Source: Salinicoccus sp. Bachu38 (GTDB lineage: Bacteria; Bacillota; Bacilli; Staphylococcales; Salinicoccaceae). Taken from it: DNA of 64,000 nucleotides. The stretch lies in NCBI RefSeq assembly GCF_038561955.2, contig NZ_CP138333.2, forward strand, positions 2,294,001 through 2,358,000, written 5' to 3'. Made by a program: the position numbers and the translations under genes. This document shows, piece by piece, positions 1 through 64,000 of this stretch. The notes below the pieces were generated by a model. That model was given only the letters and a program-made list of their open reading frames with translations. It made no database searches and was not told the origin of the DNA. The stretch's first letter is position 1. Each line of letters begins with the position of its first letter.

Positions 1-127
1 GCCTATCCTGGATGGCATAGGCATCCTCGAGTGACAGGTCCGGATGATCCTGCGTCAGGCAATCGACCAGGTGGTTTTCCTCTTCCGCCTTCAACAGATG
101 CTCTGCATGCTGATGTATGTTGTTCAT
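1..127 (-). CDS. 2-oxopent-4-enoate hydratase / 4-oxalocrotonate decarboxylase family, partial
   Basis: Only the first 42 codons are inside the window; the gene continues past the left edge. The start ATG (125-127) follows GAGG at six bases. The visible peptide opens MNNIHQHAEHLL and contains the LSLEDAYAIQ stretch typical of the N-terminus of the hydratase/decarboxylase family (MhpD, DmpE, DmpH). It is a paralogue of the complete protein at 465-1241 and lies just downstream of the tautomerase. By analogy with dmp/xyl operons one of the pair should be the hydratase and the other the decarboxylase. The visible part cannot say which. Confidence 0.7.
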   Translation of the reverse strand, partial: MNNIHQHAEHLLKAEEENHLVDCLTQDHPDLSLEDAYAIQDR

Positions 128-172
128 GTCAGGCCTCTTTCCTATTGTCATTTATATGTCGGGGCAATATTC

Positions 173-358
173 CTACATCTCGCTCTTCAGTGTGTTCCCC
201 ACTGCAAATCGGTTCTTCGGCACTTCCCTGACGATGACACGCACACTCTCTTCAGGCACTCCCAGACTGCTCTGTACCGTTTGGGAAACCTCCTTCATGC
301 AGCGCTCTATCGCATCGCCGTCGCGTCCTTCCACAATCGTCATTTCAATGATCGGCAT
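173..358 (-). CDS. 4-oxalocrotonate tautomerase
   Basis: A 61-residue protein, the usual length for the 4-OT family. It isomerises 2-hydroxymuconate to 2-oxo-3-hexenedioate in the oxalocrotonate branch of meta-cleavage. After Met removal, Pro1 is the catalytic base, and Arg11 (in VEGR), Arg39 (in SVRV) and Phe50 fall at the same positions as the catalytic residues of the Pseudomonas enzyme. A strong GGGGGAG ribosome site lies five bases before ATG. It is flanked by two hydratase/decarboxylase paralogues on the same strand, as in dmp/xyl-type operons. The family also contains other tautomerases, but the key residues and the neighbours make this assignment firm. Confidence 0.9.
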   Translation of the reverse strand: MPIIEMTIVEGRDGDAIERCMKEVSQTVQSSLGVPEESVRVIVREVPKNRFAVGNTLKSEM

Positions 359-464
359 ATCGTCTCCCCCTTCTTCCGTGCAATAGTCAGACTCCCCTCA
401 AAGTCCATACCTTGAAGGGAGCACATCCTTGTATTCAATTGTTCTTCATCTCTTATGGAGCCCA

Positions 465-1241
465 TCACCTGAAAGAGGCGGATACCTCACCGAGTCCTTC
501 AAAAGTGGCCTTGAATTCGTCTCCGGCTTCGACATCCACTGCCCGGGTCAGCGCGCCGGCCAGAATGACTTCACCGGCTTTCAGTGATATGCCGTACTGG
601 TGCAGCGCTTCAGCCAGCCAGACGACCGCCTTGAGCGGGTTGCCGAGCACGGCGGCACCCTGTCCTTCATCGATCTTTTCTCCATTCTTGAACACTTCCA
701 TCTTGACGGAAGGGAGGTCGATATCCCCAAGATCCACTTTCCTGCTGCCGATGATGGCACCGGCGGATGAACCATTGTCCGATACGGTATCTTCGAACTT
801 GATCTTCCAGTCACGGATACGGCTGTCGATGATTTCTGCAGCGGCCACTGCATAATCGATCGACTCGGCGACACTCTCCTCATTCACATTGCCGCCATCG
901 ATGTCTTCCTTCAGTACGAAGGCGATTTCGAACTCCACACGGGGCTTGATGTATCTGCCCACGTCCACCGGCGCGTCCTCACTGTGGATCATGTCATCGA
1001 AAATGTGACCATAATCCGGCCGGTCGACGCCGAGCATCTCCTGCATGGCCTTGCTCGTCAGCCCGATTTTCTTTCCTTTGACCACTGCACCGTCAGCCAG
1101 ACGCCTTTCCACATACTCCAACTGCGTACCGTATGCTTCGTCGACCGTCATTTCCGGGTACCGCTCCGTAAAGGGTGCGATCGGCTCGATATTTTTTTCC
1201 GCTTCATATATTTCTTCACCGAGTGCTTTCACTGTTGCCAT
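465..1241 (-). CDS. 2-oxopent-4-enoate hydratase (or 4-oxalocrotonate decarboxylase)
   Basis: This 258-aa protein of the fumarylacetoacetase-like hydratase/decarboxylase superfamily acts late in catechol meta-cleavage, either hydrating 2-oxopent-4-enoate or decarboxylating 4-oxalocrotonate. Visible family features are GKKIGLTSKAMQ (about residues 56-67), the following LGVDRPDYGHIFDDM, the metal-site segment KPRVEFEIAFVL (about 99-110) and the C-terminal LKAGEVILAGA. The DYGHIFDDM stretch looks more like hydratases (MhpD/DmpE) than decarboxylases, so I lean to hydratase. The start has GGGAGG at a good distance. It lies 12 bases downstream of the FAD synthetase-like gene and upstream of the tautomerase, in one transcription direction. 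Confidence 0.85.
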   Translation of the reverse strand: MATVKALGEEIYEAEKNIEPIAPFTERYPEMTVDEAYGTQLEYVERRLADGAVVKGKKIGLTSKAMQEMLGVDRPDYGHIFDDMIHSEDAPVDVGRYIKPRVEFEIAFVLKEDIDGGNVNEESVAESIDYAVAAAEIIDSRIRDWKIKFEDTVSDNGSSAGAIIGSRKVDLGDIDLPSVKMEVFKNGEKIDEGQGAAVLGNPLKAVVWLAEALHQYGISLKAGEVILAGALTRAVDVEAGDEFKATFEGLGEVSASFR

Positions 1242-1253
1242 AAATCTGCCTCC

Positions 1254-2081
1254 CTATTGTGCCACCAGTTGATAGAAGGAATGGGACGCAACCCTTCTCT
1301 CCCATGTAATGGCGATTTCCTTTTGGTTGATGTGATCCATCAGACAGTTCTTCGTGAATGTGATCCGCTGTTGCGCACTATCCACATAGATCTGTGTCCG
1401 ATATCGGCTCGTGCCATTGTCGATGACGACATCGTATATGCCATCCTGGGGCAGCATATAGTAGGCCTTGAGTGACAGATAGCCATCCGAACATTCTGCA
1501 CATGTCCGGTAGCGCCGTCCGAGCATCTGGTACAGTTCGGATACCTTCCCTTCCAGGATGGCCGCCCGGATGCGGGTGGAACTGATCTTCTCACCGGCAT
1601 GCTCGACCTTCTCCACTTTCGACGTGGTGATCCGGAAACCGGAATCGGCATACAGCCGGTCGATCGTACCCGTTCCCTTGAAACCGTAGGAGAAGTCATA
1701 TCCTGCCACCGCATGAACCGTATCGAAATTCGACAGATACTGTGAAACATAATCTTCCGGCGAGAGCGATGCGAATGCCTTCGTGAACTTCACGATATAG
1801 AACCGGTCGACACCCAGACTCTCAAGAATACGCGCCTTTTCCTCGAGCGGCATCAGGTAGTCCACCTGCTGCTTTCCATTCGACAGCACCGTCTTCGGGT
1901 GCGGGAAGAAGCTCATCACATCCAAAGCGACATCCGCTTCCTCCGCGACTCCCTTCGCCGTGCCGATCACTTTCTGATGGCCCTTATGGACGCCATCAAA
2001 AAACCCGAGTGCAATGACATTCCTGCGCGACCTGTCCTGCCAGCTTTCCAGATTCTCTTCGTTCAGATGGATGATTTCCAT
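1254..2081 (-). CDS. FAD synthetase (RibF-like) with degenerate kinase domain
   Basis: The 275-aa protein resembles bifunctional RibCF, which makes FMN and then FAD. The N-terminal nucleotidyltransferase domain is well kept: GFFDGVHKGHQ (about residues 27-37) is the ATP-binding motif and SSTRIR (about 167-172) closes the adenylyltransferase site. The C-terminal riboflavin-kinase half is poor: after LGRRYRT the usual glycine-rich GFPTAN-type motif is missing, and the tail is short of recognisable kinase residues. It probably makes FAD from FMN but does not phosphorylate riboflavin. It sits between the flavin reductase and the hydratase, so the likely role is local FAD supply for the flavin-dependent hydroxylase; that is inference from context. 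A housekeeping ribF should exist elsewhere. Confidence 0.8.
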   Translation of the reverse strand: MEIIHLNEENLESWQDRSRRNVIALGFFDGVHKGHQKVIGTAKGVAEEADVALDVMSFFPHPKTVLSNGKQQVDYLMPLEEKARILESLGVDRFYIVKFTKAFASLSPEDYVSQYLSNFDTVHAVAGYDFSYGFKGTGTIDRLYADSGFRITTSKVEKVEHAGEKISSTRIRAAILEGKVSELYQMLGRRYRTCAECSDGYLSLKAYYMLPQDGIYDVVIDNGTSRYRTQIYVDSAQQRITFTKNCLMDHINQKEIAITWERRVASHSFYQLVAQ

Positions 2082-2115
2082 TCAGGCCATCCCCTTTCAA
2101 ATATTGCTGAGTGTA

Positions 2116-2598
2116 CTATTTACTGGCGGCTTCCTCAAGTGCTTCCAGCCTGCGGTACTTGCCGCAGTTGAAGATGAGCGGATCGCCCTCCTCGAGCACC
2201 AGGTCGTTCACCTTGCCGATGAAGAGGACATGATCCCCCTCCGTATGTTCATTGTAGACTTCACAGGACAGCTGGCACAGGGCGTTCTCCACGACCGGCG
2301 TATCACCGAGGCGCTCGAATTCGAACTTGTCCTCGACCTGCTTCTGGCCGGCGAATATCATGGATTCCTCCTGCTGTTCGCAGGACAGCACGTTCACCGA
2401 GAACCTGCCGCTCTGGCGGATCCGCTCGAGCATCTTCGCATGATTGCCGATGGAGATGACGATCAGCTTCGGATCGAGCGACACGGACATGAACGCGTTC
2501 GCCGTCATGCCGTATACTTCACCGTCCACCTCTGTGGCGATGACGTTGACACCTGTTGCGAATTTTCCCATTGCATTTCTGAATTGACGATCTTCCAT
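2116..2598 (-). CDS. NAD(P)H-dependent flavin reductase of two-component monooxygenase (HpaC/PheA2-like)
   Basis: A 160-aa flavin reductase-like FMN-binding split-barrel protein. It reduces FAD with NADH and hands it to a separate oxygenase. The N-terminus (RQFRNAMGKFATGV, then GMTANAFMSVSLDPKLI at about 29-45) and the internal GDHVLFIGKV are characteristic of the small reductases PheA2 and HpaC, and the whole protein resembles PheA2 of thermophilic Geobacillus phenol hydroxylase as I remember it. AAGGAGG precedes the ATG. It is the first gene of the left-hand minus-strand operon, while its partner oxygenase is about 4 kb away at 6852-8057 in another transcription unit. Confidence 0.9.
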   Translation of the reverse strand: MEDRQFRNAMGKFATGVNVIATEVDGEVYGMTANAFMSVSLDPKLIVISIGNHAKMLERIRQSGRFSVNVLSCEQQEESMIFAGQKQVEDKFEFERLGDTPVVENALCQLSCEVYNEHTEGDHVLFIGKVNDLVLEEGDPLIFNCGKYRRLEALEEAASK

Positions 2599-2710
2599 TA
2601 TAATTACCTCCTTGAGTAGATTGAAAAGTTATAGATTCGCTCGTTTGCTTCTGTATTCAAATTTCTTCTCCATTGTCCCCTATCCAGCTTTCTTACTCCA
2701 GTTTTTTAGA

Positions 2711-2745
2711 ATTTACTGATAATTTTTGCAAAAGAATCAGTAAAT
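2711..2745. promoter_or_regulatory. Inverted repeat, candidate operator in divergent promoter region
   Basis: Exact 10-bp arms ATTTACTGAT (2711-2720) and ATCAGTAAAT (2736-2745) are separated by 15 bases. The repeat lies in the 344-bp region between the divergently transcribed flavin-reductase operon and the sensor-PucR regulator, where the regulator would be expected to bind. The wide spacing and AT-rich loop do not resemble a terminator. Its role as an operator is inferred. Confidence 0.5.
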
Positions 2746-2755
2746 CGATATAATG

Positions 2756-2781
2756 AAATCGCTACCAAACAATTTCAAAAA
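2756..2781. promoter_or_regulatory. Motif shared with the hydroxylase promoter region
   Basis: The stretch AAATCGCTACCAAAC followed by AATTTCAAAAA recurs with small spacing changes at 8190-8215, upstream of the oxygenase gene (AAATCGCTTTCACCAAAC, then GTCAAAAA). Both copies sit upstream of units of the same pathway, so a common regulator site is possible. The match was found by eye. Confidence 0.35.
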
Positions 2782-2942
2782 TTTTTGAGCCACTGAAGCA
2801 CTCTGAATAGATTAACTACATGCTATCATCCACAGACTTGTATTATAACCTATAATTAGTGTGAATATTTAAATATTTTAGTATAAAATATGTTAAACCC
2901 CATATGGATGATGCGTGGAACAGCTAAAAAGGAGTGTTGCAG

Positions 2943-4772
2943 ATGACGACCGATTCGACCGATATGAGCCTTGCCGATGTTTTCAAACTGCCGAAGGAAG
3001 AGACTTTGAACACATTCCATAAACGGATGGTAAGTATTCCGACCACCGCATTGGAAACGCTGAAGCAGGAGCTTCTTCAGAGCATGGGGGAAGAACGCTC
3101 CAAAGGGATATTCATCAGATATGGCTGGCACACCGGGATGAGTGATGGCGAAAAAGTGAGAAGCATGGATTGGGATGACAAGATGGACCTGATCAATGCC
3201 GGTCCGAGGCTCCATATACTACACGGCTACTTGGAGAAAGTCGTGATAGATGATATCAAATTCGACTCCGAAAACAACATGGAATACATCGACCTGTCAT
3301 GGTTCAATTCCTATGAAGCGGAGAGCCATCTCGAGGAGAACCCGGAAAGTCCCTGCCCCGTCTGCCATACATTATGCGGATACGCGAGCGGCTATCTGTC
3401 TGCAGTGCTCCAGAAGACGATCCTCGTCAAGGAGACCGGGTGCAGGGCCATGGGCCATGACCACTGCAAGGCTGTCTGCATGCCGCTCGACAAGTGGGGT
3501 GAAGAGCAGCAGAATGAATACCGCTACTACCAGTCCGCGAGCATGATCAAGGAGCTGGATGCGGTCACGGCCAAACTCAAGGAGGAGCGGGATTATCTCT
3601 CACGAGGCAATGAAGTCCACCGTAAGCTGATAGAGGAACTGCTGTCGAAGCAGGACCTCCAGAATATACTCAATCTGCTTGAACGGGAGACGGGGTTGCC
3701 TGCCTTCATAGAAGACGGCGGACATAAAATTGTAAAGCAATCCGACGGGGCAGTCATCGACTTCGAACTCAAGGGACTGGATACGAGGACGACAGAATAC
3801 ATGGAGGTCTCATCAGGAACGGGACTCCTTAGAACCCCCATCTATCTTGAGAATAAGATACAGGGCTACTGCTCCTTCATTTATACTGGAGAACATACCC
3901 CGAGTGAGTTGGACCGCATGATCATCGATCAGGCCGCCCTGACGGCTTCCATCATCCGGTTGAACGAGAATATCAAGATCAATACGGAACAGAACATCAG
4001 GCGTGGCTTCCTGAATGATGTGCTAGATGGACGCCTCGACAAGGAAGAGCTCTATAAGTATGCTCAGTATATGGACATCGATCCTGATGCGAACTACTGG
4101 ATGATGACGCTTGAACGCAACATCAATGAAGCCGAACTGAGCAATGAGGTGGAAGCTTCCGAAACGCTCATCAGATATATCACCCTCTTCTTCCGCGAAC
4201 GCAGCATGGAAGCCTTCGCTGCCCAGAAATCAAACAGGATCATCATCGTGATGGAATGCAGCAGCTTCAAGAAGATATTTTCAAGCCGGGAGGCGTTCAT
4301 CAAAAAACTTCTGAAATACTGCACCGCCCGCCTCAAGGACTACAAGTTCTTTGCCGGCGTGAGTTCATCGTCGAACGGTTTGCAGGAACTGCCCGTTCTT
4401 CATAAGGAAACCCTCACCGCCCTGAATGCAAAAAGTGCAAACAAACAGATCATCTTCTATGAAGAACTGGGCATCGAAAGTGTACTTTTCCAGATCTCGG
4501 ATGATCAGCTGATCAACCGTTTCGTCGACAAGCAGATCGGCAGGCTGCTCAAGGAAGATCCGGATCTCGAACTGGTCAACACACTTCAGGACTATATTGA
4601 AAATGGCATGAACATCAATGCCACAGCCAAGGCCATTTCAATGTCGATCAGCGGCCTGCGCTATCGTCTCGGCAAGATCAGTGAAATACTCGAAATCGAA
4701 CTGGATGATACAAAGAACCTGTTCTCCGTCTATATGGCCCTGAACATACTTAGTGCACAGGGGAAAATTTAA
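2943..4772 (+). CDS. Aromatic-responsive regulator: XylR_N/V4R sensor fused to PucR-type output
   Basis: A 609-aa regulator. Residues about 15-180 match the aromatic-sensing N-terminus of the sigma-54 activators DmpR/XylR, including the V4R part with a cysteine-rich metal site (C138, C141, C145, then C167, C175, C179) and the conserved GYASGY. No AAA+ sigma-54 domain follows. A coiled linker (about 195-235) leads to a PucR-like middle region, and the C-terminus (about 550-595, LQDYIENGMNINATAKAISM) is the PucR-family helix-turn-helix. It should activate the flanking meta-cleavage operons when it binds a phenolic inducer. I chose ATG 2943 because AAAAAGGAG ends eight bases before it; the upstream in-frame GTG at 2934 overlaps that site. 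Confidence 0.85.
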   Translation: MTTDSTDMSLADVFKLPKEETLNTFHKRMVSIPTTALETLKQELLQSMGEERSKGIFIRYGWHTGMSDGEKVRSMDWDDKMDLINAGPRLHILHGYLEKVVIDDIKFDSENNMEYIDLSWFNSYEAESHLEENPESPCPVCHTLCGYASGYLSAVLQKTILVKETGCRAMGHDHCKAVCMPLDKWGEEQQNEYRYYQSASMIKELDAVTAKLKEERDYLSRGNEVHRKLIEELLSKQDLQNILNLLERETGLPAFIEDGGHKIVKQSDGAVIDFELKGLDTRTTEYMEVSSGTGLLRTPIYLENKIQGYCSFIYTGEHTPSELDRMIIDQAALTASIIRLNENIKINTEQNIRRGFLNDVLDGRLDKEELYKYAQYMDIDPDANYWMMTLERNINEAELSNEVEASETLIRYITLFFRERSMEAFAAQKSNRIIIVMECSSFKKIFSSREAFIKKLLKYCTARLKDYKFFAGVSSSSNGLQELPVLHKETLTALNAKSANKQIIFYEELGIESVLFQISDDQLINRFVDKQIGRLLKEDPDLELVNTLQDYIENGMNINATAKAISMSISGLRYRLGKISEILEIELDDTKNLFSVYMALNILSAQGKI

Positions 4773-4775
4773 ACA

Positions 4776-4806
4776 TGAAAAAGGATGGCCATCGGCCATC
4801 CTTTTT
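4776..4806. terminator. Bidirectional terminator
   Basis: AAAAAGGATGGCC, a four-base loop (ATCG) and GGCCATCCTTTTT form a strong hairpin with A and T tracts on either side. It lies between the convergent regulator and ring-fission hydrolase genes and would serve both. Confidence 0.85.
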
Positions 4807-4811
4807 GCATG

Positions 4812-5657
4812 CTATTTCTTATCTTCCACAAATGCGAGTATGTGGTCGATGAAAGGGTCCGTCTTTTCAATCTGCGTCCAGTGGCCGCACTTGTTGAAGA
4901 TATGAAGCGCGGAATTTGGAAGCAGCTGTACCAGTTTGTAGCTTGTCTCCTCAATCGGGATGACCTGGTCATTCAGACCATGGAACAGGAGGGTCTCCGT
5001 CTTCAGACTTTTGAGCTTTTCTTCCGGCAATGACAGTTCGTTCAGACGTTCCTGACGGTTGTCATAGAACATTGAACGGAATGCCTCCTCAGATTTGGGT
5101 TCCGTGCTTGCCTCATAGCGCAGACGGACGAGCTCTTCGTTCTTTGCAGCCGCCTGATCGTGGGAGAACAGCTCGATCAGCTCACGCATGTTCTCGAGGC
5201 TCGGGTCATAGCCCCATACTTTATCAAGTCCATAGGAGAGCTCGTGTTCTATGCCTACTGTACCCATCAGAATGAGTTTTTTGACAAGATCCGGCCTTCT
5301 GTCGGCGATGTGCAATGCCATCGCGCCACCGAACGAGTTTCCGACGAGATATACGGGACCATCCGAAACTTCTTCGATGAAACTGATCAGATGATTAACC
5401 CAAATATCCAGTCCATACTTTTCCTTTGAGACCTTTTCCGTCTTTCCGAATCCGACAACGTCCGGAGCGAATACATGAAGCGATTCGCTCAGGCGTGGCA
5501 GTACCAGACGCCAGTTGGCGAAGGCCGACACCCCGGGACCGGAACCATGAATGAGTATCATGGTTTCCGTTCCTGAGCCTGCCTCAAGATAATTCGTCTC
5601 AATTCCGTTGACTTTCATGCTTTTTTCAGTTGCTTGCTTGTTATCAGTTGCTACCAA
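4812..5657 (-). CDS. 2-hydroxymuconate semialdehyde hydrolase (meta-fission product hydrolase)
   Basis: A 281-aa alpha/beta hydrolase that cleaves the C-C bond of the ring-fission product. HGSGPG (residues 37-42) forms the oxyanion region, GNSFGG (106-111) carries nucleophile Ser108, an Asp follows in HGLNDQV, and His259 lies in CGHW. This set is typical of DmpD/XylF/BphD-type hydrolases. The start is TTG, chosen because GGAGG sits seven bases upstream. It is last in the hydroxylase - dioxygenase - hydrolase set, directly downstream of the catechol dioxygenase. A hydrolase plus a tautomerase implies both branches of the meta pathway; no semialdehyde dehydrogenase is seen in the window. Confidence 0.88.
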   Translation of the reverse strand: MVATDNKQATEKSMKVNGIETNYLEAGSGTETMILIHGSGPGVSAFANWRLVLPRLSESLHVFAPDVVGFGKTEKVSKEKYGLDIWVNHLISFIEEVSDGPVYLVGNSFGGAMALHIADRRPDLVKKLILMGTVGIEHELSYGLDKVWGYDPSLENMRELIELFSHDQAAAKNEELVRLRYEASTEPKSEEAFRSMFYDNRQERLNELSLPEEKLKSLKTETLLFHGLNDQVIPIEETSYKLVQLLPNSALHIFNKCGHWTQIEKTDPFIDHILAFVEDKK

Positions 5658-5728
5658 GAGAAATCCTCCTTCTGTTTTTCTTGCAGTGCTTCTTTCAAAC
5701 TATCACACATATGTGATCCACCGTTTGT

Positions 5729-6787
5729 CTATGCTTTCGTCTCTGCTTCCTGTTTCGCCTCTTTTACAGATTGGACCCTGACTTCTTCCGTCTCTTCCTG
5801 GATGGGTGCCTGTTCTGCAATCTCTACTTTTTCCCTTACTGGTGTACCGTATACAAAGAAGTCGGCTGGAAGTTCTTCACCCTGCCAAATGATGGCTGTC
5901 TGAACATCTTCACCCTTCCATTCAACAGTTCTCCAGTCCGGATCGAAGATGAGGTATCCTGCATCGCCGAACAATTCCACACGGTTGCCGCCCGGTTCGA
6001 AGACGTACAGGCAGGAAGCCTGGGATACACCATGCTTGAGTGGACCGGCTTCGATCTGGAAGCCTCTTTCGATCAGAAGATCTGCAACATCCGTCAGATG
6101 CTGTGGATAGCCATACCAGTAGCAGATATGGTGGAGTCGGCCTTTTTCACCGAGGGCATCGCCCATGATTGCGATGTCATGTGCAAGGTTGGTAACGCTT
6201 GTCCATGCTGCGATATCATCATTCTCATCATTCAGGATACGTTCACGGACATTGAATCCGAGATAATCATCCAGGAATTCAACGTTCTTTCTGACATTGC
6301 TTGCCAAGAGGTTGACGTGGTCCAGACGGCGTACCGGTACACCAGTATTCGGACGTCTTTGTGGACGGTTCAGGAGATGCGTCTTCTCTTCTTCCGGCGC
6401 TTCGTAGTATTCCACTTCCCAGAATACTTCCATCACATGGCCATCCGGAGAATTGAACTGGTAGGCAGGTCCATGACCCACGTCCCCTTCAATCCAGCCG
6501 ATGCCATACCCGGCCTCTTCAAGTTCCTTCACCCGGCGCTCGAGTGCATTCGGTGATGTTGCCCGGAGGCCGATGTGCGCAAGGCCCGCTTCATGGTGAT
6601 CGGTAATGACGAGCGTGTTATGGTAATGGTCTTCATATGCTCTCATATATACGGACTTGCCTTTTCTTTCCACTTCAGTCATTCCAAGAATCTCTTTGAA
6701 GAATGCTACGGACTCTTCGATTTTAGGGCTATAGATCTCAAGGTGTGCAAGTTGTCCTACATCAAATAATGGTTCTTCTCTTTTCAT
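5729..6787 (-). CDS. Catechol 2,3-dioxygenase (extradiol)
   Basis: A 352-aa vicinal-oxygen-chelate dioxygenase with two repeats (about residues 10-125 and 153-280). The Fe(II) ligands are visible: His157 in RRLDHVNL, His219 or 220 in RLHHICY, and Glu271 in GNRVELFG. A second-shell His252 also fits XylE. It opens catechols next to the hydroxyls to give a yellow semialdehyde. Family members are about 305-330 aa; the extra length is an acidic, Glu/Ala-rich C-terminal tail from about residue 310, unusual and possibly a halotolerance trait. GGGGGA precedes the ATG. It is 64 bases downstream of the oxygenase gene. Confidence 0.93.
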   Translation of the reverse strand: MKREEPLFDVGQLAHLEIYSPKIEESVAFFKEILGMTEVERKGKSVYMRAYEDHYHNTLVITDHHEAGLAHIGLRATSPNALERRVKELEEAGYGIGWIEGDVGHGPAYQFNSPDGHVMEVFWEVEYYEAPEEEKTHLLNRPQRRPNTGVPVRRLDHVNLLASNVRKNVEFLDDYLGFNVRERILNDENDDIAAWTSVTNLAHDIAIMGDALGEKGRLHHICYWYGYPQHLTDVADLLIERGFQIEAGPLKHGVSQASCLYVFEPGGNRVELFGDAGYLIFDPDWRTVEWKGEDVQTAIIWQGEELPADFFVYGTPVREKVEIAEQAPIQEETEEVRVQSVKEAKQEAETKA

Positions 6788-6851
6788 TTCAAATCCCCCT
6801 GTATTGTTTGATTTTATATTTTTGATTTAAAATTACTGTCAAGATTGGTTC

Positions 6852-8057
6852 CTACCACATTGGGTGGCCGTCGAAGCCTAGGATGGACTTGCCGTAGCCG
6901 ACCATCGCATCTTCATATAAATGTGTCGGGTGCGATGCGACAGCAATCAGATCTCGTACGAACCTTTCGGACTGACCTTCCCTATAGAGTGCATTCCCAC
7001 CAAGGTTGATGATGATTCGTGTTGCGAGTTCGGCTGAGTTCTTTGCGACATATCCACGCATTGCAAACAGTTTTTCACGCTCTTCCTCATCCAGTACGCG
7101 TGTACCATTCTGGGAATAGCCCTCCACCTTCTCAAGGATTTCGTCCGCGATGTTTTTCAGTGCATTGTATTCCATCGTGATTTCACCGAGTGTACGCTGA
7201 CCGCTGCTTCCATCCTTCTCATTCTTCTTGTTGTTGTAGATCCTCACACGGCTCTTCGTCTTATTCGTGTAGTCATCGACAAGGCGTGTCAGACCACCGA
7301 TTGAGACTTGTGCGAATCCTGAGAGGAAGTATGCGAGGTATGGCACATTGAAGAGCTTATAGTCTTCTTCATAGTTGCCATCCGGTGCTGTTGCACCCTG
7401 TACCACACGGCTGATAGGGAATACGTAGTGGGATGGTACATACGCTCTATCGAGTTTGACTGCGTTGCTTCCTGTACCTCTCAGCCCAAGCGTATCCCAG
7501 TTTTCGATGATTTCCGCGTCATCCTTGTGAACGATGAACAGGCTCAATTCCGGCTCTTCTCCGTCCCTCATCTTATGGATGGCACCAAGTGCAATCCAGT
7601 CGCACCATAGGACGCCGCTGCAGAAGTTCCATGTGCCGCTGACGATGTATCCATCCCCATCATCCGCATCTTCCACCTCTCCGACAGGTGCGAAGACGTC
7701 CGCCATGAGTTCTCCTCTGCCAAAGAGCTCATCGCGTCCCTCCTTCGGCAGGAAGGAAGGCCATGTTTCATGTATGATTCCAAAGTATGTGATCCACGCC
7801 GCAGGTACACTGTGGTATGCAACCGTCCGGATGATTTCTCCGAATGTCTTCATATCCAGATCCTGTCCACCATATGCCTTCGGTCTATGCAACGTATGGA
7901 ATTCCGCTTCTTTCATCTTTTCTATGACGATATCGGGAAGTTTCCCATCCTTGTCGGACTGCAGTGAATGCTCTTCGGCAAGTTCTCCAAGTTCTTTTGC
8001 GCGTCTCAGCAGTTCTTCACGTTCTATCGGTTTTTTCAGTACATTAGTATCTTTCAT
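6852..8057 (-). CDS. FADH2-dependent aromatic hydroxylase, acyl-CoA dehydrogenase fold (group D)
   Basis: The 401-aa protein has the acyl-CoA dehydrogenase fold used by group D flavin monooxygenases (HsaA, the C2 component of p-hydroxyphenylacetate hydroxylase, DszC). Recognisable segments are the N-terminal helical domain with RPKAYGG (about 59-65), the beta-domain GTWNFCSGVLWCDWIALGA (about 141-159), LGLRGTGSN, and a C-terminal helical domain ending in GFDGHPMW. It lacks the catalytic Glu context of true acyl-CoA dehydrogenases as far as I can see. With reduced flavin from the 2116-2598 reductase it would ortho-hydroxylate a phenol to a catechol for the adjacent dioxygenase. The exact phenol is not readable. 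Confidence 0.82.
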   Translation of the reverse strand: MKDTNVLKKPIEREELLRRAKELGELAEEHSLQSDKDGKLPDIVIEKMKEAEFHTLHRPKAYGGQDLDMKTFGEIIRTVAYHSVPAAWITYFGIIHETWPSFLPKEGRDELFGRGELMADVFAPVGEVEDADDGDGYIVSGTWNFCSGVLWCDWIALGAIHKMRDGEEPELSLFIVHKDDAEIIENWDTLGLRGTGSNAVKLDRAYVPSHYVFPISRVVQGATAPDGNYEEDYKLFNVPYLAYFLSGFAQVSIGGLTRLVDDYTNKTKSRVRIYNNKKNEKDGSSGQRTLGEITMEYNALKNIADEILEKVEGYSQNGTRVLDEEEREKLFAMRGYVAKNSAELATRIIINLGGNALYREGQSERFVRDLIAVASHPTHLYEDAMVGYGKSILGFDGHPMW

Positions 8058-8081
8058 AAACTTACAATTCCCCCTTCTATT

Positions 8082-8095
8082 TGTAAGCGCTATCA
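8082..8095. promoter_or_regulatory. cre site (CcpA operator)
   Basis: TGTAAGCGCTATCA fits the consensus TGWAARCGYTWNCW at every position. It lies 25 bases upstream of the hydroxylase start codon, where CcpA binding would block transcription, so the catechol genes are probably repressed when preferred sugars are present. Confidence 0.7.
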
Positions 8096-8189
8096 GTTTG
8101 ATAGGTTAATTAGAAGTATATGCGTTACCGTTCATCATGAGTACCTATTAATTATATGAAAATTCTAATATTTTAAAACAAAATATACT

Positions 8190-8215
8190 AAATCGCTTTC
8201 ACCAAACGTCAAAAA
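8190..8215. promoter_or_regulatory. Second copy of the aromatic-locus motif
   Basis: AAATCGCTTTCACCAAAC followed by GTCAAAAA resembles 2756-2781 in front of the flavin-reductase operon. It is about 130 bases upstream of the hydroxylase start, a plausible distance for an activator. Proposed as a regulator site only from this recurrence. Confidence 0.35.
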
Positions 8216-8290
8216 CCCTTTAATAGAGCTATGTAAGCGTATTCCAAAAATAATTTAGATATGCGGATATGACCATGAAAACATATAGAA

Positions 8291-8318
8291 AAGCCTGGAA
8301 TTTTACTGTCCAGGCCTT
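8291..8318 (-). terminator. Terminator after FAH-family hydrolase
   Basis: Arms GCCTGGA and TCCAGGC around a loop of nine bases, followed on the minus strand by CTTTTC. It ends the FGE - sulfatase - hydrolase unit and separates it from the hydroxylase promoter region (8058-8331). Confidence 0.6.
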
Positions 8319-8331
8319 CTAAAAGCTTCAT

Positions 8332-9342
8332 TCAGGATGTTGCATTTATGCCTTCATTGCGTGTTCTGGGGGGTGCATCGCTTTGCGGCACGATCCTGTT
8401 CCGTTGCTCCCCAAGGTTGATCTTCCCATCGGCACTTCTGATTGCACATCGCACCAGGTCGCCATCCTTCAGGTACCTTCCATTGCCTGCCTGATCCTCG
8501 ACCATCATGTCGATCTTATCCTGTCCAGGCACCGCGAGGCTCGTCACTTTGCCGAGCAGCTCCGGTGTCAGGTTCATTGCGACCCCGCCCGTCGTTCCCG
8601 TCATGACAAGGTCGCCTCTTGAGAGGTCCATGATCTCAGAAAGCTCCATCAGCGTCTCTGCTGGCTTGAACAGAAGCTGGTCCGTATTCGCCGACTGGCG
8701 CAGTTCATCGTTGACCCACAGATCAAGTTCCAGTTCATTGATGAGTGGCACCTCCTCCCCATCGAGCAGATACAAATATGGACCTGTCGGACAGAATGTC
8801 CGATAGCTCTTGCCCTTCAGCCATTGGCCCTGAGGCAGCTGGATATCGCGGGCCGATATGTCATTGGTGATGACAAGGCCTGCCACATAATTATGAAGAT
8901 CGTCTTCTTTTATATCCGATGCCTCCGTGATTTCTGTCCCGATGACGAGACCAAGCTCTATCTCATAGTCCAGAAGCTTTATGCCTTCCGGACGGATGAC
9001 GTCTTCATAGGCACCGCACAGGGAACTGTCCGCCTTGCTGAAGATCATGTTGAATGGCGGGCGGGCCGCTTCCAGCCCCGACTCTTCACGGTGTGAGGAA
9101 TAGTTCGCCCCCTGACAGACGATTCTTGCCGGCTTGGTCACCGGGCTCAGAAGCTTCGCCTCGGCTGCCGGAAATGACTTGGCACTCCCTGAGGCCAGGA
9201 GGGTTTTCGCCTCATCTGGTCCTTCTTCAAGAAATGCATCCAGTGTGCGGGACGTATTGGCGAGTGGAATCACCTCCTCACCGGCCAGGGCACCCCACCT
9301 TGTTTCATCATCTTTTTCGTATCTTACAATATGGATTCCCAT
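8332..9342 (-). CDS. Fumarylacetoacetate hydrolase-family protein
   Basis: A 336-aa FAH-superfamily enzyme. It shows the metal-binding YEIELGLVIG (about 126-135), then GLVITNDISARDIQ, the GQWLKGKSYRTFCPTGP segment (about 174-190) typical of family members that act on 2-oxo or acylpyruvate-like acids, and the late DLVMTGTTGG. An N-terminal cap of about 70 residues precedes the catalytic domain. It ends 52 bases from the sulfatase start and is co-oriented with it. In this context it may process a ring-cleavage-derived oxo acid, but the substrate (acylpyruvate, fumarylpyruvate, homoprotocatechuate-pathway acids or other) cannot be read from sequence. GAGGAG is present upstream of ATG. Confidence 0.8.
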   Translation of the reverse strand: MGIHIVRYEKDDETRWGALAGEEVIPLANTSRTLDAFLEEGPDEAKTLLASGSAKSFPAAEAKLLSPVTKPARIVCQGANYSSHREESGLEAARPPFNMIFSKADSSLCGAYEDVIRPEGIKLLDYEIELGLVIGTEITEASDIKEDDLHNYVAGLVITNDISARDIQLPQGQWLKGKSYRTFCPTGPYLYLLDGEEVPLINELELDLWVNDELRQSANTDQLLFKPAETLMELSEIMDLSRGDLVMTGTTGGVAMNLTPELLGKVTSLAVPGQDKIDMMVEDQAGNGRYLKDGDLVRCAIRSADGKINLGEQRNRIVPQSDAPPRTRNEGINATS

Positions 9343-9393
9343 GCTGCTTGCTCCTCTCGATTTTCATCAGTAATGCGCACTTTCTTTGAATCA

Positions 9394-11673
9394 CTACTTG
9401 GCCAGAATATGTTCGCTTTCTTCAAAGTCGAATATGACTTTTTCAATTTCACCGGTGAACGGGAAGTTTTCTTCATCTGCATAATCCGGACTCACGGGAT
9501 AGAGCAGATCCTTGCCGATGTCCATGCCTTCGAAGGAAGCTTTCAGTGGCAGTGTCTCCATCTCCGCTTCCCCGACAGGCTCATCGTTCAGGAACAGGGT
9601 GCCTGTGCCCTGGTTCTTGCCTGTATTTTCAAATGTGAACTCTACCGTATTCTTCCCTTCAGGAATGCTTTCATCAGAAGAGATTTTGTATCTGTCCGCC
9701 CCGTTATGGTTCTCGTAGTGGAGTGCACCATCCTTTACGTAGAAGGTGTAGCCGCTCTTGTCGTTGCCGAGTGCGAGCAGTACGCCTTCATCACTTTCTT
9801 CGACATCCACCGGAATCGTTATTCTATAGTTGCGGTCCAACGTCAGTGGAGCTGCGGATTCGCTGATATGCGACATTCCTGGATAGTATACGAATGTTTC
9901 ACGGGAACGCAGGTTGCCTTCCGGCAGGTTGCCCAGCCCCTCAAGGAAATTTTCGGAAATCGGCAGCACGCCATTCTTTTCTGCTTCGACATGCCATATG
10001 TCGACAAGCTGTGAAACCTTTTCCGGATGCTGGTCTGCAACATCATTCAATTCCGAGAAATCTTCTGTCGTATTGTAGAGTGACCACCGGTCGTCGTCAA
10101 AGTCGGTACCTGGCTCATGCTGGGAGACGGCTTTCCATCCCTCATGATAGAGTGTCCGCTTTCCACTGAGTTCGAAGTATTGTGTATTCTTGCCCGTATC
10201 CGCTTCCGGGTCATCGAAACTTTCCGCAAAGCTTGTACCTGTGACTGGCATCTGCTCGATGCCGCCTATTTCCCCGGATGGCTCGATGCCAAGGACGTCA
10301 TAGACTGTGGCGGTGATATCACTGACATGTGTAAACTGGCTCCTGACTTCACCCTTCGACTCGATGCCTTCCGGCCAGTGGACGATCATCGGTACGCGTA
10401 TACCACCCGCATGGGTCGACCCCTTGAAGTTTGGAAATGGCGTATTGCTCACCTGTGACCAGCCGGAAGGATAGTCGCTGTTCGTCTCTCCACTGCCGAT
10501 CTGGTCATATTTTTCATTGATTTCATCAAGGTCTTCCGGCAGCTTATTGTAGGCACGCGCCTGATTTGTCGCCCCATTCGGTCCGCCCGAGAAGCTTGCG
10601 CCATTGTCGGAGATGAAGACGATCATCGTGTTGTCGAGCTCTCCCATCTCCTCCAGTGAATCCACGAGTTTTCCGACCTGTTCATCCGTATGTGTAAGGA
10701 AGCCGGCGTATGTCTCCATGAATCTGGTATAGACCTTCTTCTGATCCTCGCTCAAAGTATCCCATGCCGGGACGCCCTCAGCACGCGGCGCGAGTTCAGC
10801 ATCCTCAGGAATGATTCCAAGTTCCTTCTGACTTTCGAACCGCTCTTTGCGTATTACGTCCCATCCTGCATCATACTCCCCTTCATACATTTCGATGTAT
10901 TCCTCCGCAACCTGATGCGGCATATGCTGCGCACCAAATCCGAGATACATGAAGAAAGGGTCGTCCGGACGGATGGATATATGGTCGGTCACATACTGTT
11001 CGGCATTGCCGATGATATCCTCCGAGTAGTGGTAGTCCTCTGCATCAGGCAGCGGGACGGCACTGTTGTCCCTGAACAGCTCAGGGCGGAACTGGTCGGA
11101 TGAATCCTCCAGGTTTCCATAGTACCGGTCGAATCCTTTGCCGAGCGGCCACCTTTCATAGGGACCGGCTGCAGAAAGTTCTGTTGTCGGTGTAATATGC
11201 CATTTGCCGACACCGAAGTTCGTGTAGTCATTTTCTGCCAGCACTTCAGTGACGAAGCCCGCTTCATCCGGAATGGCTCCCCGGCTGTTCGGGTATTTCT
11301 CTCCAAAATCAAAGTTTGCCACGTTGCCCATGCCCACCGCATGCGGGTTCCTGCCCGTCAGCAGGGAGGCGCGCGTCGGTGAACACACCGGCGCCGTGTG
11401 GAAATTGTTATATCTTAACCCGTTTTCCGCCAGTGCATCGATATTGTCGGTGTTGATTTCAGAGCCGAAGCTGCCAAGATCCGAAAAGCCGGCATCATCG
11501 AGCACTATGTACATCACGTTTGTCTTCTCAGGAGTGTCTTCCGCCACCTTGCCGCCTTTGTCCATTCCCGGGCCCCCCGCCCCCGAGGCAATCAGCGAGG
11601 CTGCCAGTGTCGTTGCCGTAAGCTTTGAAAATTTGTCCAGATACTTCCTCCAAGGATAGTCTTTTCCCATCAT
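9394..11673 (-). CDS. Secreted Cys-type arylsulfatase
   Basis: A 759-aa type I sulfatase that hydrolyses sulfate esters. The signature CSPTRASLLTGR (97-108) holds Cys97, the residue oxidised to formylglycine, and DD59-60 begins the metal site. The N-terminus (MMGKDYPWRKYLDKFSK then a hydrophobic Ala/Ser/Leu run to about residue 33) looks like a signal peptide without a clear cleavage or lipobox site; there is no twin-arginine motif. The C-terminal part from about 570 resembles the beta-rich tail of large PAS/AtsA-like arylsulfatases. The required maturase is encoded just upstream. Its position beside phenol-degrading genes suggests it frees phenols from aryl sulfates, which is inference. Confidence 0.9.
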   Translation of the reverse strand: MMGKDYPWRKYLDKFSKLTATTLAASLIASGAGGPGMDKGGKVAEDTPEKTNVMYIVLDDAGFSDLGSFGSEINTDNIDALAENGLRYNNFHTAPVCSPTRASLLTGRNPHAVGMGNVANFDFGEKYPNSRGAIPDEAGFVTEVLAENDYTNFGVGKWHITPTTELSAAGPYERWPLGKGFDRYYGNLEDSSDQFRPELFRDNSAVPLPDAEDYHYSEDIIGNAEQYVTDHISIRPDDPFFMYLGFGAQHMPHQVAEEYIEMYEGEYDAGWDVIRKERFESQKELGIIPEDAELAPRAEGVPAWDTLSEDQKKVYTRFMETYAGFLTHTDEQVGKLVDSLEEMGELDNTMIVFISDNGASFSGGPNGATNQARAYNKLPEDLDEINEKYDQIGSGETNSDYPSGWSQVSNTPFPNFKGSTHAGGIRVPMIVHWPEGIESKGEVRSQFTHVSDITATVYDVLGIEPSGEIGGIEQMPVTGTSFAESFDDPEADTGKNTQYFELSGKRTLYHEGWKAVSQHEPGTDFDDDRWSLYNTTEDFSELNDVADQHPEKVSQLVDIWHVEAEKNGVLPISENFLEGLGNLPEGNLRSRETFVYYPGMSHISESAAPLTLDRNYRITIPVDVEESDEGVLLALGNDKSGYTFYVKDGALHYENHNGADRYKISSDESIPEGKNTVEFTFENTGKNQGTGTLFLNDEPVGEAEMETLPLKASFEGMDIGKDLLYPVSPDYADEENFPFTGEIEKVIFDFEESEHILAK

Positions 11674-11707
11674 ATTGCTCCCTTCGTTTGTTCAATCTTG
11701 ATACACG

Positions 11708-12700
11708 CTACTGCCTGATATCGGTGACACAGCGGAAACCGATGTTCCCGCTCGCACTGTCCGGCGTATTCCTCGTCCGGGCCGCGACCCGGTACCGGTT
11801 GCAGTAGGAATCATGGCACAGGTATGAACCGCCCCGCATAATCCGGAAGTCCCCCTTCTTCGGCCCTTGCGGATTGTTCTTTCCGCCACGGTTCTTTGTA
11901 CTTTTCGCAAACCAGTCGGCACACCATTCCCAGACATTGCCGACAGTATTGTGGAGGCCGTAGCCATTGGGCGGAAAAGCGGCTGCAGGCGCAGTGCCCA
12001 AATGGCCGTCTGCTTTCGTATTCGTCTTCGGAAACCCCCCCTGCCAGATGTTGCAGCGGTGCTCACCGTCCGGCGTCAGTTCATCCCCCCACGGGTACAG
12101 CTTCTGCTCCAGACCACCGCGTGCTGCGAACTCCCATTCCGCTTCCGTCGGCAGCCTTTTGCCCGCCCATTCCGCATAGGCTGCCGCATCGTTCCATGAG
12201 ACATGGACGACCGGATGGTCCATCCGACTCTCTACATTCGAATCCGGTCCTTCGGGATGCTTCCAGCATGCCCCCTGGACGACCAGCCACCATGGCGTAT
12301 TCGGAACGACCCGCTTTACCCTGCGCTTTGTCCGGTCGCTGACGAACTGATAGAAGACGAATGACCACCCGAACTTCTCCGCTTCCGTCACATAGCCGGT
12401 GTCTTCGATGAATGTGCTGAAGGCTTCATTCGTCACAGCATGCACATCCATATGGAACGGATCGACCTTCACCCGTCTTGCTGGTCCCTCGCCATCATCC
12501 GGATAGCCCTCCCTGCCGTTCGTGCCCATAAGGAATGCGCCACCTGGTATGTACACCTGTTCAACCGCTGTCCCGGCTCCTTTCACTGAAGGTGCACGGC
12601 TCGCGTTCCCTGCATCATGAGATGCCACTTCATCGTCCATCACCATGATGTCACTCCGGTTCACACTGCAGCAGCAGTGTGAAGTATTGCTTTCATCCAT
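11708..12700 (-). CDS. Formylglycine-generating enzyme (sulfatase maturase)
   Basis: A 330-aa FGE/SUMF1-family protein that oxidises the sulfatase Cys to formylglycine aerobically with copper. The family core starts at [13 protein letters not shown] (about 49-61), runs through [35 protein letters not shown], and ends in [15 protein letters not shown], where Cys295 and Cys300 match the two copper/active-site cysteines of human and actinobacterial FGE. A Cys triplet occurs near the N-terminus (residues 9-11). Many FGE-like proteins lack the cysteines and do other chemistry; this one keeps both, so it should be active. The sulfatase gene follows after 34 bases, its obvious client. GGGGGG precedes ATG. 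Confidence 0.92.
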
Positions 12701-12753
12701 CTGAATCCCCCCTGGTCCTTGAGTAATTTCGCAAACTCTGCATCACCTCCGCT

Positions 12754-12767
12754 TGTAAGCGCTACCA
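12754..12767. promoter_or_regulatory. cre site (CcpA operator)
   Basis: TGTAAGCGCTACCA matches TGWAARCGYTWNCW completely. It is about 55 bases upstream of the formylglycine-generating enzyme start. It shares its first ten bases with the site at 8082-8095, implying parallel catabolite repression of the sulfatase unit and the catechol unit. Confidence 0.68.
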
Positions 12768-12892
12768 ATAATAATCAGAATTTTCACTGATTTATTTAAC
12801 TATAGGCATACGCAATTTTTAAGGAAACATAGATTAGGTACTAAATTTCTCACTTTTTTAGTATGTATATGGTGAATACTCCACTTTATAAA

Positions 12893-12923
12893 ATAAAAAT
12901 CCCCATGCTTCCATTGCATGGGG
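12893..12923 (-). terminator. Terminator after aldose epimerase
   Basis: CCCCATGC and GCATGGGG pair around a seven-base loop. On the minus strand the hairpin is followed by ATTTTTATTTTAT. It ends the aldose 1-epimerase transcript. Confidence 0.8.
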
Positions 12924-12929
12924 TATGCC

Positions 12930-13937
12930 CTAGTCTTCCACGCTGAATCTGAATACCGTCTCCCGCCTGTAGTCTCCGCTTGTTTCGATGCCGAAGCCGA
13001 GATCCAGGTGCACTGCAGCCGGCGAAGCTTGCGCCTCCATGCAGAAGCCCATATATTTTTGCGGCTTTCTGTCTGCGAGCGGCAGACCGTCATCCAGGTT
13101 GTTGCCCGTATAGAACACAAGTCCCGGGAAGTCGGTTTCCAGAGTGACTTTCCGTCCGCTCTCCGGTTCATACACTTCAAAATGATCCTTTCCTTCATAT
13201 AGGAAGTAATGGTCAAATCCGCCATTCGCCAATTTCAGTTGGGGATCTTCGCTCTCGAACACTTCCTGCAGACGCCTGTCGGCACCAAGATCGAACATTC
13301 CTTCACACGGCTCGACGGACACAGGTATCAGCTCTTCATCCATCTTCAGATAGCGTGAAGCACTGCTCTTTACGAAGTGGTTCCCGATTGTACGCGCCGG
13401 ATCACCGTTCAGGTTGAAGTAGACATGGTTGGTCGGTGCCACGGCTGTAGGCCCTTCACTCCCGACTTCATACTCGAGCTTCAGTGCATCATCCTCCCCG
13501 AGGGAATAGAGGATGCTGATTTCGGGGTGCCATGGGTAATCGTCGACCGATATGGTGAACTTCACCTTTTCGACGCCCGCTTCTTCGACGACTGTACTCT
13601 TCCACACCTTGTTCTGTACACCAACCTCTCCGCTATGGAGCGTGTGGTTTCCATCGTTGCTGTCGAAACGATACTTCTGCCCCTCCACTTCGATTTCTGC
13701 ACCCCTCACCCTGCCGGCAATCGGTGCAATGGTCGCACCGAGCAGATGGAGATTGCCCCGGTATTCCTCGAGGGAATCATTGCGCAGCACGACATTGCTG
13801 AAGTCCCCATTCCGGTCCGGCACATGGATTCCGGTGATGCTCGCCCCGATATTCAATAGCTCGACCTTCATGCCCGTGCTGTTTTCCATTAAGTATTCCA
13901 CAATTCCATCCTGATGCTTCTTTTCAGTGATTTTCAT
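12930..13937 (-). CDS. galM: Aldose 1-epimerase (mutarotase)
   Basis: A 335-aa galactose mutarotase-like protein that interconverts alpha and beta anomers of hexoses. Visible family features are the early NIGASI and GATIAPIAGRV (about 67-77, substrate-contact Arg), the NDGNHTLHSG segment with a conserved His, PTNHVYFNL with the catalytic His, and GFCMEAQASPAAVH near the end with the catalytic Glu. I start at ATG 13937 because GAGGAG lies seven bases before it; the in-frame ATG at 13952 lacks a ribosome site. It is monocistronic, between the sulfatase unit and glnA. Confidence 0.9.
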   Translation of the reverse strand: MKITEKKHQDGIVEYLMENSTGMKVELLNIGASITGIHVPDRNGDFSNVVLRNDSLEEYRGNLHLLGATIAPIAGRVRGAEIEVEGQKYRFDSNDGNHTLHSGEVGVQNKVWKSTVVEEAGVEKVKFTISVDDYPWHPEISILYSLGEDDALKLEYEVGSEGPTAVAPTNHVYFNLNGDPARTIGNHFVKSSASRYLKMDEELIPVSVEPCEGMFDLGADRRLQEVFESEDPQLKLANGGFDHYFLYEGKDHFEVYEPESGRKVTLETDFPGLVFYTGNNLDDGLPLADRKPQKYMGFCMEAQASPAAVHLDLGFGIETSGDYRRETVFRFSVED

Positions 13938-14159
13938 ATCCATTCTCCTCATCCTGCCTTATCATATTAGGAAGTATACCCGGAATCCGCCAATGCAACC
14001 TGCAGATTTCCCTTTCACTTCATAAAGATACTCGGAATTTTTCACACACAGAAAAATCTGTTTATTATTTTTACGTTTAGCCTTTCAATGTTAAGGTTAA
14101 AGAGTATGGAATAGTGTCCAAAATCAAAGGCACAAAAATTTTAGGAGCGTGTTTACTTT

Positions 14160-15494
14160 ATGAGTGAGTACTCGAGGGAAGATATTTTAAGGATTGCGGA
14201 AAGTGAAAATGTCAGGTTCGTCAGACTGCAGTTCACTGACATTCTGGGCACAATCAAAAATGTGGAAATACCAGCCAGTCAGCTTGAGAAGGCGCTTGAC
14301 GGTGAAGCGATGTTCGACGGCTCCTCCATCGAAGGTTTTGTCAGGCTGGAAGAATCCGATATGTACCTGAAACCCGACCTGGATACTTGGGTGATCTTCC
14401 CATGGGAGCACAACGGCAAGAGAATCGCCAGACTGATCTGTGATGTATATGACATCGACGGCAACCCTTTCGAAGGAGATCCACGATCAAATCTGAAAAG
14501 GGTCGTCAAGGAAATGGAGGAAATGGGCTATGAAGGCATGAATCTTGGTGCCGAGCCGGAATTCTTCCTCTTCAAGCTCGATAGAAACGGTAATCCGACT
14601 ACGGAACCGAGTGATGAGGGCGGCTACTTCGACTTGGCTGCAATGGATGACGGCGAGGAATGCCGTCGTGAAATCTCGCGCACATTGGAAGAGATGGGCT
14701 TCGAAGTCGAGATGTTCCACCATGAAAACGCCCCGGGACAGCAAGAGATCAGCTTCAAGTATGCAGACGCCGTCACATCTTCCGACAACCTGCAGACATT
14801 CAAGCTGGTCGCAAAAACAATCGCGAGACGCTATAACCTGCATGCGACATTCATGCCGAAGCCTCTCTATGGACACCCGGGAAGCGGCATGCACTATAAC
14901 GTCTCCCTCTTCCGCGATGGACAGAACGTCTTCTATGACGAAAACGACGAATTCGGCCTCAGCAAGGAGATGCGCCACTTCATGGCGGGGCTGCTGCTCC
15001 ATGCCAGAGGATATACCGCCGTCTGCAACCCGCTCGTCAACTCCTACAAGCGTCTGCAGTCCGGCTTTGAGGCACCGAAGTACATCGCATGGAGCGGACG
15101 CAACCGTTCGCCGCTCCTCAGAATTCCTTCCACACGCGGTGCGGCGACACGTGCAGAAGTACGGTCACTCGATCCCTCCGCAAATCCGTACCTTGCGACC
15201 GCAGCCATCCTGAAAGCGGGGCTCGAAGGTGTCCGCAACGAAACCGAGCTCGATACACCAGTCGACGAGAACATCTACGAGATGACGAAGAAGCAGAGGG
15301 ATGTCGAAAACATCGAAGATCTGCCGACGACGCTCTATACCGCACTCAAGGCACTGAAGGAAGACACCGTCATCCAGGAAGCGCTCGGCAAGCACATCTA
15401 CAAGCAGTTCTATGACAACAAGACGCTCGAATGGCAGATGTACAGCTCACAGATTACCGAGTGGGAACTCGATGAATACCTGACGCAACACTAG
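14160..15494 (+). CDS. glnA: Glutamine synthetase, type I-alpha
   Basis: The 444-aa protein matches the short GSI-alpha class of Firmicutes and forms glutamine from glutamate, ammonia and ATP as a cytoplasmic dodecamer. Motifs seen: FDGSSIEGF (51-59), the metal-binding GAEPEFFLF (about 129-137), [11 protein letters not shown] (about 182-192), [12 protein letters not shown] (about 237-248), and NRSPLLRIP. The adenylylation-loop tyrosine of GSI-beta enzymes is absent as expected. TAGGAG precedes ATG. No glnR lies beside it, unlike the usual glnRA pair, and no clear GlnR/TnrA box was found in the 220 bases upstream. Confidence 0.96.
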
Positions 15495-15512
15495 AGATTG
15501 CTGCTCCACACA

Positions 15513-15553
15513 GAAGACCGCCGGTTGGAATGATTTCCAACCGGCGGTCTTTC
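15513..15553. terminator. Bidirectional terminator
   Basis: GAAGACCGCCGGTTGGAA and TTCCAACCGGCGGTCTTTC pair around a four-base loop with T and A tracts on the two sides. It lies between the convergent glutamine synthetase and TauE/SafE-family genes. Confidence 0.9.
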
Positions 15554-15571
15554 ATTTTCAAGCCTGTACCC

Positions 15572-16318
15572 CTATCTGATGAACAGTATGATCGCAAAGA
15601 AGATGATTGCGAAAATCAATATCCTTTCCAGCAACTTGTCCGGCAGGATGCTCGCATACCTGCCGCCGATGGAACCGCCGATGGCGGAACCGATGGAGAG
15701 TGCGATGGCGAATTTCCAGCTGATCAGGTCGTTGAAGATGAAGACGAAAGTCGATATTGAAATATAGATGGCAATGACGAGCGTCTTGATGCCATGCATT
15801 TCCGACATCGGTATCCTCGGGATGAGCATGAGCAGTGTCAGACTGATAAAGAAGCCGACCCCTGCCTGGAGTGCACCACCATATATGCCGATCAGGATGA
15901 ATGCGACTGCCAGCAATGGGATGGAAATCTTCGGATTGAACTTTCCTTTTATGTAGCGCTGCGGCTTGATGATGAGCAGGACTGCGAAAATGACCATGAA
16001 TGTGGCCAGCAGGGTATCGAATGTATCGTCTGCGATGTTGACGGCAATGCGTGCGCCATAGATCGAGGCGATGGTCGTCGGAATCGCAAGGAGCAGGCCG
16101 AACCGCCAATTCAGGTGCCCATTCTTATGGAACTGGTACAGTGCGAATCCATTCTGGAACAAGATGGCGATCCGGTTCGTCCCGTTCGCCACATTGGAGG
16201 GCAGACCGAAGAATATCAGCATCGGCAGTGTGAGCATGGAACCGCCTGCTGAGACGATGTTGATGAAGCCAACGACGATGCCGACGGCAAGTATTGCGAT
16301 GAGTGACACTATTTCCAT
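15572..16318 (-). CDS. TSUP (TauE/SafE) family membrane transporter
   Basis: A 248-aa integral membrane protein with about seven to eight hydrophobic segments. The N-terminal half has GFINIVSAGGSMLTLPML, the hallmark glycine-rich loop of the TSUP family, and the second half repeats it in part (IGIYGGALQAGVGFF). Family members export sulfite, sulfoacetate or other small organosulfur anions. A sulfite role would fit the sulfatase and possible sulfonate genes nearby, but they are not in one operon and the family has several substrates. Convergent to glnA. Confidence 0.85.
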   Translation of the reverse strand: MEIVSLIAILAVGIVVGFINIVSAGGSMLTLPMLIFFGLPSNVANGTNRIAILFQNGFALYQFHKNGHLNWRFGLLLAIPTTIASIYGARIAVNIADDTFDTLLATFMVIFAVLLIIKPQRYIKGKFNPKISIPLLAVAFILIGIYGGALQAGVGFFISLTLLMLIPRIPMSEMHGIKTLVIAIYISISTFVFIFNDLISWKFAIALSIGSAIGGSIGGRYASILPDKLLERILIFAIIFFAIILFIR

Positions 16319-16430
16319 ATGACCGCTTCTTTCTTTTAATCTTTGCCTTTATGAAACGCTTTTAAGGTTCAAGCATAATCATATCAGCTTTATATGCAAA
16401 ATACACCGGGGTGGCCATAATTTATAAGAA

Positions 16431-16467
16431 GGACAGGGGCAAAGACTGCGATAAGACGCCCCTGTCC
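16431..16467. terminator. Hairpin, possible terminator of the HAD gene
   Basis: GGACAGGGGC and GCCCCTGTCC form a ten-base stem with a 17-base loop just past the stop of the dehalogenase-like gene. No good T-run follows on the minus strand, so termination may be weak or factor-assisted. Confidence 0.45.
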
Positions 16468-16477
16468 CTTCATATGC

Positions 16478-17134
16478 CTAAAACCATTCGAGTATGCCAT
16501 TCAGATCCGTATATGCCCGGTCGGGCTGGATATCCAACGTTTCAGGCTGCTGCCGGCCACGGTTGATCCATGCCGTATGGAAACCGAAGCTCGCCGCGCC
16601 CATGATGTCCCATGAATTCGATGACATGAAGAGCACTTCCTCCCTTTCCACATCCAATCGATCCAGTGCATGGGCATAGGCGGCAGCAGCCGGCTTGTAC
16701 TGCTTGATTTCATCTGCACTGATGACCATATCGATATTACCGGCAATCCCGGAACCGCTGACGAGCGGGCGAATCATGTTTTCCGAGCCGTTCGAGAATA
16801 CGACACGCTGTTTATCCGATAGCTTCTCGAGCACATCTTCCACCTCTTCAAACAATTCAAGTTCCAGATAGGCATCCATCAGCATATCTTCACTTTCCTT
16901 TGTAAGGCTTGCCCCTTCCGACTTGCATGCGTACCGCAGTGCCTCCCGGGTCACTTCATCAAATGGCCGGTACCGTCCCATCAGCTGCCTCTGGAAAAAA
17001 TACTCCAGCTGCTTCTTCCGCCAGGTCACACTGATCGCCTCCCCCTTCTCCGGGAAAACCGAGTCGCATGCCGCCTTCACCGAATGAACATCGTACAATG
17101 TGCCATATGCATCGAACACCAGTGCCTTGATCAT
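16478..17134 (-). CDS. HAD hydrolase, L-2-haloacid dehalogenase type II-like
   Basis: A 218-aa HAD-superfamily protein. Motif I is VFDAYGTLYD with nucleophile Asp8; WRKKQLEYFF carries the conserved Arg of type II dehalogenases; SNGSENM is motif II; KPAAAAY provides the motif III Lys; and SSNSWDIMGAASFGF has the Ser-Asn-Asp set. This set is shared with 2-haloacid dehalogenases, so hydrolytic dehalogenation of short 2-halo acids is possible, though many homologues are untested phosphatases. ATG 17134 was chosen because GGGGA lies seven bases upstream; longer in-frame starts have no ribosome site. Confidence 0.78.
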   Translation of the reverse strand: MIKALVFDAYGTLYDVHSVKAACDSVFPEKGEAISVTWRKKQLEYFFQRQLMGRYRPFDEVTREALRYACKSEGASLTKESEDMLMDAYLELELFEEVEDVLEKLSDKQRVVFSNGSENMIRPLVSGSGIAGNIDMVISADEIKQYKPAAAAYAHALDRLDVEREEVLFMSSNSWDIMGAASFGFHTAWINRGRQQPETLDIQPDRAYTDLNGILEWF

Positions 17135-17310
17135 AACCAATCCCCTTCCGCAATTCATGATGCTTTACAGCTACCCTACATGCCCCCATGCAAACACAGA
17201 AATGTCGGCATCATTTAAAAACATGAAAAACATACTGATATAGGAATAGTTTACCTGTATTACGGTTATAAGAAAGGAAGCGCAGAAATAGGCAACAGGA
17301 GGTGACCTGG

Positions 17311-18516
17311 ATGACGAAGAAAAGCATCGCATTGATTACAGCACCCGGTATCGCAGAGCGTTTTGGTGCGGAGCTGGTGGATGAATTGCCAGAGATGCTC
17401 GACTACTACATTACCGATGATTATGAGTGGGAGGTCCATTACTATGAAGATATACTTACCGGCGGCACGAACGATTCGACGGAAGTGCTTGATGCCGTCC
17501 TTAGAAGACAGGAGCGCGAAGAATGGGACTATATCATTGTCCTGACCGACCTCCCGCTTTTCAAGGAAAAGAAGCCGGTTGTGGCGGAAGCGCTCAAGGA
17601 TAGGGGGGCAGCCTTCCTCAGCCTGCCGGGCTTCGGCTTCACAATGATGAGAAAGCGTGTGCAGGAAGCCATCCTGCAGCTGATCAATGAAATGTACTAC
17701 GGAACTTCAGATGAAGGACGGAAAGCTTCCGAGGCGAACCTGAAATCACAAAGGAGGCAGAAGTTTGATGCCCTGAGGAACAAAAATTCAAGAGCACTCA
17801 TCGGTACACGCCTCTTCGAACGCTTTGCCCCCCTCATCCGGGAAACACCCGAGCAAGAGGAGACAGGCGTGGATGTCCGGTATACTGTCAAAACACGGCT
17901 GGGGGGGATGATACGGATTGTCTCGGGCATGGTATTCGCCAATGAGCCATGGCAGATGTTTCCCGCCTTCGGAAAAATTATCGTCATCGCCTTCACAACC
18001 GGCGCCTATGCCCTTGTATTCCAGACATTATGGCAGCTCAGTACAAATTACAGCGTGCCACGTGCCGTCCTGATGACCATCTTTTCAATTCTGGCCCTCA
18101 CCACTTGGATCATCCTGGCCCATGGTCTATGGGAAAGAAAAAATGATGAACACACCGCTTTCCTAAGAAAACTGTATAACGCAACCACATTCTTCACACT
18201 GCTCCTGACGGTCATCATATACTACGTTATTCTGTTCATGATGTTTCTGACCCTGACGCTTCTCCTCATGTCACCCGCCCAGATTGAGTCCTATACATCC
18301 TCCCCTGTGCACTTGGGCATCTATGCCTACACCTCATGGATCGGGGCAAGCCTCTCGACAATCATCGGGGCCGTCGGTTCCGCCTTCGAGGATGAACAGG
18401 TCGTCCTCGACAGCACATACGGACACCGTCAGCGCCAGCGACATGAGAAGCTGAAGGAACAGCGCCAGAAGGAAAAGGAACAGGAGAAGGAAGAAAGCAG
18501 GAAGTATGAGGAATAG
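17311..18516 (+). CDS. Unknown membrane protein with cytoplasmic N-domain
   Basis: I do not recognise a named family with confidence. The 401-aa protein has a soluble N-terminal region (about 1-200) that looks Rossmann-like, with IALITAPGIAERFG at the start and DYIIVLTDLPLF around residue 90. Four to five hydrophobic segments follow (about 220-350), and the tail is charged and Arg/Lys/Glu-rich (last 35 residues). ATG 17311 is preferred because AGGAGGTG ends about six bases upstream; the in-frame GTG at 17302 overlaps that site. It stands alone between convergent or divergent neighbours and has its own terminator. Confidence 0.6.
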   Translation: MTKKSIALITAPGIAERFGAELVDELPEMLDYYITDDYEWEVHYYEDILTGGTNDSTEVLDAVLRRQEREEWDYIIVLTDLPLFKEKKPVVAEALKDRGAAFLSLPGFGFTMMRKRVQEAILQLINEMYYGTSDEGRKASEANLKSQRRQKFDALRNKNSRALIGTRLFERFAPLIRETPEQEETGVDVRYTVKTRLGGMIRIVSGMVFANEPWQMFPAFGKIIVIAFTTGAYALVFQTLWQLSTNYSVPRAVLMTIFSILALTTWIILAHGLWERKNDEHTAFLRKLYNATTFFTLLLTVIIYYVILFMMFLTLTLLLMSPAQIESYTSSPVHLGIYAYTSWIGASLSTIIGAVGSAFEDEQVVLDSTYGHRQRQRHEKLKEQRQKEKEQEKEESRKYEE

Positions 18517-18535
18517 AATAATCGTGCGTTCAACC

Positions 18536-18573
18536 AGCACCCTTCAAAGTATACGCTTTGAAGGGTGCTTTTC
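18536..18573 (+). terminator. Terminator after membrane protein
   Basis: AGCACCCTTCAAAG and CTTTGAAGGGTGCT pair around a six-base loop, followed by TTTCTT. Confidence 0.85.
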
Positions 18574-18662
18574 TTATGATCACTCAATAAGGGATGGGAA
18601 CATTGGAAGACCATGCAAGGTCAGATGAAAAACGCCCTGATACATTCATGATGTTAGGAACA

Positions 18663-18690
18663 TTTACAGCATATTAACACGAACTTCATC
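18663..18690 (+). promoter_or_regulatory. Pho-box-like direct repeats upstream of glpQ
   Basis: TTTACA (18663), TTAACA (18674) and TTCATC (18685) occur at a steady 11-base step, the layout of PhoP binding boxes in Firmicutes (hexamers TTHACA with five-base spacers). The first two fit the consensus fully, the third partly. They lie about 190 bases upstream of the phosphodiesterase gene, which would suit phosphate-starvation control, but the distance is large. The rest of the 345-base gap (18517-18862) shows only the upstream terminator. Confidence 0.4.
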
Positions 18691-18862
18691 GTGTCTGAAT
18701 ATTTTTCCATTAGTCTGTTTATGTACGTCACTTTACGAGGAGGGTTCGAAGAAAACTGAACGGTTGATTATCAATTTGTACAGAATAGGATGGAACTACA
18801 GTTTGCTGCAGTCCCCCTGATCAGAACAAAACCGGAATAATTTTAATAAAGGAGAGAAGATT

Positions 18863-19744
18863 ATGAAAAACTTTGCAGACACCTTGGTGAAAACTTTATT
18901 GACGATAGTCCTTTTAATAGGCGCATTGGTAGTATCGAATGGACAACATACAGTTTCGGCAGCTGGAAAGAGCGGCATGGCTGACCATGCCTCAAAACAT
19001 ACGCTGAACATCGCACATAGGGGCGCTTCCGGTTATGCCCCTGAAAATACAATGGCAGCATTTGATAAGGCTTTGGAAATGAAGGCAGATTATATTGAAA
19101 TAGATATTCAATTGAGCAGAGACGGTGAAGTAGTCTTAATGCATGATGCGATGGTCGACAGAACGACAGATGGTTCAGGGAGAATAGATGCATTCACCCT
19201 AGAAGAATTGAAACAGTTGGATGCCGGTAGCTGGTTTGGACCCCAATATGCTGGAGAACAGATTCCTACATTGGAAGAAATACTCGATGCATACCGGGGA
19301 AAAACAGGCATCCTGATTGAAATCAAAAATCCATCCCAGCACCCTGGTATTGAAGAAAGGCTTGCTGCTGCATTGGAAGAAAGGAGTATGGACAAGCCAA
19401 ATAATGGGAAGATCATTGTACAATCATTCGACCACGGTTCAATAGAATATTTCAATGAACTCCTTCCGAATGTCACCACCGGCGTACTCGTAGGCTATGA
19501 CGCTGAAGGCATATCTGATGAACAACTCGCCCAGTTCTCCACATACGCTGATTATGTCAATCCTAATCATCAGATGGTGGATGAAAATCTTGTCAGCCAA
19601 ATTCATCATCACGGCATGAAGATTGCTCCATATACAATAAACGATCAATCACGGATCAATGAACTTATGGATTATGGTGTTGATGGAATCATTTCGGATT
19701 ACCCAGACCTTGTGGGCCATAACAGCGCATTACACTACAATTAG
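18863..19744 (+). CDS. glpQ: Secreted glycerophosphodiester phosphodiesterase
   Basis: A 293-aa GDPD-family enzyme releasing glycerol-3-phosphate from glycerophosphodiesters or teichoic acid. A signal peptide is visible: MKNFADTLVK, a hydrophobic run, and VSAAG near residue 34. The catalytic core has HRGASGYAPENT (His about 52, Glu about 61), YIEIDIQLSRDG with the metal-binding Glu/Asp pair, and LMHD with the second His; later motifs EIKN and DGIISDYP are also kept. It acts outside the cell. AAGGAGAG precedes ATG. It is monocistronic with a strong terminator, and the Pho-like boxes upstream suggest phosphate-limited expression. Confidence 0.92.
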   Translation: MKNFADTLVKTLLTIVLLIGALVVSNGQHTVSAAGKSGMADHASKHTLNIAHRGASGYAPENTMAAFDKALEMKADYIEIDIQLSRDGEVVLMHDAMVDRTTDGSGRIDAFTLEELKQLDAGSWFGPQYAGEQIPTLEEILDAYRGKTGILIEIKNPSQHPGIEERLAAALEERSMDKPNNGKIIVQSFDHGSIEYFNELLPNVTTGVLVGYDAEGISDEQLAQFSTYADYVNPNHQMVDENLVSQIHHHGMKIAPYTINDQSRINELMDYGVDGIISDYPDLVGHNSALHYN

Positions 19745-19786
19745 GAACACCTCTCATTTCAACATCTGATATAGATGATTAATATC

Positions 19787-19833
19787 AAAAACCATAAGTG
19801 TCATGCTTTTTGAGCATGACACTTATGGTTTTT
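19787..19833. terminator. Perfect 21-bp inverted repeat, terminator of glpQ
   Basis: Left arm 19787-19807 (AAAAACCATAAGTGTCATGCT, exact reverse complement at 19813-19833) with a five-base loop and a terminal TTTTT. The stem is unusually long and perfect for a terminator. Confidence 0.85.
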
Positions 19834-19843
19834 ACTTCATCAT

Positions 19844-20072
19844 TAGATGGCACCATCCATATTGACGGCAGCCTCGTTGCGGATAAAAGACAACTATCCA
19901 AACGAAACACAGAAACGTAAGTATGGAGAGATAGTGACGAAACAGTTCCAAGGTAAAGAGTAGCACCACTCCGTACAGTACAACGGCTGGACAATGATTG
20001 TACACAGACCGATCACTGAACAATTCGATGTTGGGGATCACGTCATCCTGAAGCCGATGTATGTTGGATGAG
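19844..20072 (+). pseudogene. Possible decayed gene end of unknown function
   Basis: One plus-strand frame reads as a 38-codon piece starting at ATG (MAPSILTAASLRIKDNYPNE...), an in-frame TAG, then a second open stretch (HHSVQYNGWTMIVHRPITEQ, then FDVGDHVILKPMYVG) ending in TGA about 10 bases before a hairpin terminator. The second stretch reads like the end of a real protein. No family was recognised. It may be the 3' remnant of a lost gene in the 388-base gap between glpQ and the Fe-alcohol dehydrogenase. Confidence 0.3.
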
Positions 20073-20082
20073 TGGACGCACA

Positions 20083-20120
20083 GGAAGGGAGGGGATCATT
20101 TTTGATCTCCTCCCTTTCTT
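20083..20120. terminator. Bidirectional terminator
   Basis: GAAGGGAGGGGATCA and TGATCTCCTCCCTTTC pair with one mismatch around TTTT. On the minus side it ends the Fe-alcohol dehydrogenase operon; on the plus side it follows the decayed frame. Confidence 0.75.
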
Positions 20121-20132
20121 TGAATAAACGAC

Positions 20133-21287
20133 TCACCCTTCAAATGCATCGGTGTATATTTTTCTTACAACTTCTTCTTTCAGCTCCAATGGGCTTCTGA
20201 CAAGCAGTCTTGTCTGCTTTAGGGCATTCTTCGTCAGAAGCTCGATATCATCTTCCGTTATGTCATAGTACTGGAGATTTCTCGGCAGACCCACGTCTTC
20301 TACAAGATTGAAAAGCTTCTGCACTATTTCTGAAGCGATTGCCATCGAATCCTTGCCTGCTGTATCGATTTTAAATATTGGTGCCAGCTTCGACAGCTTA
20401 TTGCTGCATGACTTCTGGATGATATTGTAGACATATGGGAGGAGCACTGCATTTGATTCACCATGAGGAATTTTAAAGTTCCCACCCAAAGGATATGCTA
20501 GCGCATGTACGCCAGCGACACCTGCATTGTAGAAGCTTAATCCTGCCATAATGCTCGCAGCAGACAATTCGTTTTTGGCTTCATGATTTTTAGCGTCCCA
20601 TACACCTTCCCTGACATTGTTGTAGATCTTTTCGATGGCTCCCATGGCCAAGTTGTCGGTTATTGGAGTCGCGTTTACAGAAGTGAACGCTTCTATCGCG
20701 TGGGTGAAGGCATCTACACTGCTTGCTGCTGCGACTTTGGGCGGCAGGGAATACGTATATACCGGATCAATGATGGCATAAGTTGCCAGCATGAGCGGGT
20801 CGGTTACGGCATCCTTGCTGTCTCCAGTCGAGAATACCGCGATATCAGTGATTTCCGCACTTGTTCCAGAAGTTGTCGGCATCAGTATGTTCGGTATTTT
20901 CTCTTTGCCGAGTTTTTTATCCCCGGTCAAATTCAGATAGTTTCCAATTTCTCCTTCCTGGACTGCAATCAGTGATGCAGCTTTCACCAGGTCGAGAGTA
21001 CTGCCGCCCCCCAGCCCAATAATAAGATCTGGGGAAGCCTTCCTGACTTCTTCAACGATTTCATTCCCTTTTTCAACTGAAGGTTCGGCCATTACATTTG
21101 TGGATAATTCATACTTGATACCCTGATCATCAAGTATGGATTTTATTTTGCCGGTAGAGCCCAGCTCTTCCAGTATTGGGTCACATAGGATATAGACTTT
21201 CTTTACGTCCATTTCTTTGACGATATCATTTATCTCATCAGTGGAATCCACCCCGTGATGTATATGTGCGGGTGATATCAATTTCAT
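20133..21287 (-). CDS. Iron-containing (group III) alcohol dehydrogenase
   Basis: A 384-aa type III NAD(P)-dependent alcohol dehydrogenase. GGGSTLDLVKA (about 94-104) binds the dinucleotide, TTSGTSAEIT follows, and metal ligands are visible in SVDAFTHAIEA (Asp and His), GVHALAYPLGG (His) and IPHGESNA (His). It interconverts an alcohol and an aldehyde or ketone; the substrate is unknown. ATG 21287 has GGGAG eight bases upstream and is preferred over ATG 21293. It is last in the run regulator - ALDH - 141-aa protein - small membrane protein - symporter - Fe-ADH, all on the minus strand, so probably part of one catabolic operon. Confidence 0.9.
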   Translation of the reverse strand: MKLISPAHIHHGVDSTDEINDIVKEMDVKKVYILCDPILEELGSTGKIKSILDDQGIKYELSTNVMAEPSVEKGNEIVEEVRKASPDLIIGLGGGSTLDLVKAASLIAVQEGEIGNYLNLTGDKKLGKEKIPNILMPTTSGTSAEITDIAVFSTGDSKDAVTDPLMLATYAIIDPVYTYSLPPKVAAASSVDAFTHAIEAFTSVNATPITDNLAMGAIEKIYNNVREGVWDAKNHEAKNELSAASIMAGLSFYNAGVAGVHALAYPLGGNFKIPHGESNAVLLPYVYNIIQKSCSNKLSKLAPIFKIDTAGKDSMAIASEIVQKLFNLVEDVGLPRNLQYYDITEDDIELLTKNALKQTRLLVRSPLELKEEVVRKIYTDAFEG

Positions 21288-21301
21288 ATTCATCTCTCCC
21301 T

Positions 21302-22801
21302 TTATTGAGCATCTTCAAATTGCACAAGGTTGTTATCTCCAGGCTTCGAAGTGACCAGGGTCATGATTACCATGACAGCCATGGATATTATTACGCCCAT
21401 GCCCGCTGCAGCGAATGGGTTGGAGACATCCAGTCCAAATGGCAGGTAAATGAACCAATACGCGATTGTACCCGCTGCCAGTGATGTAATCGCCGATGTC
21501 CTGTTGGCTCTCTTCCATAGCGAACCGACGACAAGTGGTCCGGCTGTTGCCGAAACAATACCACCGATACCAATCCACATGAATATGGAGAGGAACTCCG
21601 GCGGGTTCCAGGCGACTATGCCTGCAAGCATGAGGAACAGAAATGTTGAATACCTGCTTATCGCAAGCTCATATTTCTCAGCTTTCTCTTCACTCATCTT
21701 CGTCCTCGGCACGATCGACAGTCTGAATATGTCGTTGGCAAGTATTTGTGTCAATGATACTACCAGACCATCAGAAGTGGACATTACTGCAGAAAGGACA
21801 GCGACTGCCAGGAATGCCGCTAGAAATGGCGGGAAGATTTCAGTGAATAGCGTAGGAATTACCGCATCTGCCCTTATATCTGTGCTCGGATCCAATACTC
21901 CGATCGCAAGCATGCCCCCAAGACCCATAAGTGGGAGGATTGTCGCAAATATAGTCGTGAACATGAGCAGCTTTTTCAGGTCCTTGTTTGAGCGGACCGC
22001 CATGAATTTATTCCCGAGGTGAGGCTGTACAGCAAACGGCAGGTGGGCAATCAGCAAGAGAAGTACCAGCCAGATGCTTCCATACGTTTCATCGCCTGGA
22101 ATGAACAGCTGTCCAAAGTGGCCTTCAGGCCTTCTTTCCGTAATTCTATCGATCAGTTCACCGAAGCCGCCTTCCACACCTACACCTAATGCGAAACAGA
22201 CGACAACAGTCAGTGCAATCAGCACCATCAGCGCTCCCTGGACGGCATCAGTCATAATATCCGAGTGGGAGCCACCCAGGAATACATAGATTCCTATGAC
22301 TACGATTGTAATGATGATGCCCACACCATAATCAAGCCCCATCATTATCTGGAACATGGTCGCAGCTGCAACAAGCTGTGAAATGACGTAGAAGATCAGC
22401 AGAATGGATATGACTGCCAATACCAGTCTTAATATATTACTGTTGTAGCGATTTCCGATGAATTCAGGAATGGTCCGGGTTCCGAGCTTATCCCCATATT
22501 CTTTGATCGCTTTCGCGAAGAACAGCATACCAAATACTGTAGCTACCGGGTAAAGCAAGGGATACCAGAGTGATGGTGCCCCCAAAGCATATGAAAGTCC
22601 AGGCATACCCATGAAAGTGGATCCGCTGGCAATACCCGCACTGATTACAAGCGCAATGGTGACGGGACCATAACTGGATCTTGCTGTCGCGAAATCATCA
22701 CTCGTATGTGTCTTTTTCATCCCAAGATAACCGAAAACCAGCATGGCTCCTATGAAGATACTCATGAATATCCATGACCACATGATTACACTATCCATCA
22801 T
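21302..22801 (-). CDS. Sodium:solute symporter (SSS family)
   Basis: A 499-aa permease with about 13 membrane segments, usual for the SSS family (TC 2.A.21). Family features are SYGPVTIALVISAGIASGSTFMG in the first helices, GGSHSDIMTDAVQG (about 175-188) and LSAVMSTSDGLVVSLTQILANDI (about 340-362), which includes the Na+-binding Ser region. It would import an organic solute for the dehydrogenases of the operon. Its ATG overlaps the TGA of the 35-codon gene upstream (ATGA), so the two are translationally coupled; a second ATG follows immediately and may also be used. The Fe-alcohol dehydrogenase follows after 14 bases. Confidence 0.92.
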   Translation of the reverse strand: MMDSVIMWSWIFMSIFIGAMLVFGYLGMKKTHTSDDFATARSSYGPVTIALVISAGIASGSTFMGMPGLSYALGAPSLWYPLLYPVATVFGMLFFAKAIKEYGDKLGTRTIPEFIGNRYNSNILRLVLAVISILLIFYVISQLVAAATMFQIMMGLDYGVGIIITIVVIGIYVFLGGSHSDIMTDAVQGALMVLIALTVVVCFALGVGVEGGFGELIDRITERRPEGHFGQLFIPGDETYGSIWLVLLLLIAHLPFAVQPHLGNKFMAVRSNKDLKKLLMFTTIFATILPLMGLGGMLAIGVLDPSTDIRADAVIPTLFTEIFPPFLAAFLAVAVLSAVMSTSDGLVVSLTQILANDIFRLSIVPRTKMSEEKAEKYELAISRYSTFLFLMLAGIVAWNPPEFLSIFMWIGIGGIVSATAGPLVVGSLWKRANRTSAITSLAAGTIAYWFIYLPFGLDVSNPFAAAGMGVIISMAVMVIMTLVTSKPGDNNLVQFEDAQ

Positions 22802-22905
22802 TTAACCCCCTTCTTCCCGTTCAGGAATGACGTCTTGAACAGGATCAGATACATTGCTACCCATGTTGTGAAATTGACTGCAAAAATTATATACAAAAAA
22901 GTCAT
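22798..22905 (-). CDS. 35-aa membrane protein, likely symporter small accessory protein
   Basis: A 35-codon frame, MTFLYIIFAVNFTTWVAMYL then ILFKTSFLNGKKGVK, has one transmembrane helix and a basic tail. It ends in TGA overlapping the symporter ATG. AAGGGG lies 11 bases upstream of its start. Small one-helix proteins encoded immediately before SSS symporters are a known pattern (symporter small accessory proteins), and this fits in position, size and topology. It is too short to be found by usual length cut-offs. Direct evidence for translation is only the ribosome site and coupling. Confidence 0.65.
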   Translation of the reverse strand: MTFLYIIFAVNFTTWVAMYLILFKTSFLNGKKGVK

Positions 22906-22912
22906 CGCAATT

Positions 22913-23338
22913 TCATCCCCTTATTATCATTTTGTATATCTCATCGTTCTTCTTAAGCTTCCTGCGCATACCGCTCACTTCTTCATGAAGGACATAGCCT
23001 CCATTCTCCTCTGTAATCCGATAGGGGAGGTAGATGTAATACTGGTCCACCTTCTCTATTTCCGGATAGCTCCAACTTTTCTTCTTGTACATATAATGAT
23101 GCCTGAGTAGATCATAGCCGTTCTTTCCAATGTCATAGATCATTTCCACCGGAATTGTATAAGGATACTTCTTCTCTCTATATGCCTCGTAGTCATCAGT
23201 TAAAAAGGAAGTCTCCTTTTGGATAAGATCAGTCGCCAGCATATGCCTGAGCTTCTTCTTGCCCAAGAAAGGCAGCGGCTTGTATATTACGTGCCACTGG
23301 GAAATCAGGATCGGCAGGTTGAATTTGATTTCATTCAT
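22913..23338 (-). CDS. Unknown 141-aa protein in the alcohol/aldehyde operon
   Basis: No family recognised. The 141-aa protein is soluble, basic and rich in Lys and Tyr, with no membrane segment or clear active-site motif. Segments such as LPFLGKKKLRHMLATDLIQKE and a C-terminal KLKKNDEIYKMIIRG stand out. Its ATG lies inside the last codons of the aldehyde dehydrogenase gene (8-base overlap), so the two are translationally coupled, and the small symporter partner follows after 7 bases. The placement argues for a specific part in uptake or oxidation of the operon's substrate. Confidence 0.6.
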   Translation of the reverse strand: MNEIKFNLPILISQWHVIYKPLPFLGKKKLRHMLATDLIQKETSFLTDDYEAYREKKYPYTIPVEMIYDIGKNGYDLLRHHYMYKKKSWSYPEIEKVDQYYIYLPYRITEENGGYVLHEEVSGMRRKLKKNDEIYKMIIRG

Positions 23339-24764
23339 AGTTCAGGCTGATCATTTTCAATTTCGCCATCTCCCTGATGGCATATTTGATGCCTTCAGTG
23401 CCATATCCCGAGTTTTTCCTGCCGTTGTATGGCATATGGTCAAAGCGCAATGTAGGGACATCGTTTATAAGGACCTGGCCATAATCAAGCGCATTGCCAA
23501 GCTTCAGGGCTCTCTTCAGATCATTCGTGAAGACACCCACATTCAGACCGAATTCAGAGGCATTCAGTTTCTCGGACATTTCCATCGTCGATGCTGCCTT
23601 TTCCACTACAAGAACCGGACCGAATATTTCATTTGTGCATATTTTCATATCATCAGATGTATTTGCCACGATGGCAGGCGTCACACTGCCATTGATCCTC
23701 TCGCCGCCAGTGATGATTTCAGCACCATCCTGTACCGCTTCCTCCAGCCATTCGGCTATCCTCTCCTGGCTCTGTCCATCAATGAGATCCGAGAAGTCCG
23801 TCGCTTCATCGAGCACATCACCATACTTCAGAGCTTCAGTCTGCGTCTTCAAGTGCGAGATGAACTCATCATAGATTGCCTCATCGATATAGGCCTTCTG
23901 GGTACTTATGCACACCTGTCCATTATATGAAAATGCACCATTCACGACCTTCTTTGCTATCCCCTCGAAATCATCGATGTCTTTGGTGATGTAGACGGGT
24001 GATGTGCTCCCCAGCTCCAGAGTGAGTTCTCTCAGCCCCACTTTGGATTTGATGATCTTTCCTACTCTGGCACTGCCCGTAAACGAAAGTTTCTTGATTT
24101 CATCAAATTCAAGCAAATGATCGGTGACCCTCTCTCCATCTCCGGTGACTATTTGGAGCACATCTTCCGGCAGACCGCTTTCTTCAAAAATATACCTGAT
24201 GAAGAAGGAGGAGAAAGGTGTCTTCTCAGAGGGCTTTATGATCACCGAATTGCCCACCGCAATTGCCGGACCAATTTTATGAAGCGCCAGGTTCAGAGGG
24301 AAATTGAATGGCGTCATGGCATACACGATGCCAAGCGGTTCGTACTTCGTAAATGCCTCCCTATTAGAGCCATTCGGGGCAACATCTAGGTTGATGGATT
24401 CCCCTTCGAGCTTTGACGCTTCGATTCCTGAAAGCTTCAAGGTCTGCACACATCTGCTCACTTCCTGCCTTGCAGCCTTGATCGGCTTTTTGGCTTCCAG
24501 ACTTATGATTTCTGCCATCGTATCTGAATGGGTTTCCAGCAGCCCAGCAGCCTTCAAAAGGATGTCCGTACGGTCGTAGCTGCTGTGACGCCTGAACCGT
24601 TCAAAAGCTTTCTGGGAACGTTGGACTACTTCAGTCAGGCTTTCCTTATCAAAGTCGTAGATTTGAAATGTGTTCAAATCACCAAAATATTCGTATGGAT
24701 AAGTATCCAGGTTGAATTCCTTATCCTTCGCGATTTCCTTATCCAGCAGTTCCATATAATTCAT
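23331..24764 (-). CDS. NAD(P)-dependent aldehyde dehydrogenase
   Basis: A 477-aa member of the aldehyde dehydrogenase superfamily. TPFNFPLNLALHKIGPAIA with KPSEKTP builds the cofactor pocket, FTGSARVG follows, LELGSTSP contains the general-base Glu, and FSYNGQVCISTQ contains the catalytic Cys. The second Ser in STSP replaces the more common Gly-Asn context, so substrate use may differ from classical members. ATG 24764 is preferred because GGAGG lies seven bases upstream; the frame is open further up through the operator, but without a ribosome site. It would oxidise an aldehyde from the Fe-ADH, SDR or HisD-like enzyme. It lies downstream of the LacI regulator and a 24-bp operator. Confidence 0.9.
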   Translation of the reverse strand: MNYMELLDKEIAKDKEFNLDTYPYEYFGDLNTFQIYDFDKESLTEVVQRSQKAFERFRRHSSYDRTDILLKAAGLLETHSDTMAEIISLEAKKPIKAARQEVSRCVQTLKLSGIEASKLEGESINLDVAPNGSNREAFTKYEPLGIVYAMTPFNFPLNLALHKIGPAIAVGNSVIIKPSEKTPFSSFFIRYIFEESGLPEDVLQIVTGDGERVTDHLLEFDEIKKLSFTGSARVGKIIKSKVGLRELTLELGSTSPVYITKDIDDFEGIAKKVVNGAFSYNGQVCISTQKAYIDEAIYDEFISHLKTQTEALKYGDVLDEATDFSDLIDGQSQERIAEWLEEAVQDGAEIITGGERINGSVTPAIVANTSDDMKICTNEIFGPVLVVEKAASTMEMSEKLNASEFGLNVGVFTNDLKRALKLGNALDYGQVLINDVPTLRFDHMPYNGRKNSGYGTEGIKYAIREMAKLKMISLNYE

Positions 24765-24801
24765 TACGTGACCTCCAAAGTCATTATTTGGGGTGATGCT
24801 T

Positions 24802-24825
24802 TTAAATGAATACGTATTCATTTAA
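24802..24825. promoter_or_regulatory. Perfect 24-bp palindrome, LacI-family operator
   Basis: TTAAATGAATAC and its exact complement GTATTCATTTAA meet without spacer, with CG in the centre as in LacI/GalR operators. It lies between the regulator stop and the aldehyde dehydrogenase ribosome site. Two related copies occur at 26727-26746 and 26791-26810, so this is the likely site of the adjacent LacI regulator. Confidence 0.8.
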
Positions 24826-24832
24826 GGGGAAA

Positions 24833-25816
24833 CTATACCGTGCCCCTTTCATATAACTGGCATGAGTAAGTCTCCTGTATCAGACTGTCATTTCGACCCT
24901 CAATCTGTTCTATCAGATGTCTTATGGCGATTTCTCCCAGATTCCTTCCCTGCTCCAAACCTATCGAAGTGATGTCAAACGAACTATGCTGGCTCAGCTC
25001 AGTATTATCTATCCCTATCAGAGCAATATCATCAGGGATGGAAAAACCCTTTCTTTGAAGCACATCCATGATTTTCATGGCAATCATATCTGTCGCAGCA
25101 AATATTGCTGTGGGCCGCTCCTTTTTCGACAGCACTTCGTTCAGCTCCTGTTCTATCGCCACCGGATTCTGAGGCGTGATGGAAACATTGGATGCCGGCA
25201 CTTCCACATCATGCTGTTTCATCGAATCACAGAAACCATCATACCTTCCGCGAAAGGTCGATTTTTCCAACTCTCCCCCGAACCAATGAATACTGGTGTG
25301 GCCCTTTTCAATCAGATACTTGGCAGCCATTTCTCCTGCCTGGTAATTGTCCAATTCAACAAAATTACCCCCCTTTTCGTGCTTGCGGTTGAACATTATG
25401 TAAGGGACATCAAGATTGACAAGGTCGTCAAAATGGGGACTGTTGAAGTACATGGAGGAAAGTATGATGCCTTCCGTCCTTTGGGAGAACACAGTGTTAT
25501 AGAGATCATCTTTCGGAAAGTCCTCTTCGAAATAGACATTTACATTAAAGCCTTTCAAATATGCATAGTTGATGATCTTCTTTGTCGTCTCGACAAAGAA
25601 TGGGTTGTTCAGGGTGCCTGAAATCAAGGAAATCTGATTGGTCTTGTTGCTGATCAGCGACCTGGCTACAGAATCAGGCCTGTAGTTCAGCTCCTTCATC
25701 ACCCTTTCCACAGCTTCCCGTTTTTCTTTCCTGACTGATGCGGGATTATTAATCACCCGTGAAACCGTAGACTGGGAGACCCCCGCTTTTTTTGCAATAT
25801 CTTTGGAAGATACCAT
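24833..25816 (-). CDS. LacI-family transcriptional regulator
   Basis: A 327-aa LacI/GalR repressor. The N-terminal helix-turn-helix (SSKDIAKKAGVSQSTVSRVI, residues 3-22) and hinge (PDSVARSLI) are followed by a periplasmic-binding-like effector domain with ISGTLNNPFF, YQAGEMAAKYLIEKGH and FAATDMIAMKIMD. It should control the surrounding alcohol/aldehyde genes through palindromes at 24802, 26727 and 26791. It is encoded upstream of the aldehyde dehydrogenase on the same strand. A near-cre site at 25826-25839 precedes it, so carbon status may also feed in. The effector is unknown. Confidence 0.92.
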   Translation of the reverse strand: MVSSKDIAKKAGVSQSTVSRVINNPASVRKEKREAVERVMKELNYRPDSVARSLISNKTNQISLISGTLNNPFFVETTKKIINYAYLKGFNVNVYFEEDFPKDDLYNTVFSQRTEGIILSSMYFNSPHFDDLVNLDVPYIMFNRKHEKGGNFVELDNYQAGEMAAKYLIEKGHTSIHWFGGELEKSTFRGRYDGFCDSMKQHDVEVPASNVSITPQNPVAIEQELNEVLSKKERPTAIFAATDMIAMKIMDVLQRKGFSIPDDIALIGIDNTELSQHSSFDITSIGLEQGRNLGEIAIRHLIEQIEGRNDSLIQETYSCQLYERGTV

Positions 25817-25825
25817 TTCACACCT

Positions 25826-25839
25826 CGCAAGCGCTTACA
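25826..25839. promoter_or_regulatory. cre-like site upstream of LacI regulator
   Basis: CGCAAGCGCTTACA, read on the minus strand as TGTAAGCGCTTGCG, fits the cre consensus except for the last base. It lies directly before the regulator's ribosome site. It could bind CcpA. Confidence 0.5.
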
Positions 25840-25914
25840 TTTTTCATTAAACATTTATCTTATAATTTTGTCAACAGGCGGTTGTACAATTATTAACATC
25901 GAATTTCGCCATTT

Positions 25915-26676
25915 TTATATGGCAGTCCATCCACCATCCACTTTTATTGTCTCTCCTGTGATGAAGTTGGCCATATCTGAAGCCAGGAATAGCACGGCAC
26001 CAGAAACATCCGATGGCTCGGCGATTTTGCCCAGTGGTATTCTGCTCAGCACATCCCGATAAAAATCCTCGTCCTCCAGGAACTTCTCTGTCAAAGCCGT
26101 TTTGACGAAAGTCGGCGCCACTGCATTCACTTTGATATTCTTATCCGCCCATTCAATTGCCAACGCTTTCGTCAGTTGGACCGCTCCTCCTTTACTTGAG
26201 GAATAGGCAGCACGCTTTATATATCCTACGAAAGCCATCTGGGATACGATATTGATCACCCTCCCCCTGCCTTGCTCAGCCATATATCTGCCGGCACGCT
26301 GGGAACAGAAGAACACTCCTTTCAAGTTCGTATCCAGCACTTTGTCCCAGTCCTCCTCGGTTACATCGAATGCATCCTGCAAAATATTGACACCTGCGTT
26401 GTTTACCAGAACATCAATGCCCTTCATCCTGGATTCAGCTTCGTCCACCATTTCATATACACTTTGAACGTCCTGCATATCGGCAACGATGTATGAGCAA
26501 TCCGTTGTCATGTCCTGAAGTTCCTTCGTGGTCTCGGAAAGATCCTTTTCATTTCTTCCCGTAATGGTTACCGTGGCACCACACTCTGCAAAACGCATCG
26601 CAATGTCTCTGCCCAAACCCTTGCTTCCGCCAGTCACAAGAACTTTCTGACCCGCCAGATCTTTAAAGTATTCCAT
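25915..26676 (-). CDS. Short-chain dehydrogenase/reductase (SDR)
   Basis: A 253-aa classical SDR. GGSKGLGRDIA (about 14-24) is the dinucleotide motif TGxxxGxG variant, NNAGVN follows, and the catalytic Tyr-x-x-x-Lys lies in AAYSSSKGG (Tyr about 155). The C-terminus ITGETIKVDGGWT is typical. It oxidises or reduces a secondary alcohol with NAD(P). ATG 26676 has AAGGGG six bases upstream; an upstream in-frame start gives a hydrophobic extension without a ribosome site. It is transcribed towards the LacI gene and divergent from the HisD-like gene, with two operator copies in the shared region. Confidence 0.9.
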   Translation of the reverse strand: MEYFKDLAGQKVLVTGGSKGLGRDIAMRFAECGATVTITGRNEKDLSETTKELQDMTTDCSYIVADMQDVQSVYEMVDEAESRMKGIDVLVNNAGVNILQDAFDVTEEDWDKVLDTNLKGVFFCSQRAGRYMAEQGRGRVINIVSQMAFVGYIKRAAYSSSKGGAVQLTKALAIEWADKNIKVNAVAPTFVKTALTEKFLEDEDFYRDVLSRIPLGKIAEPSDVSGAVLFLASDMANFITGETIKVDGGWTAI

Positions 26677-26726
26677 AAGCAACCCCTTTTTTAAAATTAA
26701 AATTAGAAAACTCAATATTTATTGAC

Positions 26727-26746
26727 AAATGAATACGGTTTCATTT
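26727..26746. promoter_or_regulatory. LacI operator copy 2
   Basis: AAATGAATACGGTTTCATTT is an imperfect version of the 24802 palindrome, with AAATGA and TCATTT arms around a CG centre. It sits between the divergent SDR and HisD-like genes. Confidence 0.65.
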
Positions 26747-26790
26747 ATCTTATATTCAACACCTCTAAATATCAAGCGTTTTATATAATT

Positions 26791-26810
26791 TTTTGCATAC
26801 GTATTCAAAA
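26791..26810. promoter_or_regulatory. LacI operator copy 3
   Basis: TTTTGCATACGTATTCAAAA shares the ATACGTATTC core and differs from a perfect palindrome by one position pair. It abuts the ribosome site of the HisD-like gene, so binding would block that transcript. Confidence 0.7.
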
Positions 26811-26824
26811 AAGGAGAGATGAGG

Positions 26825-28108
26825 ATGGCAACATATTTGAAAAAAGGCAAGATGCCCGAGGAAATAAAGGAGAGTGACGATAAGGTTTCCAAGATTGTCC
26901 AATCTACGATAAAGGATATCGAAGACGAAGGGGACAAGGCAGTTCGCAGGCTCTCAGAGCAGTTTGATGACTGGAGCCCCGAAAATTTCCAGCTGAGCCA
27001 GTCACAGATAGAGGATATAATTGCAGAAATTCCCGAACAGACCAAAAAGGACATTGAGTTTGCACAGAACAACATAAGACAGTTTGCTGAAGAGCAACTG
27101 AAATCCATGAAGGATATCGAAGTCGAAACAATGCCCGGCGTAATACTTGGACACAAGAACATACCCGTGAACAGTGTCGGCTGCTACATTCCCGGCGGGC
27201 GCTATCCGATGGTCGCTTCAGCCCACATGAGTGTGCTTACCGCCAAAGTCGCAGGCGTCAAAAGAGTGATTGCATGCACACCTCCGATCAATGGGGAGAT
27301 TCCTGCTGCCACCGTATACGCCATGCACAAGGCAGGAGCGGATGAAATCTACATCCTTGGCGGCATCCAGGCCATGGCGGGAATGGCTGTAGGGACGGAA
27401 AGTATTGATTCTGTCGACATGATAGTCGGTCCAGGGAATGCATTTGTTGCAGAAGCAAAACGGCAGCTCTACGGACGCGTAGGCATCGATCTGTTTGCAG
27501 GTCCGACTGAAACACTTGTTGTCGCTGATGAAACCAGTGAACCTGAAATGATTGCAACCGACCTTCTGGGCCAAGGTGAACACGGCCCCACCTCCCCTGG
27601 CGCACTGATCACCACTTCCAAGGAAATTGCAGAGGAAACGGTAAAAGAGATCGAACGACAGCTGAAAGTCCTCCCGACTGCTGATGTGGCCAGTGTATCC
27701 TGGGAAGACTACGGACAGATTATATTGGTCGAAAATGAGCAGGAGGCACTGGAAGAAGCAGACAGGCTGGCATTCGAGCATGTTGAAATCCTGACCAAAA
27801 ACCCGGACTTCTTCCTGGAAAACATGACAAACTACGGTTGTCTCTTCCTCGGACCTGAAACCAATGTTGCATATGGTGACAAAGTCATCGGAACCAACCA
27901 CACTCTGCCTACAAAAGGTGCAGCAAAGTATACAGGCGGCCTGTGGGTCGGCAAGTTCCTCAAGACCGTCACATATCAGAAGATCACATCCGAAGAACAG
28001 AGTGCCTACATTGGAGAATATGCAGCCAGACTATGCCAGCTCGAGAACTTCGCCGGCCATGCAGAACAGGCATTGCTTAGGGTTAGAAAGTATGGGGATA
28101 AAGAGTAG
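26825..28108 (+). CDS. HisD-family dehydrogenase, sulfopropanediol 3-dehydrogenase (HpsN)-like
   Basis: A 427-aa member of the histidinol dehydrogenase family, which oxidises a primary alcohol to a carboxylate in two NAD-dependent steps. The core is clear: [20 protein letters not shown] (about 117-136), [17 protein letters not shown] and [14 protein letters not shown]. The active-site region reads QGEHGPTSP (Glu252, His253) where biosynthetic HisD has EHGPDAQ or similar. That change and the [10 protein letters not shown] lead-in recall HpsN, which turns (R)-2,3-dihydroxypropane-1-sulfonate into sulfolactate. No his genes are near; two operator copies lie upstream. ATG 26825 has GGAG eight bases before it. 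A catabolic role is firm, the substrate is a hypothesis. Confidence 0.82.
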
Positions 28109-28144
28109 TAAGGGAAACAGGGAGAAGACAATGGCAAAAGAGCT

Positions 28145-28187
28145 AAGCCTTGAATGTTGGAAAATCATCCATCATTCAAGGCTTTTA
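28145..28187 (+). terminator. Terminator after HisD-like gene
   Basis: AAGCCTTGAATG and CATTCAAGGCTT pair around a 16-base loop, followed by TTATTATTT. It separates this transcript from the next SDR. Confidence 0.75.
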
Positions 28188-28248
28188 TTATTTAAAATTA
28201 CAAAGTGTATGCAAATATTACAGGCTAAATTATAAGTTCACTTCATAT

Positions 28249-28262
28249 TGTAAGCGTTTTCC
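28249..28262. promoter_or_regulatory. cre-like site upstream of SDR
   Basis: TGTAAGCGTTTTCC follows the cre consensus except the last base. It is about 65 bases upstream of the SDR start. Confidence 0.5.
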
Positions 28263-28327
28263 AACCAATCCATATTCTTTTATTATATACTTGATGTAGA
28301 AATACACAGTATAGAAGGAGGAGTCCC

Positions 28328-29095
28328 ATGAAAGGTCTGGATGGTAAAGTCGCAGTGGTCACCGGTGGTGCTTCAGGAATTGGATATTCAATCGTTGAAC
28401 AGTTATTGGAACACAACGTTAAAGTGGCTATTGGCGATCTGAATGAAGAAAAGCTCAAAGAAATTGAAGGAAAATACCCTGAAAAGGTAATCGGGGTTGT
28501 AGCAGATGTTACTTCAGAACCCGATGTCAAAAACCTTGTGGACACTGCAGTAGAAAAGTTTGGTAAGTTGAACTATGGATTCAATGTAGCCGGGTTAAGC
28601 AAATCAGGTCTCATCATGGAGCAGGATTACGCAGACTGGAAAACAACAGTGGATATCGTACTCAATGGCATTTTCCTTTCTACGAAGCATGAAGCCAACG
28701 CCATGAAGGAACACGGGGGCGCCATCGTAAACATCTCTTCCCTGAATGCGCACGTACCCATGTTCTATGGTGCTGCATACGCCTCTGCCAAAGCCGGTGT
28801 CGAAATGTTTACTAAAAACGCAGCACTGGAATTTGCGGAACATAAAATAAGAGTGAACGCCGTTCTGCCCGGACTTGTCAGAACACCCCTTACTGGAGGA
28901 TTCTTTGAAAATGAAGCGCTTCATGAGGCTTTCATGGAAAGAATCCCCGAAAAGAGAGCCGCAGAACCGGCAGAAATCGCTGCACCGTCACTCTTCCTCA
29001 TTTCAGACGATGCCTCCTATATAAATGGGACGAGCCTTGTCGTCGATGGCGCTTGGGAAGTTACAGGATACCCGGACTTGAGCAAACATATGTAG
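28328..29095 (+). CDS. Short-chain dehydrogenase/reductase (SDR)
   Basis: A 255-aa classical SDR with TGGASGIGYSI (12-22) for the dinucleotide, an acidic residue (GDLNEE) after the second strand suggesting NAD preference, NVAGLS in place of the usual NNAG, and the catalytic Tyr in AAYASAKAG (about 155-163). The C-terminus reads INGTSLVVDGAWEVTGYPD. AGAAGGAGGAG precedes ATG. It stands alone with its own terminator and a cre-like box, next to the LacI regulon but without a copy of its palindrome. Substrate unknown. Confidence 0.88.
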   Translation: MKGLDGKVAVVTGGASGIGYSIVEQLLEHNVKVAIGDLNEEKLKEIEGKYPEKVIGVVADVTSEPDVKNLVDTAVEKFGKLNYGFNVAGLSKSGLIMEQDYADWKTTVDIVLNGIFLSTKHEANAMKEHGGAIVNISSLNAHVPMFYGAAYASAKAGVEMFTKNAALEFAEHKIRVNAVLPGLVRTPLTGGFFENEALHEAFMERIPEKRAAEPAEIAAPSLFLISDDASYINGTSLVVDGAWEVTGYPDLSKHM

Positions 29096-29108
29096 AAATA
29101 ACTAAAGT

Positions 29109-29141
29109 AAACGACGCTCTATTTTTAGAGCGTCGTTATTT
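29109..29141. terminator. Bidirectional terminator
   Basis: AACGACGCTCTA and TAGAGCGTCGTT pair around TTTT, with T-rich flanks. It ends the SDR transcript on the plus strand. Confidence 0.85.
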
Positions 29142-29142
29142 A

Positions 29143-29337
29143 CTATGCTTCAATTTCATACCCTTCCAGAACTGTTTTCTCCAATTCTTTCAGGTCGTTT
29201 CTAAAGAACTTATCTACTTTATTTTTAATCGCATCATGCAATTTTTCGTAATCCAATTCATAACTTTCATTGTAATCAAGGATATTCTTTACATATATTG
29301 TTGTATACGCAGTGGTCTGATGAAATAATATAATTTT
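29143..29337 (-). pseudogene. Possible truncated gene remnant
   Basis: The minus strand has an open frame of 64 codons without a normal start codon, ending in TAG beside the SDR terminator. It reads like protein (for example YNESYELDYEKLHDAIKNK and RNDLKELEKTVLEGYEIEA) and follows an in-frame TGA. It may be the 3' part of a lost gene. No family recognised. The rest of the 357-base gap up to 29452 holds only the ABC-operon terminator. Confidence 0.3.
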
Positions 29338-29377
29338 TCACTCGTAATGGCACAGTCAACTGTTTTCTATTTCTTCA

Positions 29378-29407
29378 ATAAAAAAGGACCTGATCTCCTC
29401 AGGTCCT
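29378..29407 (-). terminator. Terminator of amino-acid ABC operon
   Basis: AGGACCTGA and TCAGGTCCT pair around five bases; on the minus strand TTTTTT follows. Confidence 0.85.
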
Positions 29408-29452
29408 CTGGAATCATTATTTATATTTTTGGCTTATACTTCACCAATAATT

Positions 29453-30148
29453 CTACGCATATCCTCTTCTCATCCTGTTCTCCAGCTTATCGATGACGTA
29501 CGTAAGCAGTACACATATGCCCCAATATACAAACGCTGCGGCGACGAATGCTTCCAAATAACTGAAGCTCTGCGCACCGACGAGCCTTGCCTGGGCGAAG
29601 ATGTCCACGACGGTCACGAGGAAGGCGAGTGACAGTGCCTTGATGATGATCAGGAATGCATTCATCGTATCGGGCAGTGCCTCCACCATGACCTGCGGGA
29701 TGATGACTTTTCTCAATACCTGGGTGGTGCTGTAGCCGAGCGACTGTGCCGCTTCTATCTGGTCCTTATCCAGTGAATGCAGGGCACCCCTGATGATCTC
29801 GGACTGGAAGACGGAATAGCAGATGCTGAATGTCACGATGACGATGGCCGTGGAATTCAGGCTCGTCGGGTCGAACGTGACATTGAAGAGTCCCAGGAAC
29901 CATGCGAGCACGAGCGGCAATGAATAATAGACCAGGTAGAGGAGCACGACATTCGGTGTACCTCTAAGGAATGACTGCAGGACGCCGATGACCTGTTTGA
30001 CCACCGGTATGTTCAAACTCTGGATGTAGGTAATCATTGCGCCGAGCGTGAATGAAAGGACAAGGATGATGAGCGCCAGGAACAGTGTCTTCGGAACGAC
30101 TTTGAGGATTTCGATGAAGCTTTCGAAAACGGTCATGATATCAAACAC
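29453..30148 (-). CDS. Amino-acid-type ABC transporter permease
   Basis: A 231-aa inner-membrane permease of the polar amino acid family with about five membrane segments. QSLNIPVVKQVIGVLQSFLRGTPN and the EAAQSLGYSTTQVLRKVIIPQ loop (about 130-150), which docks the ATPase, are clear. It overlaps the preceding permease gene by 8 bases. The operon order ATPase - binding protein - permease - permease resembles cystine importers (TcyKLMN) in having two permeases, though the substrate is not readable. Confidence 0.9.
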   Translation of the reverse strand: MFDIMTVFESFIEILKVVPKTLFLALIILVLSFTLGAMITYIQSLNIPVVKQVIGVLQSFLRGTPNVVLLYLVYYSLPLVLAWFLGLFNVTFDPTSLNSTAIVIVTFSICYSVFQSEIIRGALHSLDKDQIEAAQSLGYSTTQVLRKVIIPQVMVEALPDTMNAFLIIIKALSLAFLVTVVDIFAQARLVGAQSFSYLEAFVAAAFVYWGICVLLTYVIDKLENRMRRGYA

Positions 30149-30866
30149 TGTAGCCCGCCTCCTCTTCCTTCAGCTCGTAGCCTGTCTTTCTGAGCACCCG
30201 TTTCTTCCTGCGCTCAAGCAGTCTGATGATCTGCTCGGAGACCATTGAGATGCCCCAATAGATGAGCGCCACTGTCAGGAACACTTCTACCTGCTTCATG
30301 CCGAATGTATCCCCGCTCATGATCGTCGCCATGCCCATGATGTCCACGACACCGATGGCGAAGACGAGGGAACTGTCATGGATGAGGTGGATCATCGCAT
30401 TGCCGAGACCCGGCAGCGCGATTGGTGCCATCTGCGGGATGACTACCCTTTTCATCTTCTGGAACGGCGTATAGCCGAGGCTCTCCGCCGCTTCGTGCTG
30501 GCCTTTATCGATTGCCAGATATGCCGGCCTCAACACTTCCGACATATATGCACCATTGAAGAAGATTAGGCAGGCCACTGCGGCGGTGATGGCGCCGATG
30601 TTCGTTATATCGAACCCGATCAGCTGCAGCAGCACCGGCAGGCCGAAGAAGAACAGGAACAGCTGCAGCAGTATCGGTGTGCTCCGGGTGAAGGATATAT
30701 ATGCCCCCATCAGCTGGCTGAGAACAGGTATCTTCCTGATCCGTATCGCAGCAACCGGAATGCTGAGCAGCAGGCCGAATACAGCGGAGAGTACGACAAT
30801 CAGAATCGTTATGGGAATCACAGATAAGAACTGTGGAAATATTTCTATCATATATTGGATATCCAT
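30141..30866 (-). CDS. Amino-acid-type ABC transporter permease
   Basis: A 241-aa permease, paralogous to the next gene. GAYISFTRSTPILLQLFLFFFGLP is the typical early helix region and HEAAESLGYTPFQKMKRVVIPQ (about 140-161) the ATPase-contact loop. The hydrophilic C-terminal tail RRKKRVLRKTGYELKEEE is longer than usual. It likely forms a heterodimeric channel with the 29453-30148 product. It follows the binding-protein gene by 31 bases. Confidence 0.9.
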   Translation of the reverse strand: MDIQYMIEIFPQFLSVIPITILIVVLSAVFGLLLSIPVAAIRIRKIPVLSQLMGAYISFTRSTPILLQLFLFFFGLPVLLQLIGFDITNIGAITAAVACLIFFNGAYMSEVLRPAYLAIDKGQHEAAESLGYTPFQKMKRVVIPQMAPIALPGLGNAMIHLIHDSSLVFAIGVVDIMGMATIMSGDTFGMKQVEVFLTVALIYWGISMVSEQIIRLLERRKKRVLRKTGYELKEEEAGYSV

Positions 30867-30897
30867 GATTGACCCTCCTCTTCATTCATTGCCATTT

Positions 30898-31734
30898 CTA
30901 CTCTTCGTACTGCAGGATGTCTTCCCCGTAGAATTCGTTGGACAGTTCGGACACGACGCCTTCTTCTTTCAGTTCAGCCAGCGCTTCGCTGACCTTGTCA
31001 CGAAGTTCAGCATTCTCTTCGGAATCATGGATCAGGAAGTATGTCGGATTGATTTCCACCGGTTCCGTCACATGGATGTCGAGATCCGCTTCTTCTATGA
31101 TCTCCTGCTGACCCAGATTTGATGGATTTACGAACGCGTCATACACCCCATCGTTCACTTCCTGCAGACGGTCTGAAGTCGGAATTCCGCCGTCTGAAGT
31201 TTCGAACTCGATCTGATTGTCCGGATGCTCTTCATTGTAGCTGTTCAGCAGGTTGTAGACACCACCTGTCGGTGTAACCGGCACTACATTTTTTCCAGGC
31301 AGGTCATCGAGGCTTTCGATTTCACCTTCCTGGTCTCCTGTCGCAAAGATCTTCATCAGGCTCGGACCATTGCTTTCGTCCGGAATCAGGTAGCTTTCTT
31401 CCCTCTCCTCGGAAAGAATCAGTCCCTGGGCAAGCAGGTCATATTGACCCGTATCAAGACCGATTTCGCCCGCACTGTCGCTGGCGCCTTCAATGTTGAA
31501 CTCATAGTCCTCAAGCTTTTCGTCTACGGCACGCAACAGTTCGACCTCGTAGCCTGTCAGTTCTCCGTCGTCACCGACATAACTCAACGGACGGGAGGAT
31601 GAAGACACAGCGACTTCCACTGTTCTGACCCCTTCGCCTTCTTCAGAACCCGCTGCATTCTCTTCTTCGCCGCCACATGCCGCCAATACCAATAGTACTG
31701 CTGTGAATGAAACCAATAGTAGTAATTTTCTCAT
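30898..31734 (-). CDS. Amino-acid-type ABC transporter substrate-binding lipoprotein
   Basis: A 278-aa extracellular binding protein (family 3 type). The lipobox LLVLAAC puts the lipidated Cys at residue 20 after a short signal. An acidic spacer (GGEEENAAGSEEGEG) leads to the domain start TVEVAVSSSSRPLSYVGDDGELTGYEVELLRAV, whose ELTGYEVELLRA is the family signature. Later GQYDLLAQGLILSEER also fits. It captures an amino acid or derivative for the two permeases downstream and the ATPase upstream. Ligand unknown; cystine or a related sulfur compound is suggested only by operon layout. Confidence 0.9.
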   Translation of the reverse strand: MRKLLLLVSFTAVLLVLAACGGEEENAAGSEEGEGVRTVEVAVSSSSRPLSYVGDDGELTGYEVELLRAVDEKLEDYEFNIEGASDSAGEIGLDTGQYDLLAQGLILSEEREESYLIPDESNGPSLMKIFATGDQEGEIESLDDLPGKNVVPVTPTGGVYNLLNSYNEEHPDNQIEFETSDGGIPTSDRLQEVNDGVYDAFVNPSNLGQQEIIEEADLDIHVTEPVEINPTYFLIHDSEENAELRDKVSEALAELKEEGVVSELSNEFYGEDILQYEE

Positions 31735-31758
31735 CGTATGTATGCCTCCTTATAATTT

Positions 31759-32502
31759 TTAATGGGTTGTTGTATAGAACTTGCGTAAAAACTGCTGGGT
31801 CCGCGCACTTTCAGAATGGTTGAATATCTGCTCCGGCGGCCCTTCTTCAGCCACCCTGCCCTTGTCCATGAAGATGACACGGTCGGATATGTCTTTGGCG
31901 AATGACATCTCATGGGTCACAAGGATGATCGTCATGCCCGAATTCGCGACTTCACCAATCGCCTTCAATACCTCGCCGACCAGCTCAGGATCGAGTGCCG
32001 AAGTCGGCTCATCAAAAAGGATCACTTCCGGTTCCACAGCCAGAGCCCTTGCGATGCTCACCCGCTGCTGCTGGCCACCCGAGAGCTGATGCGGATACGC
32101 ATCCGCCTTCCCGTCGAGGCCGACCCGCGCGAGCTCCTTCATGCTCTTGTCATGCGCCGCCTTCTTCGACTTCTTCTGAACCACAATCTGGGCATCCATG
32201 ACATTCTCCAGCACCGTCTTGTTCTTGAACAGGTTATACTGCTGGAAGACCATCGCCGTCTTCCGTCTGAGGTTGAGCGTCTCCTTCTTCGTTATCGCAC
32301 CGAAATCATACGTAAGACCCCCCAGGGTGATGCGGCCGCTCTCCGGCTTCTCCAGCAGGTTGATGCACCTGAGCAGACTCGTCTTCCCCGTACCGCTCGG
32401 TCCGATGAATGTGATTACCTCGCCCTTTTTGACTTCGAGGCTGATATCATCCAGCACCTTGTGTTCCCCAAAAGACAGATTCAGATTCTCTATATTCAGC
32501 AC
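31759..32502 (-). CDS. Amino-acid-type ABC transporter ATPase
   Basis: A 247-aa ATPase of the polar amino acid class. Walker [10 protein letters not shown] (about 34-42), the Q-loop VFQQYNLF, the signature [15 protein letters not shown], Walker [14 protein letters not shown] and the switch His in VTHEMSF are all present. I prefer the GTG start at 32502 ([12 protein letters not shown]), which has AAGG eight bases upstream; a GTG at 32511 would be too close to GGAG. It is the first gene of the operon, divergent from the acyl-CoA-dehydrogenase-fold gene. Confidence 0.92.
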
Positions 32503-32565
32503 ATGACACACCTTCTCCCATTATGTAGTCTGTAAATTAAAATGATACGCTTCATTATAACTATT

Positions 32566-32589
32566 ATTCCCGACTTGTCAAATGGGAAT
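32566..32589. promoter_or_regulatory. Inverted repeat between divergent genes, candidate operator
   Basis: ATTCCC (32566-32571) and GGGAAT (32584-32589) are separated by 12 bases in the 190-base region between the divergent ABC operon and the oxidoreductase. The GGAAT half-site recalls sulfur-regulator CymR sites, a loose similarity. It may control both directions. Confidence 0.35.
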
Positions 32590-32691
32590 TTAAAGTATAT
32601 CATTACACGTGACTATTGAAAAAGAGTATCTTTGGTGGAATAATGAAGAAATTATGATGTTATAGATATGCTTTAGGAGAGGAGTATCACT

Positions 32692-33873
32692 TTGGAAACA
32701 TTACAGGACCTTGAAATGAATGAACGCTTCCATTTAATAGAAGAAACAGCCAAGAAATTCAAAGAGACTTCACAGGAACACGATGAGAACGTCACCTTCC
32801 CCTTCGAGAATTTCGAAGCGCTGAAGAAGATCGGCTACCCGCAGCTGTCCGTACCCGCAGAATACGGCGGAGGCGGCATCTCACTGCACGAACTGATGAA
32901 GCACCAGGAGATCATCGCGAAATATGACGGTGCCACCGCCCTATCCATCGGGTGGCATATGGGCATCATCATGGACCTTGGAGAGAAGAAGGCTTGGGAT
33001 GACGCAAAGTATAAGAAGGTCGTCGCAGATGTGATCGAGAACGGTGCACTCATCAACAACTTGGCCACAGAACCGGCAACCGGCAGCCCGACACGCGGCG
33101 GCAGACCCGAAACCACCGCGAGGAAAGAGGGTGACGGATGGATTCTGAACGGCAGGAAGACATTCGCCACACTGTCACCGATATTGAAGTACGGTGTCGT
33201 CAGCGCCTCAATCGAAGGCAGTGACGATGTCGCCAACTTCGTCGTCGACAGCACGCTCAAGGGCGTCCGCATCGATGAGACATGGAACTCCGTCGCCATG
33301 CGCGCAAGCGGCAGCCACGACTTCATCATGGAGAATGTGCGCGTACAGGAAGAAGACCTCGTCTCCTACCGCACACTTGGCAAGAAGGATCCCGCCGGAT
33401 GGCTGCTGCACATCCCGGCGTGCTACCTCGGCATTGCACGCGCCGCGCAGGATTCGGCATTGGAATTTGCGACCACCTACTCCCCGAACAGCATCAAAGG
33501 CACCATTTCAGAGCTGCCGAATGTCCAGGAGAAGCTCGGACGCATCGAGATGCTGCTGATGGAATCGGAGCATTTCCTCTATTCCGTTGCCAGGCAGTGG
33601 GATGAAAGCGATGAAGCGAAAAGAGGTAGGATGGGCAGCGAACTCGGTGCCGTCAAGACCTCCATCGTCAACAAGGCCGTCGAAGCCGTTGACCTCTCCA
33701 TGCGCGTCGTCGGAGCAAAGAGCCTGTCTGCAGACAACGAGATGCAACGGTACTACAGGAATGTCCGTGCCGGCCTCCACAACCCGCCGATGGATGACAT
33801 GGTCATCATCGGACTCGCAAAGAGTTCGATCGGCAGAGTGGAAAGCGCGAAAAAGCAGGAGCAGCAGATATAG
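32692..33873 (+). CDS. Acyl-CoA dehydrogenase-fold oxidoreductase or flavin monooxygenase
   Basis: A 393-aa protein of the acyl-CoA dehydrogenase superfamily: N-terminal helical domain with LSVPAEYGGGG (about 52-62), beta-domain LATEPATGSPTRGGRP and DGWILNGRKTFATLSP (about 145-160), and C-terminal helices ending SSIGRVESAKK. The LxTEPxTGSP stretch is seen both in true dehydrogenases and in sulfur-compound monooxygenases (SfnC/DszC type). The start is TTG with GGAG seven bases upstream. Divergence from an amino-acid-type importer suggests it acts on the imported compound, possibly an organosulfur or N-substituted amino acid. Dehydrogenase versus monooxygenase cannot be settled here. Confidence 0.75.
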   Translation: METLQDLEMNERFHLIEETAKKFKETSQEHDENVTFPFENFEALKKIGYPQLSVPAEYGGGGISLHELMKHQEIIAKYDGATALSIGWHMGIIMDLGEKKAWDDAKYKKVVADVIENGALINNLATEPATGSPTRGGRPETTARKEGDGWILNGRKTFATLSPILKYGVVSASIEGSDDVANFVVDSTLKGVRIDETWNSVAMRASGSHDFIMENVRVQEEDLVSYRTLGKKDPAGWLLHIPACYLGIARAAQDSALEFATTYSPNSIKGTISELPNVQEKLGRIEMLLMESEHFLYSVARQWDESDEAKRGRMGSELGAVKTSIVNKAVEAVDLSMRVVGAKSLSADNEMQRYYRNVRAGLHNPPMDDMVIIGLAKSSIGRVESAKKQEQQI

Positions 33874-33879
33874 GTATGA

Positions 33880-33914
33880 AAATAGAGGCTTGGATAAAAT
33901 CCAAGCCTCTTTTA
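33880..33914. terminator. Bidirectional terminator
   Basis: AGAGGCTTGGAT and ATCCAAGCCTCT pair around AAA, flanked by A and T runs. It lies between the convergent oxidoreductase and TRAP operon ends. Confidence 0.88.
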
Positions 33915-33917
33915 CTT

Positions 33918-35186
33918 CTACAACAACAGTAGCGTAAGCTGCGGTACCAGCACTATGATGATCAGTCCAATCAGCAGTACGAAGAAGAACGGCATTACTG
34001 CCTTGGCAAGTACAGGTACACTCAGCCCGGATATGCTCGAGCCTACAAAGAGGTTGACCCCGAGTGGCGGTGTGATGAAACCGACAGCCAGGGCAACGAT
34101 CATCACGATTCCGAAGTGAATCGGGTTCACTCCAAGTTCTATTGCCATCGGCAACAGGATTGGCGTGAATATGATGACTGCTGCGGAAGTGTCCATGAAC
34201 AACCCAATGACCAGAAGAAGGATGACAATCAAGATGAGCAGCATCACTTCATTCTGTGTAATCGAGAGGAAGCCTTCAGCGACGACTTGCGGAATCCTTT
34301 CCATCGACAATACCGTACCGAAAGCGTTCGCTATTCCGATGATGACAAGGATGACCACTGAGTTGAGGGCCGCTTCCCTTACAGCGGCAGGAAATTCCTT
34401 GAAGCTCATCTCCCGATAGACGAGGAGACTGATTATCGTTGCATACACTACGGCGACAACCGCTGCTTCAGTCGGGGTGAATATGCCGCCGTATATGCCA
34501 CCAAGGATGATGACGGGAATCAGAATCGACCATTTTGCTTCATTCATGGCATGTATGACTTTTCTAATGCTGATCTTCTCCCCGGTCCCTGAATATCCCT
34601 TCTTCTTGGAATGGAAATACGCATAAACCATCATGATCAGACCAAGGAATATCCCTGGTATGATACCCCCGATGAAGAGGTCTCCTATGGACTGGCTGCC
34701 GGACACACCATATAGGACGAGAGGGATGCTCGGGGGGATGATGATGCCGAGTGATCCCGCAGCCACTATGACAGATGTGGCGAATCTTTTATCATATCCT
34801 TGGGCGACCATGGCAGGAATGAGCATCCCGCCGATCGCCGCGACTGTGGCAGGTCCTGAGCCTGAAATCGCCGCAAAGAACATGCTGGTGAGGATTGCAG
34901 CCATGGCGAAACCACCGGTATATCTGCCGACGAATACATTCGCCAGATCAAACAGCCGTGAAGAGATGCCGCCTTTGCCCATGATCTCTCCTGCCAGTAT
35001 GAAGAATGGGACGGCCATCAGCGCAAAGTTGTCTGTTGAGGTCACCATGCTCTGGGACAGGAAGGTGAGTGTGAGGTTCGGTGAATAAAGTGCTGTTATG
35101 ACAAGAGCCAGTCCTAAGGAAATGGCTATCGGAACCGACAGCAGCAGAAAGAGGAAGAAGCTCCCAAAAAGTATGAATGATGTCAT
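33918..35186 (-). CDS. TRAP transporter large permease (DctM)
   Basis: A 422-aa membrane protein with about 12 helices, the channel subunit of a tripartite ATP-independent periplasmic transporter. Recognised by FILAGEIMGKGGISSRLFDLANVFVGR (about 62-88) and AAISGSGPATVAAIGGMLIPAM (about 109-130), both DctM hallmarks. The start overlaps the DctQ stop by four bases (ATGA). Together with DctQ and DctP it imports an organic acid or sugar-acid type solute using a sodium gradient. Confidence 0.95.
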   Translation of the reverse strand: MTSFILFGSFFLFLLLSVPIAISLGLALVITALYSPNLTLTFLSQSMVTSTDNFALMAVPFFILAGEIMGKGGISSRLFDLANVFVGRYTGGFAMAAILTSMFFAAISGSGPATVAAIGGMLIPAMVAQGYDKRFATSVIVAAGSLGIIIPPSIPLVLYGVSGSQSIGDLFIGGIIPGIFLGLIMMVYAYFHSKKKGYSGTGEKISIRKVIHAMNEAKWSILIPVIILGGIYGGIFTPTEAAVVAVVYATIISLLVYREMSFKEFPAAVREAALNSVVILVIIGIANAFGTVLSMERIPQVVAEGFLSITQNEVMLLILIVILLLVIGLFMDTSAAVIIFTPILLPMAIELGVNPIHFGIVMIVALAVGFITPPLGVNLFVGSSISGLSVPVLAKAVMPFFFVLLIGLIIIVLVPQLTLLLL

Positions 35187-35698
35187 GGCGTCCTCCCTCT
35201 CGATTCATTACTCTCATTTTTCCGGCCGGCATCCTGTATGGCCCTGTAATCGAGGATGATGTTCTGAACGAGCCTGATGGATGTCAATACCATTCCGAAC
35301 GCAAGGGATGCGTATACATATTCCATCGGTATCTGGAGGGCGGCTGATTCCCTCGTAATTTTCGTCACGATATCCACACCGTAATAGGCGACCACCAAGG
35401 CGAATATGAGAAAAAGTATGTTTGCGATCATCTTGATGACCGCTGTCCCCTTCTCTTCGAAAAGCATGGTGATGGCATCGACCCTGAGGTGTTTTCGTCT
35501 CTTCACTCCATAGCTGACACCGATATAGATCAGCCAGATGAATCCGTATCTTGCGATTTCCTCGGACCATGACAACGAGCTGTTGAAAACGTACCGCATT
35601 ACGACTTGAGAAAATATGACGACGACAGTGAAGATGCTCAAGGCGATCAAGATGTATTCTTCAAAGTGTTCATCCAGCCATTTAAGCACTTTCATCAT
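35183..35698 (-). CDS. TRAP transporter small permease (DctQ)
   Basis: A 171-aa four-helix membrane protein. FSQVVMRYVFNSSLSWSEEIARYGFIWLIYIG (about 29-60) is the family signature, in particular RYVFN and WSEE. It overlaps its neighbours by four bases at both ends, so DctP, Q and M are translationally coupled. The last 15 residues are Arg/Glu-rich. Confidence 0.93.
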   Translation of the reverse strand: MMKVLKWLDEHFEEYILIALSIFTVVVIFSQVVMRYVFNSSLSWSEEIARYGFIWLIYIGVSYGVKRRKHLRVDAITMLFEEKGTAVIKMIANILFLIFALVVAYYGVDIVTKITRESAALQIPMEYVYASLAFGMVLTSIRLVQNIILDYRAIQDAGRKNESNESRGRTP

Positions 35699-36699
35699 TT
35701 ATTCCTCCCAAGCTGTTCCAGAATCCTGTCCAGCACTTCGCCGCCAAATTGCTGACGATAGCTGTCATAGACCGGTCTGGTCTGCTCACGGAACTGTTCG
35801 GTATCAGGCCGTACCACTTCCATGCCCTCTTCCTTCAGATCCTCCAATGTCTTTTCCTCATTCTCGACAATAAGATTCCTGTGATATTGTGCCGCTTCCT
35901 TCGCACTCGATTCCACGATGTCCTGCTGCTCCTTGGACAGGGAATTCCAGAAATCATCACTGATCGCGACAGGGAGCGCCATGTATTGGTGCGCCGTCAT
36001 ATTCAGGTACTGCTGCACTTCCTGGAAGCGGCTCGCATATACATTCGATACCGGGTTTTCCTGCGCATCAACGGTCCCCTGCTGCAGAGCCATATACAGT
36101 TCCCCGAATGCCATCGGCGTCGGATTGGCACCAAGCGCCTGAAAAGTGGCAAGCGACAATGGGAATTCAGGGGTCCTGATGTTTAACCCTCTGAAATCCT
36201 CCGTAGATTCGATCGGCTTGTTCGCAGTTACATGGCGGATGCCATTTTCAAAATAGGCGATGATCCTCAAGTTGTCTTCAAGCAAAGGTGCAGCTGCGTC
36301 TTGCCCCACATCTCCATCCAGCACTTCCCATGCCTCTTCATAACTGTCGAACAGATAGGGCAGTTCGAAGATGCTGATGCTCTGGTCGTATTGGCTGAAC
36401 GCACTCGCTGCCACCATCTGAAGGTCATTCAATGTGACACTCTCGATCATTTCCGCTTCAGAGCCCAGCTGTTCATTCGGATAGATGAGCACTTCCATAT
36501 CCTCCGAACGTGCCTCCACCAGTTCTTTGAAACGCAGGGCAGCCGCATGCCTTTCATTGTTTTCGGGCTGGCCATGGGCGAATCGGATGATCACCTTGTC
36601 TTCCGACTCCACCGCCTCGCCTTCCGAAAAGAAAACATAGGAAACGGCCACTGCCAAAATGGCAATTGCGCCCATCATTAGTATCTTGAGAAATTTCAT
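35695..36699 (-). CDS. TRAP transporter substrate-binding protein (DctP)
   Basis: A 334-aa extracytoplasmic solute receptor. The N-terminal hydrophobic segment (residues 5-24) is an uncleaved anchor or signal without a lipobox Cys. IRFAHGQPENNERHAAALRFKE starts the mature fold, and FRGLNIRTPEFPLSLATFQALGANPTPMAF (about 170-199) includes the Arg that binds ligand carboxylate in nearly all DctP proteins; QQGTVDAQENP follows. The ligand is therefore probably an organic acid, perhaps a sugar acid given the transketolase and SDR upstream. A LacI-type operator lies at 36761-36774. Confidence 0.93.
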   Translation of the reverse strand: MKFLKILMMGAIAILAVAVSYVFFSEGEAVESEDKVIIRFAHGQPENNERHAAALRFKELVEARSEDMEVLIYPNEQLGSEAEMIESVTLNDLQMVAASAFSQYDQSISIFELPYLFDSYEEAWEVLDGDVGQDAAAPLLEDNLRIIAYFENGIRHVTANKPIESTEDFRGLNIRTPEFPLSLATFQALGANPTPMAFGELYMALQQGTVDAQENPVSNVYASRFQEVQQYLNMTAHQYMALPVAISDDFWNSLSKEQQDIVESSAKEAAQYHRNLIVENEEKTLEDLKEEGMEVVRPDTEQFREQTRPVYDSYRQQFGGEVLDRILEQLGRNK

Positions 36700-36760
36700 A
36701 CTTACCTCCTATCTGCATCCCTGCCTGCCACTGATTCTTACAGATGCCTCTTCGAAAATA

Positions 36761-36774
36761 TGTAAACGGTTACA
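36761..36774. promoter_or_regulatory. cre/LacI-type operator upstream of TRAP genes
   Basis: TGTAAACGGTTACA has TGTAA and TTACA arms around a central CG. It fits cre except at one central base and could bind CcpA or the LacI regulator encoded at 39694. It lies 62 bases before the DctP start. Confidence 0.5.
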
Positions 36775-36830
36775 AACGTTTTAAAAGGAATGGATGGAAG
36801 ACCGGTTGAAGTCTCCCACTTCCAATGACA

Positions 36831-37592
36831 TCAGTCTATATGTGATCCGCCGTTGATGTCCAGTTCCTCTCCTGTGATATAGCCTGCACCTTCTGACGCC
36901 AGGAAAGCAATCGAATGCGCAATATCATCGACTTCCCCAACACGTTTCAAAGGAATGCCTTCTATGATCTGCTTTTCAGCCTCTTCTGTCAGGAGGCCAC
37001 CTGTAATGTTCGTACCTCCGACAAGGCCCGGTGCTACAGTGTTGCATGTAATGTTGAATTCCGCCATCTCACGTGCAATCGCTTTTGTGAATCCAGTCAC
37101 GCCAGCTTTGGCCGCGGAATAATGGGATCCGCCGAATATGCCGCCGCCGCGCTTGCCGGACACGGAACTGAGGTTGATGACCCTGCCATATTCATTTTCC
37201 TTCATGGACTTGAGGACTGACTGTGTGACGAAGAAGAGTCCCTTCATATTGATGTTGAATACGAGATCCCATTCATCTTCGGGGATATCCAGTACACGTG
37301 TCGGCCTTGAAATTCCTGCATTATTTACAAGTATGTCTATCTTCCCATACTTCTCCACCAGGGTGTTGACTGCATCCGCCACCCTGCTCTGGTCAGTGAT
37401 GTCCATGGTGATGCCTTCTGCATTTCCACCTTCATTCCGGATGCCTTCGGCAACCTGCTTTACACCTGCTTCATTGACGTCTGCCACAATGACAGTCGCG
37501 CCACGTTCACTCAATTTTACTGCCGTCGCCCTGCCGATGCCCTTCTCCGAACCGGCGCCGGTAATCAGAGCCACTTTTCCGCTGAAATCCAT
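36831..37592 (-). CDS. Short-chain dehydrogenase/reductase (SDR)
   Basis: A 253-aa classical SDR with GAGSEKGIGRATA (11-23), an acidic VADVNEAG after the second strand (NAD preference), NNAGISRPTR and catalytic Tyr in SHYSAAKAG (about 155-163). The C-terminus ITGEELDINGGSHID is standard. GGGAG precedes ATG. It lies downstream of the split transketolase genes and upstream of the TRAP operon, all on the minus strand, so it probably interconverts a polyol or sugar acid with a keto compound that the transketolase uses. Confidence 0.9.
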   Translation of the reverse strand: MDFSGKVALITGAGSEKGIGRATAVKLSERGATVIVADVNEAGVKQVAEGIRNEGGNAEGITMDITDQSRVADAVNTLVEKYGKIDILVNNAGISRPTRVLDIPEDEWDLVFNINMKGLFFVTQSVLKSMKENEYGRVINLSSVSGKRGGGIFGGSHYSAAKAGVTGFTKAIAREMAEFNITCNTVAPGLVGGTNITGGLLTEEAEKQIIEGIPLKRVGEVDDIAHSIAFLASEGAGYITGEELDINGGSHID

Positions 37593-37622
37593 TTTTACAT
37601 CTCCCTATCCATGATATATCCA

Positions 37623-37642
37623 AAGGCCGGAAATTCCGGCCT
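37623..37642 (-). other. Intercistronic hairpin
   Basis: AGGCCGG, AAATT and CCGGCCT form a compact hairpin between the transketolase C-subunit gene and the SDR. Only TTT follows on the minus strand, so it may be a weak attenuator or RNA-stability element within the operon. Confidence 0.45.
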
Positions 37643-37649
37643 ATTGCAG

Positions 37650-38642
37650 TTACTTGTTCAAAAACTCCTGTGCAACAGAAGCGATGCCGTCAGCATCCAG
37701 CTTGTAGTGCTTGTACAGGTAGTAAGGCTTGCCGATCAGTGAATTCTCATCGTAGAATCCGTGCCGCTTGAACTTGCATGGAACACCAGATTCCATCAAT
37801 ACTTCCGAAACCGCGCTACCGAGGCCGCCCATGATGTTGTGCTCTTCGACAGTAAGGACCGCACCTGTGTCCTGTGCCGCTTCAAGCACAGCCTGTTCAT
37901 CCATCGGCTTGATGGTATGCATATCGATGACACGCGCCTCGATGCCTTTCTCACTCAGTTGATCTGCAGCCCTCAGCGCCTGCAGGACTTCGATGCCGCA
38001 TGCGATGATTGTCAGATCGGATCCATCTCTCAGAATATTCGCCTTGCCGATCCTGTTCTGAACCCGCTCGCCTTTTTCATATACAGGTTCTTCCCTGCCG
38101 CGGCTGACCCTGAAATATATCGGTCCTTCATAGCTTTCAACGGACTCCTTGATCATTTCGGACAGTGCCACACCGTCAGCCGGTGAAATGACCGTCATAT
38201 TTGCCATGGCCCTTGTGATTGAGATGTCTTCGGTTGCATGGTGGGATGTGCCATAGAATCCCATTGCGATGCCCGTGTGCGTACCGATCAGACGGACATT
38301 GAGATTCGGGTAGGCGACTGCCGTACGGATGTTCTCAGCAGCAAGTACACCGAGGAAGGAGGCATATGTCGAGACGAATGGCACCTTCCCGGTCGAGGCC
38401 AGTCCGGCAGCAGCTGTCACCATGTTCTTCTCCGCCAGGCCGAAGTTGAAGAATCTGTCCGGATAAGCTTTCGCAAACGGCCACAATCCTGTCGGTTTGC
38501 TGAGGTCGGAACTCATCGCCACCACTTCCGGGTGGTCGTCGGCGAGTTCGGCCAGCGTCGGGCCGGACGTCAGCTGTTTTGACATTTCAAGGCTTTTATA
38601 CAGTTCCCAAGTATCTTTATGGAAGGTTGTCTGTTCAGTCAT
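37650..38642 (-). CDS. Transketolase, C-terminal subunit (split type)
   Basis: A 330-aa protein carrying the pyrimidine-binding and C-terminal domains of transketolase. FFNFGLAEKNMVTAAAGLASTGKVPFVSTYASFL (about 63-96) has the catalytic Glu that activates thiamine diphosphate, followed by GTHTGIAMGFYGTSHHATEDISITRAM with conserved His residues. The C-terminal LTVEEHNIMGGLGSAVSEVL is also typical. With the N-terminal subunit it moves two-carbon ketol units. A full-length housekeeping transketolase is normal in this group, so this split pair is probably for a specific carbon source. Confidence 0.93.
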   Translation of the reverse strand: MTEQTTFHKDTWELYKSLEMSKQLTSGPTLAELADDHPEVVAMSSDLSKPTGLWPFAKAYPDRFFNFGLAEKNMVTAAAGLASTGKVPFVSTYASFLGVLAAENIRTAVAYPNLNVRLIGTHTGIAMGFYGTSHHATEDISITRAMANMTVISPADGVALSEMIKESVESYEGPIYFRVSRGREEPVYEKGERVQNRIGKANILRDGSDLTIIACGIEVLQALRAADQLSEKGIEARVIDMHTIKPMDEQAVLEAAQDTGAVLTVEEHNIMGGLGSAVSEVLMESGVPCKFKRHGFYDENSLIGKPYYLYKHYKLDADGIASVAQEFLNK

Positions 38643-38644
38643 TA

Positions 38645-39493
38645 TTATTGTCCTCCTTCGATTTCTTCGATTGCACGTTTGATGTCATCTTCGCCAAGGT
38701 TCGCCACATGCCATTCATAGCCATGCTCCATGAAGGATACGCCCTTGCCTGCAACCGTGTCGCAGATGATCGCAGTCGGTACATCGGAATCCGCTGCTGG
38801 AAGGTTATCGAATGTATCGACGAGTGTTTCGACGTCATGGCCGTCAATCTCTATCACATTCCACCCGAAGCTCTCCCATTTGTCCTTGATCGGTTCAATT
38901 CCCATCAGTTCGGCGGTATTGCCGTCCACAGTAACCTTGTTGTTGTCGACGATTGCGACGAGGTTGCCGAGTTTGAAGTTGGCTGCACTCATGGCCGCCT
39001 CCCATACCTGGCCTTCCTGAAGTTCGCCGTCACCCATCAGGATGAATGATCTGTAATCTTCATTGTCGAGGCGTGCACCGAGTGACATGCCGACACCTAC
39101 TGACAGTCCGTGTCCGATTGAACCGGAGCCGAAGTCGATTCCTTTGATCTTGTTCATATCCGGGTGGTCACCGAAAGCACTGCCGAGCTGTGTATAGGTA
39201 TCGAGTTCCTCCTTCGGGAAGAAGCCGACATCAGCAAGAATCGAGTAGACGCCGACTGCAGAGTGTCCTTTCCCCATTACGAATCTATCCCTGCTTTTCC
39301 ATCTCGGGTTTTCCGGATCGTAGTTCATCACATGATAGTAGAGCGTTGCAAAAATCTCCGAGCTGGAAAATGAAGAACCGTAGTGCCCGCTCTTCGCCAT
39401 GGAAATCATGCGGATTGTTTCAAGACGGGACATCTTCGCCTTTTCCTTGATGAGGTCGATCTTTTCTTTTGGTATAGAAGTTGTTTCAGTCAT
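38645..39493 (-). CDS. Transketolase, N-terminal subunit (split type)
   Basis: A 282-aa protein with the thiamine diphosphate-binding domain: KSGHYGSSFSSSEIFATLYYHVM, GKGHSAVGVYSILADVGF, and the GDGELQEGQVWEAAMSAA ... VDNNKVTVDG motif that binds ThDP-Mg. ATG 39493 has AGGAGG six bases upstream and is preferred over ATG 39499. The C-subunit gene follows after two bases. The gene is divergent from a LacI-family regulator with operators between them. Confidence 0.93.
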   Translation of the reverse strand: MTETTSIPKEKIDLIKEKAKMSRLETIRMISMAKSGHYGSSFSSSEIFATLYYHVMNYDPENPRWKSRDRFVMGKGHSAVGVYSILADVGFFPKEELDTYTQLGSAFGDHPDMNKIKGIDFGSGSIGHGLSVGVGMSLGARLDNEDYRSFILMGDGELQEGQVWEAAMSAANFKLGNLVAIVDNNKVTVDGNTAELMGIEPIKDKWESFGWNVIEIDGHDVETLVDTFDNLPAADSDVPTAIICDTVAGKGVSFMEHGYEWHVANLGEDDIKRAIEEIEGGQ

Positions 39494-39508
39494 ATTCATC
39501 CTCCTAGT

Positions 39509-39524
39509 GGTTAATCGTTTAACC
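39509..39524. promoter_or_regulatory. LacI-type operator at the transketolase promoter
   Basis: GGTTAATCGTTTAACC has six-base arms GGTTAA/TTAACC and a central CG. It lies 16 bases upstream of the transketolase start codon and faces the LacI regulator gene. Binding there would repress the transketolase - SDR - TRAP genes. Confidence 0.65.
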
Positions 39525-39543
39525 TGATAACCGCATGTTACTA

Positions 39544-39557
39544 TGAAAACGCTTTAT
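39544..39557. promoter_or_regulatory. cre-like site
   Basis: TGAAAACGCTTTAT fits the cre consensus with one mismatch near the end. It lies between the LacI-type operator and the regulator gene. Confidence 0.4.
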
Positions 39558-39693
39558 ATGTCAACATAAATTACAGAATATTTTAAAGTTTCGATTCTGA
39601 GTAATACACACAACCAGATTGATTAATGCTTGAAAGTCGCATAGAATGGCTCTAAACGACTGTATATGACAATATGCATTGAGGAGAAATATC

Positions 39694-40692
39694 ATGAAAG
39701 TGACGATGAAAGACATAGCGAAGGAAGCCGGGGTGTCCGTAGCGACCGTTTCGCATGTAATAAATGGAACGAAGAACATCACCGAGCCGAAGCGGTCCAA
39801 GGTACTTGAGATCATCGAGAAGTATCACTATGTGCCCAATTCGACCGCCAAGAACCTCCGGACACAATCCACCAAGACCGCAGCGATGGTCGTTTCCAGC
39901 TTCACCGACTCCTTCGTCAATGGAATGATCTACGGCGTCGAACAGAAGGCCCGGGAGATGGGGTACAGCCTGCTGCTGGTCAATACGAATGAGGATGAGA
40001 AATACGAAAAGAAGACGATCAATCTGCTCTATTCGAAGATGGTCGACGGCATCATACTTTCCCCCACTTCCAATGACATTGGCTACCTGAATGATTTTAC
40101 CGAATCCATGCCAATCGTCCTCGTCAACCGGTACAATCCTGTAGTGAAGAATGCGCCACGCGTCACCGGCGACAACTTCAGGGTCGGCTATGATGCCACC
40201 ACACACCTCATCCAACACGGTCATAGAAACATCGGCGTCATCTATGCTGTGCCGAATGTATCCACCACCGAAGGGCGTCTGAATGGATACCGGCGAGCCT
40301 TGAAGGAAAATGGAATCCCCTACGATGAAGACCACCTCGAACTCGGTTACGCTACCGTCGAAGGCGGTGCAAAAGCTGCAGAAACTCTGTTGAAGAAGGA
40401 AAAGGACATCACTGCTCTATTTATTCAGAACGACCTCATGACCATCGGAGTCATTTCCAAGCTGAAGGAACTGGGACTGGAGGTACCCGAGGACATCGCC
40501 TTGATTGGCTTTGGTGATTCACCATCCGCTGCTATAACCGCTCCACCGATTACCAACATGGTACTACCTCCTGAGGAAATAGGTACCAAAGCCTTCGAAT
40601 CTTTGTCGAAACTTATAGATGGAGAGGCGCATGTAGAAAATATTGAGCTTCCGGCATCAATGGTGGTCAGAAAATCATGTGGATGTGAATAA
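39694..40692 (+). CDS. LacI-family transcriptional regulator
   Basis: A 332-aa LacI/GalR regulator. The DNA-binding part (VTMKDIAKEAGVSVATVSHVIN, about 3-24) is followed by PNSTAKNLRTQ hinge and an effector domain with FTDSFVNGMIYG, GYDATTHLIQHGHRNIGVI and FIQNDLMTIGVI. It ends in KSCGCE, as CcpA-like relatives often do. ATG 39694 has GAGGAG seven bases upstream. Divergent from the split transketolase operon, which it likely represses until a substrate-derived ligand appears. Confidence 0.92.
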   Translation: MKVTMKDIAKEAGVSVATVSHVINGTKNITEPKRSKVLEIIEKYHYVPNSTAKNLRTQSTKTAAMVVSSFTDSFVNGMIYGVEQKAREMGYSLLLVNTNEDEKYEKKTINLLYSKMVDGIILSPTSNDIGYLNDFTESMPIVLVNRYNPVVKNAPRVTGDNFRVGYDATTHLIQHGHRNIGVIYAVPNVSTTEGRLNGYRRALKENGIPYDEDHLELGYATVEGGAKAAETLLKKEKDITALFIQNDLMTIGVISKLKELGLEVPEDIALIGFGDSPSAAITAPPITNMVLPPEEIGTKAFESLSKLIDGEAHVENIELPASMVVRKSCGCE

Positions 40693-40715
40693 TAGAAGAT
40701 ATAATTTCAATACAT

Positions 40716-40754
40716 AAAAACCGTGAAGGACCTCATCACCCTTCACGGTTTTTA
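40716..40754 (+). terminator. Terminator after LacI regulator
   Basis: AAAAACCGTGAAGG and CCTTCACGGTTTTT pair around an 11-base loop. Confidence 0.85.
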
Positions 40755-40851
40755 TAATTATTTATCCATCAATAAAATTTTCAGATTATTATTTCAGTAT
40801 TGGGGATTTTTGGTATCATAAAATTAACCATACTCGTAAAGGATGTCCACT

Positions 40852-42661
40852 ATGTCCAACTATAATGTGAACAACAGTACAGTAAACGCCCTGCTCGGCT
40901 GGATAGATGAAGGCATCGTCGCGATCCCTGAAATCCAGCGCCCGTTCGTCTGGAGTGCGACGAAAGTCCGCGATCTCTTGGACTCCCTATATAAGGACTA
41001 TCCCATCGGCTACATCATTACATGGCAGAATCCCGATGCACGGCTCAAGGATGGCACCGTTTCACACGGGAAGAAGATACTGATCGATGGGCAGCAGCGT
41101 GTCACTGCCCTCATGGCTGCCATTTCAGGGCATGAAGTGCTGGATGGGAAGTACAAGAAGAAGCGGATCAAAATCGCCTTCCATCCGGAGAAAGAGAAGT
41201 TTGAAGTGCAGAACTCGGCGATACTGAAAGATAAAAGGTGGATTCCGGATATCGCAGATATATTCAAACCCACCTTCAGTTCATTCCATTTCATTACGGA
41301 GTACTGCAACAACGGAGTACTGCAACAACAACCCTGGCATGAACCCCGATGAACTGAACCGGATCATCCAGCGTCTGATCAACATCCGTCATAGTACGCT
41401 TGGCATCATAGACTTGAACCATACATTGGATATCAAAATGGTGACGGAAATTTTCATCCGCATCAACTCCACAGGCGTCAGCCTGAGCCAGGCCGACTTC
41501 GTCATGTCCAAAATATCGGTGAACAGCCAGCATGACGGCCCAATCATCCGGAAGACCATCGACTACTTCTCCCACCTCATCGAACATCCGAATATCTTTG
41601 AGAACATCCGTGCGAATGATGCAGAGTTCTCACAGACAGATGCCTTCAGGAAGATACAGTGGCTCAAGGACTACAACAGCAACATCTACCAGCCGAGCTA
41701 CTCAGACGTCCTGCGGGTCGCCTATACATTCAAGTTCCTGCGCGGTCCCCTCTCCAACCTCGTCAGCCTGTTGTCGGGAAGAGATTTCGAGACACGGGAA
41801 TTCAAGGATGAAATCATCGAATCATCCTTCGCCGACCTGAAGGACGGCGTGATGCAGTTTGTCGATGAAACGAACTTCAAGCGATTCCTCATGATCGTCA
41901 AATCAGCCGGCATGATCGATAAGAAGATCGTCCGGTCAATCACCGTACTGAACTTCGCCTATGCACTTTATCTGCTGTTGAAGAAACAGAACTACTCTTC
42001 ATCAGACATCAACCACGCCGTCAGGAAATGGATCGTCGCATCCACCTTGACCGAGCGGTATTCAAGCTCCATTGAAAGCCGCTTTTCTGCCGATATCAAG
42101 CACTTCGCAAAAGAAAACCCGCTTGACGTCATTAAATCCGTCGAGAACGGTGAACTTTCCGATGCATTTTGGGAAAACACATTCCTCGAAAACCTGGAAA
42201 CATCCACGTCCAACAGCCCATTCTTCAACCTGTATGTAATGGCGCAGATCCATGACAACGACTACGCCTTCCTGTCCAAATCAATCAGGGTCCAGCAGCT
42301 GATAGAAGAACGGGGAGATGTGCATCATGTGTTCCCGAAGAACTACCTGCAGAAGAACGGCTTCGACCACTATTCCATCTACAACCAGATTGCCAACTAC
42401 GTCTACACAGAACAGACAGTGAACCTCGCACTCAGCAATCAGCCACCTGCGCAATACATGGAGACAGTCAAGAAGCAGATTGAAAATCAGAAATATGTGA
42501 TTGGTGAACTATTAGGTGAAGAGGAACTCGAAGAAAATCTTAGTATGAACTGTATCCCCGCATCTATCTATGAAATGGATGCTGGAGATTTTCAGGAGTT
42601 TCTCAAGGAAAGAAGACAGTTGATGATGGAGAAGATAAGGAGCTACTACAGAAAATTATAA
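40852..42661 (+). pseudogene. GmrSD-like DUF262 restriction nuclease, frameshifted by 16-bp duplication
   Basis: One gene broken into two frames, 40852-41352 and 41339-42661. The first has IPEIQRPFVWSATKVRDLLDSL and ILIDGQQRVTAL, the DUF262 nucleotide-binding/hydrolysis motif (DGQQR). The second ends with a DUF1524-like HNH-type site, VHHVFPKNYLQKNGF. The break is an exact 16-base direct duplication at 41296-41311 and 41312-41327. Taking one copy out restores ...TEYCNNNPGMNPDELNRI... and a product of about 597 residues. GmrSD-type enzymes cut modified (for example glucosylated) phage DNA. ATG 40852 has AAAGGA eight bases upstream. As read, the product should be inactive unless slippage or reversion occurs. 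Confidence 0.85.
41296..41327 (+). repeat. Exact 16-bp tandem duplication inside GmrSD-like gene
   Basis: ACGGAGTACTGCAACA occurs twice head to tail (41296-41311, 41312-41327). Sixteen is not a multiple of three, so it shifts the frame. It looks recent because the copies are identical and the rest of the gene is intact. Confidence 0.9.
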
Positions 42662-42664
42662 ATG

Positions 42665-42692
42665 AAAAAGACATTTTTAAAATGTCTTTTTT
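42665..42692. terminator. Bidirectional terminator
   Basis: AAAAAGACATTTT and AAAATGTCTTTTTT pair almost without loop, between the convergent GmrSD-like and DUF4041 genes. Confidence 0.75.
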
Positions 42693-42768
42693 ACATAATC
42701 CTTTTGAGATTGATTAACATTATAAAATAGTCGCTTACCCAAGTTTCGCTTCAATGACCAATTGGAAA

Positions 42769-44202
42769 CTACACCATATTATTAACGGCTTTCCCTTTTC
42801 CCATAGCTAGGGATTCGCGATATTCTTCGGCATCTGCTGTTCTTTTAAAATCGATAGTCAAATCTCCGTACTCCTTTAGTTTATCTTCAATTTGATCTAT
42901 TGAAACTTTGAAGAATTCCTTTCGCGTATTAACTTTATTCAATCTAAATTCATCAAAATACTGATGCAGCTCTGCTTCCAGATCATAGGCTTCGTAGCTG
43001 AATATCAATGCGTGAACATCGTATGTGAAAGGTACTGATGCACTACTCAATTCTTTGATTCGTTCTATAGGATCTAGTCTGCGTGTTACACCAATCTTAA
43101 CCACCTTTTCACCAAATGCACCTATATTACTTATTATATATACATATCCCGCACTTGAATGAGCTTCTCTGTAATCCAACTCTTCTTTTTCTTTTTCTTT
43201 ATTATCTATATTATTTTTTATATTCGCAATTTCTTCTTCAATACTCTTTCTTTCTTCTTCGGATATGTCTTGCGTGATTTTTTCCATCAATATCTCTATT
43301 AGATTATTGTAATGTTTTATATCTTTATCCACAGCTTTTTTCTTGTCGTTAATTTCTTTCTGTAGTGCTTTTTCCTCGCGTTCTTTCTCACGTTGTTGCC
43401 TTAGAGCTTCTTTCTCTTCTTCTTTTTTTCTAGCATACTCAAAAGCTAGGTATAATTCATTAAATTTCAATTCTAAATAACTCGGAGTTATAGAAAGAGC
43501 TTGGGTTTCATTCAATTTGTTTAACTGATCATATATTTTTTGTATACGATTCTTTATACTATCTATGTTTTTATAGGTGACTTTTCCTATTAAAACATCG
43601 CATTCATTGTTAAAGGACCTTAAGATTTGTTTGATATTATTATTCATCATTTTCTTACCTTTGGATTTACTGCCATCTACGGTCCAATTATTTGAATACA
43701 AAACAGCCGTTTTATTTTTCACCATTTCTTTTTGAACATCTCTCAAACTTTTCAGCTTATCTTTGTAAATTAGAGAATTAGCAAAATCAAATTTTGGTTT
43801 ATAAATCCCAAATTCTTGGAGTTCAACGTCTTCTTTGAGTATATCAATAGCCTCTTTTAGTACATTTACTTCTTCTTCCTTTCTTTTCTTTTCCTTCGCC
43901 AACTTTTGGTTCTTATCAATCAAACGATCTCGTTCGCTCTCAATCTTGGAAATTTCTTTCTTTTTATTTTCATGCAATTTTTGGTTATCATCTATTATTT
44001 TCTGTCGTTGTTTTTCAGTATCCGATAACTCATTCTTTTTATCTTCAATTTTTTCCTCAAGCTCTATGAATGTCATTTGCTCAAATGTTCTCTCAAGATT
44101 TTTATGATTTTCCAGCTCTTCTTCACTCTTTTTTAGATCTTTCTTGAGTTTGAAAATATATATAACTCCTAAAATAACTAATAACACCAGTAATATTTCC
44201 AC
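42769..44202 (-). CDS. Membrane-anchored DUF4041 protein with T5orf172/GIY-YIG nuclease domain
   Basis: A 477-aa protein. Residues 3-19 form one transmembrane helix. A long charged coiled coil (about 20-120) leads to a DUF4041-like region (about 125-260, with FGIYKPKFDFANSLIYKDKL), a second coiled coil (about 260-345), and a T5orf172-type GIY-YIG domain (about 348-440): SAGYVYIISN, KIGVTRRLDPIERIKEL, ASVPF, then Glu in EAELHQYF and NTRKEFFKV. DUF4041/T5orf172 proteins occur in phages and defence islands; the function is not established to my knowledge. The gene is clearly more AT-rich than the flanking operons, which fits horizontal transfer. Confidence 0.8.
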   Translation of the reverse strand: MEILLVLLVILGVIYIFKLKKDLKKSEEELENHKNLERTFEQMTFIELEEKIEDKKNELSDTEKQRQKIIDDNQKLHENKKKEISKIESERDRLIDKNQKLAKEKKRKEEEVNVLKEAIDILKEDVELQEFGIYKPKFDFANSLIYKDKLKSLRDVQKEMVKNKTAVLYSNNWTVDGSKSKGKKMMNNNIKQILRSFNNECDVLIGKVTYKNIDSIKNRIQKIYDQLNKLNETQALSITPSYLELKFNELYLAFEYARKKEEEKEALRQQREKEREEKALQKEINDKKKAVDKDIKHYNNLIEILMEKITQDISEEERKSIEEEIANIKNNIDNKEKEKEELDYREAHSSAGYVYIISNIGAFGEKVVKIGVTRRLDPIERIKELSSASVPFTYDVHALIFSYEAYDLEAELHQYFDEFRLNKVNTRKEFFKVSIDQIEDKLKEYGDLTIDFKRTADAEEYRESLAMGKGKAVNNMV

Positions 44203-44254
44203 GAACTTTGCCTCCCTGTTAATTATTTTGATGTAGTATTAACGCACTAAAAAT

Positions 44255-44545
44255 TCACTCTGGATACTTCTCCCTATTCTTCTCCAACTTCCTCAATATT
44301 GCTTCTTCCATATCAATACCAAGATCATCTGCCATCATGAGACCGTATATGAATACATCTGCCAGTTCTTCTTCTATATTCTGCCGGTTCTTCTCAGCGC
44401 CCTCTTCTGAGGATACCCATTGGAAGTTCTCAAGGAGTTCGGATGCTTCCAGAGAGAGTGATAACGATAAGTCTTTGGGATTATGATACTGTCTCCAATT
44501 CCTCTCATCCCTGAACTTGTTGATTTCCTTTATCAGTTCATCCAT
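44255..44545 (-). CDS. MazG-like nucleotide pyrophosphohydrolase
   Basis: A 96-aa all-alpha NTP pyrophosphatase of the MazG/RS21-C6 type, which cuts NTPs or dNTPs to NMP and pyrophosphate. The metal-binding pattern EASELLE (about 34-40) and EEELADVFIYGLMMADD (about 57-73) gives the ExxE and ExxD pairs. WRQYHNPKDLSLSLSLEA is typical of the short dimeric branch. Its ATG overlaps the end of the helicase gene by 8 bases, so the two proteins are made together and probably act together. Confidence 0.88.
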   Translation of the reverse strand: MDELIKEINKFRDERNWRQYHNPKDLSLSLSLEASELLENFQWVSSEEGAEKNRQNIEEELADVFIYGLMMADDLGIDMEEAILRKLEKNREKYPE

Positions 44546-46190
44546 TTCCTTGTCCCCCTTGATATTTCTCTTTCAACACTGTCTGGAGCTTCTCATCGCT
44601 TGCATAGAGATAGAGTCCTTTGACTCCCCGTTTCATCAATACATTGATTGAATTCAATATGATCTTTTCCTTCATTTCTTCCACATTATATTGCACCTTG
44701 GCTTCAGAAGAGGTCCTGAAGGCTTCTTTATCCTTATACTTCTGAGGAAGAAGTTTCAACTCCTGCTTTTCTTCATCATATGAGACCGATGGTCCGAGAA
44801 TGACTCCGACATAGTTGAGGTCGAACCCCTGGATCGTATATATGGATCCCACTTCCCTTACTGTCTCAGGGTGCTCTGCCCACGTTTCCTTGTAATGCGT
44901 CCTGTTCCACACACCTTTGAATCCGGGTTCTTCAACATAATATTCCTCGCCATCCTTCTTATGTTCATAGTCGAAGGTGGCGACGACCCTTGAAAGCTGA
45001 TGTTCATCATCTTTTTCCTGGATGGCCTCAAACATTTCTGCCGCACTGTCAAAGAATTTCAGCTCATAATCTCCAGTTAATCTAGGGAACGGTTTGACCT
45101 TCTTATCGACGAAGGCATCAATCCAGTCGACCACTTCCTGGTCTGCCTGTATCCTGAACTGATCAGTAAGCTCATAATTTTGCGTGAATGCCCCATCCGT
45201 CATTTCCTCCAGGAGATTGCCGGACCAGTGGCTCTTCAGTTTGAGGAACTGTCTTTCATCAAAAACGACAATCGTCACTTTGCTTCTCAAGCTGATATCC
45301 CGTAGCTGGTTTTCTCCGGAGTAGCTATTGTATTTATCGCTTCTTGAAAGGAGCAAATGTGCTTCATCAACAAAAGTGATATCTGCGGCCTCTCCAGTCT
45401 TATCCATCTGGTTTATGAATGACGTCGGCTTCATGAAGTTCTTCTTCTTCAAATTCGGTAGACTTTCCGAAATGGATTCGTAGGTCTTAATCATCTCATT
45501 ATGGTTGACGAGCAGATAATTTTTCGTCCCCTTCAATGGAGAGTCTTCATCCTTGCTCAAGTCCTGTATTGCATTGAAAGTCGAACTCAGGACCACACTC
45601 TTGCCCGTTCCTGCATCTCCCTTCACGAGAAATACCGAGCGATCATCCGTACTAATGTGATGTTTACAAAAATCGATTATCTCCTCTTTCAATTCCACTT
45701 GTGATTCCGACAGTTCTTTATAGGGGGAGAGTTTGAATACATCCTTGTTCTGAAGATATTCAAGCGTGTGATCTGCCAGTTTATCTGCCCGCAACCTCTC
45801 CCACAGTTCACTGAAGATCTCGTCATCATACTTGTATTTGTCATAATAGTTATGAGTGACAGCCTTCGTCGTCTGGCTCACATTTTTCAATATATATTTA
45901 TTGTCGGCGATGAAATAGTTGATCAGGTTCGTCTCTATATTATACGTAGCCGACTGGTTGAACATTTTATGGGCAATCAGGAGGACACTGTCCATCCCCT
46001 TCTTCTTTTCGTCTTTGAGATGTGCCTTCATCCGATTCCTCATCTGTACCGTCTGTCCGATATAGACACTCTTTTTCTTCTTATTGCTATGTAGGATATA
46101 GACGATCGGATAGTTGTTGTAATCCATGCTTTTTAATACGTCTATCTCTCTCTTGTTTAAACTTATATACTCTAGATTTAATTCGTTCAT
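44538..46190 (-). CDS. GIY-YIG nuclease fused to DUF2075/Schlafen-type helicase
   Basis: A 550-aa two-domain protein. Residues about 28-95 are a GIY-YIG endonuclease: YPIVYIL, SVYIGQT (42-48), Arg51/Arg53, His57 and Glu86 in IETNLINYF. From about 165 a superfamily I-type ATPase follows with Walker A KGDAGTGKSVV (Lys197), DEAH in TFVDEAHLLL (275-278), a QFRI motif (TDQFRIQ), and VGSIYTIQGFDLNYVGVI as the late helicase motif. DUF2075 is also the helicase of Schlafen group 3 proteins. The 8-base overlap with the MazG gene and the flanking nucleases point to a defence role; mechanism unknown. Confidence 0.82.
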   Translation of the reverse strand: MNELNLEYISLNKREIDVLKSMDYNNYPIVYILHSNKKKKSVYIGQTVQMRNRMKAHLKDEKKKGMDSVLLIAHKMFNQSATYNIETNLINYFIADNKYILKNVSQTTKAVTHNYYDKYKYDDEIFSELWERLRADKLADHTLEYLQNKDVFKLSPYKELSESQVELKEEIIDFCKHHISTDDRSVFLVKGDAGTGKSVVLSSTFNAIQDLSKDEDSPLKGTKNYLLVNHNEMIKTYESISESLPNLKKKNFMKPTSFINQMDKTGEAADITFVDEAHLLLSRSDKYNSYSGENQLRDISLRSKVTIVVFDERQFLKLKSHWSGNLLEEMTDGAFTQNYELTDQFRIQADQEVVDWIDAFVDKKVKPFPRLTGDYELKFFDSAAEMFEAIQEKDDEHQLSRVVATFDYEHKKDGEEYYVEEPGFKGVWNRTHYKETWAEHPETVREVGSIYTIQGFDLNYVGVILGPSVSYDEEKQELKLLPQKYKDKEAFRTSSEAKVQYNVEEMKEKIILNSINVLMKRGVKGLYLYASDEKLQTVLKEKYQGGQGNG

Positions 46191-46396
46191 TTTGTAACCT
46201 CCTTGATTACCATCTTGGTACTAATTCTTTGTGCCCTTAAAGTCTTAATGAAAATATCTATGTACTGTAGCTTAATAGTATTTACTTCCAAGGAATCAAG
46301 TTCTTTTCACAATTATATATACTTTCTTTTAGAGATCTTTAGTTTAAATGGGAAATAGTGTATATTGATCATTAAAACTAGGTTTGGAGGATCATT

Positions 46397-48271
46397 ATGG
46401 CTGAAAATACAATATCATCTTCCCACAAAAGTATTTCTGAACTTATTACAAGTACAAATAACACTTATATAGTTCCTGATTTTCAAAGAGAATTTGTGTG
46501 GGGGAAAGAAGAAATAGAATCATTGTTTGAAGATTTTAAAGAAGATTCCTCTGATTTTACTAAAGAAACAAAAGATCTTACTGGATATTTACTTGGCAAT
46601 ATTGTACTAATTGGGAATGGCAAAGAGAAAGTAGTTATAGATGGACAACAAAGATTGACTACCCTCACTCTTTTATTCAAAGCTTTAGAAATCTATGCCA
46701 AAGATAAAGTGAGTGGAGATACACAGTATAAAGATCAATGGTACAACTATAGTGCTAACTTAAAAAAAGGTTATTCTGTAACTAGCGATCTAGGGGAATT
46801 TCTTACGTTAAGAATTCAACACGATGATTCTTTGGCTTTTGGTGATTTTTACAGACGATTGATGAGAGATAATTACGAAAAAGACGAAGAACCTGAAAGA
46901 GTATCAGATCGCAATATTTACACTGTATACCAAAGAATCAATGAATTGCTAGAAGAAATGTCTGAATTGGAAGTGATTCGTCTAATAAATTATTTAAGTG
47001 ACAATGTCTTTTTGATACGCACACTAGCTCCTAATGAAAGTAAAGCTTTTCAATTATTTGAAGTTTTAAATGACCGTGGTCGATCATTAGAACCCTTAGA
47101 TCTTATAAAAAATATGTTTCTTAAAATACTGACAAAAGATGAAGAAAATGAATCATTAAAACAAGAATTCTTGGAAAACTGGAGTCAGTTCAACAAAAAC
47201 TTAGAGTTGCCGGCTAAAAGAGACAAAAGAAAAAACAAACTCTCTTCTTCAAAGTTTCTTTCCAACTTTATCCTTGCCTACGATGGAGAAAATAAAAAGA
47301 AAAGCGCTCTATTTGAATACTTTAAGTCAAAACAACATAGTATTACTAAAGAAGAACTTTTAAATCTCTCCAAAAAATTGAAAGATGTTTCTGAGGTGTA
47401 TGCTCATATAGAGTTGAAGGAATATAATTATTTTATGAAAGATCAAACTGGCAATCATTATCAACTTAGAATCCTTTTCGACATACTAGGAGTTGAACAG
47501 GCGAAAGCAATGCTAATGCCTTTTTATTTCATCAAAAGCAATGAAGATAAAATAAAATTAGTAGACGCTATCAATAGATTTATAGCTTCCATACTATTCA
47601 GTTTTACACAAACTAACAGGGTGGAGGCCTTCATACCACGTATGGTTAAAAAATACTCAGAAGTTCAAAGGCTAAAAGAACCTATTGATGAGCTAATAAG
47701 TTTCATTGACGATGAGATAAGTATTTATTCAAACACTATAAGAGAAATCCTTCCTACCAAAAGACTTGAAAACAGGAATGGTAAGACACACTCAAAAGCG
47801 ACATCCCTCTATAGATTTTTAGAGGCCTATTTTTGTAATAGTGTGGAGGCTATATATCCTACTCAAGGCAAGAAGTATAGTATTGAGCACATTATGTCAC
47901 AGAAGTTAGCAATTGAAGATTATAATTCTCTTGGATTCCAAGACCAAGAAGAGTTTTCTCAAAATCTTAATAGAGTTGGGAATCTTACATTAATTTACAC
48001 TACAGATAATTCCTCTTTAGGGAATAAATCATTTAAAGAGAAAAGCCCTCATTATAAGAATGATGTGAATTTCTATATCACGAAAAAATTGGCAACTGAC
48101 TTAACTACTGAAGTGAAAAACGGCGTAGACACTAAGCTTATAAATAAAATCAATGAAAATTTGCCCACTTATTATACAGATGGGATGGTTAATTTCACTA
48201 AAAAACAAATTGATGATCGCTCAAATGTTATTTCGAATATATTAGCTAATATTATAGAAAACAAAGTTTGA
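46397..48271 (+). CDS. GmrSD-like DUF262/DUF1524 restriction nuclease
   Basis: A 624-aa single-chain GmrSD-type protein. PDFQREFVW (27-35) and VVIDGQQRLTTL (79-90) mark the DUF262 domain, which uses nucleotides; NDRGRSLEPLDLIKN is also family-typical. The DUF1524 nuclease part has YSIEHIMSQ (His498) and NRVGNLTLIYTTDNSSLGNKSFKEK. It likely cuts DNA carrying modified cytosine. GGAGG lies before ATG. This gene is intact, unlike the related one at 40852, and is strikingly AT-rich with Lys/Asn/Ile codon use unlike the flanking operons, a sign of recent transfer. Confidence 0.87.
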   Translation: MAENTISSSHKSISELITSTNNTYIVPDFQREFVWGKEEIESLFEDFKEDSSDFTKETKDLTGYLLGNIVLIGNGKEKVVIDGQQRLTTLTLLFKALEIYAKDKVSGDTQYKDQWYNYSANLKKGYSVTSDLGEFLTLRIQHDDSLAFGDFYRRLMRDNYEKDEEPERVSDRNIYTVYQRINELLEEMSELEVIRLINYLSDNVFLIRTLAPNESKAFQLFEVLNDRGRSLEPLDLIKNMFLKILTKDEENESLKQEFLENWSQFNKNLELPAKRDKRKNKLSSSKFLSNFILAYDGENKKKSALFEYFKSKQHSITKEELLNLSKKLKDVSEVYAHIELKEYNYFMKDQTGNHYQLRILFDILGVEQAKAMLMPFYFIKSNEDKIKLVDAINRFIASILFSFTQTNRVEAFIPRMVKKYSEVQRLKEPIDELISFIDDEISIYSNTIREILPTKRLENRNGKTHSKATSLYRFLEAYFCNSVEAIYPTQGKKYSIEHIMSQKLAIEDYNSLGFQDQEEFSQNLNRVGNLTLIYTTDNSSLGNKSFKEKSPHYKNDVNFYITKKLATDLTTEVKNGVDTKLINKINENLPTYYTDGMVNFTKKQIDDRSNVISNILANIIENKV

Positions 48272-48306
48272 TGAATTTTCATATTTTATCTAAATAAAGT
48301 TTAGTA

Positions 48307-48339
48307 AAAAGAAGCGAAATTAATTTCGCTTCTTTTTAC
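48307..48339. terminator. Bidirectional terminator at island edge
   Basis: AAAAAGAAGCGAAA and TTTCGCTTCTTTTT pair around TTAA. It closes the AT-rich island and also serves the ornithine cyclodeaminase-like gene from the other side. Confidence 0.85.
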
Positions 48340-48351
48340 TATTTACTCCGA

Positions 48352-49296
48352 TTAATCCGCAAACATCTTCATGACGCCGCCGGCAACGGCCAGGTCGAAG
48401 TATCCCGCTCCTACACATTTGTATAGGGTGATCTCCGCATCATCCTGCCTGAGGTAGTCCTGCTCGAATATATCGACGAGTTCGCCTTTGATGTCGTCCC
48501 AAATGATGATGCCTGCATCCACCGCATGGATCAGCTCTCCAGCTTCCTCCTTGACGGATTCGAGATCGTCGGCATAGATCTGATTGGCTCTTTTGATCGT
48601 CGTTTCGTCCATTTCCTTCATCACCGGCTTGAAGGAACCGACGCCGTTGATGTGTGTGCCAGATTTGATATCATTGCCGTCGAATACCGGCTCCTTGGAC
48701 TGGGTGGCACAGTTGAGGATGTCGCTCTGTGCAACGACATCTGATGCATTGTCCACGACCTCGATGTCCGCCTTGATGCCGAATGCCTCGAGCCTCTCTT
48801 TGAACGCTTCTGCTTTCTCCTTCGTACGGTTGTAGAGCACGATCCTTTCGATATCCCGCACTTCAATGACGCCGAGTACCTGCTCGAAGGCCATGTTGCC
48901 CGTCCCGATGGCACCGAGCGTCTTCGCATCCTTCCGGGCAAACCTTTCCGTGGCGATGGCGGTCATGGCACCGGTGCGGAGGCGTGTAAGGTATGACGCA
49001 TCCATCGTCGCCTTGTGCTCACCCTTCGTCAGGTCCGTGACGAGCAGGTTCCCCTGTGTCGTCGGGAGGTCTTTATTCACCGGGAAGATGGAGACGGTCT
49101 TGATGATGGAAATCTTCGATGCCGTGCTGATGCATGGCATGTACAGCATCGAGCTGTTGTCATCCACCGGAAGTACGGTGCGTGGTGCCTGGATGATCGC
49201 GTCATCCTTCAGATCCTGCAGGACATTTTTGACGTCCTCTATTGCGTGATGCATGTGGTACTCTTTTTCAATCTGTTCATCGGTCAGTGTAATCAT
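48352..49296 (-). CDS. Ornithine cyclodeaminase / mu-crystallin family protein
   Basis: A 314-aa NAD(P)-binding protein of the OCD/mu-crystallin family, which includes ornithine cyclodeaminase, alanine dehydrogenase and ketimine reductases. LTRLRTGAMTAIATERFARKDAKTLGAIGTGNMA (about 103-136) has the family Arg-Thr-Gly-Ala segment and the GxGxxA nucleotide motif; NCATQSKEPVFDG and HINGVGSF follow. Which of these reactions it runs is not clear. It is monocistronic, divergent from the C-S lyase gene. Confidence 0.87.
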   Translation of the reverse strand: MITLTDEQIEKEYHMHHAIEDVKNVLQDLKDDAIIQAPRTVLPVDDNSSMLYMPCISTASKISIIKTVSIFPVNKDLPTTQGNLLVTDLTKGEHKATMDASYLTRLRTGAMTAIATERFARKDAKTLGAIGTGNMAFEQVLGVIEVRDIERIVLYNRTKEKAEAFKERLEAFGIKADIEVVDNASDVVAQSDILNCATQSKEPVFDGNDIKSGTHINGVGSFKPVMKEMDETTIKRANQIYADDLESVKEEAGELIHAVDAGIIIWDDIKGELVDIFEQDYLRQDDAEITLYKCVGAGYFDLAVAGGVMKMFAD

Positions 49297-49447
49297 GGAA
49301 TTTTCCTCCGCTTCTCATTCGCCTTTTTGGCGTATCACTCCTCCCAATGATATAACCTCCAGAATATTGCGTCAAATGCGCTTCCGATGCTTTTTATTTC
49401 GCCCATGACTGATATAATACCTTTATGATTACATATGAAAGGGAGAG

Positions 49448-50641
49448 ATGGTTTTGGATATAAAGGATTTTGTCGATACATATTATGTGGAGCGTAAGAA
49501 TACGAACTCCACAAAGTGGGATCTCCTCGAGGAGCGGTTCGGGGATCCGGACCTGCTGCCGATCTGGGTCGCCGACATGGAATTCAAGGCACCGGACAGC
49601 GTGATCGATGCACTCACCGAGCGCGTCCAGCACGGCGCATACGGCTATTCATTCATCCCGGACGAATATTACGCGACATACTCCAGATGGATGGAGGACA
49701 GTTTCGGCTACAAGGTTGAGAAGGAGTGGTGCCGCCCGGCGACAGGCGTCGTATCGGCACTCTACTGGTTCATGAACTGCTACACGGAGGAAGGGGATGC
49801 GGTCATCATCACGCCGCCCGTCTACTACCCGTTCTTCAATGTCATCCGGGAACTCGACCGCACGCTCGTCACTGCGGATATGACTGAGAATGACGGCCGC
49901 TTCGAACTCGACTTCGACCTGTTCGAACAGAAGATTGAGGAAAATGATGTGAAGCTCTTCATCCTGTGCTCACCGCACAATCCGGCCGGCCGTGTATGGA
50001 CGGAGTCGGAACTCGAACGCATGCTCGCCATCTGCGAAAAGTATGACGTCCTCGTGATTGCGGACGAGATCCACCAGGACTTCGCCTATGGTGAACACAA
50101 GCATACACCGGCACCGCTTGTGGCAGACGGCAAGTACACCGACCGTATCGTGCTCGTGAACGCCGCTTCCAAATCATTCAACCTGCCGGGCCTGCTCCAT
50201 GCCAACATCGTCATCGAAAACGATTCGTTGCGCCAGCAGTTCGACGACTATGCCGGCCAGCACATCAAGAGCGAGAAGAACATCCTCGGCCACCTTGCCA
50301 CACAGGCGGCCTATGAGGGCGGTGGCGAATGGCTCGACGGGTTGAAGAATGTCATCCTGTCGAACTACGCCTACGTAAAGGAGACACTCGGGGTGCATAT
50401 ACCCGAAGCGAAAGTGATGAAGCTCGAAGGCACCTACCTACCGATGATCGACCTGCGCGGCTTCCTCGCCCCTGAAGATACGAAGGAATTCGTCCAAGAG
50501 AAGTGCAAGCTCGCCGTCGACTATGGCGAGTGGTTCGGCGAAGGCTATGAAGGCTACATCCGCCTGAACCTCGCGACGCATCCGAAGTTCGTCAAAGAGG
50601 CGGTGGACCGCATGGTCGAGGAATACAAGAAACTGAAATAG
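49448..50641 (+). CDS. PatB/MalY-type PLP-dependent C-S lyase
   Basis: A 397-aa fold-type I PLP enzyme. LPIWVADMEFKAP (about 37-49), FMNCYTEEGDAVIITPPVYYPF, CSPHNPAGRVW and DEIHQDFAYGEHKH are PatB/MalY hallmarks; the PLP Lys is in NAASKSFNLPG. It cleaves cystathionine or related S-conjugates into a thiol, pyruvate and ammonia. GGGAG ends only two bases before ATG 49448, so the TTG at 49454, eight bases away, could be the real start; the product changes by two residues only. Confidence 0.9.
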   Translation: MVLDIKDFVDTYYVERKNTNSTKWDLLEERFGDPDLLPIWVADMEFKAPDSVIDALTERVQHGAYGYSFIPDEYYATYSRWMEDSFGYKVEKEWCRPATGVVSALYWFMNCYTEEGDAVIITPPVYYPFFNVIRELDRTLVTADMTENDGRFELDFDLFEQKIEENDVKLFILCSPHNPAGRVWTESELERMLAICEKYDVLVIADEIHQDFAYGEHKHTPAPLVADGKYTDRIVLVNAASKSFNLPGLLHANIVIENDSLRQQFDDYAGQHIKSEKNILGHLATQAAYEGGGEWLDGLKNVILSNYAYVKETLGVHIPEAKVMKLEGTYLPMIDLRGFLAPEDTKEFVQEKCKLAVDYGEWFGEGYEGYIRLNLATHPKFVKEAVDRMVEEYKKLK

Positions 50642-50649
50642 ATCTGATG

Positions 50650-50683
50650 CCCTGCTCCGAATTTCCGGGACAGGGCTTTATTC
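50650..50683 (+). terminator. Terminator after C-S lyase
   Basis: GCCCTG with inner TCCG and the complement CCGGGACAGGGC form an imperfect hairpin followed by TTTATT. Confidence 0.65.
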
Positions 50684-50755
50684 ATACCGGGCCGCTTTGA
50701 CCGGGGCGCCGGAGTATGCAAGAATGAATATAAATGAACGATTGGAGGGGTCGGC

Positions 50756-52135
50756 ATGGCTGAAGAGAAGATAGAGAGCAAGGGCGTCGTTGTGGTGATC
50801 ATCGCCGCAGCTTTTTTATTGACCTTCAACCAATTTCTTCTGATTACCGCATTCCCGACGATCATGACGGAGTTCGACATCAATGCCACACAGGTCCAGT
50901 GGCTGACGAATGCTTTCATCCTCGTCACACTGATATTCATCCCGATGTCGGGGTATCTGTCGACCACCTACTCCGCCCGGACACTCGTCATCTTCTCGCT
51001 CACCTGCCTGCTCATCGGTACGGCAATCGGCGGCTGGTCGCCGAACTTCGGTGTCCTGCTCGCTTCACGCATGATCCAGGCGATCGGTGCGGGCATCATC
51101 CTGCCGCTGATCCAGACGATACTGCTCATCGTCTTCCCCTATCACAGGCGGGGGTTCGCCATGGGCCTGCTCGGTGCGGTGACGAACATCGCACCCGCTT
51201 CCGCCCCGTCGATATCGGGCATCATCATCGACTATCTCGACTGGCGGTCGCTCCACTGGGTGATCCTGCCGTTCATCCTGATCACCTTCGTCATGGCGCT
51301 CTTCCTGATGAAGAACGTGCTTGAACAGAACCGGACGACACTCGACCTCCGTTCGGTCGCCCTGTCCGCATCGGGCTTCGCCCTCTTCATCCTGGGTCTC
51401 AGCAACATCAGCGTATACGGCTTCCTGAGCCCTTGGTCACTCCTCCCGATGGCGGTCGGAATCGTCAGTGTGCTGTTCTTCATCAGCCGGCAGTTCAGCA
51501 TCCCGACACCTGTATTGAACCTCGACCTGTTCCGCAACCGCACGTTTAGTCTCGCCATCACCCTGATTTTCATCAATATGATGCTGCTGCTGTCGACCGA
51601 GACGATACTGCCGATGTTCGCACAGGACGCGCTCGGGACGAGTGCCTTCCTGTCCGGCTTCCTGCTCGTACCGGGGACGATCATTTTGTCCGTCATCACA
51701 TTCATCTCCGGCAACCTGTATGACCGGTACGGCGGCAAGCGAATCGCCACAATCGGGTTCGCCTGCACCGCCCTGTCGCTCGGCCTGATCAACACCGTCG
51801 GCATCGACGATTCTCCCTACTGGATCATGGTCTACTTCTGCCTGTTCATGACCGGTTTCGGACTGACGCTCATGCCGCTCGTCACCGTCAGCATGTCGGA
51901 GCTCGGGAAAGAGGACATCCCCCATGGCTCGGCCATTGTCAACACCGTGCGCCAGTTCGCCATGGCCTTCGGCATCATCATACTGACATCCATCATCAGC
52001 ATAACCGTCGCCGTGATGGAAGCACCGTACGCCACAAGCACATATTGGGGAACATCTTACGCCCTCATCGTCATGGCGGGACTTGCGGTGCTCGGATTCA
52101 TTCTGACGCTCAGATTGAAGGAGACGAGATACTGA
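50756..52135 (+). CDS. MFS drug efflux transporter, DHA2 type
   Basis: A 459-aa major-facilitator protein with 12 to 14 hydrophobic helices. FDINATQVQWLTNAFILVTLIFIPMSGYLS (about 41-70) and GVLLASRMIQAIGAGIILPLIQT (motif region, about 100-122) are typical of EmrB/QacA-like DHA2 pumps, as is the later LVPGTIILSVITFISGNLYDRYGGKR. It would export toxic lipophilic compounds with protons. No regulator is adjacent. GGAGG precedes ATG by nine bases. Confidence 0.9.
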   Translation: MAEEKIESKGVVVVIIAAAFLLTFNQFLLITAFPTIMTEFDINATQVQWLTNAFILVTLIFIPMSGYLSTTYSARTLVIFSLTCLLIGTAIGGWSPNFGVLLASRMIQAIGAGIILPLIQTILLIVFPYHRRGFAMGLLGAVTNIAPASAPSISGIIIDYLDWRSLHWVILPFILITFVMALFLMKNVLEQNRTTLDLRSVALSASGFALFILGLSNISVYGFLSPWSLLPMAVGIVSVLFFISRQFSIPTPVLNLDLFRNRTFSLAITLIFINMMLLLSTETILPMFAQDALGTSAFLSGFLLVPGTIILSVITFISGNLYDRYGGKRIATIGFACTALSLGLINTVGIDDSPYWIMVYFCLFMTGFGLTLMPLVTVSMSELGKEDIPHGSAIVNTVRQFAMAFGIIILTSIISITVAVMEAPYATSTYWGTSYALIVMAGLAVLGFILTLRLKETRY

Positions 52136-52136
52136 C

Positions 52137-52175
52137 AAAAAATCGCCTTGCGGGTTTATTCCGCAAGGCGATTCT
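52137..52175. terminator. Bidirectional terminator
   Basis: AATCGCCTTGCGG and CCGCAAGGCGATT pair around seven bases, between the convergent MFS and aminotransferase genes. Confidence 0.88.
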
Positions 52176-53336
52176 TCATTTCTCTTCCAACGTATTGATG
52201 TACCGCTCCAGCCTGTCGGCGGCTTCCTTGAGCTCCGCCATGCTGCAGGCGAATGAGAGACGGATGTGCCCTTCGCCAAACTCGGAGAACGAGCGGCCCG
52301 GCACGACGGCGAGCTGCGTCGCCTCGAGCAGATTGGTCGCGAACCGGAACGAATCGGTGTCGTACTTTCTGATCGACGGGAAGATGTAGAACGCCCCCGT
52401 CGGCTTCGACACTTCGAGTCCCATGTCGAGGAGCCGCTGGTAGATGTAGTCACGCCGCTCGATGTAGGCTGCATTCATCTCCTTCGGCACATGGCGCTGA
52501 TTCTTCAGCGCCTCGATCGCTGCGTACTGGCTCGGTATCGCTGCACAGATTGTGTTGTAGAGGTGCACGGCTGTGACATCCTCCATGATGGTTCGGTGAC
52601 CGACGACGTATCCGATGCGCCAGCCGGTCATGGCGTGCGACTTGCTGAGGCCATTGACGACGAGCACCTGCTCCTTGATGTCCGTATAGCTTGCCAGACT
52701 GATATGTTCCCCCTCGAGCGTGTTCTCCGCATAGATTTCATCAGTGATGACGAAGATGTCATGCTTCCTGAACACTTCGACGAGCGCATCCATCTGCGGC
52801 TTCGTATAGGTGACGCCGGTTGGGTTCGTCGGATAGTTCAGCAACACGGCCTTCGTCCTGTCATTGATGTTCGACTCGATCAGCTCCGGTGTGGCGATGT
52901 GGCCCGTCGATGTCATGTCGACGAACTTCGTCGTGGCTCCGCACAGTTCGATGATCGGTTCGTATCCGAGATAAGTCGGTGCCGGAATGAGCACTTCATC
53001 ACCCGGGTCCAAAATGGCGCGCAGGATGCCGTCAATCCCCTCGCTACCTCCGACCGTGACGAGCACTTCCCCGTCCGGATCGTATTCCGCACCATGCACC
53101 TCGCGGTAGTACTGGCTGATCGTCTCCCGGAGTTCGAAAAGTCCCGTATTGTGAGAGTACTTCATCGATCTCGTATTGATCGCCTCGATTGCTGCATCCT
53201 TGATCGGCTGCGGCGTCTCAAAGTCCGGCTGGCCGAGCGTCAGATCCACCGCATCCGGGAATTCCTCCACTCGGTTGGCAAACTGCCGCGTGCCCGGCAC
53301 CTCGATATCCTTCATTTTTCTGTTCGCCTGTGGCAT
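52176..53336 (-). CDS. Class I/II aminotransferase (PatA-like)
   Basis: A 386-aa PLP aminotransferase of the PatA/aspartate-aminotransferase branch. LTLGQPDFETP, YSHNTGLFELRETI, VTVGGSEGIDGIL, NYPTNPTGVTY and the PLP-Lys site NGLSKSHAMTGWRIGYV are clear, followed by RLSFACSM near the end. PatA-type enzymes in Firmicutes make N-acetyl-L,L-diaminopimelate for lysine and peptidoglycan, but broad amino-acid transamination is also common. ATG 53336 has AGAGG six bases upstream; the earlier in-frame ATG at 53354 has a weaker site. Confidence 0.88.
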   Translation of the reverse strand: MPQANRKMKDIEVPGTRQFANRVEEFPDAVDLTLGQPDFETPQPIKDAAIEAINTRSMKYSHNTGLFELRETISQYYREVHGAEYDPDGEVLVTVGGSEGIDGILRAILDPGDEVLIPAPTYLGYEPIIELCGATTKFVDMTSTGHIATPELIESNINDRTKAVLLNYPTNPTGVTYTKPQMDALVEVFRKHDIFVITDEIYAENTLEGEHISLASYTDIKEQVLVVNGLSKSHAMTGWRIGYVVGHRTIMEDVTAVHLYNTICAAIPSQYAAIEALKNQRHVPKEMNAAYIERRDYIYQRLLDMGLEVSKPTGAFYIFPSIRKYDTDSFRFATNLLEATQLAVVPGRSFSEFGEGHIRLSFACSMAELKEAADRLERYINTLEEK

Positions 53337-53625
53337 CGTATCCCTCTTTCCCATTGATTTCCCTATCGATTATAACAGATGGTTTATGCTTTGACTTCTA
53401 TGTATTCGTCTGACTATAGTATAGGACACAATAAGGCTTTAATATATTGGACAAAGATACCTGTATATATCTAATACTTAATATCTCATAGAAAAATCAG
53501 CTTCTCTACATCTTTCAATAATGATTATTATATGGAATATGCAAGTTTTATCAATAGTATGCGTACCATGCGGAAATTAAGGGTATTTATTATAATGATG
53601 GACGCATATATGCTATCATTGAATT

Positions 53626-53976
53626 ATGAAAAAGATTGAATTCGATACGATGACGGACAGCCGGGGCAATGACAATTTTGAGGCATATCTGGCAACACTC
53701 ACGGAAAAAGAGCAGGATAAGCTCGTCGCACGCATCCTTGAGATAGAACATCAAGGCTTGCAGGTGGCCAGACGGATGAAATGGGTGAAGAAGTTGGACG
53801 ATGATCTGTATGAAATCAGATGCCAATTCAGCAACAATATACAGAGGGTTCTCTACTTCCAGGAGAAAGACAACAAGTTTGTCATCACGCATGGATTCAG
53901 CAAGAAGACGCAAAAGACGCCGGCCAGGGAAATTTCGAAAGCCAGGCGTATGAGAAATAAGTATTTGGGGAGGTAA
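53626..53976 (+). CDS. RelE/HigB-type toxin
   Basis: A 116-aa basic protein of the phage-derived Gp49-like/HigB toxin group, ribosome-dependent mRNA nucleases. Visible features are the Leu/Lys-rich helical N-terminal half, MKWVKKLDDDLYEIRCQFSNNIQRVLYF (about 50-77) and FVITHGFSKKTQKTPAREISKARRMRN, where KKTQKTP is a family hallmark. No strong ribosome site is visible. The antitoxin gene follows after four bases, toxin first as in higBA. Confidence 0.85.
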   Translation: MKKIEFDTMTDSRGNDNFEAYLATLTEKEQDKLVARILEIEHQGLQVARRMKWVKKLDDDLYEIRCQFSNNIQRVLYFQEKDNKFVITHGFSKKTQKTPAREISKARRMRNKYLGR

Positions 53977-53980
53977 TACC

Positions 53981-54256
53981 ATGTCCAGAATGGATGAAAT
54001 CAAGGCGAGAGCCATCGCAAAAAACCCCGAGCGCAGGAAAACATTTGATCAGGAATCAAAGCGACTCAAAACTGCTGTCATGGTAGTCAATCTGCGGGAC
54101 GAACATGACCTATCCCAGCAGGCGCTTGCAGATAAGGTCGGTGTATCGAAATCCACCATTGCCCGCATTGAGAATGCACAGGTCGACACTTCTGTAGAGA
54201 TGCTCAACCGCATCGCAAGAGCCGTCGACAAGGAACTTAAAATGAGCATTGTCTAA
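53981..54256 (+). CDS. HigA-type XRE antitoxin
   Basis: A 91-aa helix-turn-helix protein. RDEHDLSQQALADKVGVSKSTIARIENAQVD (about 38-68) is a canonical XRE DNA-binding domain. It should neutralise the adjacent toxin and repress the pair's promoter. GGGGAGG lies before ATG. A hairpin terminator follows. Confidence 0.88.
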   Translation: MSRMDEIKARAIAKNPERRKTFDQESKRLKTAVMVVNLRDEHDLSQQALADKVGVSKSTIARIENAQVDTSVEMLNRIARAVDKELKMSIV

Positions 54257-54263
54257 AAGATTT

Positions 54264-54299
54264 AAAATCGCCGCCGAATATTATGGCAGCGATTTTTTT
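54264..54299 (+). terminator. Terminator after toxin-antitoxin pair
   Basis: AAAATCGC and GCGATTTT pair around a 17-base loop and end in TTTTTTT. The rest of the gap to 54526 is AT-rich with no gene seen. Confidence 0.7.
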
Positions 54300-54526
54300 A
54301 TTTCGCTCATCAAAAACCAGACTGTCATCTATCACTCTGTAACTCAAAGAAGGTTTTCAATGATTCCTTATACCGTAAAATCATTTGAGTGCATCCATGT
54401 GTGATCTTTTCATTCGGCATCTAAATTTTATAATCTATGATTTTTAAATAATACAATCTATGGACATGAAACTCATTTTCCTTTATCATTACAATATTCA
54501 TAAAAATACATAAAAGGGGATTAATT

Positions 54527-55870
54527 ATGCATTTCTCTAGAGAGACCAAGATAAAGACGTGGACGGTGTCGACCATCGCCCTCCTGCTCTTCATCGTTCC
54601 GGTCTACTTCAATGGCCAATGGACCATCATCCTCGGCATATTCGCCGACTATATACTGACGGGACTGGAAGGTTCCATCCCGACGATCATCACCGTCATC
54701 ATGTCCTTCTTCCTCATCATGACCATATACGGCACATTGATCAACCGCAACAGCTTCAAAAACGCGCCAAAGATGAGAGACATATTCGTCCTCGACTGGT
54801 TGTGGTTCACACTGCGTGTACTCGGTACGCTGTTTGCTATCATGACTGTCACAGGCTTCGGTCCGGAGGCGATCACGAGTGACCTGACGGGCGGTACGAT
54901 GATGAACAGCCTCGTGCCGATACTCGCCACATGGCTACTGCTTGCCGCCTTCCTCATGCCGCTTCTGATGAACTTCGGCCTGATGGAATTCATCGGTACT
55001 TTCCTCGAGCCCGTCATCCGCCCACTGTATAAAGTACCGGGGCGCTCCTCGATCGATGCGCTCGCTTCATGGATGGGTAGCAGCCCGGTCGGCGTCATGA
55101 TTACAACTCAGCAATACGAGCGCGGCTTCTATACGAAGCGCGAAGCAATGAACATCGCCACCAACTTCTCGGTGCTCTCCATCCCGTTCAGTCTCGTGAT
55201 TGCGACATTCATCGGCATCGAGGAATACTTCCTGCAGTTCTATCTGACGATGGCCATCGCATGCATACTCACCGCTCTCGTTATGGTGCGCATTCCACCA
55301 CTGTCGCGCAAGGAGGATACGTACTACGAAGTGACCGGCAAGCAGATTGATGACCGTTCATCCGAGGGCACGATGCTCAAGACGGCGACGACGCGCGCCT
55401 ACAGGCGTGCCGACGAAAGCGATGGCGCGAAGAGCATCGCACGCGACGGTACGGTGAACGTCATCGACATCTACGGCGGACTGATCCCGGTCGTCATCGC
55501 CATCGGGACGCTTGCCCTGATCGTGGCGGAATACACACCGGTGTTTACGTACTTGAGCTATCCGGTCCAGTTCGTCCTCACCCTGATCAATGTGCCGGAA
55601 GCTGCAGCCGCAGCGCCTGCATTCATCATCGGCGTGACGGACATGTTCCTGCCGTCGGTCATCGGATCCGGCATCGAGAGCGACTTCACGAAATTCATGA
55701 TCGCCGTCATGTCACTGACGCAGATCATCTACTTCTCGGAAGTCGGCGCCCTGCTGCTGAAGTCGAAGATTCCGGTTTCCGTATGGGAGCTGATCGCGAT
55801 TTTCATCCTCCGGACCATCATTTCATTCCCGATCATATATGTCCTGGCACTTCTGTTCGTCGGACAATAG
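54527..55870 (+). CDS. YjiH-type membrane protein (nucleoside-recognition/gate domain)
   Basis: A 447-aa membrane protein with about ten helices. The duplicated gate-like pattern is visible in IGTFLEPVIRPLYKVPGRSSIDALASWMGSSPVGVMITTQQYERGFYTKREAMNIATNFS (about 165-224), characteristic of YjiH-like proteins, whose GSSPVG loop recalls nucleoside-transporter gates. A hydrophilic loop (about 265-310) separates the halves. The transported solute is unknown. AAAAGGGG precedes ATG, and a terminator follows. Confidence 0.8.
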   Translation: MHFSRETKIKTWTVSTIALLLFIVPVYFNGQWTIILGIFADYILTGLEGSIPTIITVIMSFFLIMTIYGTLINRNSFKNAPKMRDIFVLDWLWFTLRVLGTLFAIMTVTGFGPEAITSDLTGGTMMNSLVPILATWLLLAAFLMPLLMNFGLMEFIGTFLEPVIRPLYKVPGRSSIDALASWMGSSPVGVMITTQQYERGFYTKREAMNIATNFSVLSIPFSLVIATFIGIEEYFLQFYLTMAIACILTALVMVRIPPLSRKEDTYYEVTGKQIDDRSSEGTMLKTATTRAYRRADESDGAKSIARDGTVNVIDIYGGLIPVVIAIGTLALIVAEYTPVFTYLSYPVQFVLTLINVPEAAAAAPAFIIGVTDMFLPSVIGSGIESDFTKFMIAVMSLTQIIYFSEVGALLLKSKIPVSVWELIAIFILRTIISFPIIYVLALLFVGQ

Positions 55871-55872
55871 AA

Positions 55873-55905
55873 CAATCCCCCTGGTAACCGCCAGGGGGAT
55901 TGTCT
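55873..55905 (+). terminator. Terminator after YjiH-like gene
   Basis: CAATCCCCCTGG and CCAGGGGGATTG pair around a short loop; the 3' flank TCTGCGTTT is only partly T-rich. Confidence 0.75.
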
Positions 55906-55962
55906 GCGTTTATCGGTTCGCCTTCTGACTGAGGGGTATATGAATAGTGCGAGGTGATTGAA

Positions 55963-56859
55963 ATGAGCTTCTATCAGGAATATGAAAAGGAAATCACTAC
56001 ACTCCAGTTGATTTCCCAGATTGTCGGCAAGCTGAAGTTGGAATATGCATACCAGGAACCCCAGTGGGCACATGTCATTCTTGATATTACACCGAGAGGG
56101 TTTACGACTGGAATATTGGGGCAGGGGGACGGGACATTCGACATTGAAGTGGACCTCGTCAACAGCCGGATCATCATACGGACAATGTACGGAGACGAGC
56201 GCATCACCCTTGCCGACGGCAAGACAGTCCGTACGTATTACAAGGAGATTATGGCAGCCGCCCGGCAGCTGGGGCTGGAACTTTCCATCCATACGAAACC
56301 CCAGGAAATGGCAACCACAATTCCTTTTGAGGAGGATACGTCACACCATCATTATGATGCAGAAGTTTCCTGGGAAATACTGAAGTGGTTCCAGTTTGCC
56401 AGTGACGCAGAAAAGGCATTTCTCGCGCCCCTGCGCATACGCAAAGTCCATCCCGGCCTGTTCTGGGGGACTTTCGATGTTTCCTGCATCGCCGTATATA
56501 ATCAGTTCGAGCCATTCCCGGATGACACGAAGGTGATTGAACGTGCCGCATTTGACGAGCATATGATCGAGTTCGGGTTCTGGCTGGGAGATGACACGGA
56601 CAGGTTTCCGACCTTCTTTGTCCTTCCCTATCCATTTGTCGAAAACAGTCCTCTGGAGGTTGATGATACCTTCCCGGAAGGGAGCCGTTTCGACCCTGCG
56701 ATGGCCGAGTACCTGTATGAAATGAAAGATGGCCGGAGCGGAAAGGAGAATGTCATCCGATTTTTCAGATCATCCTTCATCAAATCCTATGAGTATCTGG
56801 AATGGGAAGATGCACAGCACTGCTTCAACGTTCTGAAGATGAAGAAGAACCAGGCATAA
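55963..56859 (+). CDS. DUF5996-like protein of unknown function
   Basis: A 298-aa soluble protein that I place, from memory of its pattern, in the DUF5996 family: LQLISQIVGKLKLEYAYQEPQWAHVILDITPRGFTTGIL near the start, FQFASDAEKAFLAPLRIRKVHPGLFWGTFDVSCIAVY in the middle and LPYPF late. No catalytic motif can be assigned. ATG 55963 has GAGGTG six bases upstream; the GTG at 55954 overlaps it. Monocistronic. Confidence 0.7.
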   Translation: MSFYQEYEKEITTLQLISQIVGKLKLEYAYQEPQWAHVILDITPRGFTTGILGQGDGTFDIEVDLVNSRIIIRTMYGDERITLADGKTVRTYYKEIMAAARQLGLELSIHTKPQEMATTIPFEEDTSHHHYDAEVSWEILKWFQFASDAEKAFLAPLRIRKVHPGLFWGTFDVSCIAVYNQFEPFPDDTKVIERAAFDEHMIEFGFWLGDDTDRFPTFFVLPYPFVENSPLEVDDTFPEGSRFDPAMAEYLYEMKDGRSGKENVIRFFRSSFIKSYEYLEWEDAQHCFNVLKMKKNQA

Positions 56860-56897
56860 AGAGAGGGCTGGGATAAAATATCCCAGCCCTCTCTTTA
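56858..56897. terminator. Bidirectional terminator
   Basis: AAAGAGAGGGCTGGGATA and TATCCCAGCCCTCTCTTT pair around AAA; it serves the convergent DUF5996-like and lipoprotein genes. Confidence 0.9.
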
Positions 56898-56907
56898 TTA
56901 TGGTGCA

Positions 56908-57585
56908 TCACTCCACCCTGAAGAATGCTTCGGCTTCCATATGGTCATTGTACTTGATCAGGAAAGGTTCCCCTTCCGGCACAGCCCGGGCCACTTTGCC
57001 GGATGCAGTGCCGCCGGAATAGATCTCCCCGGCCGGGAACTCATCATCCTCCACCCACATATAAGTATCCTGGCTGACATTCGAGCCATCTTCCTTGAAT
57101 ATTTCTATGTTTTCGGATACGAGGACCGCGTGGTCGTCATCCTCGAATTCCGTCAGTTCGAAAGTGAGGTCGAAGACGGCCCATTCCTGTCCATCGTCCG
57201 CCGGGTCAGGGTCCATATACTCGGTCGTTAGAATTTCGACCGCTTCTGCCCCCCGGACGACGTTGTCGACCGTTACATTGCCTGTACCGGCGAGCCGCTC
57301 CCCGTTGTCGTCATAGGTGACGACTTCCACGGAGACGGTTTCCCCGAGCTCTGCCGGACTGCTCCGCGTCGCTTCGTCCGTGCCGGCTGAATCCTCTTCT
57401 GCACTGTCCTCTTCAGATGCCTCTTCCGTATTCCCTTCGGTCGTCTCCGACTCTTCGTCCACATCATCTTCAAACGTCTCTTCCACCGCTTCTTCCGTCG
57501 TCGTATCCTCCGTCGCTTCCTCTGCGCCACAGGCGCCAAGAAGCACTACTGCGGCCATGCCACCTGCCAATAGAAAGTTCCTCAT
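56908..57585 (-). CDS. Acidic lipoprotein with DUF4352/DUF5068-like C-domain
   Basis: A 225-aa secreted lipoprotein. Lipobox VVLLGAC puts the lipid-modified Cys at residue 19. A low-complexity Glu/Thr/Asp/Ser linker (about 22-75) follows, and a compact beta-rich domain fills the rest (from about VSVEVVTYDDNGERL to ALFFRVE-like end), including GQEWAVFDLTFELTEFEDD. Such acidic linkers are common in salt-adapted Firmicutes. Function unknown; extracellular, membrane-tethered. Confidence 0.8.
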   Translation of the reverse strand: MRNFLLAGGMAAVVLLGACGAEEATEDTTTEEAVEETFEDDVDEESETTEGNTEEASEEDSAEEDSAGTDEATRSSPAELGETVSVEVVTYDDNGERLAGTGNVTVDNVVRGAEAVEILTTEYMDPDPADDGQEWAVFDLTFELTEFEDDDHAVLVSENIEIFKEDGSNVSQDTYMWVEDDEFPAGEIYSGGTASGKVARAVPEGEPFLIKYNDHMEAEAFFRVE

Positions 57586-57710
57586 CCTCCATCCCTCCTC
57601 ACCTGCTTATCCTCATTATACGCACTGTACGTAGGCAAAATCCATATAATTTTTAGAAAATTGTGTTTTTAATGAATTCTTTGTACAGCCTGGAATTTTG
57701 AGGAAATTAA

Positions 57711-57741
57711 AAGGCCGGGGGCATCGTTGCCTCCCCGGCCT
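57711..57741 (-). terminator. Terminator of abg operon
   Basis: AGGCCGGGG and CCCCGGCCT pair around about 11 bases; on the minus strand TTTTAATTTCC follows. Confidence 0.8.
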
Positions 57742-57746
57742 GTGGA

Positions 57747-59018
57747 TCATTTTTCAACCAGCACTTTTGCTGATTCGAACAGTATATTGACGGCGTGCGG
57801 CATGCTGTCTTCGCTGATGTCGAACTTCTCGTTGTGGTGTCCTGCGGCAAGCTCGGTGCCGAAGATGCAGTAGGTGGCCTGCCCCCCATGCGCCTGCACG
57901 GCATTGATGAAGAATGTCGCATCTTCCGACCCGGCACTGGCATCGCTCCTGAGGTCGCTCGAGAGTCCTTCAGCTTCTGCGATCTCCTTGAGCACTCCGG
58001 CCACCTCCAGGGAGCAGTCAGTGCTCTCCCCTTCACCGACGAGCTCGATGTGGTGGCTCACGCCATACATCTTCGCCGCGCCTTCGATGACCGCTTCGGC
58101 CTGGCTTTTGACATAGTCGTTGATTTCGGATGTCTCACCGCGCGTCTCGATTTTGAGTGCAGCGTGATCCGCGATGATGTTGCGGCCGCTGCCGGCATGC
58201 AGTTCACCGACGTTGATGCGTGTCGCCCCGGCCGAATGCCTTGGGATGGCATTCAGGTTGATGACGGCGTTCGCTGCAGCGAGCATCGCGTTCTTCCCTT
58301 CCTCGGGACTGCCGCCGGCGTGCGAGGACCGTCCCTTGAATGTGACATCCATCTTGGATGTTGCAAGGAAGCCGTTGTTGGCCGCGACGAAGTGGTCGTG
58401 CGGCACACCGGTGCCGATGTGGGAGGCGATGAAGTAGTCGACATCCCGGACGACACCCGCCTCCACCATGGAGCGCGCCCCGCGCGTCCCCTCTTCGGCT
58501 GGCTGGAAGATGATCTTTATCTTCCCCTTGAGCTGGTCCTTGTTTTCCATGAGCTTCGTGGCGAGGCCGAGGCCGATGGTCGTATGCACATCATGCCCGC
58601 AGGCATGCATATTGTCGTTCGTCGACCTGAACCCCTCTTCGACCGGCACATGGTCGTCGCCTGTCGCCTCGACGATCGGCAGGGCGTCCATGTCCACCCG
58701 GTAGGCGACGGTCGGGCCCGGTGTGCCTGTATCAAGTGTTGCGACGATACCGGTATAGCCTTCAGAGACGAGGCCGAGATATTTCTCGACGGCCCCGTGC
58801 TCCTTCGCCCACTCGAGGTGCTGCTTCGTCTCCGCGTCGGACGGCTTGCCCATGCAGTAGTCGGGGTCCATGACGGCCTTCCCGATTTCGAGGTCGTAGC
58901 CGAGGCCATCAAGTATGTCTGCCACGATGGTCGACGTGCGCATCTCCAGGAATCCGAGTTCCGGATACTGGTGGAAGTCGCGCCGCCATTCGATCAGTTG
59001 CTTTTCAAACTGTACCAT
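57747..59018 (-). CDS. abgA: M20 peptidase, p-aminobenzoyl-glutamate hydrolase subunit A-like
   Basis: A 423-aa M20D amidohydrolase. RRDFHQYPELGFLEMRTS (about 12-29) is the family start, a long insertion (about 45-80, including MDPDYCMGKPSD) is characteristic of AbgA, and the di-metal site shows in RVDMDALPI, NMHACGHDVHTT (His/Cys/His), FQPAEEGTRGARSM (Glu pair) and a late AGHHNEKFDISE. With the B subunit it cleaves p-aminobenzoyl-glutamate, a folate breakdown product. Last in the operon abgB - abgT - abgA. Confidence 0.87.
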   Translation of the reverse strand: MVQFEKQLIEWRRDFHQYPELGFLEMRTSTIVADILDGLGYDLEIGKAVMDPDYCMGKPSDAETKQHLEWAKEHGAVEKYLGLVSEGYTGIVATLDTGTPGPTVAYRVDMDALPIVEATGDDHVPVEEGFRSTNDNMHACGHDVHTTIGLGLATKLMENKDQLKGKIKIIFQPAEEGTRGARSMVEAGVVRDVDYFIASHIGTGVPHDHFVAANNGFLATSKMDVTFKGRSSHAGGSPEEGKNAMLAAANAVINLNAIPRHSAGATRINVGELHAGSGRNIIADHAALKIETRGETSEINDYVKSQAEAVIEGAAKMYGVSHHIELVGEGESTDCSLEVAGVLKEIAEAEGLSSDLRSDASAGSEDATFFINAVQAHGGQATYCIFGTELAAGHHNEKFDISEDSMPHAVNILFESAKVLVEK

Positions 59019-59042
59019 TTCATTCTCCCCTTTATCTGTTCA

Positions 59043-60566
59043 TTACGGTCTGTCTTCAAAGAACGTGTATACACCTGGACCGTACGGCAGGCCTGTGAAA
59101 TAGAAGACCGCAAGCAGGATGATCCAGGCAATCAGGAATGCGATGGAGTACGGCAGCATGAGTGAGATGTACGTGCCGATACTTGCATTCTTGTCATAGC
59201 GCTGCATGAATGCAAGGATGATGACCATGTACGGGAACAGCGGTGTGATGATGTTCACGGATGAATCCGCAATACGGTAGGCCACCTGCGTGAATGCCGG
59301 GTCATATCCGAGCTGCAGGAACATCGGAATGAATATCGGTGCCTCGATCGCCCATTTTGCAGAACCGGAAGTGATCAGGAAGTTCATCAGGCTGGTGAAG
59401 ATGATGTAGCCGATGATCAGTCCGAAACCGGTGAATTCGACTTCCTGCAGGAATTCCGCACCGTTGACTGCCACCCAGGTGCCCAGGTTGGACCAGTTGA
59501 AGTATGCGATGAACTGGGCGATGGCGAAGACGAGCACGATGTATCCGGCCATATCACTGATGGATTCCGTCATATATCGGCTCATGTCCTTGCCGGACTT
59601 GATCTTGCCTGTCACGATACCGAATGCCAGGCCGATGAGTACGAAGAAGATCAGGATGAGCGGCACGATGCCATCGATGAACGGCGACGGGATGATGGTC
59701 CCGCCTTCACCCCGGAGCGGGCTGTCCGGCAGCATGATCACAACTACGATGATTGCCCAGTAGAGAACACCTGTGATGAGCGCTGCAAAGAATCCTTTCT
59801 TCGCGTTCGGCAGTTCTTCGGTGTTCTCCTCTTCGACCGCTTCCCCCTTGTATTCACCGAGTCGCGGCTCGACGAATTTGGAAGTCAGAAGACCGCCGAC
59901 GAATGTCAGCAGGAATACGGAAACGATGTTGAAGTACCAGTTGTCGACCGGTGTGACGGTGATCGTATCATCGATGATCGCCACCGCCTCGGTGGAGATC
60001 CCGGCCAGGAGCGCATCCGTGCCCGCGATGAACAGGTTCGCCGTGAACCCGGCGCCTGCACCGGCAAAGCCGGCCGCAAGACCGGCAAGCGGATGTCTGC
60101 CGACCTTGTAGAACACGAGGGCCCCGAGCGGTGGAACGAGTACGACCGCTGCATCGGATGCCAGGTTGCCGAGTATACCTGTGAAGACGACTGTATACGT
60201 CAGCAGGAATGGTGGTGATTTCAAAATCGTCTTGCGTATGGCGTAATCGAGCAGTCCGACCTTCTCCGCAAGGCCGATACCGAGCATCATTGCCAGTACC
60301 AGACCGAGCGGTGCGAAGCCTGTGAAGTTATCAAGCATCGATGTCAGTATGAACTGCAGCCCTTCTCCCGAGAGCAGGTTGCGGATCTGCAGCTCCTCAC
60401 CTGTACCCGGGTGAGCCACGGTGGCCCCGAAAAGGCTGAATACGAAGGACAGGAGAATCATGAAGAATGCCAGTCCGATGAAAAGGACGAACGGATCCGG
60501 CAGCTTATTGCCGACGCGTTCGATGACATCCAGCGCTTTCGTGAAAAACCCTTTTTTCTTTGCCAT
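59043..60566 (-). CDS. abgT: AbgT-family p-aminobenzoyl-glutamate transporter
   Basis: A 507-aa membrane protein with about 12 helices, matching the AbgT length. VGNKLPDPFVLFIGLAFFMI (about 16-35), ASDAAVVLVPPLGALVFYKVGRHPLAGLAAGFAGAGAGFTANL (about 157-200) and the late GSAKWAIEAPIFIPMFLQLGYDPAFTQVAYRIADS are family hallmarks. It takes up p-aminobenzoyl-glutamate (or exports antimetabolites in some relatives). ATG 60566 has GAGG and ten bases of spacing; upstream in-frame starts are less likely. It sits between the two hydrolase subunit genes. Confidence 0.93.
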   Translation of the reverse strand: MAKKKGFFTKALDVIERVGNKLPDPFVLFIGLAFFMILLSFVFSLFGATVAHPGTGEELQIRNLLSGEGLQFILTSMLDNFTGFAPLGLVLAMMLGIGLAEKVGLLDYAIRKTILKSPPFLLTYTVVFTGILGNLASDAAVVLVPPLGALVFYKVGRHPLAGLAAGFAGAGAGFTANLFIAGTDALLAGISTEAVAIIDDTITVTPVDNWYFNIVSVFLLTFVGGLLTSKFVEPRLGEYKGEAVEEENTEELPNAKKGFFAALITGVLYWAIIVVVIMLPDSPLRGEGGTIIPSPFIDGIVPLILIFFVLIGLAFGIVTGKIKSGKDMSRYMTESISDMAGYIVLVFAIAQFIAYFNWSNLGTWVAVNGAEFLQEVEFTGFGLIIGYIIFTSLMNFLITSGSAKWAIEAPIFIPMFLQLGYDPAFTQVAYRIADSSVNIITPLFPYMVIILAFMQRYDKNASIGTYISLMLPYSIAFLIAWIILLAVFYFTGLPYGPGVYTFFEDRP

Positions 60567-60599
60567 TTTAATGCACCTCACTATTCATTTTTATGATGT

Positions 60600-62030
60600 T
60601 CATTTTTCGTTCAGCTTGGATGGCTGTACATCGGCGGGGATTGGATTCTTATATTCGTTCTTCAGCCTGAACTGCTCGAACTCGGACTTTATCTTATGCA
60701 GGTCTCCCTTCGATTCGAACAGCTGGACGCCCGTCTTGGCCATTGCCGACGCCGCACGCATCATGCCGCGGTTGGCGAAGTCGCTCAGCCCCTGCGTGGT
60801 CATCTGCCATGAATGGAGAGATGTACCAAGGGCCGAAGTTGCTGCAGAAAGCTGGGCTGTCGGCACTACCCAGCTGACATCCCCGACGTCTGTAGAACCA
60901 GGCAGAATGCCTTCTCGTCCTTCGTAGGGCGATATGGTATCTGCCAGATACTTCCCAGTGTACTCTTCACCCTCTCCGATGTAGCCGAATCCACTGATCG
61001 GCTCAAGGTAGTTGCGCTGCTCGGCTTCAGATAATGTCTTCCAAAGCTTCTCTGCAAATGTTTTCTCCCCGGCTTCCGGTTCTCCCCCGCCTGCCGCTTC
61101 AAGATTGGAATGCAGCAGCTTTTCAAGGTGACGGTTAGGGACGTAGTTCGAACAGCCTTTATCAAAATCGACGGTCACTTCGGTTTCTGTCATCATCGCC
61201 GCACCTTCGGCAATCTTCAGGACACGCTGATAGATTTCATCCACCTGATCCACCCGTGGTGCGCGGATGAGATACAGTACTTCTGCCTGCGCCTGTACAA
61301 CGTTCGGAGAGATGCCGCCGGTATTCGTCACTGCATAGTGCATCCGTGCGTCCGGTATGACATGTTCCCGCAAGTAGTTGACACCTACATTCATCAGCTC
61401 CACTGCATCCAATGCACTTCTGCCAAGATGCGGTGTATGGGCGGCATGGGAAGATTTCCCCTGGAACTTGAAATAGACCTGATAGTTCGCAAGCGTAGAG
61501 AGGTCCATGATGGCGTTGACCGGTGACGGATGCCACGTGAGTGCCGCATCGACATCATCGAACACCCCTTCACGCACCATGAATGTCTTGCCGGAGCCAC
61601 CCTCTTCACCCGGACAGCCGTAGAAGGTCACCCGTCCCGGGAGATCGTTCTCCTCGAGATACGCCTTCGCTGCGCATGCCGCCGCAAATGCCCCCGTGCC
61701 GAGCAGATTGTGTCCGCAGCCATGGCCGATATCCGGCTCCATCGGCTGGTACGCGGCCTCTCCCGGCTTCTGGGAGAGACCGGAGAGTGCATCGAACTCT
61801 CCAAGAAAGGCAATTTCTGGCCCTTCCGTTCCATATGATGCTGTAAATGCCGTCTCGATGTTCGCTACATTGCGCCTGACTGTGAAACCCTGATTCTCGC
61901 ATTCGTCAGCTAAAAAACGTGCCGAGTCGTACTCCTCGAACCTTGTTTCGGGATGATTGAATATGTATGCACTGACTTCTCTGAAATAAGATTCATGCTC
62001 ATTTAGATAAGCGGTTACAAAATCCTTCAT
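60600..62030 (-). CDS. abgB: M20 peptidase, p-aminobenzoyl-glutamate hydrolase subunit B-like
   Basis: A 476-aa M20D amidohydrolase. IFNHPETRFEEYDSARFLADE (about 23-43), GEFDALSGLSQ, GHGCGHNLLGTGA (metal His), YGCPGEEGGSGKTFM (Glu pair), GKSSHAAHTPHLGRSALDAVELMNVGVNYLREHV and TDVGDVSWVVPT are typical of AbgB. It pairs with AbgA to hydrolyse p-aminobenzoyl-glutamate. AGGAGG lies ten bases before ATG 62030; the in-frame TTG two codons earlier is an alternative. First gene of the operon. Confidence 0.87.
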   Translation of the reverse strand: MKDFVTAYLNEHESYFREVSAYIFNHPETRFEEYDSARFLADECENQGFTVRRNVANIETAFTASYGTEGPEIAFLGEFDALSGLSQKPGEAAYQPMEPDIGHGCGHNLLGTGAFAAACAAKAYLEENDLPGRVTFYGCPGEEGGSGKTFMVREGVFDDVDAALTWHPSPVNAIMDLSTLANYQVYFKFQGKSSHAAHTPHLGRSALDAVELMNVGVNYLREHVIPDARMHYAVTNTGGISPNVVQAQAEVLYLIRAPRVDQVDEIYQRVLKIAEGAAMMTETEVTVDFDKGCSNYVPNRHLEKLLHSNLEAAGGGEPEAGEKTFAEKLWKTLSEAEQRNYLEPISGFGYIGEGEEYTGKYLADTISPYEGREGILPGSTDVGDVSWVVPTAQLSAATSALGTSLHSWQMTTQGLSDFANRGMMRAASAMAKTGVQLFESKGDLHKIKSEFEQFRLKNEYKNPIPADVQPSKLNEK

Positions 62031-62256
62031 GCACAAATTTCCTCCTCTTCGCTGGTTGATCACCCGACCTCGTGGTGGCAAGTTCCTTCATATATATTTA
62101 TTCAGTTTAGGGTGAACACTTAAATATATTACAATCAAAATTCTGATATGTCTACAAGTTTTGAATTGTTTAACTACTCAACTAAAATGCACATTTTCCG
62201 GATATTTATACCAATTACAAATGCTGTATATTGATAAGGAATCGTTAAAATGGGGC

Positions 62257-62285
62257 TTGAATATCATAAGGGAATCGTATAGAAT
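62257..62285 (+). promoter_or_regulatory. Promoter of tRNA-Ala
   Basis: TTGAAT (62257-62262), 17 bases, TAGAAT (62280-62285): a good sigma-A promoter 17 bases upstream of the tRNA. The gap 62031-62256 otherwise shows no gene. Confidence 0.75.
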
Positions 62286-62301
62286 ATGAATGTAGCAATC
62301 A

Positions 62302-62374
62302 GGGGCCATAGCTCAGCTGGGAGAGCGTTGCACTGGCAGTGCAAAGGTCAGGGGTTCGAGCCCCCTTGGTTCCA
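62302..62374 (+). tRNA. tRNA-Ala (anticodon GGC)
   Basis: The 73-base sequence folds into a full cloverleaf: acceptor GGGGCCA with TGGTTCC (two G-U pairs), D-stem GCTC/GAGC, anticodon stem TTGCA/TGCAA around CTGGCAG, and T-arm AGGGG/CCCCT around TTCGAGC. The GGC anticodon reads alanine codons GCC and GCU. The 3' CCA is not encoded. Confidence 0.97.
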
Positions 62375-62380
62375 TAAAGC

Positions 62381-62416
62381 AAACCGCACCTTCAATTATG
62401 AAGGTGCGGTTTTTTG
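62381..62416. terminator. Terminator after tRNA-Ala
   Basis: AACCGCACCTTCA and TGAAGGTGCGGTT pair around ATTA, followed by TTTT. It may also serve the convergent VOC gene. Confidence 0.9.
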
Positions 62417-62422
62417 TGCGGG

Positions 62423-62806
62423 CTATCCCCCATTCTCCATCACGGCAAAATAGTTCTCTTCATTATCTGCAAAGTTGAACGTCCTCTCGGATGAGAATGT
62501 TTCAATCTCTCCGACCTTCACACCTTTCTCCGAGAGCTTTTCATGCAACCTGTCGAGGTCTTCCGTAAAGAACATGAGCGAAGGTGTGCCAAAGTTCAGT
62601 TCCGGCGACAGTTTCTCGATGAGTTTCCTGTCATGCAGGATGATGCTGGTCTCCGCAGTCTCCGTCGGTTTGATTTCAATCCACTTCATATCGGCCCCTT
62701 CCTCAGATTCGGAAGCGACTATAAATCCGAATTTCTCCGTCCAGAATTTCCGCGTCGCCTCCTGATCATTCACATAGAGCATGACTTCCCCAATCCTCGT
62801 GAACAT
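62423..62806 (-). CDS. VOC-family (glyoxalase/bleomycin resistance-like) protein
   Basis: A 127-aa single-unit vicinal-oxygen-chelate protein: GEVMLYVNDQEATRKFWTEKFGF at the start, MKWIEIKP, PSLMFFTEDLDRLHEKLSEKGVKVG and FADNEENYFAV at the end. Residues such as the late Glu fit metal binding, but function (glyoxalase, resistance or other) is open. ATG 62806 has GGGGAG nearby; a longer in-frame start at 62887 would add a stretch that does not look like this fold. Confidence 0.85.
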   Translation of the reverse strand: MFTRIGEVMLYVNDQEATRKFWTEKFGFIVASESEEGADMKWIEIKPTETAETSIILHDRKLIEKLSPELNFGTPSLMFFTEDLDRLHEKLSEKGVKVGEIETFSSERTFNFADNEENYFAVMENGG

Positions 62807-62996
62807 CTGCCTCTCCCCTTTTGTTAGTGATTTGAAATGCCCCCATACTGCTCTGCCACCGCTTCCCATCACTTCTATATTACCCATGCGCCACTCAAAT
62901 CATTCCCACACCTGAACGGAATTATCAGGCAAGTTAGAAATTTCATCCGATATACTATATAATTCTAACCATCCTAAAAATCGGAGCTGATAGCCA

Positions 62997-64000
62997 TTGG
63001 GTTGGTATATATTCTATTTCGTCCTCTATTTCATATTCATGCTGGGTATCGCAGCATTCTATTTCAGAAGAATTACAACGTATGAAGACTATCTGATCAG
63101 CAGCTGGAACACCGGCTTCTGGAAGATCACCGGCACCATCATCAGTACATTCTGCGGGGCGGCGGTCTTCATCGGCTGGGTCGGCCTCGGCTTCACGGTC
63201 GGGCTGTCGGGCTATTGGAAGTTCGCTTTCGTCGCCATCGTCTTCTCGCTGATCCTGATCCTTGTTTTCGCAAAACCGCTCAGACGCCAGCGCCTGATTA
63301 CGATGGCAGACCTCTTCACGGTCCGCTTCGGCGGCAAGGCGGGCATCGTCCCTTCCATACTGTCCGCCTTCATCTATTCCGTGCCGACGACGGCACTCCA
63401 GATGGTCGGCATGTCGACGGTATTCAATATCACGATGGGCGTCAGCCTGCCGATGGGCATATTCATTTCATTCGTCGTCATCCTCATATTCACCGTCATC
63501 GGCGGACTGCCGGCGACGATTCTGACGGATGCCATCCAGTCCATCATCATCATCATCGGTGTCGTTGTCCTCGCCATCGTCACTGTGGCACATGTCGGCG
63601 GATTCGGCGCCCTGTTTGAAGCGAGTGCACCGGAGTATCTGAGCATCGCGGGTCCTGAAGGCTACGGGGAAATTCTGCTCTACGCCTTGTCGGTCGGTCC
63701 ATTCTATCTGGTATGGCAGTCGACATGGCAGCGCATATTCGCAGCGAAGGATGAGACGGTCGCTGTCGGCGCCAATACGCTCGGCTTCGTCATCGCCGGA
63801 CTGATCTCCTTCCTGCCCTTCCTGATCGGCCTCGCTGCACGCCAGTTTGTGCCGCTCGACATGGATCCGGATCTTGTATTTTCATATGTGACGGACTTCC
63901 TGCTGGCAAGTCCGATCGGTGGACTGGTCTTCCTCGGACTGCTTGCTGCACTCATGACCGGTGCCACATCGTTCATCCTGCAGGGATCGAGCAACCTGAC
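62997..64000 (+). CDS. Sodium:solute symporter (SSS family), partial
   Basis: An open frame from TTG 62997 to the right edge (334 codons) encodes the first part of an SSS-family permease. The N-terminal helix (LGWYIFYFVLYFIFMLGIAA), the FRRITTYEDYLISSW segment common after helix 1, TMADLFTVRFGG (about 103-114), and IGGLPATILTDAIQS (about 164-178) identify it. TTG was chosen because GGAG occurs upstream, although the 10-base spacing is long; an ATG at codon 15 is a weaker alternative. A TATAAT-like box lies at about 62956-62963. Confidence 0.85.
   Translation, partial: MGWYIFYFVLYFIFMLGIAAFYFRRITTYEDYLISSWNTGFWKITGTIISTFCGAAVFIGWVGLGFTVGLSGYWKFAFVAIVFSLILILVFAKPLRRQRLITMADLFTVRFGGKAGIVPSILSAFIYSVPTTALQMVGMSTVFNITMGVSLPMGIFISFVVILIFTVIGGLPATILTDAIQSIIIIIGVVVLAIVTVAHVGGFGALFEASAPEYLSIAGPEGYGEILLYALSVGPFYLVWQSTWQRIFAAKDETVAVGANTLGFVIAGLISFLPFLIGLAARQFVPLDMDPDLVFSYVTDFLLASPIGGLVFLGLLAALMTGATSFILQGSSNL

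What the first reader, a model, noticed from the sequence alone, without database searches (positions are those of the whole stretch)
40852..42661. GmrSD-like nuclease switched off by an exact 16-bp tandem duplication
The whole gene reads through if one copy of ACGGAGTACTGCAACA is removed, and nothing else in it is damaged. Either it is a very recent loss or the direct repeat allows reversible ON/OFF switching of a costly restriction enzyme by slippage or recombination.
Basis: seen in the sequence. Interest (0 to 1): 0.75.

Follow-up and report, generated by a model that had tools for sequence, protein, structure and literature searches.

The report
Phage-defence nuclease gene recently broken
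A bacterial gene for a nuclease that probably cuts the DNA of invading viruses has been knocked out very recently by a 16-letter stutter in its sequence; two sister species keep it whole and a third has lost it another way, so this looks like ordinary turnover of costly defence genes and not a demonstrated on/off switch.

Summary
ACGGAGTACTGCAACA stands twice, head to tail, at 41296-41327, and nowhere else in the 2.62-Mb genome. It shifts the frame of a DUF262/DUF1524 (GmrSD-family) gene that is otherwise undamaged. Two congeners (G002, G003) carry the same gene with one copy and an open 600-codon frame (95-96% protein identity). Codon changes show strong purifying selection: dN/dS is about 0.05, and the unconstrained part of this branch is at most about 10%. 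The break is therefore young. It lies inside the DUF262 domain, so the halves are probably inactive.

The switch idea has no support. None of the 106 other family genes examined has such a repeat. The orthologous locus in a fourth congener (G011) shows irreversible loss instead: a 619-bp deletion between two 10-bp direct repeats, followed by decay. In this genus 4 of 12 genomes hold the gene or its remains, 2 intact and 2 broken by different lesions.

Best reading: an early-stage, private loss of a dispensable, probably costly Type IV-like restriction gene in a defence island. Two-copy repeats can revert, but nothing here shows that this one does. Reads or sister strains, which I could not consult, would settle artefact and mixed populations.

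The parts
40852..41352 (+). 5' half of the split gene: DUF262/GmrSD_N start with IPEIQRPFVW and DGQQR motifs, then out of frame from the second repeat copy to TGA at 41350-41352
   Evidence: ATG and AAAGGA conserved in congeners
41296..41311 (+). first copy of ACGGAGTACTGCAACA
41312..41327 (+). second, exact copy of the 16-bp unit; the +16 frameshift. Congeners have one copy.
41339..42661 (+). 3' half of the split gene (440 aa): RINSTGVSLSQADF motif of DUF262 and the DUF1524 His-Me/HNH part (HHVFPKNYL ... NQIANY); no Shine-Dalgarno at usual spacing before the first ATG
41042..41051 (+). 10-bp direct repeat GGCTCAAGGA, 5' copy: left end of the 619-bp deletion seen in congener G011
41661..41670 (+). 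10-bp direct repeat GGCTCAAGGA, 3' copy: right end of the deletion seen in congener G011
42769..44202 (-). neighbour in the defence island: DUF4041 + T5orf172 protein, PD-Lambda-1 family
44255..44545 (-). neighbour: MazG-like pyrophosphohydrolase, overlaps the next gene
44538..46190 (-). neighbour: GIY-YIG + Schlafen group 3 helicase (DUF2075-type)
   Evidence: about 91% DNA identity to a gene near the intact GmrSD in G002
46397..48271 (+). second, intact GmrSD-family gene (624 aa, PADLOC HEC-06), only distantly related to the broken one

Best explanation
An accessory GmrSD-family (DUF262 + DUF1524/HNH) nuclease gene in a defence island was inactivated, very recently and only in this lineage, by a slippage-type duplication of 16 bp. 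The duplication shifts the frame inside the DUF262 domain and separates the nucleotide-site motifs (IPEIQRPFVW, DGQQR) from the RIN motif and the nuclease. It is an early-stage pseudogene. Family knowledge suggests that the intact protein is a modification-dependent (Type IV) restriction enzyme against phage DNA (inferred). Loss is recurrent in the genus, which suggests that the gene is dispensable or costly when no matching phage is around (inferred). The lesion can in principle revert by deletion of one unit, but it is not an evolved switch. Shown: duplication, split, single-copy intact congeners, purifying selection, independent loss in G011. Inferred: lack of activity, cost, slippage as the mechanism.
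For: Exact, unique tandem duplication. Congeners G002 and G003 have one copy and 600-codon open frames at 95-96% identity. dN/dS of the window gene against them is 0.053-0.057; the window branch has 13 nonsynonymous and 53 synonymous codon changes against 12 and 88 on the other two branches (Fisher p = 0.19), so at most about 10% of the branch was without constraint. The break lies within GmrSD_N, between its two conserved blocks (PMC4619093). The orthologous locus in G011 (92.6% identical up to 41051) carries a 619-bp deletion between 10-bp direct repeats plus further decay. A Priestia megaterium plasmid copy is frameshifted by T8 where a sister plasmid has T7. Defence-island setting. BrxU is the top fold and sequence match.
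Against: No expression or activity data exist, so lack of function of the halves is inferred. One genome per species was available, so it is unknown whether all strains of this species carry the duplication. The same recent date fits a population that still holds both forms.
Confidence: 0.8

Rival explanations
1. Reversible phase variation: the population switches the nuclease on and off by gain and loss of one 16-bp unit, as described for duplications inside pneumococcal capsule genes.
For: A two-copy exact tandem repeat can lose one unit. Spontaneous, reversible duplications inside open frames are described for cap3A, cap8E and tts in Streptococcus pneumoniae (Waite 2001 and 2003, as cited in PMC4243769 and PMC4022640). 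Nothing else in the gene is damaged.
Against: The repeat is absent from both intact congeners, and no other of 107 family genes examined has a tandem unit above 9 bp. Before the duplication the site held no repeat beyond a 2-bp microhomology, so frequent re-duplication is not expected. The orthologous locus in G011 decayed irreversibly.
Confidence: 0.1
2. Assembly, consensus or single-colony artefact: the wild population has one copy.
For: Reads were not available, and only one genome of the species is held.
Against: One-contig genome, 99.98% complete. No other frame-breaking perfect tandem with a unit of 9 bases or more in 464 kb. Exact 16-bp insertions are not a usual consensus error (general knowledge).
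Confidence: 0.08
3. The split gene still works: the second half is made by re-initiation at ATG 41339 (11 nt before the first half's TGA), or ribosomes skip 16 nt between identical codons, and the halves assemble.
For: The end of the first reading frame overlaps the start of the second. All conserved motifs survive. The break lies in a weakly conserved stretch between the two conserved blocks of the domain. GmrS and GmrD exist as separate proteins elsewhere (PMC4619093).
Against: GmrS/GmrD splits lie between domains, not inside DUF262. No Shine-Dalgarno at usual spacing before 41339. Met161 is not conserved in the family. The intact form is the rule: 106 examined homologues align in one piece over the full length.
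Confidence: 0.02

Closest known systems
BrxU (GmrSD-family Type IV restriction enzyme of the Escherichia fergusonii plasmid pEFER BREX locus; PDB 7p9k)
   Same: DUF262 with DGQQR plus a C-terminal His-Me/HNH domain; best sequence-profile and fold match. A family member in Levilactobacillus brevis sits next to brxL.
   Different: Only about 16% identity in the Foldseek alignment; here not in a BREX locus; this copy is frameshifted; substrate untested.
PADLOC candidate HEC-05 (DUF262 proteins of about 600 aa)
   Same: Best PADLOC model for the whole homologue (E 7.7e-31) and for both halves of the window gene.
   Different: Matches come in pieces; HEC-05 is a candidate family without tested function in what I read.
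Phase variation by spontaneous tandem duplication in pneumococcal capsule genes cap3A, cap8E and tts (Waite 2001, 2003)
   Same: Short exact tandem duplication inside an open frame switches it off.
   Different: There reversal was observed. Here only one sequence state is known, in a defence gene.

Membership tests
GmrSD / DUF262-DUF1524 family | DUF262 (GmrSD_N) domain with DGQQR motif | tested here: met
   Pfam PF03235, E 1.8e-23 in the first half, remainder in the second; IDGQQR nearly invariant in the alignment
GmrSD / DUF262-DUF1524 family | DUF1524 (GmrSD_C) HNH nuclease domain | tested here: met
   PF07510 only weak in the second half (E 6e-4, 20.1 bits, below the 23-bit cut-off), but HHxFP...N motifs are invariant and the whole-chain fold match to BrxU is significant (E 2.8e-11)
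GmrSD / DUF262-DUF1524 family | single intact polypeptide or separate complete GmrS and GmrD | tested here: not met
   In this genome the frame breaks inside DUF262; met by the congeners. The gene belongs to the family; this allele is a broken member.
Type IV (modification-dependent) restriction | cleaves modified DNA and spares unmodified DNA | not testable with these tools
   Only by family inference from BrxU and Eco94GmrSD (PMC8565348, PMC4437046)
Phase-variable (contingency) gene | repeat tract conserved in the gene across strains or relatives | tested here: not met
   One copy in both intact congeners; no similar repeat in 106 other family genes
Phase-variable (contingency) gene | both states coexist in one population | not testable with these tools
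   No reads or sister isolates available
Recent pseudogene | single inactivating lesion, otherwise under purifying selection | tested here: met

The most novel reading that the evidence does not exclude
The 16-bp tandem repeat is a reversible ON/OFF state of a Type IV-like restriction gene: populations of this species carry both one- and two-copy alleles, and phage exposure selects the one-copy form.
Probability: 0.08. Interest if true: 0.55.

Novelty: new member of a known kind. Interest (0 to 1): 0.2.

Why it matters
It is a clean, dateable snapshot of how defence genes are lost. In one genus the same nuclease gene is intact in two species, freshly broken by a 16-bp duplication in one, and an old deletion remnant at the same locus in another; both lesions involve short direct repeats. 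If reversion were shown it would be an unusual case of tandem-duplication phase variation in a Type IV-like defence gene. As it stands it warns against calling every direct-repeat frameshift a switch.

Tried and rejected
First scan of genome contigs with the window's 440-aa half found no relative; the alignment query found many. Searching the genus with the C-terminal half alone missed the G011 remnant, which came to light only through the upstream flank and the full-length query. A hairpin as the cause of the duplication: folding of 41285-41345 is no better than shuffles (z = -0.32). A shared break hot spot with the P. megaterium poly-T frameshift (residue 141 against about 157): only two cases, so treated as coincidence. 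NCBIfam gave no family for the protein.

Full report
Observation. The unit ACGGAGTACTGCAACA stands at 41296-41311 and again at 41312-41327, identical, with two further bases in register. It occurs nowhere else in the 2,617,944-base, single-contig genome. In 464 kb of this genome (the window plus twenty 20-kb samples) all other perfect tandems with a unit of 9 bases or more have units of 9, 12 or 42 bases, that is, they keep the frame; the 16-bp one is the only frame-breaking case. The gene is thereby read as 40852-41352 and 41339-42661. Start 40852 has AAAGGA 9 nt upstream, and the ATG is conserved.

Identity. The first half carries most of Pfam GmrSD_N (E 1.8e-23); the second half carries its remainder and a weak GmrSD_C match. 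PADLOC's best model for both halves and for the full-length homologue is HEC-05, a candidate defence family. Alignments of 11 and 40 rows show the conserved IPEIQRPFVW, IDGQQR, RIN..G..LSQADF and HHxFP motifs. An AlphaFold2 model of the Halobacillus homologue (mean pLDDT 88) finds BrxU as the only solved structure with E below 0.001 (E 2.8e-11) and DndI next. A profile search of PDB sequences also puts BrxU first. BrxU is a GmrSD-family Type IV enzyme from a BREX island (PMC8565348); motif roles are taken from PMC4619093. Relatives are widespread on chromosomes, plasmids and some viral contigs, once directly after brxL of a BREX locus.

Relatives of this very gene. Of 12 genomes of the genus (the window's own included), G002 and G003 carry it intact (600 codons from the upstream ATG, one copy of the unit), 95-96% identical over the C-terminal 440 residues. 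In G003 it lies in another setting, near a Type I restriction-modification operon; in G002 it lies in a related but rearranged island. G011 has the same locus as the window: 92.6% identity through the LacI-type regulator and the first 200 bases of the gene. There the gene jumps from one copy of GGCTCAAGGA (window 41042) to the other (window 41661), losing 619 bp, and the rest is decayed with stops. Eight congeners show no such gene; the weak matches in G005 and G009 are other proteins or noise.

Age of the break. Against G003 and G002, dN/dS of the window gene is 0.053-0.057. Changes unique to the window branch number 13 nonsynonymous and 53 synonymous codons, against 12 and 88 on the other two branches (Fisher p = 0.19). 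From these counts the share of the branch spent without constraint is estimated at 3-4%, upper bound about 10%. The two copies have not diverged at all. The loss is therefore young.

Mechanism. The duplication is of the slippage type. In the window's one-copy state the unit would be flanked by a 2-bp microhomology (AC), which the congeners lack because of a silent T/C difference (inference). The insertion shifts the frame after about residue 157 of 600, at the end of a helix inside the DUF262 domain, between the DGQQR block and the RIN block. Separate activity of the halves is unlikely. Re-initiation at ATG 41339 is conceivable because the two frames overlap, but there is no Shine-Dalgarno at usual spacing and that Met is not conserved.

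Switch or loss. Two-copy tandem duplications inside open frames can revert; pneumococcal capsule genes are the precedent (Waite 2001 and 2003, as cited in PMC4243769 and PMC4022640). An evolved switch should show the repeat in relatives. It does not: single copy in both intact congeners, and no tandem unit above 9 bp in 106 other family genes. Instead the gene is lost repeatedly and by different lesions: deletion in G011, T8 against T7 in a Priestia megaterium plasmid copy, and an in-frame loss of about 80 residues in another P. megaterium plasmid copy. The family census leans towards intact genes because the best-scoring relatives were kept, so these counts are not rates. I conclude: private, recent loss, possibly revertible by chance, and switching unproven.

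Setting. The gene lies in a defence island with a PD-Lambda-1 homologue, a MazG-like gene, a GIY-YIG/Schlafen-type helicase gene and a second, intact, distantly related GmrSD-family gene. The second GmrSD gene may make loss of the first tolerable (inference).

Limits. No reads, no second strain of the species and no activity data.

Noticed in passing
L159 (G011:C5:253000-270000), 3508-4040: Orthologous gene reduced to a remnant by a 619-bp deletion between 10-bp direct repeats; the 5' 200 bp stay 95-98% identical to the other copies while the 3' remnant has fallen to about 78%.
   Followed up: yes
L038 3001-4798 (Priestia megaterium pNCT2_5): Homologue annotated as two genes because of T8 where a sister plasmid (L039) has T7; the break is about 16 residues from the window's break.
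   Followed up: partly
L039 3001-4491 (P. megaterium pPmC-129-6) and L058 4001-5622 (Virgibacillus indicus): Homologues with internal deletions: about 80 residues lost in frame in L039; in L058 about 57 residues lost with the two parts in different frames.
   Followed up: partly
window 42769-46190: PD-Lambda-1 homologue, MazG-like gene and GIY-YIG/Schlafen group 3 helicase gene on the minus strand; the MazG-like gene overlaps the helicase gene by 8 bp.
   Followed up: partly
window 46397-48271: Second, intact GmrSD-family gene (HEC-06-like) 3.7 kb from the broken one.
   Followed up: partly
L041 4992-6779 (Levilactobacillus brevis plasmid): Family member directly downstream of brxL in a BREX locus, a setting like that of BrxU.
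   Followed up: no
L040 3214-7797 (Mesobacillus foraminis plasmid): Family member beside a SLATT-domain gene and a reverse transcriptase gene, possibly another defence module.
   Followed up: no
L141 10507 (own genome, about 790.5 kb): Perfect 42-bp tandem array (about three copies), in frame; the unit is rich in codons for acidic residues and proline.
   Followed up: no
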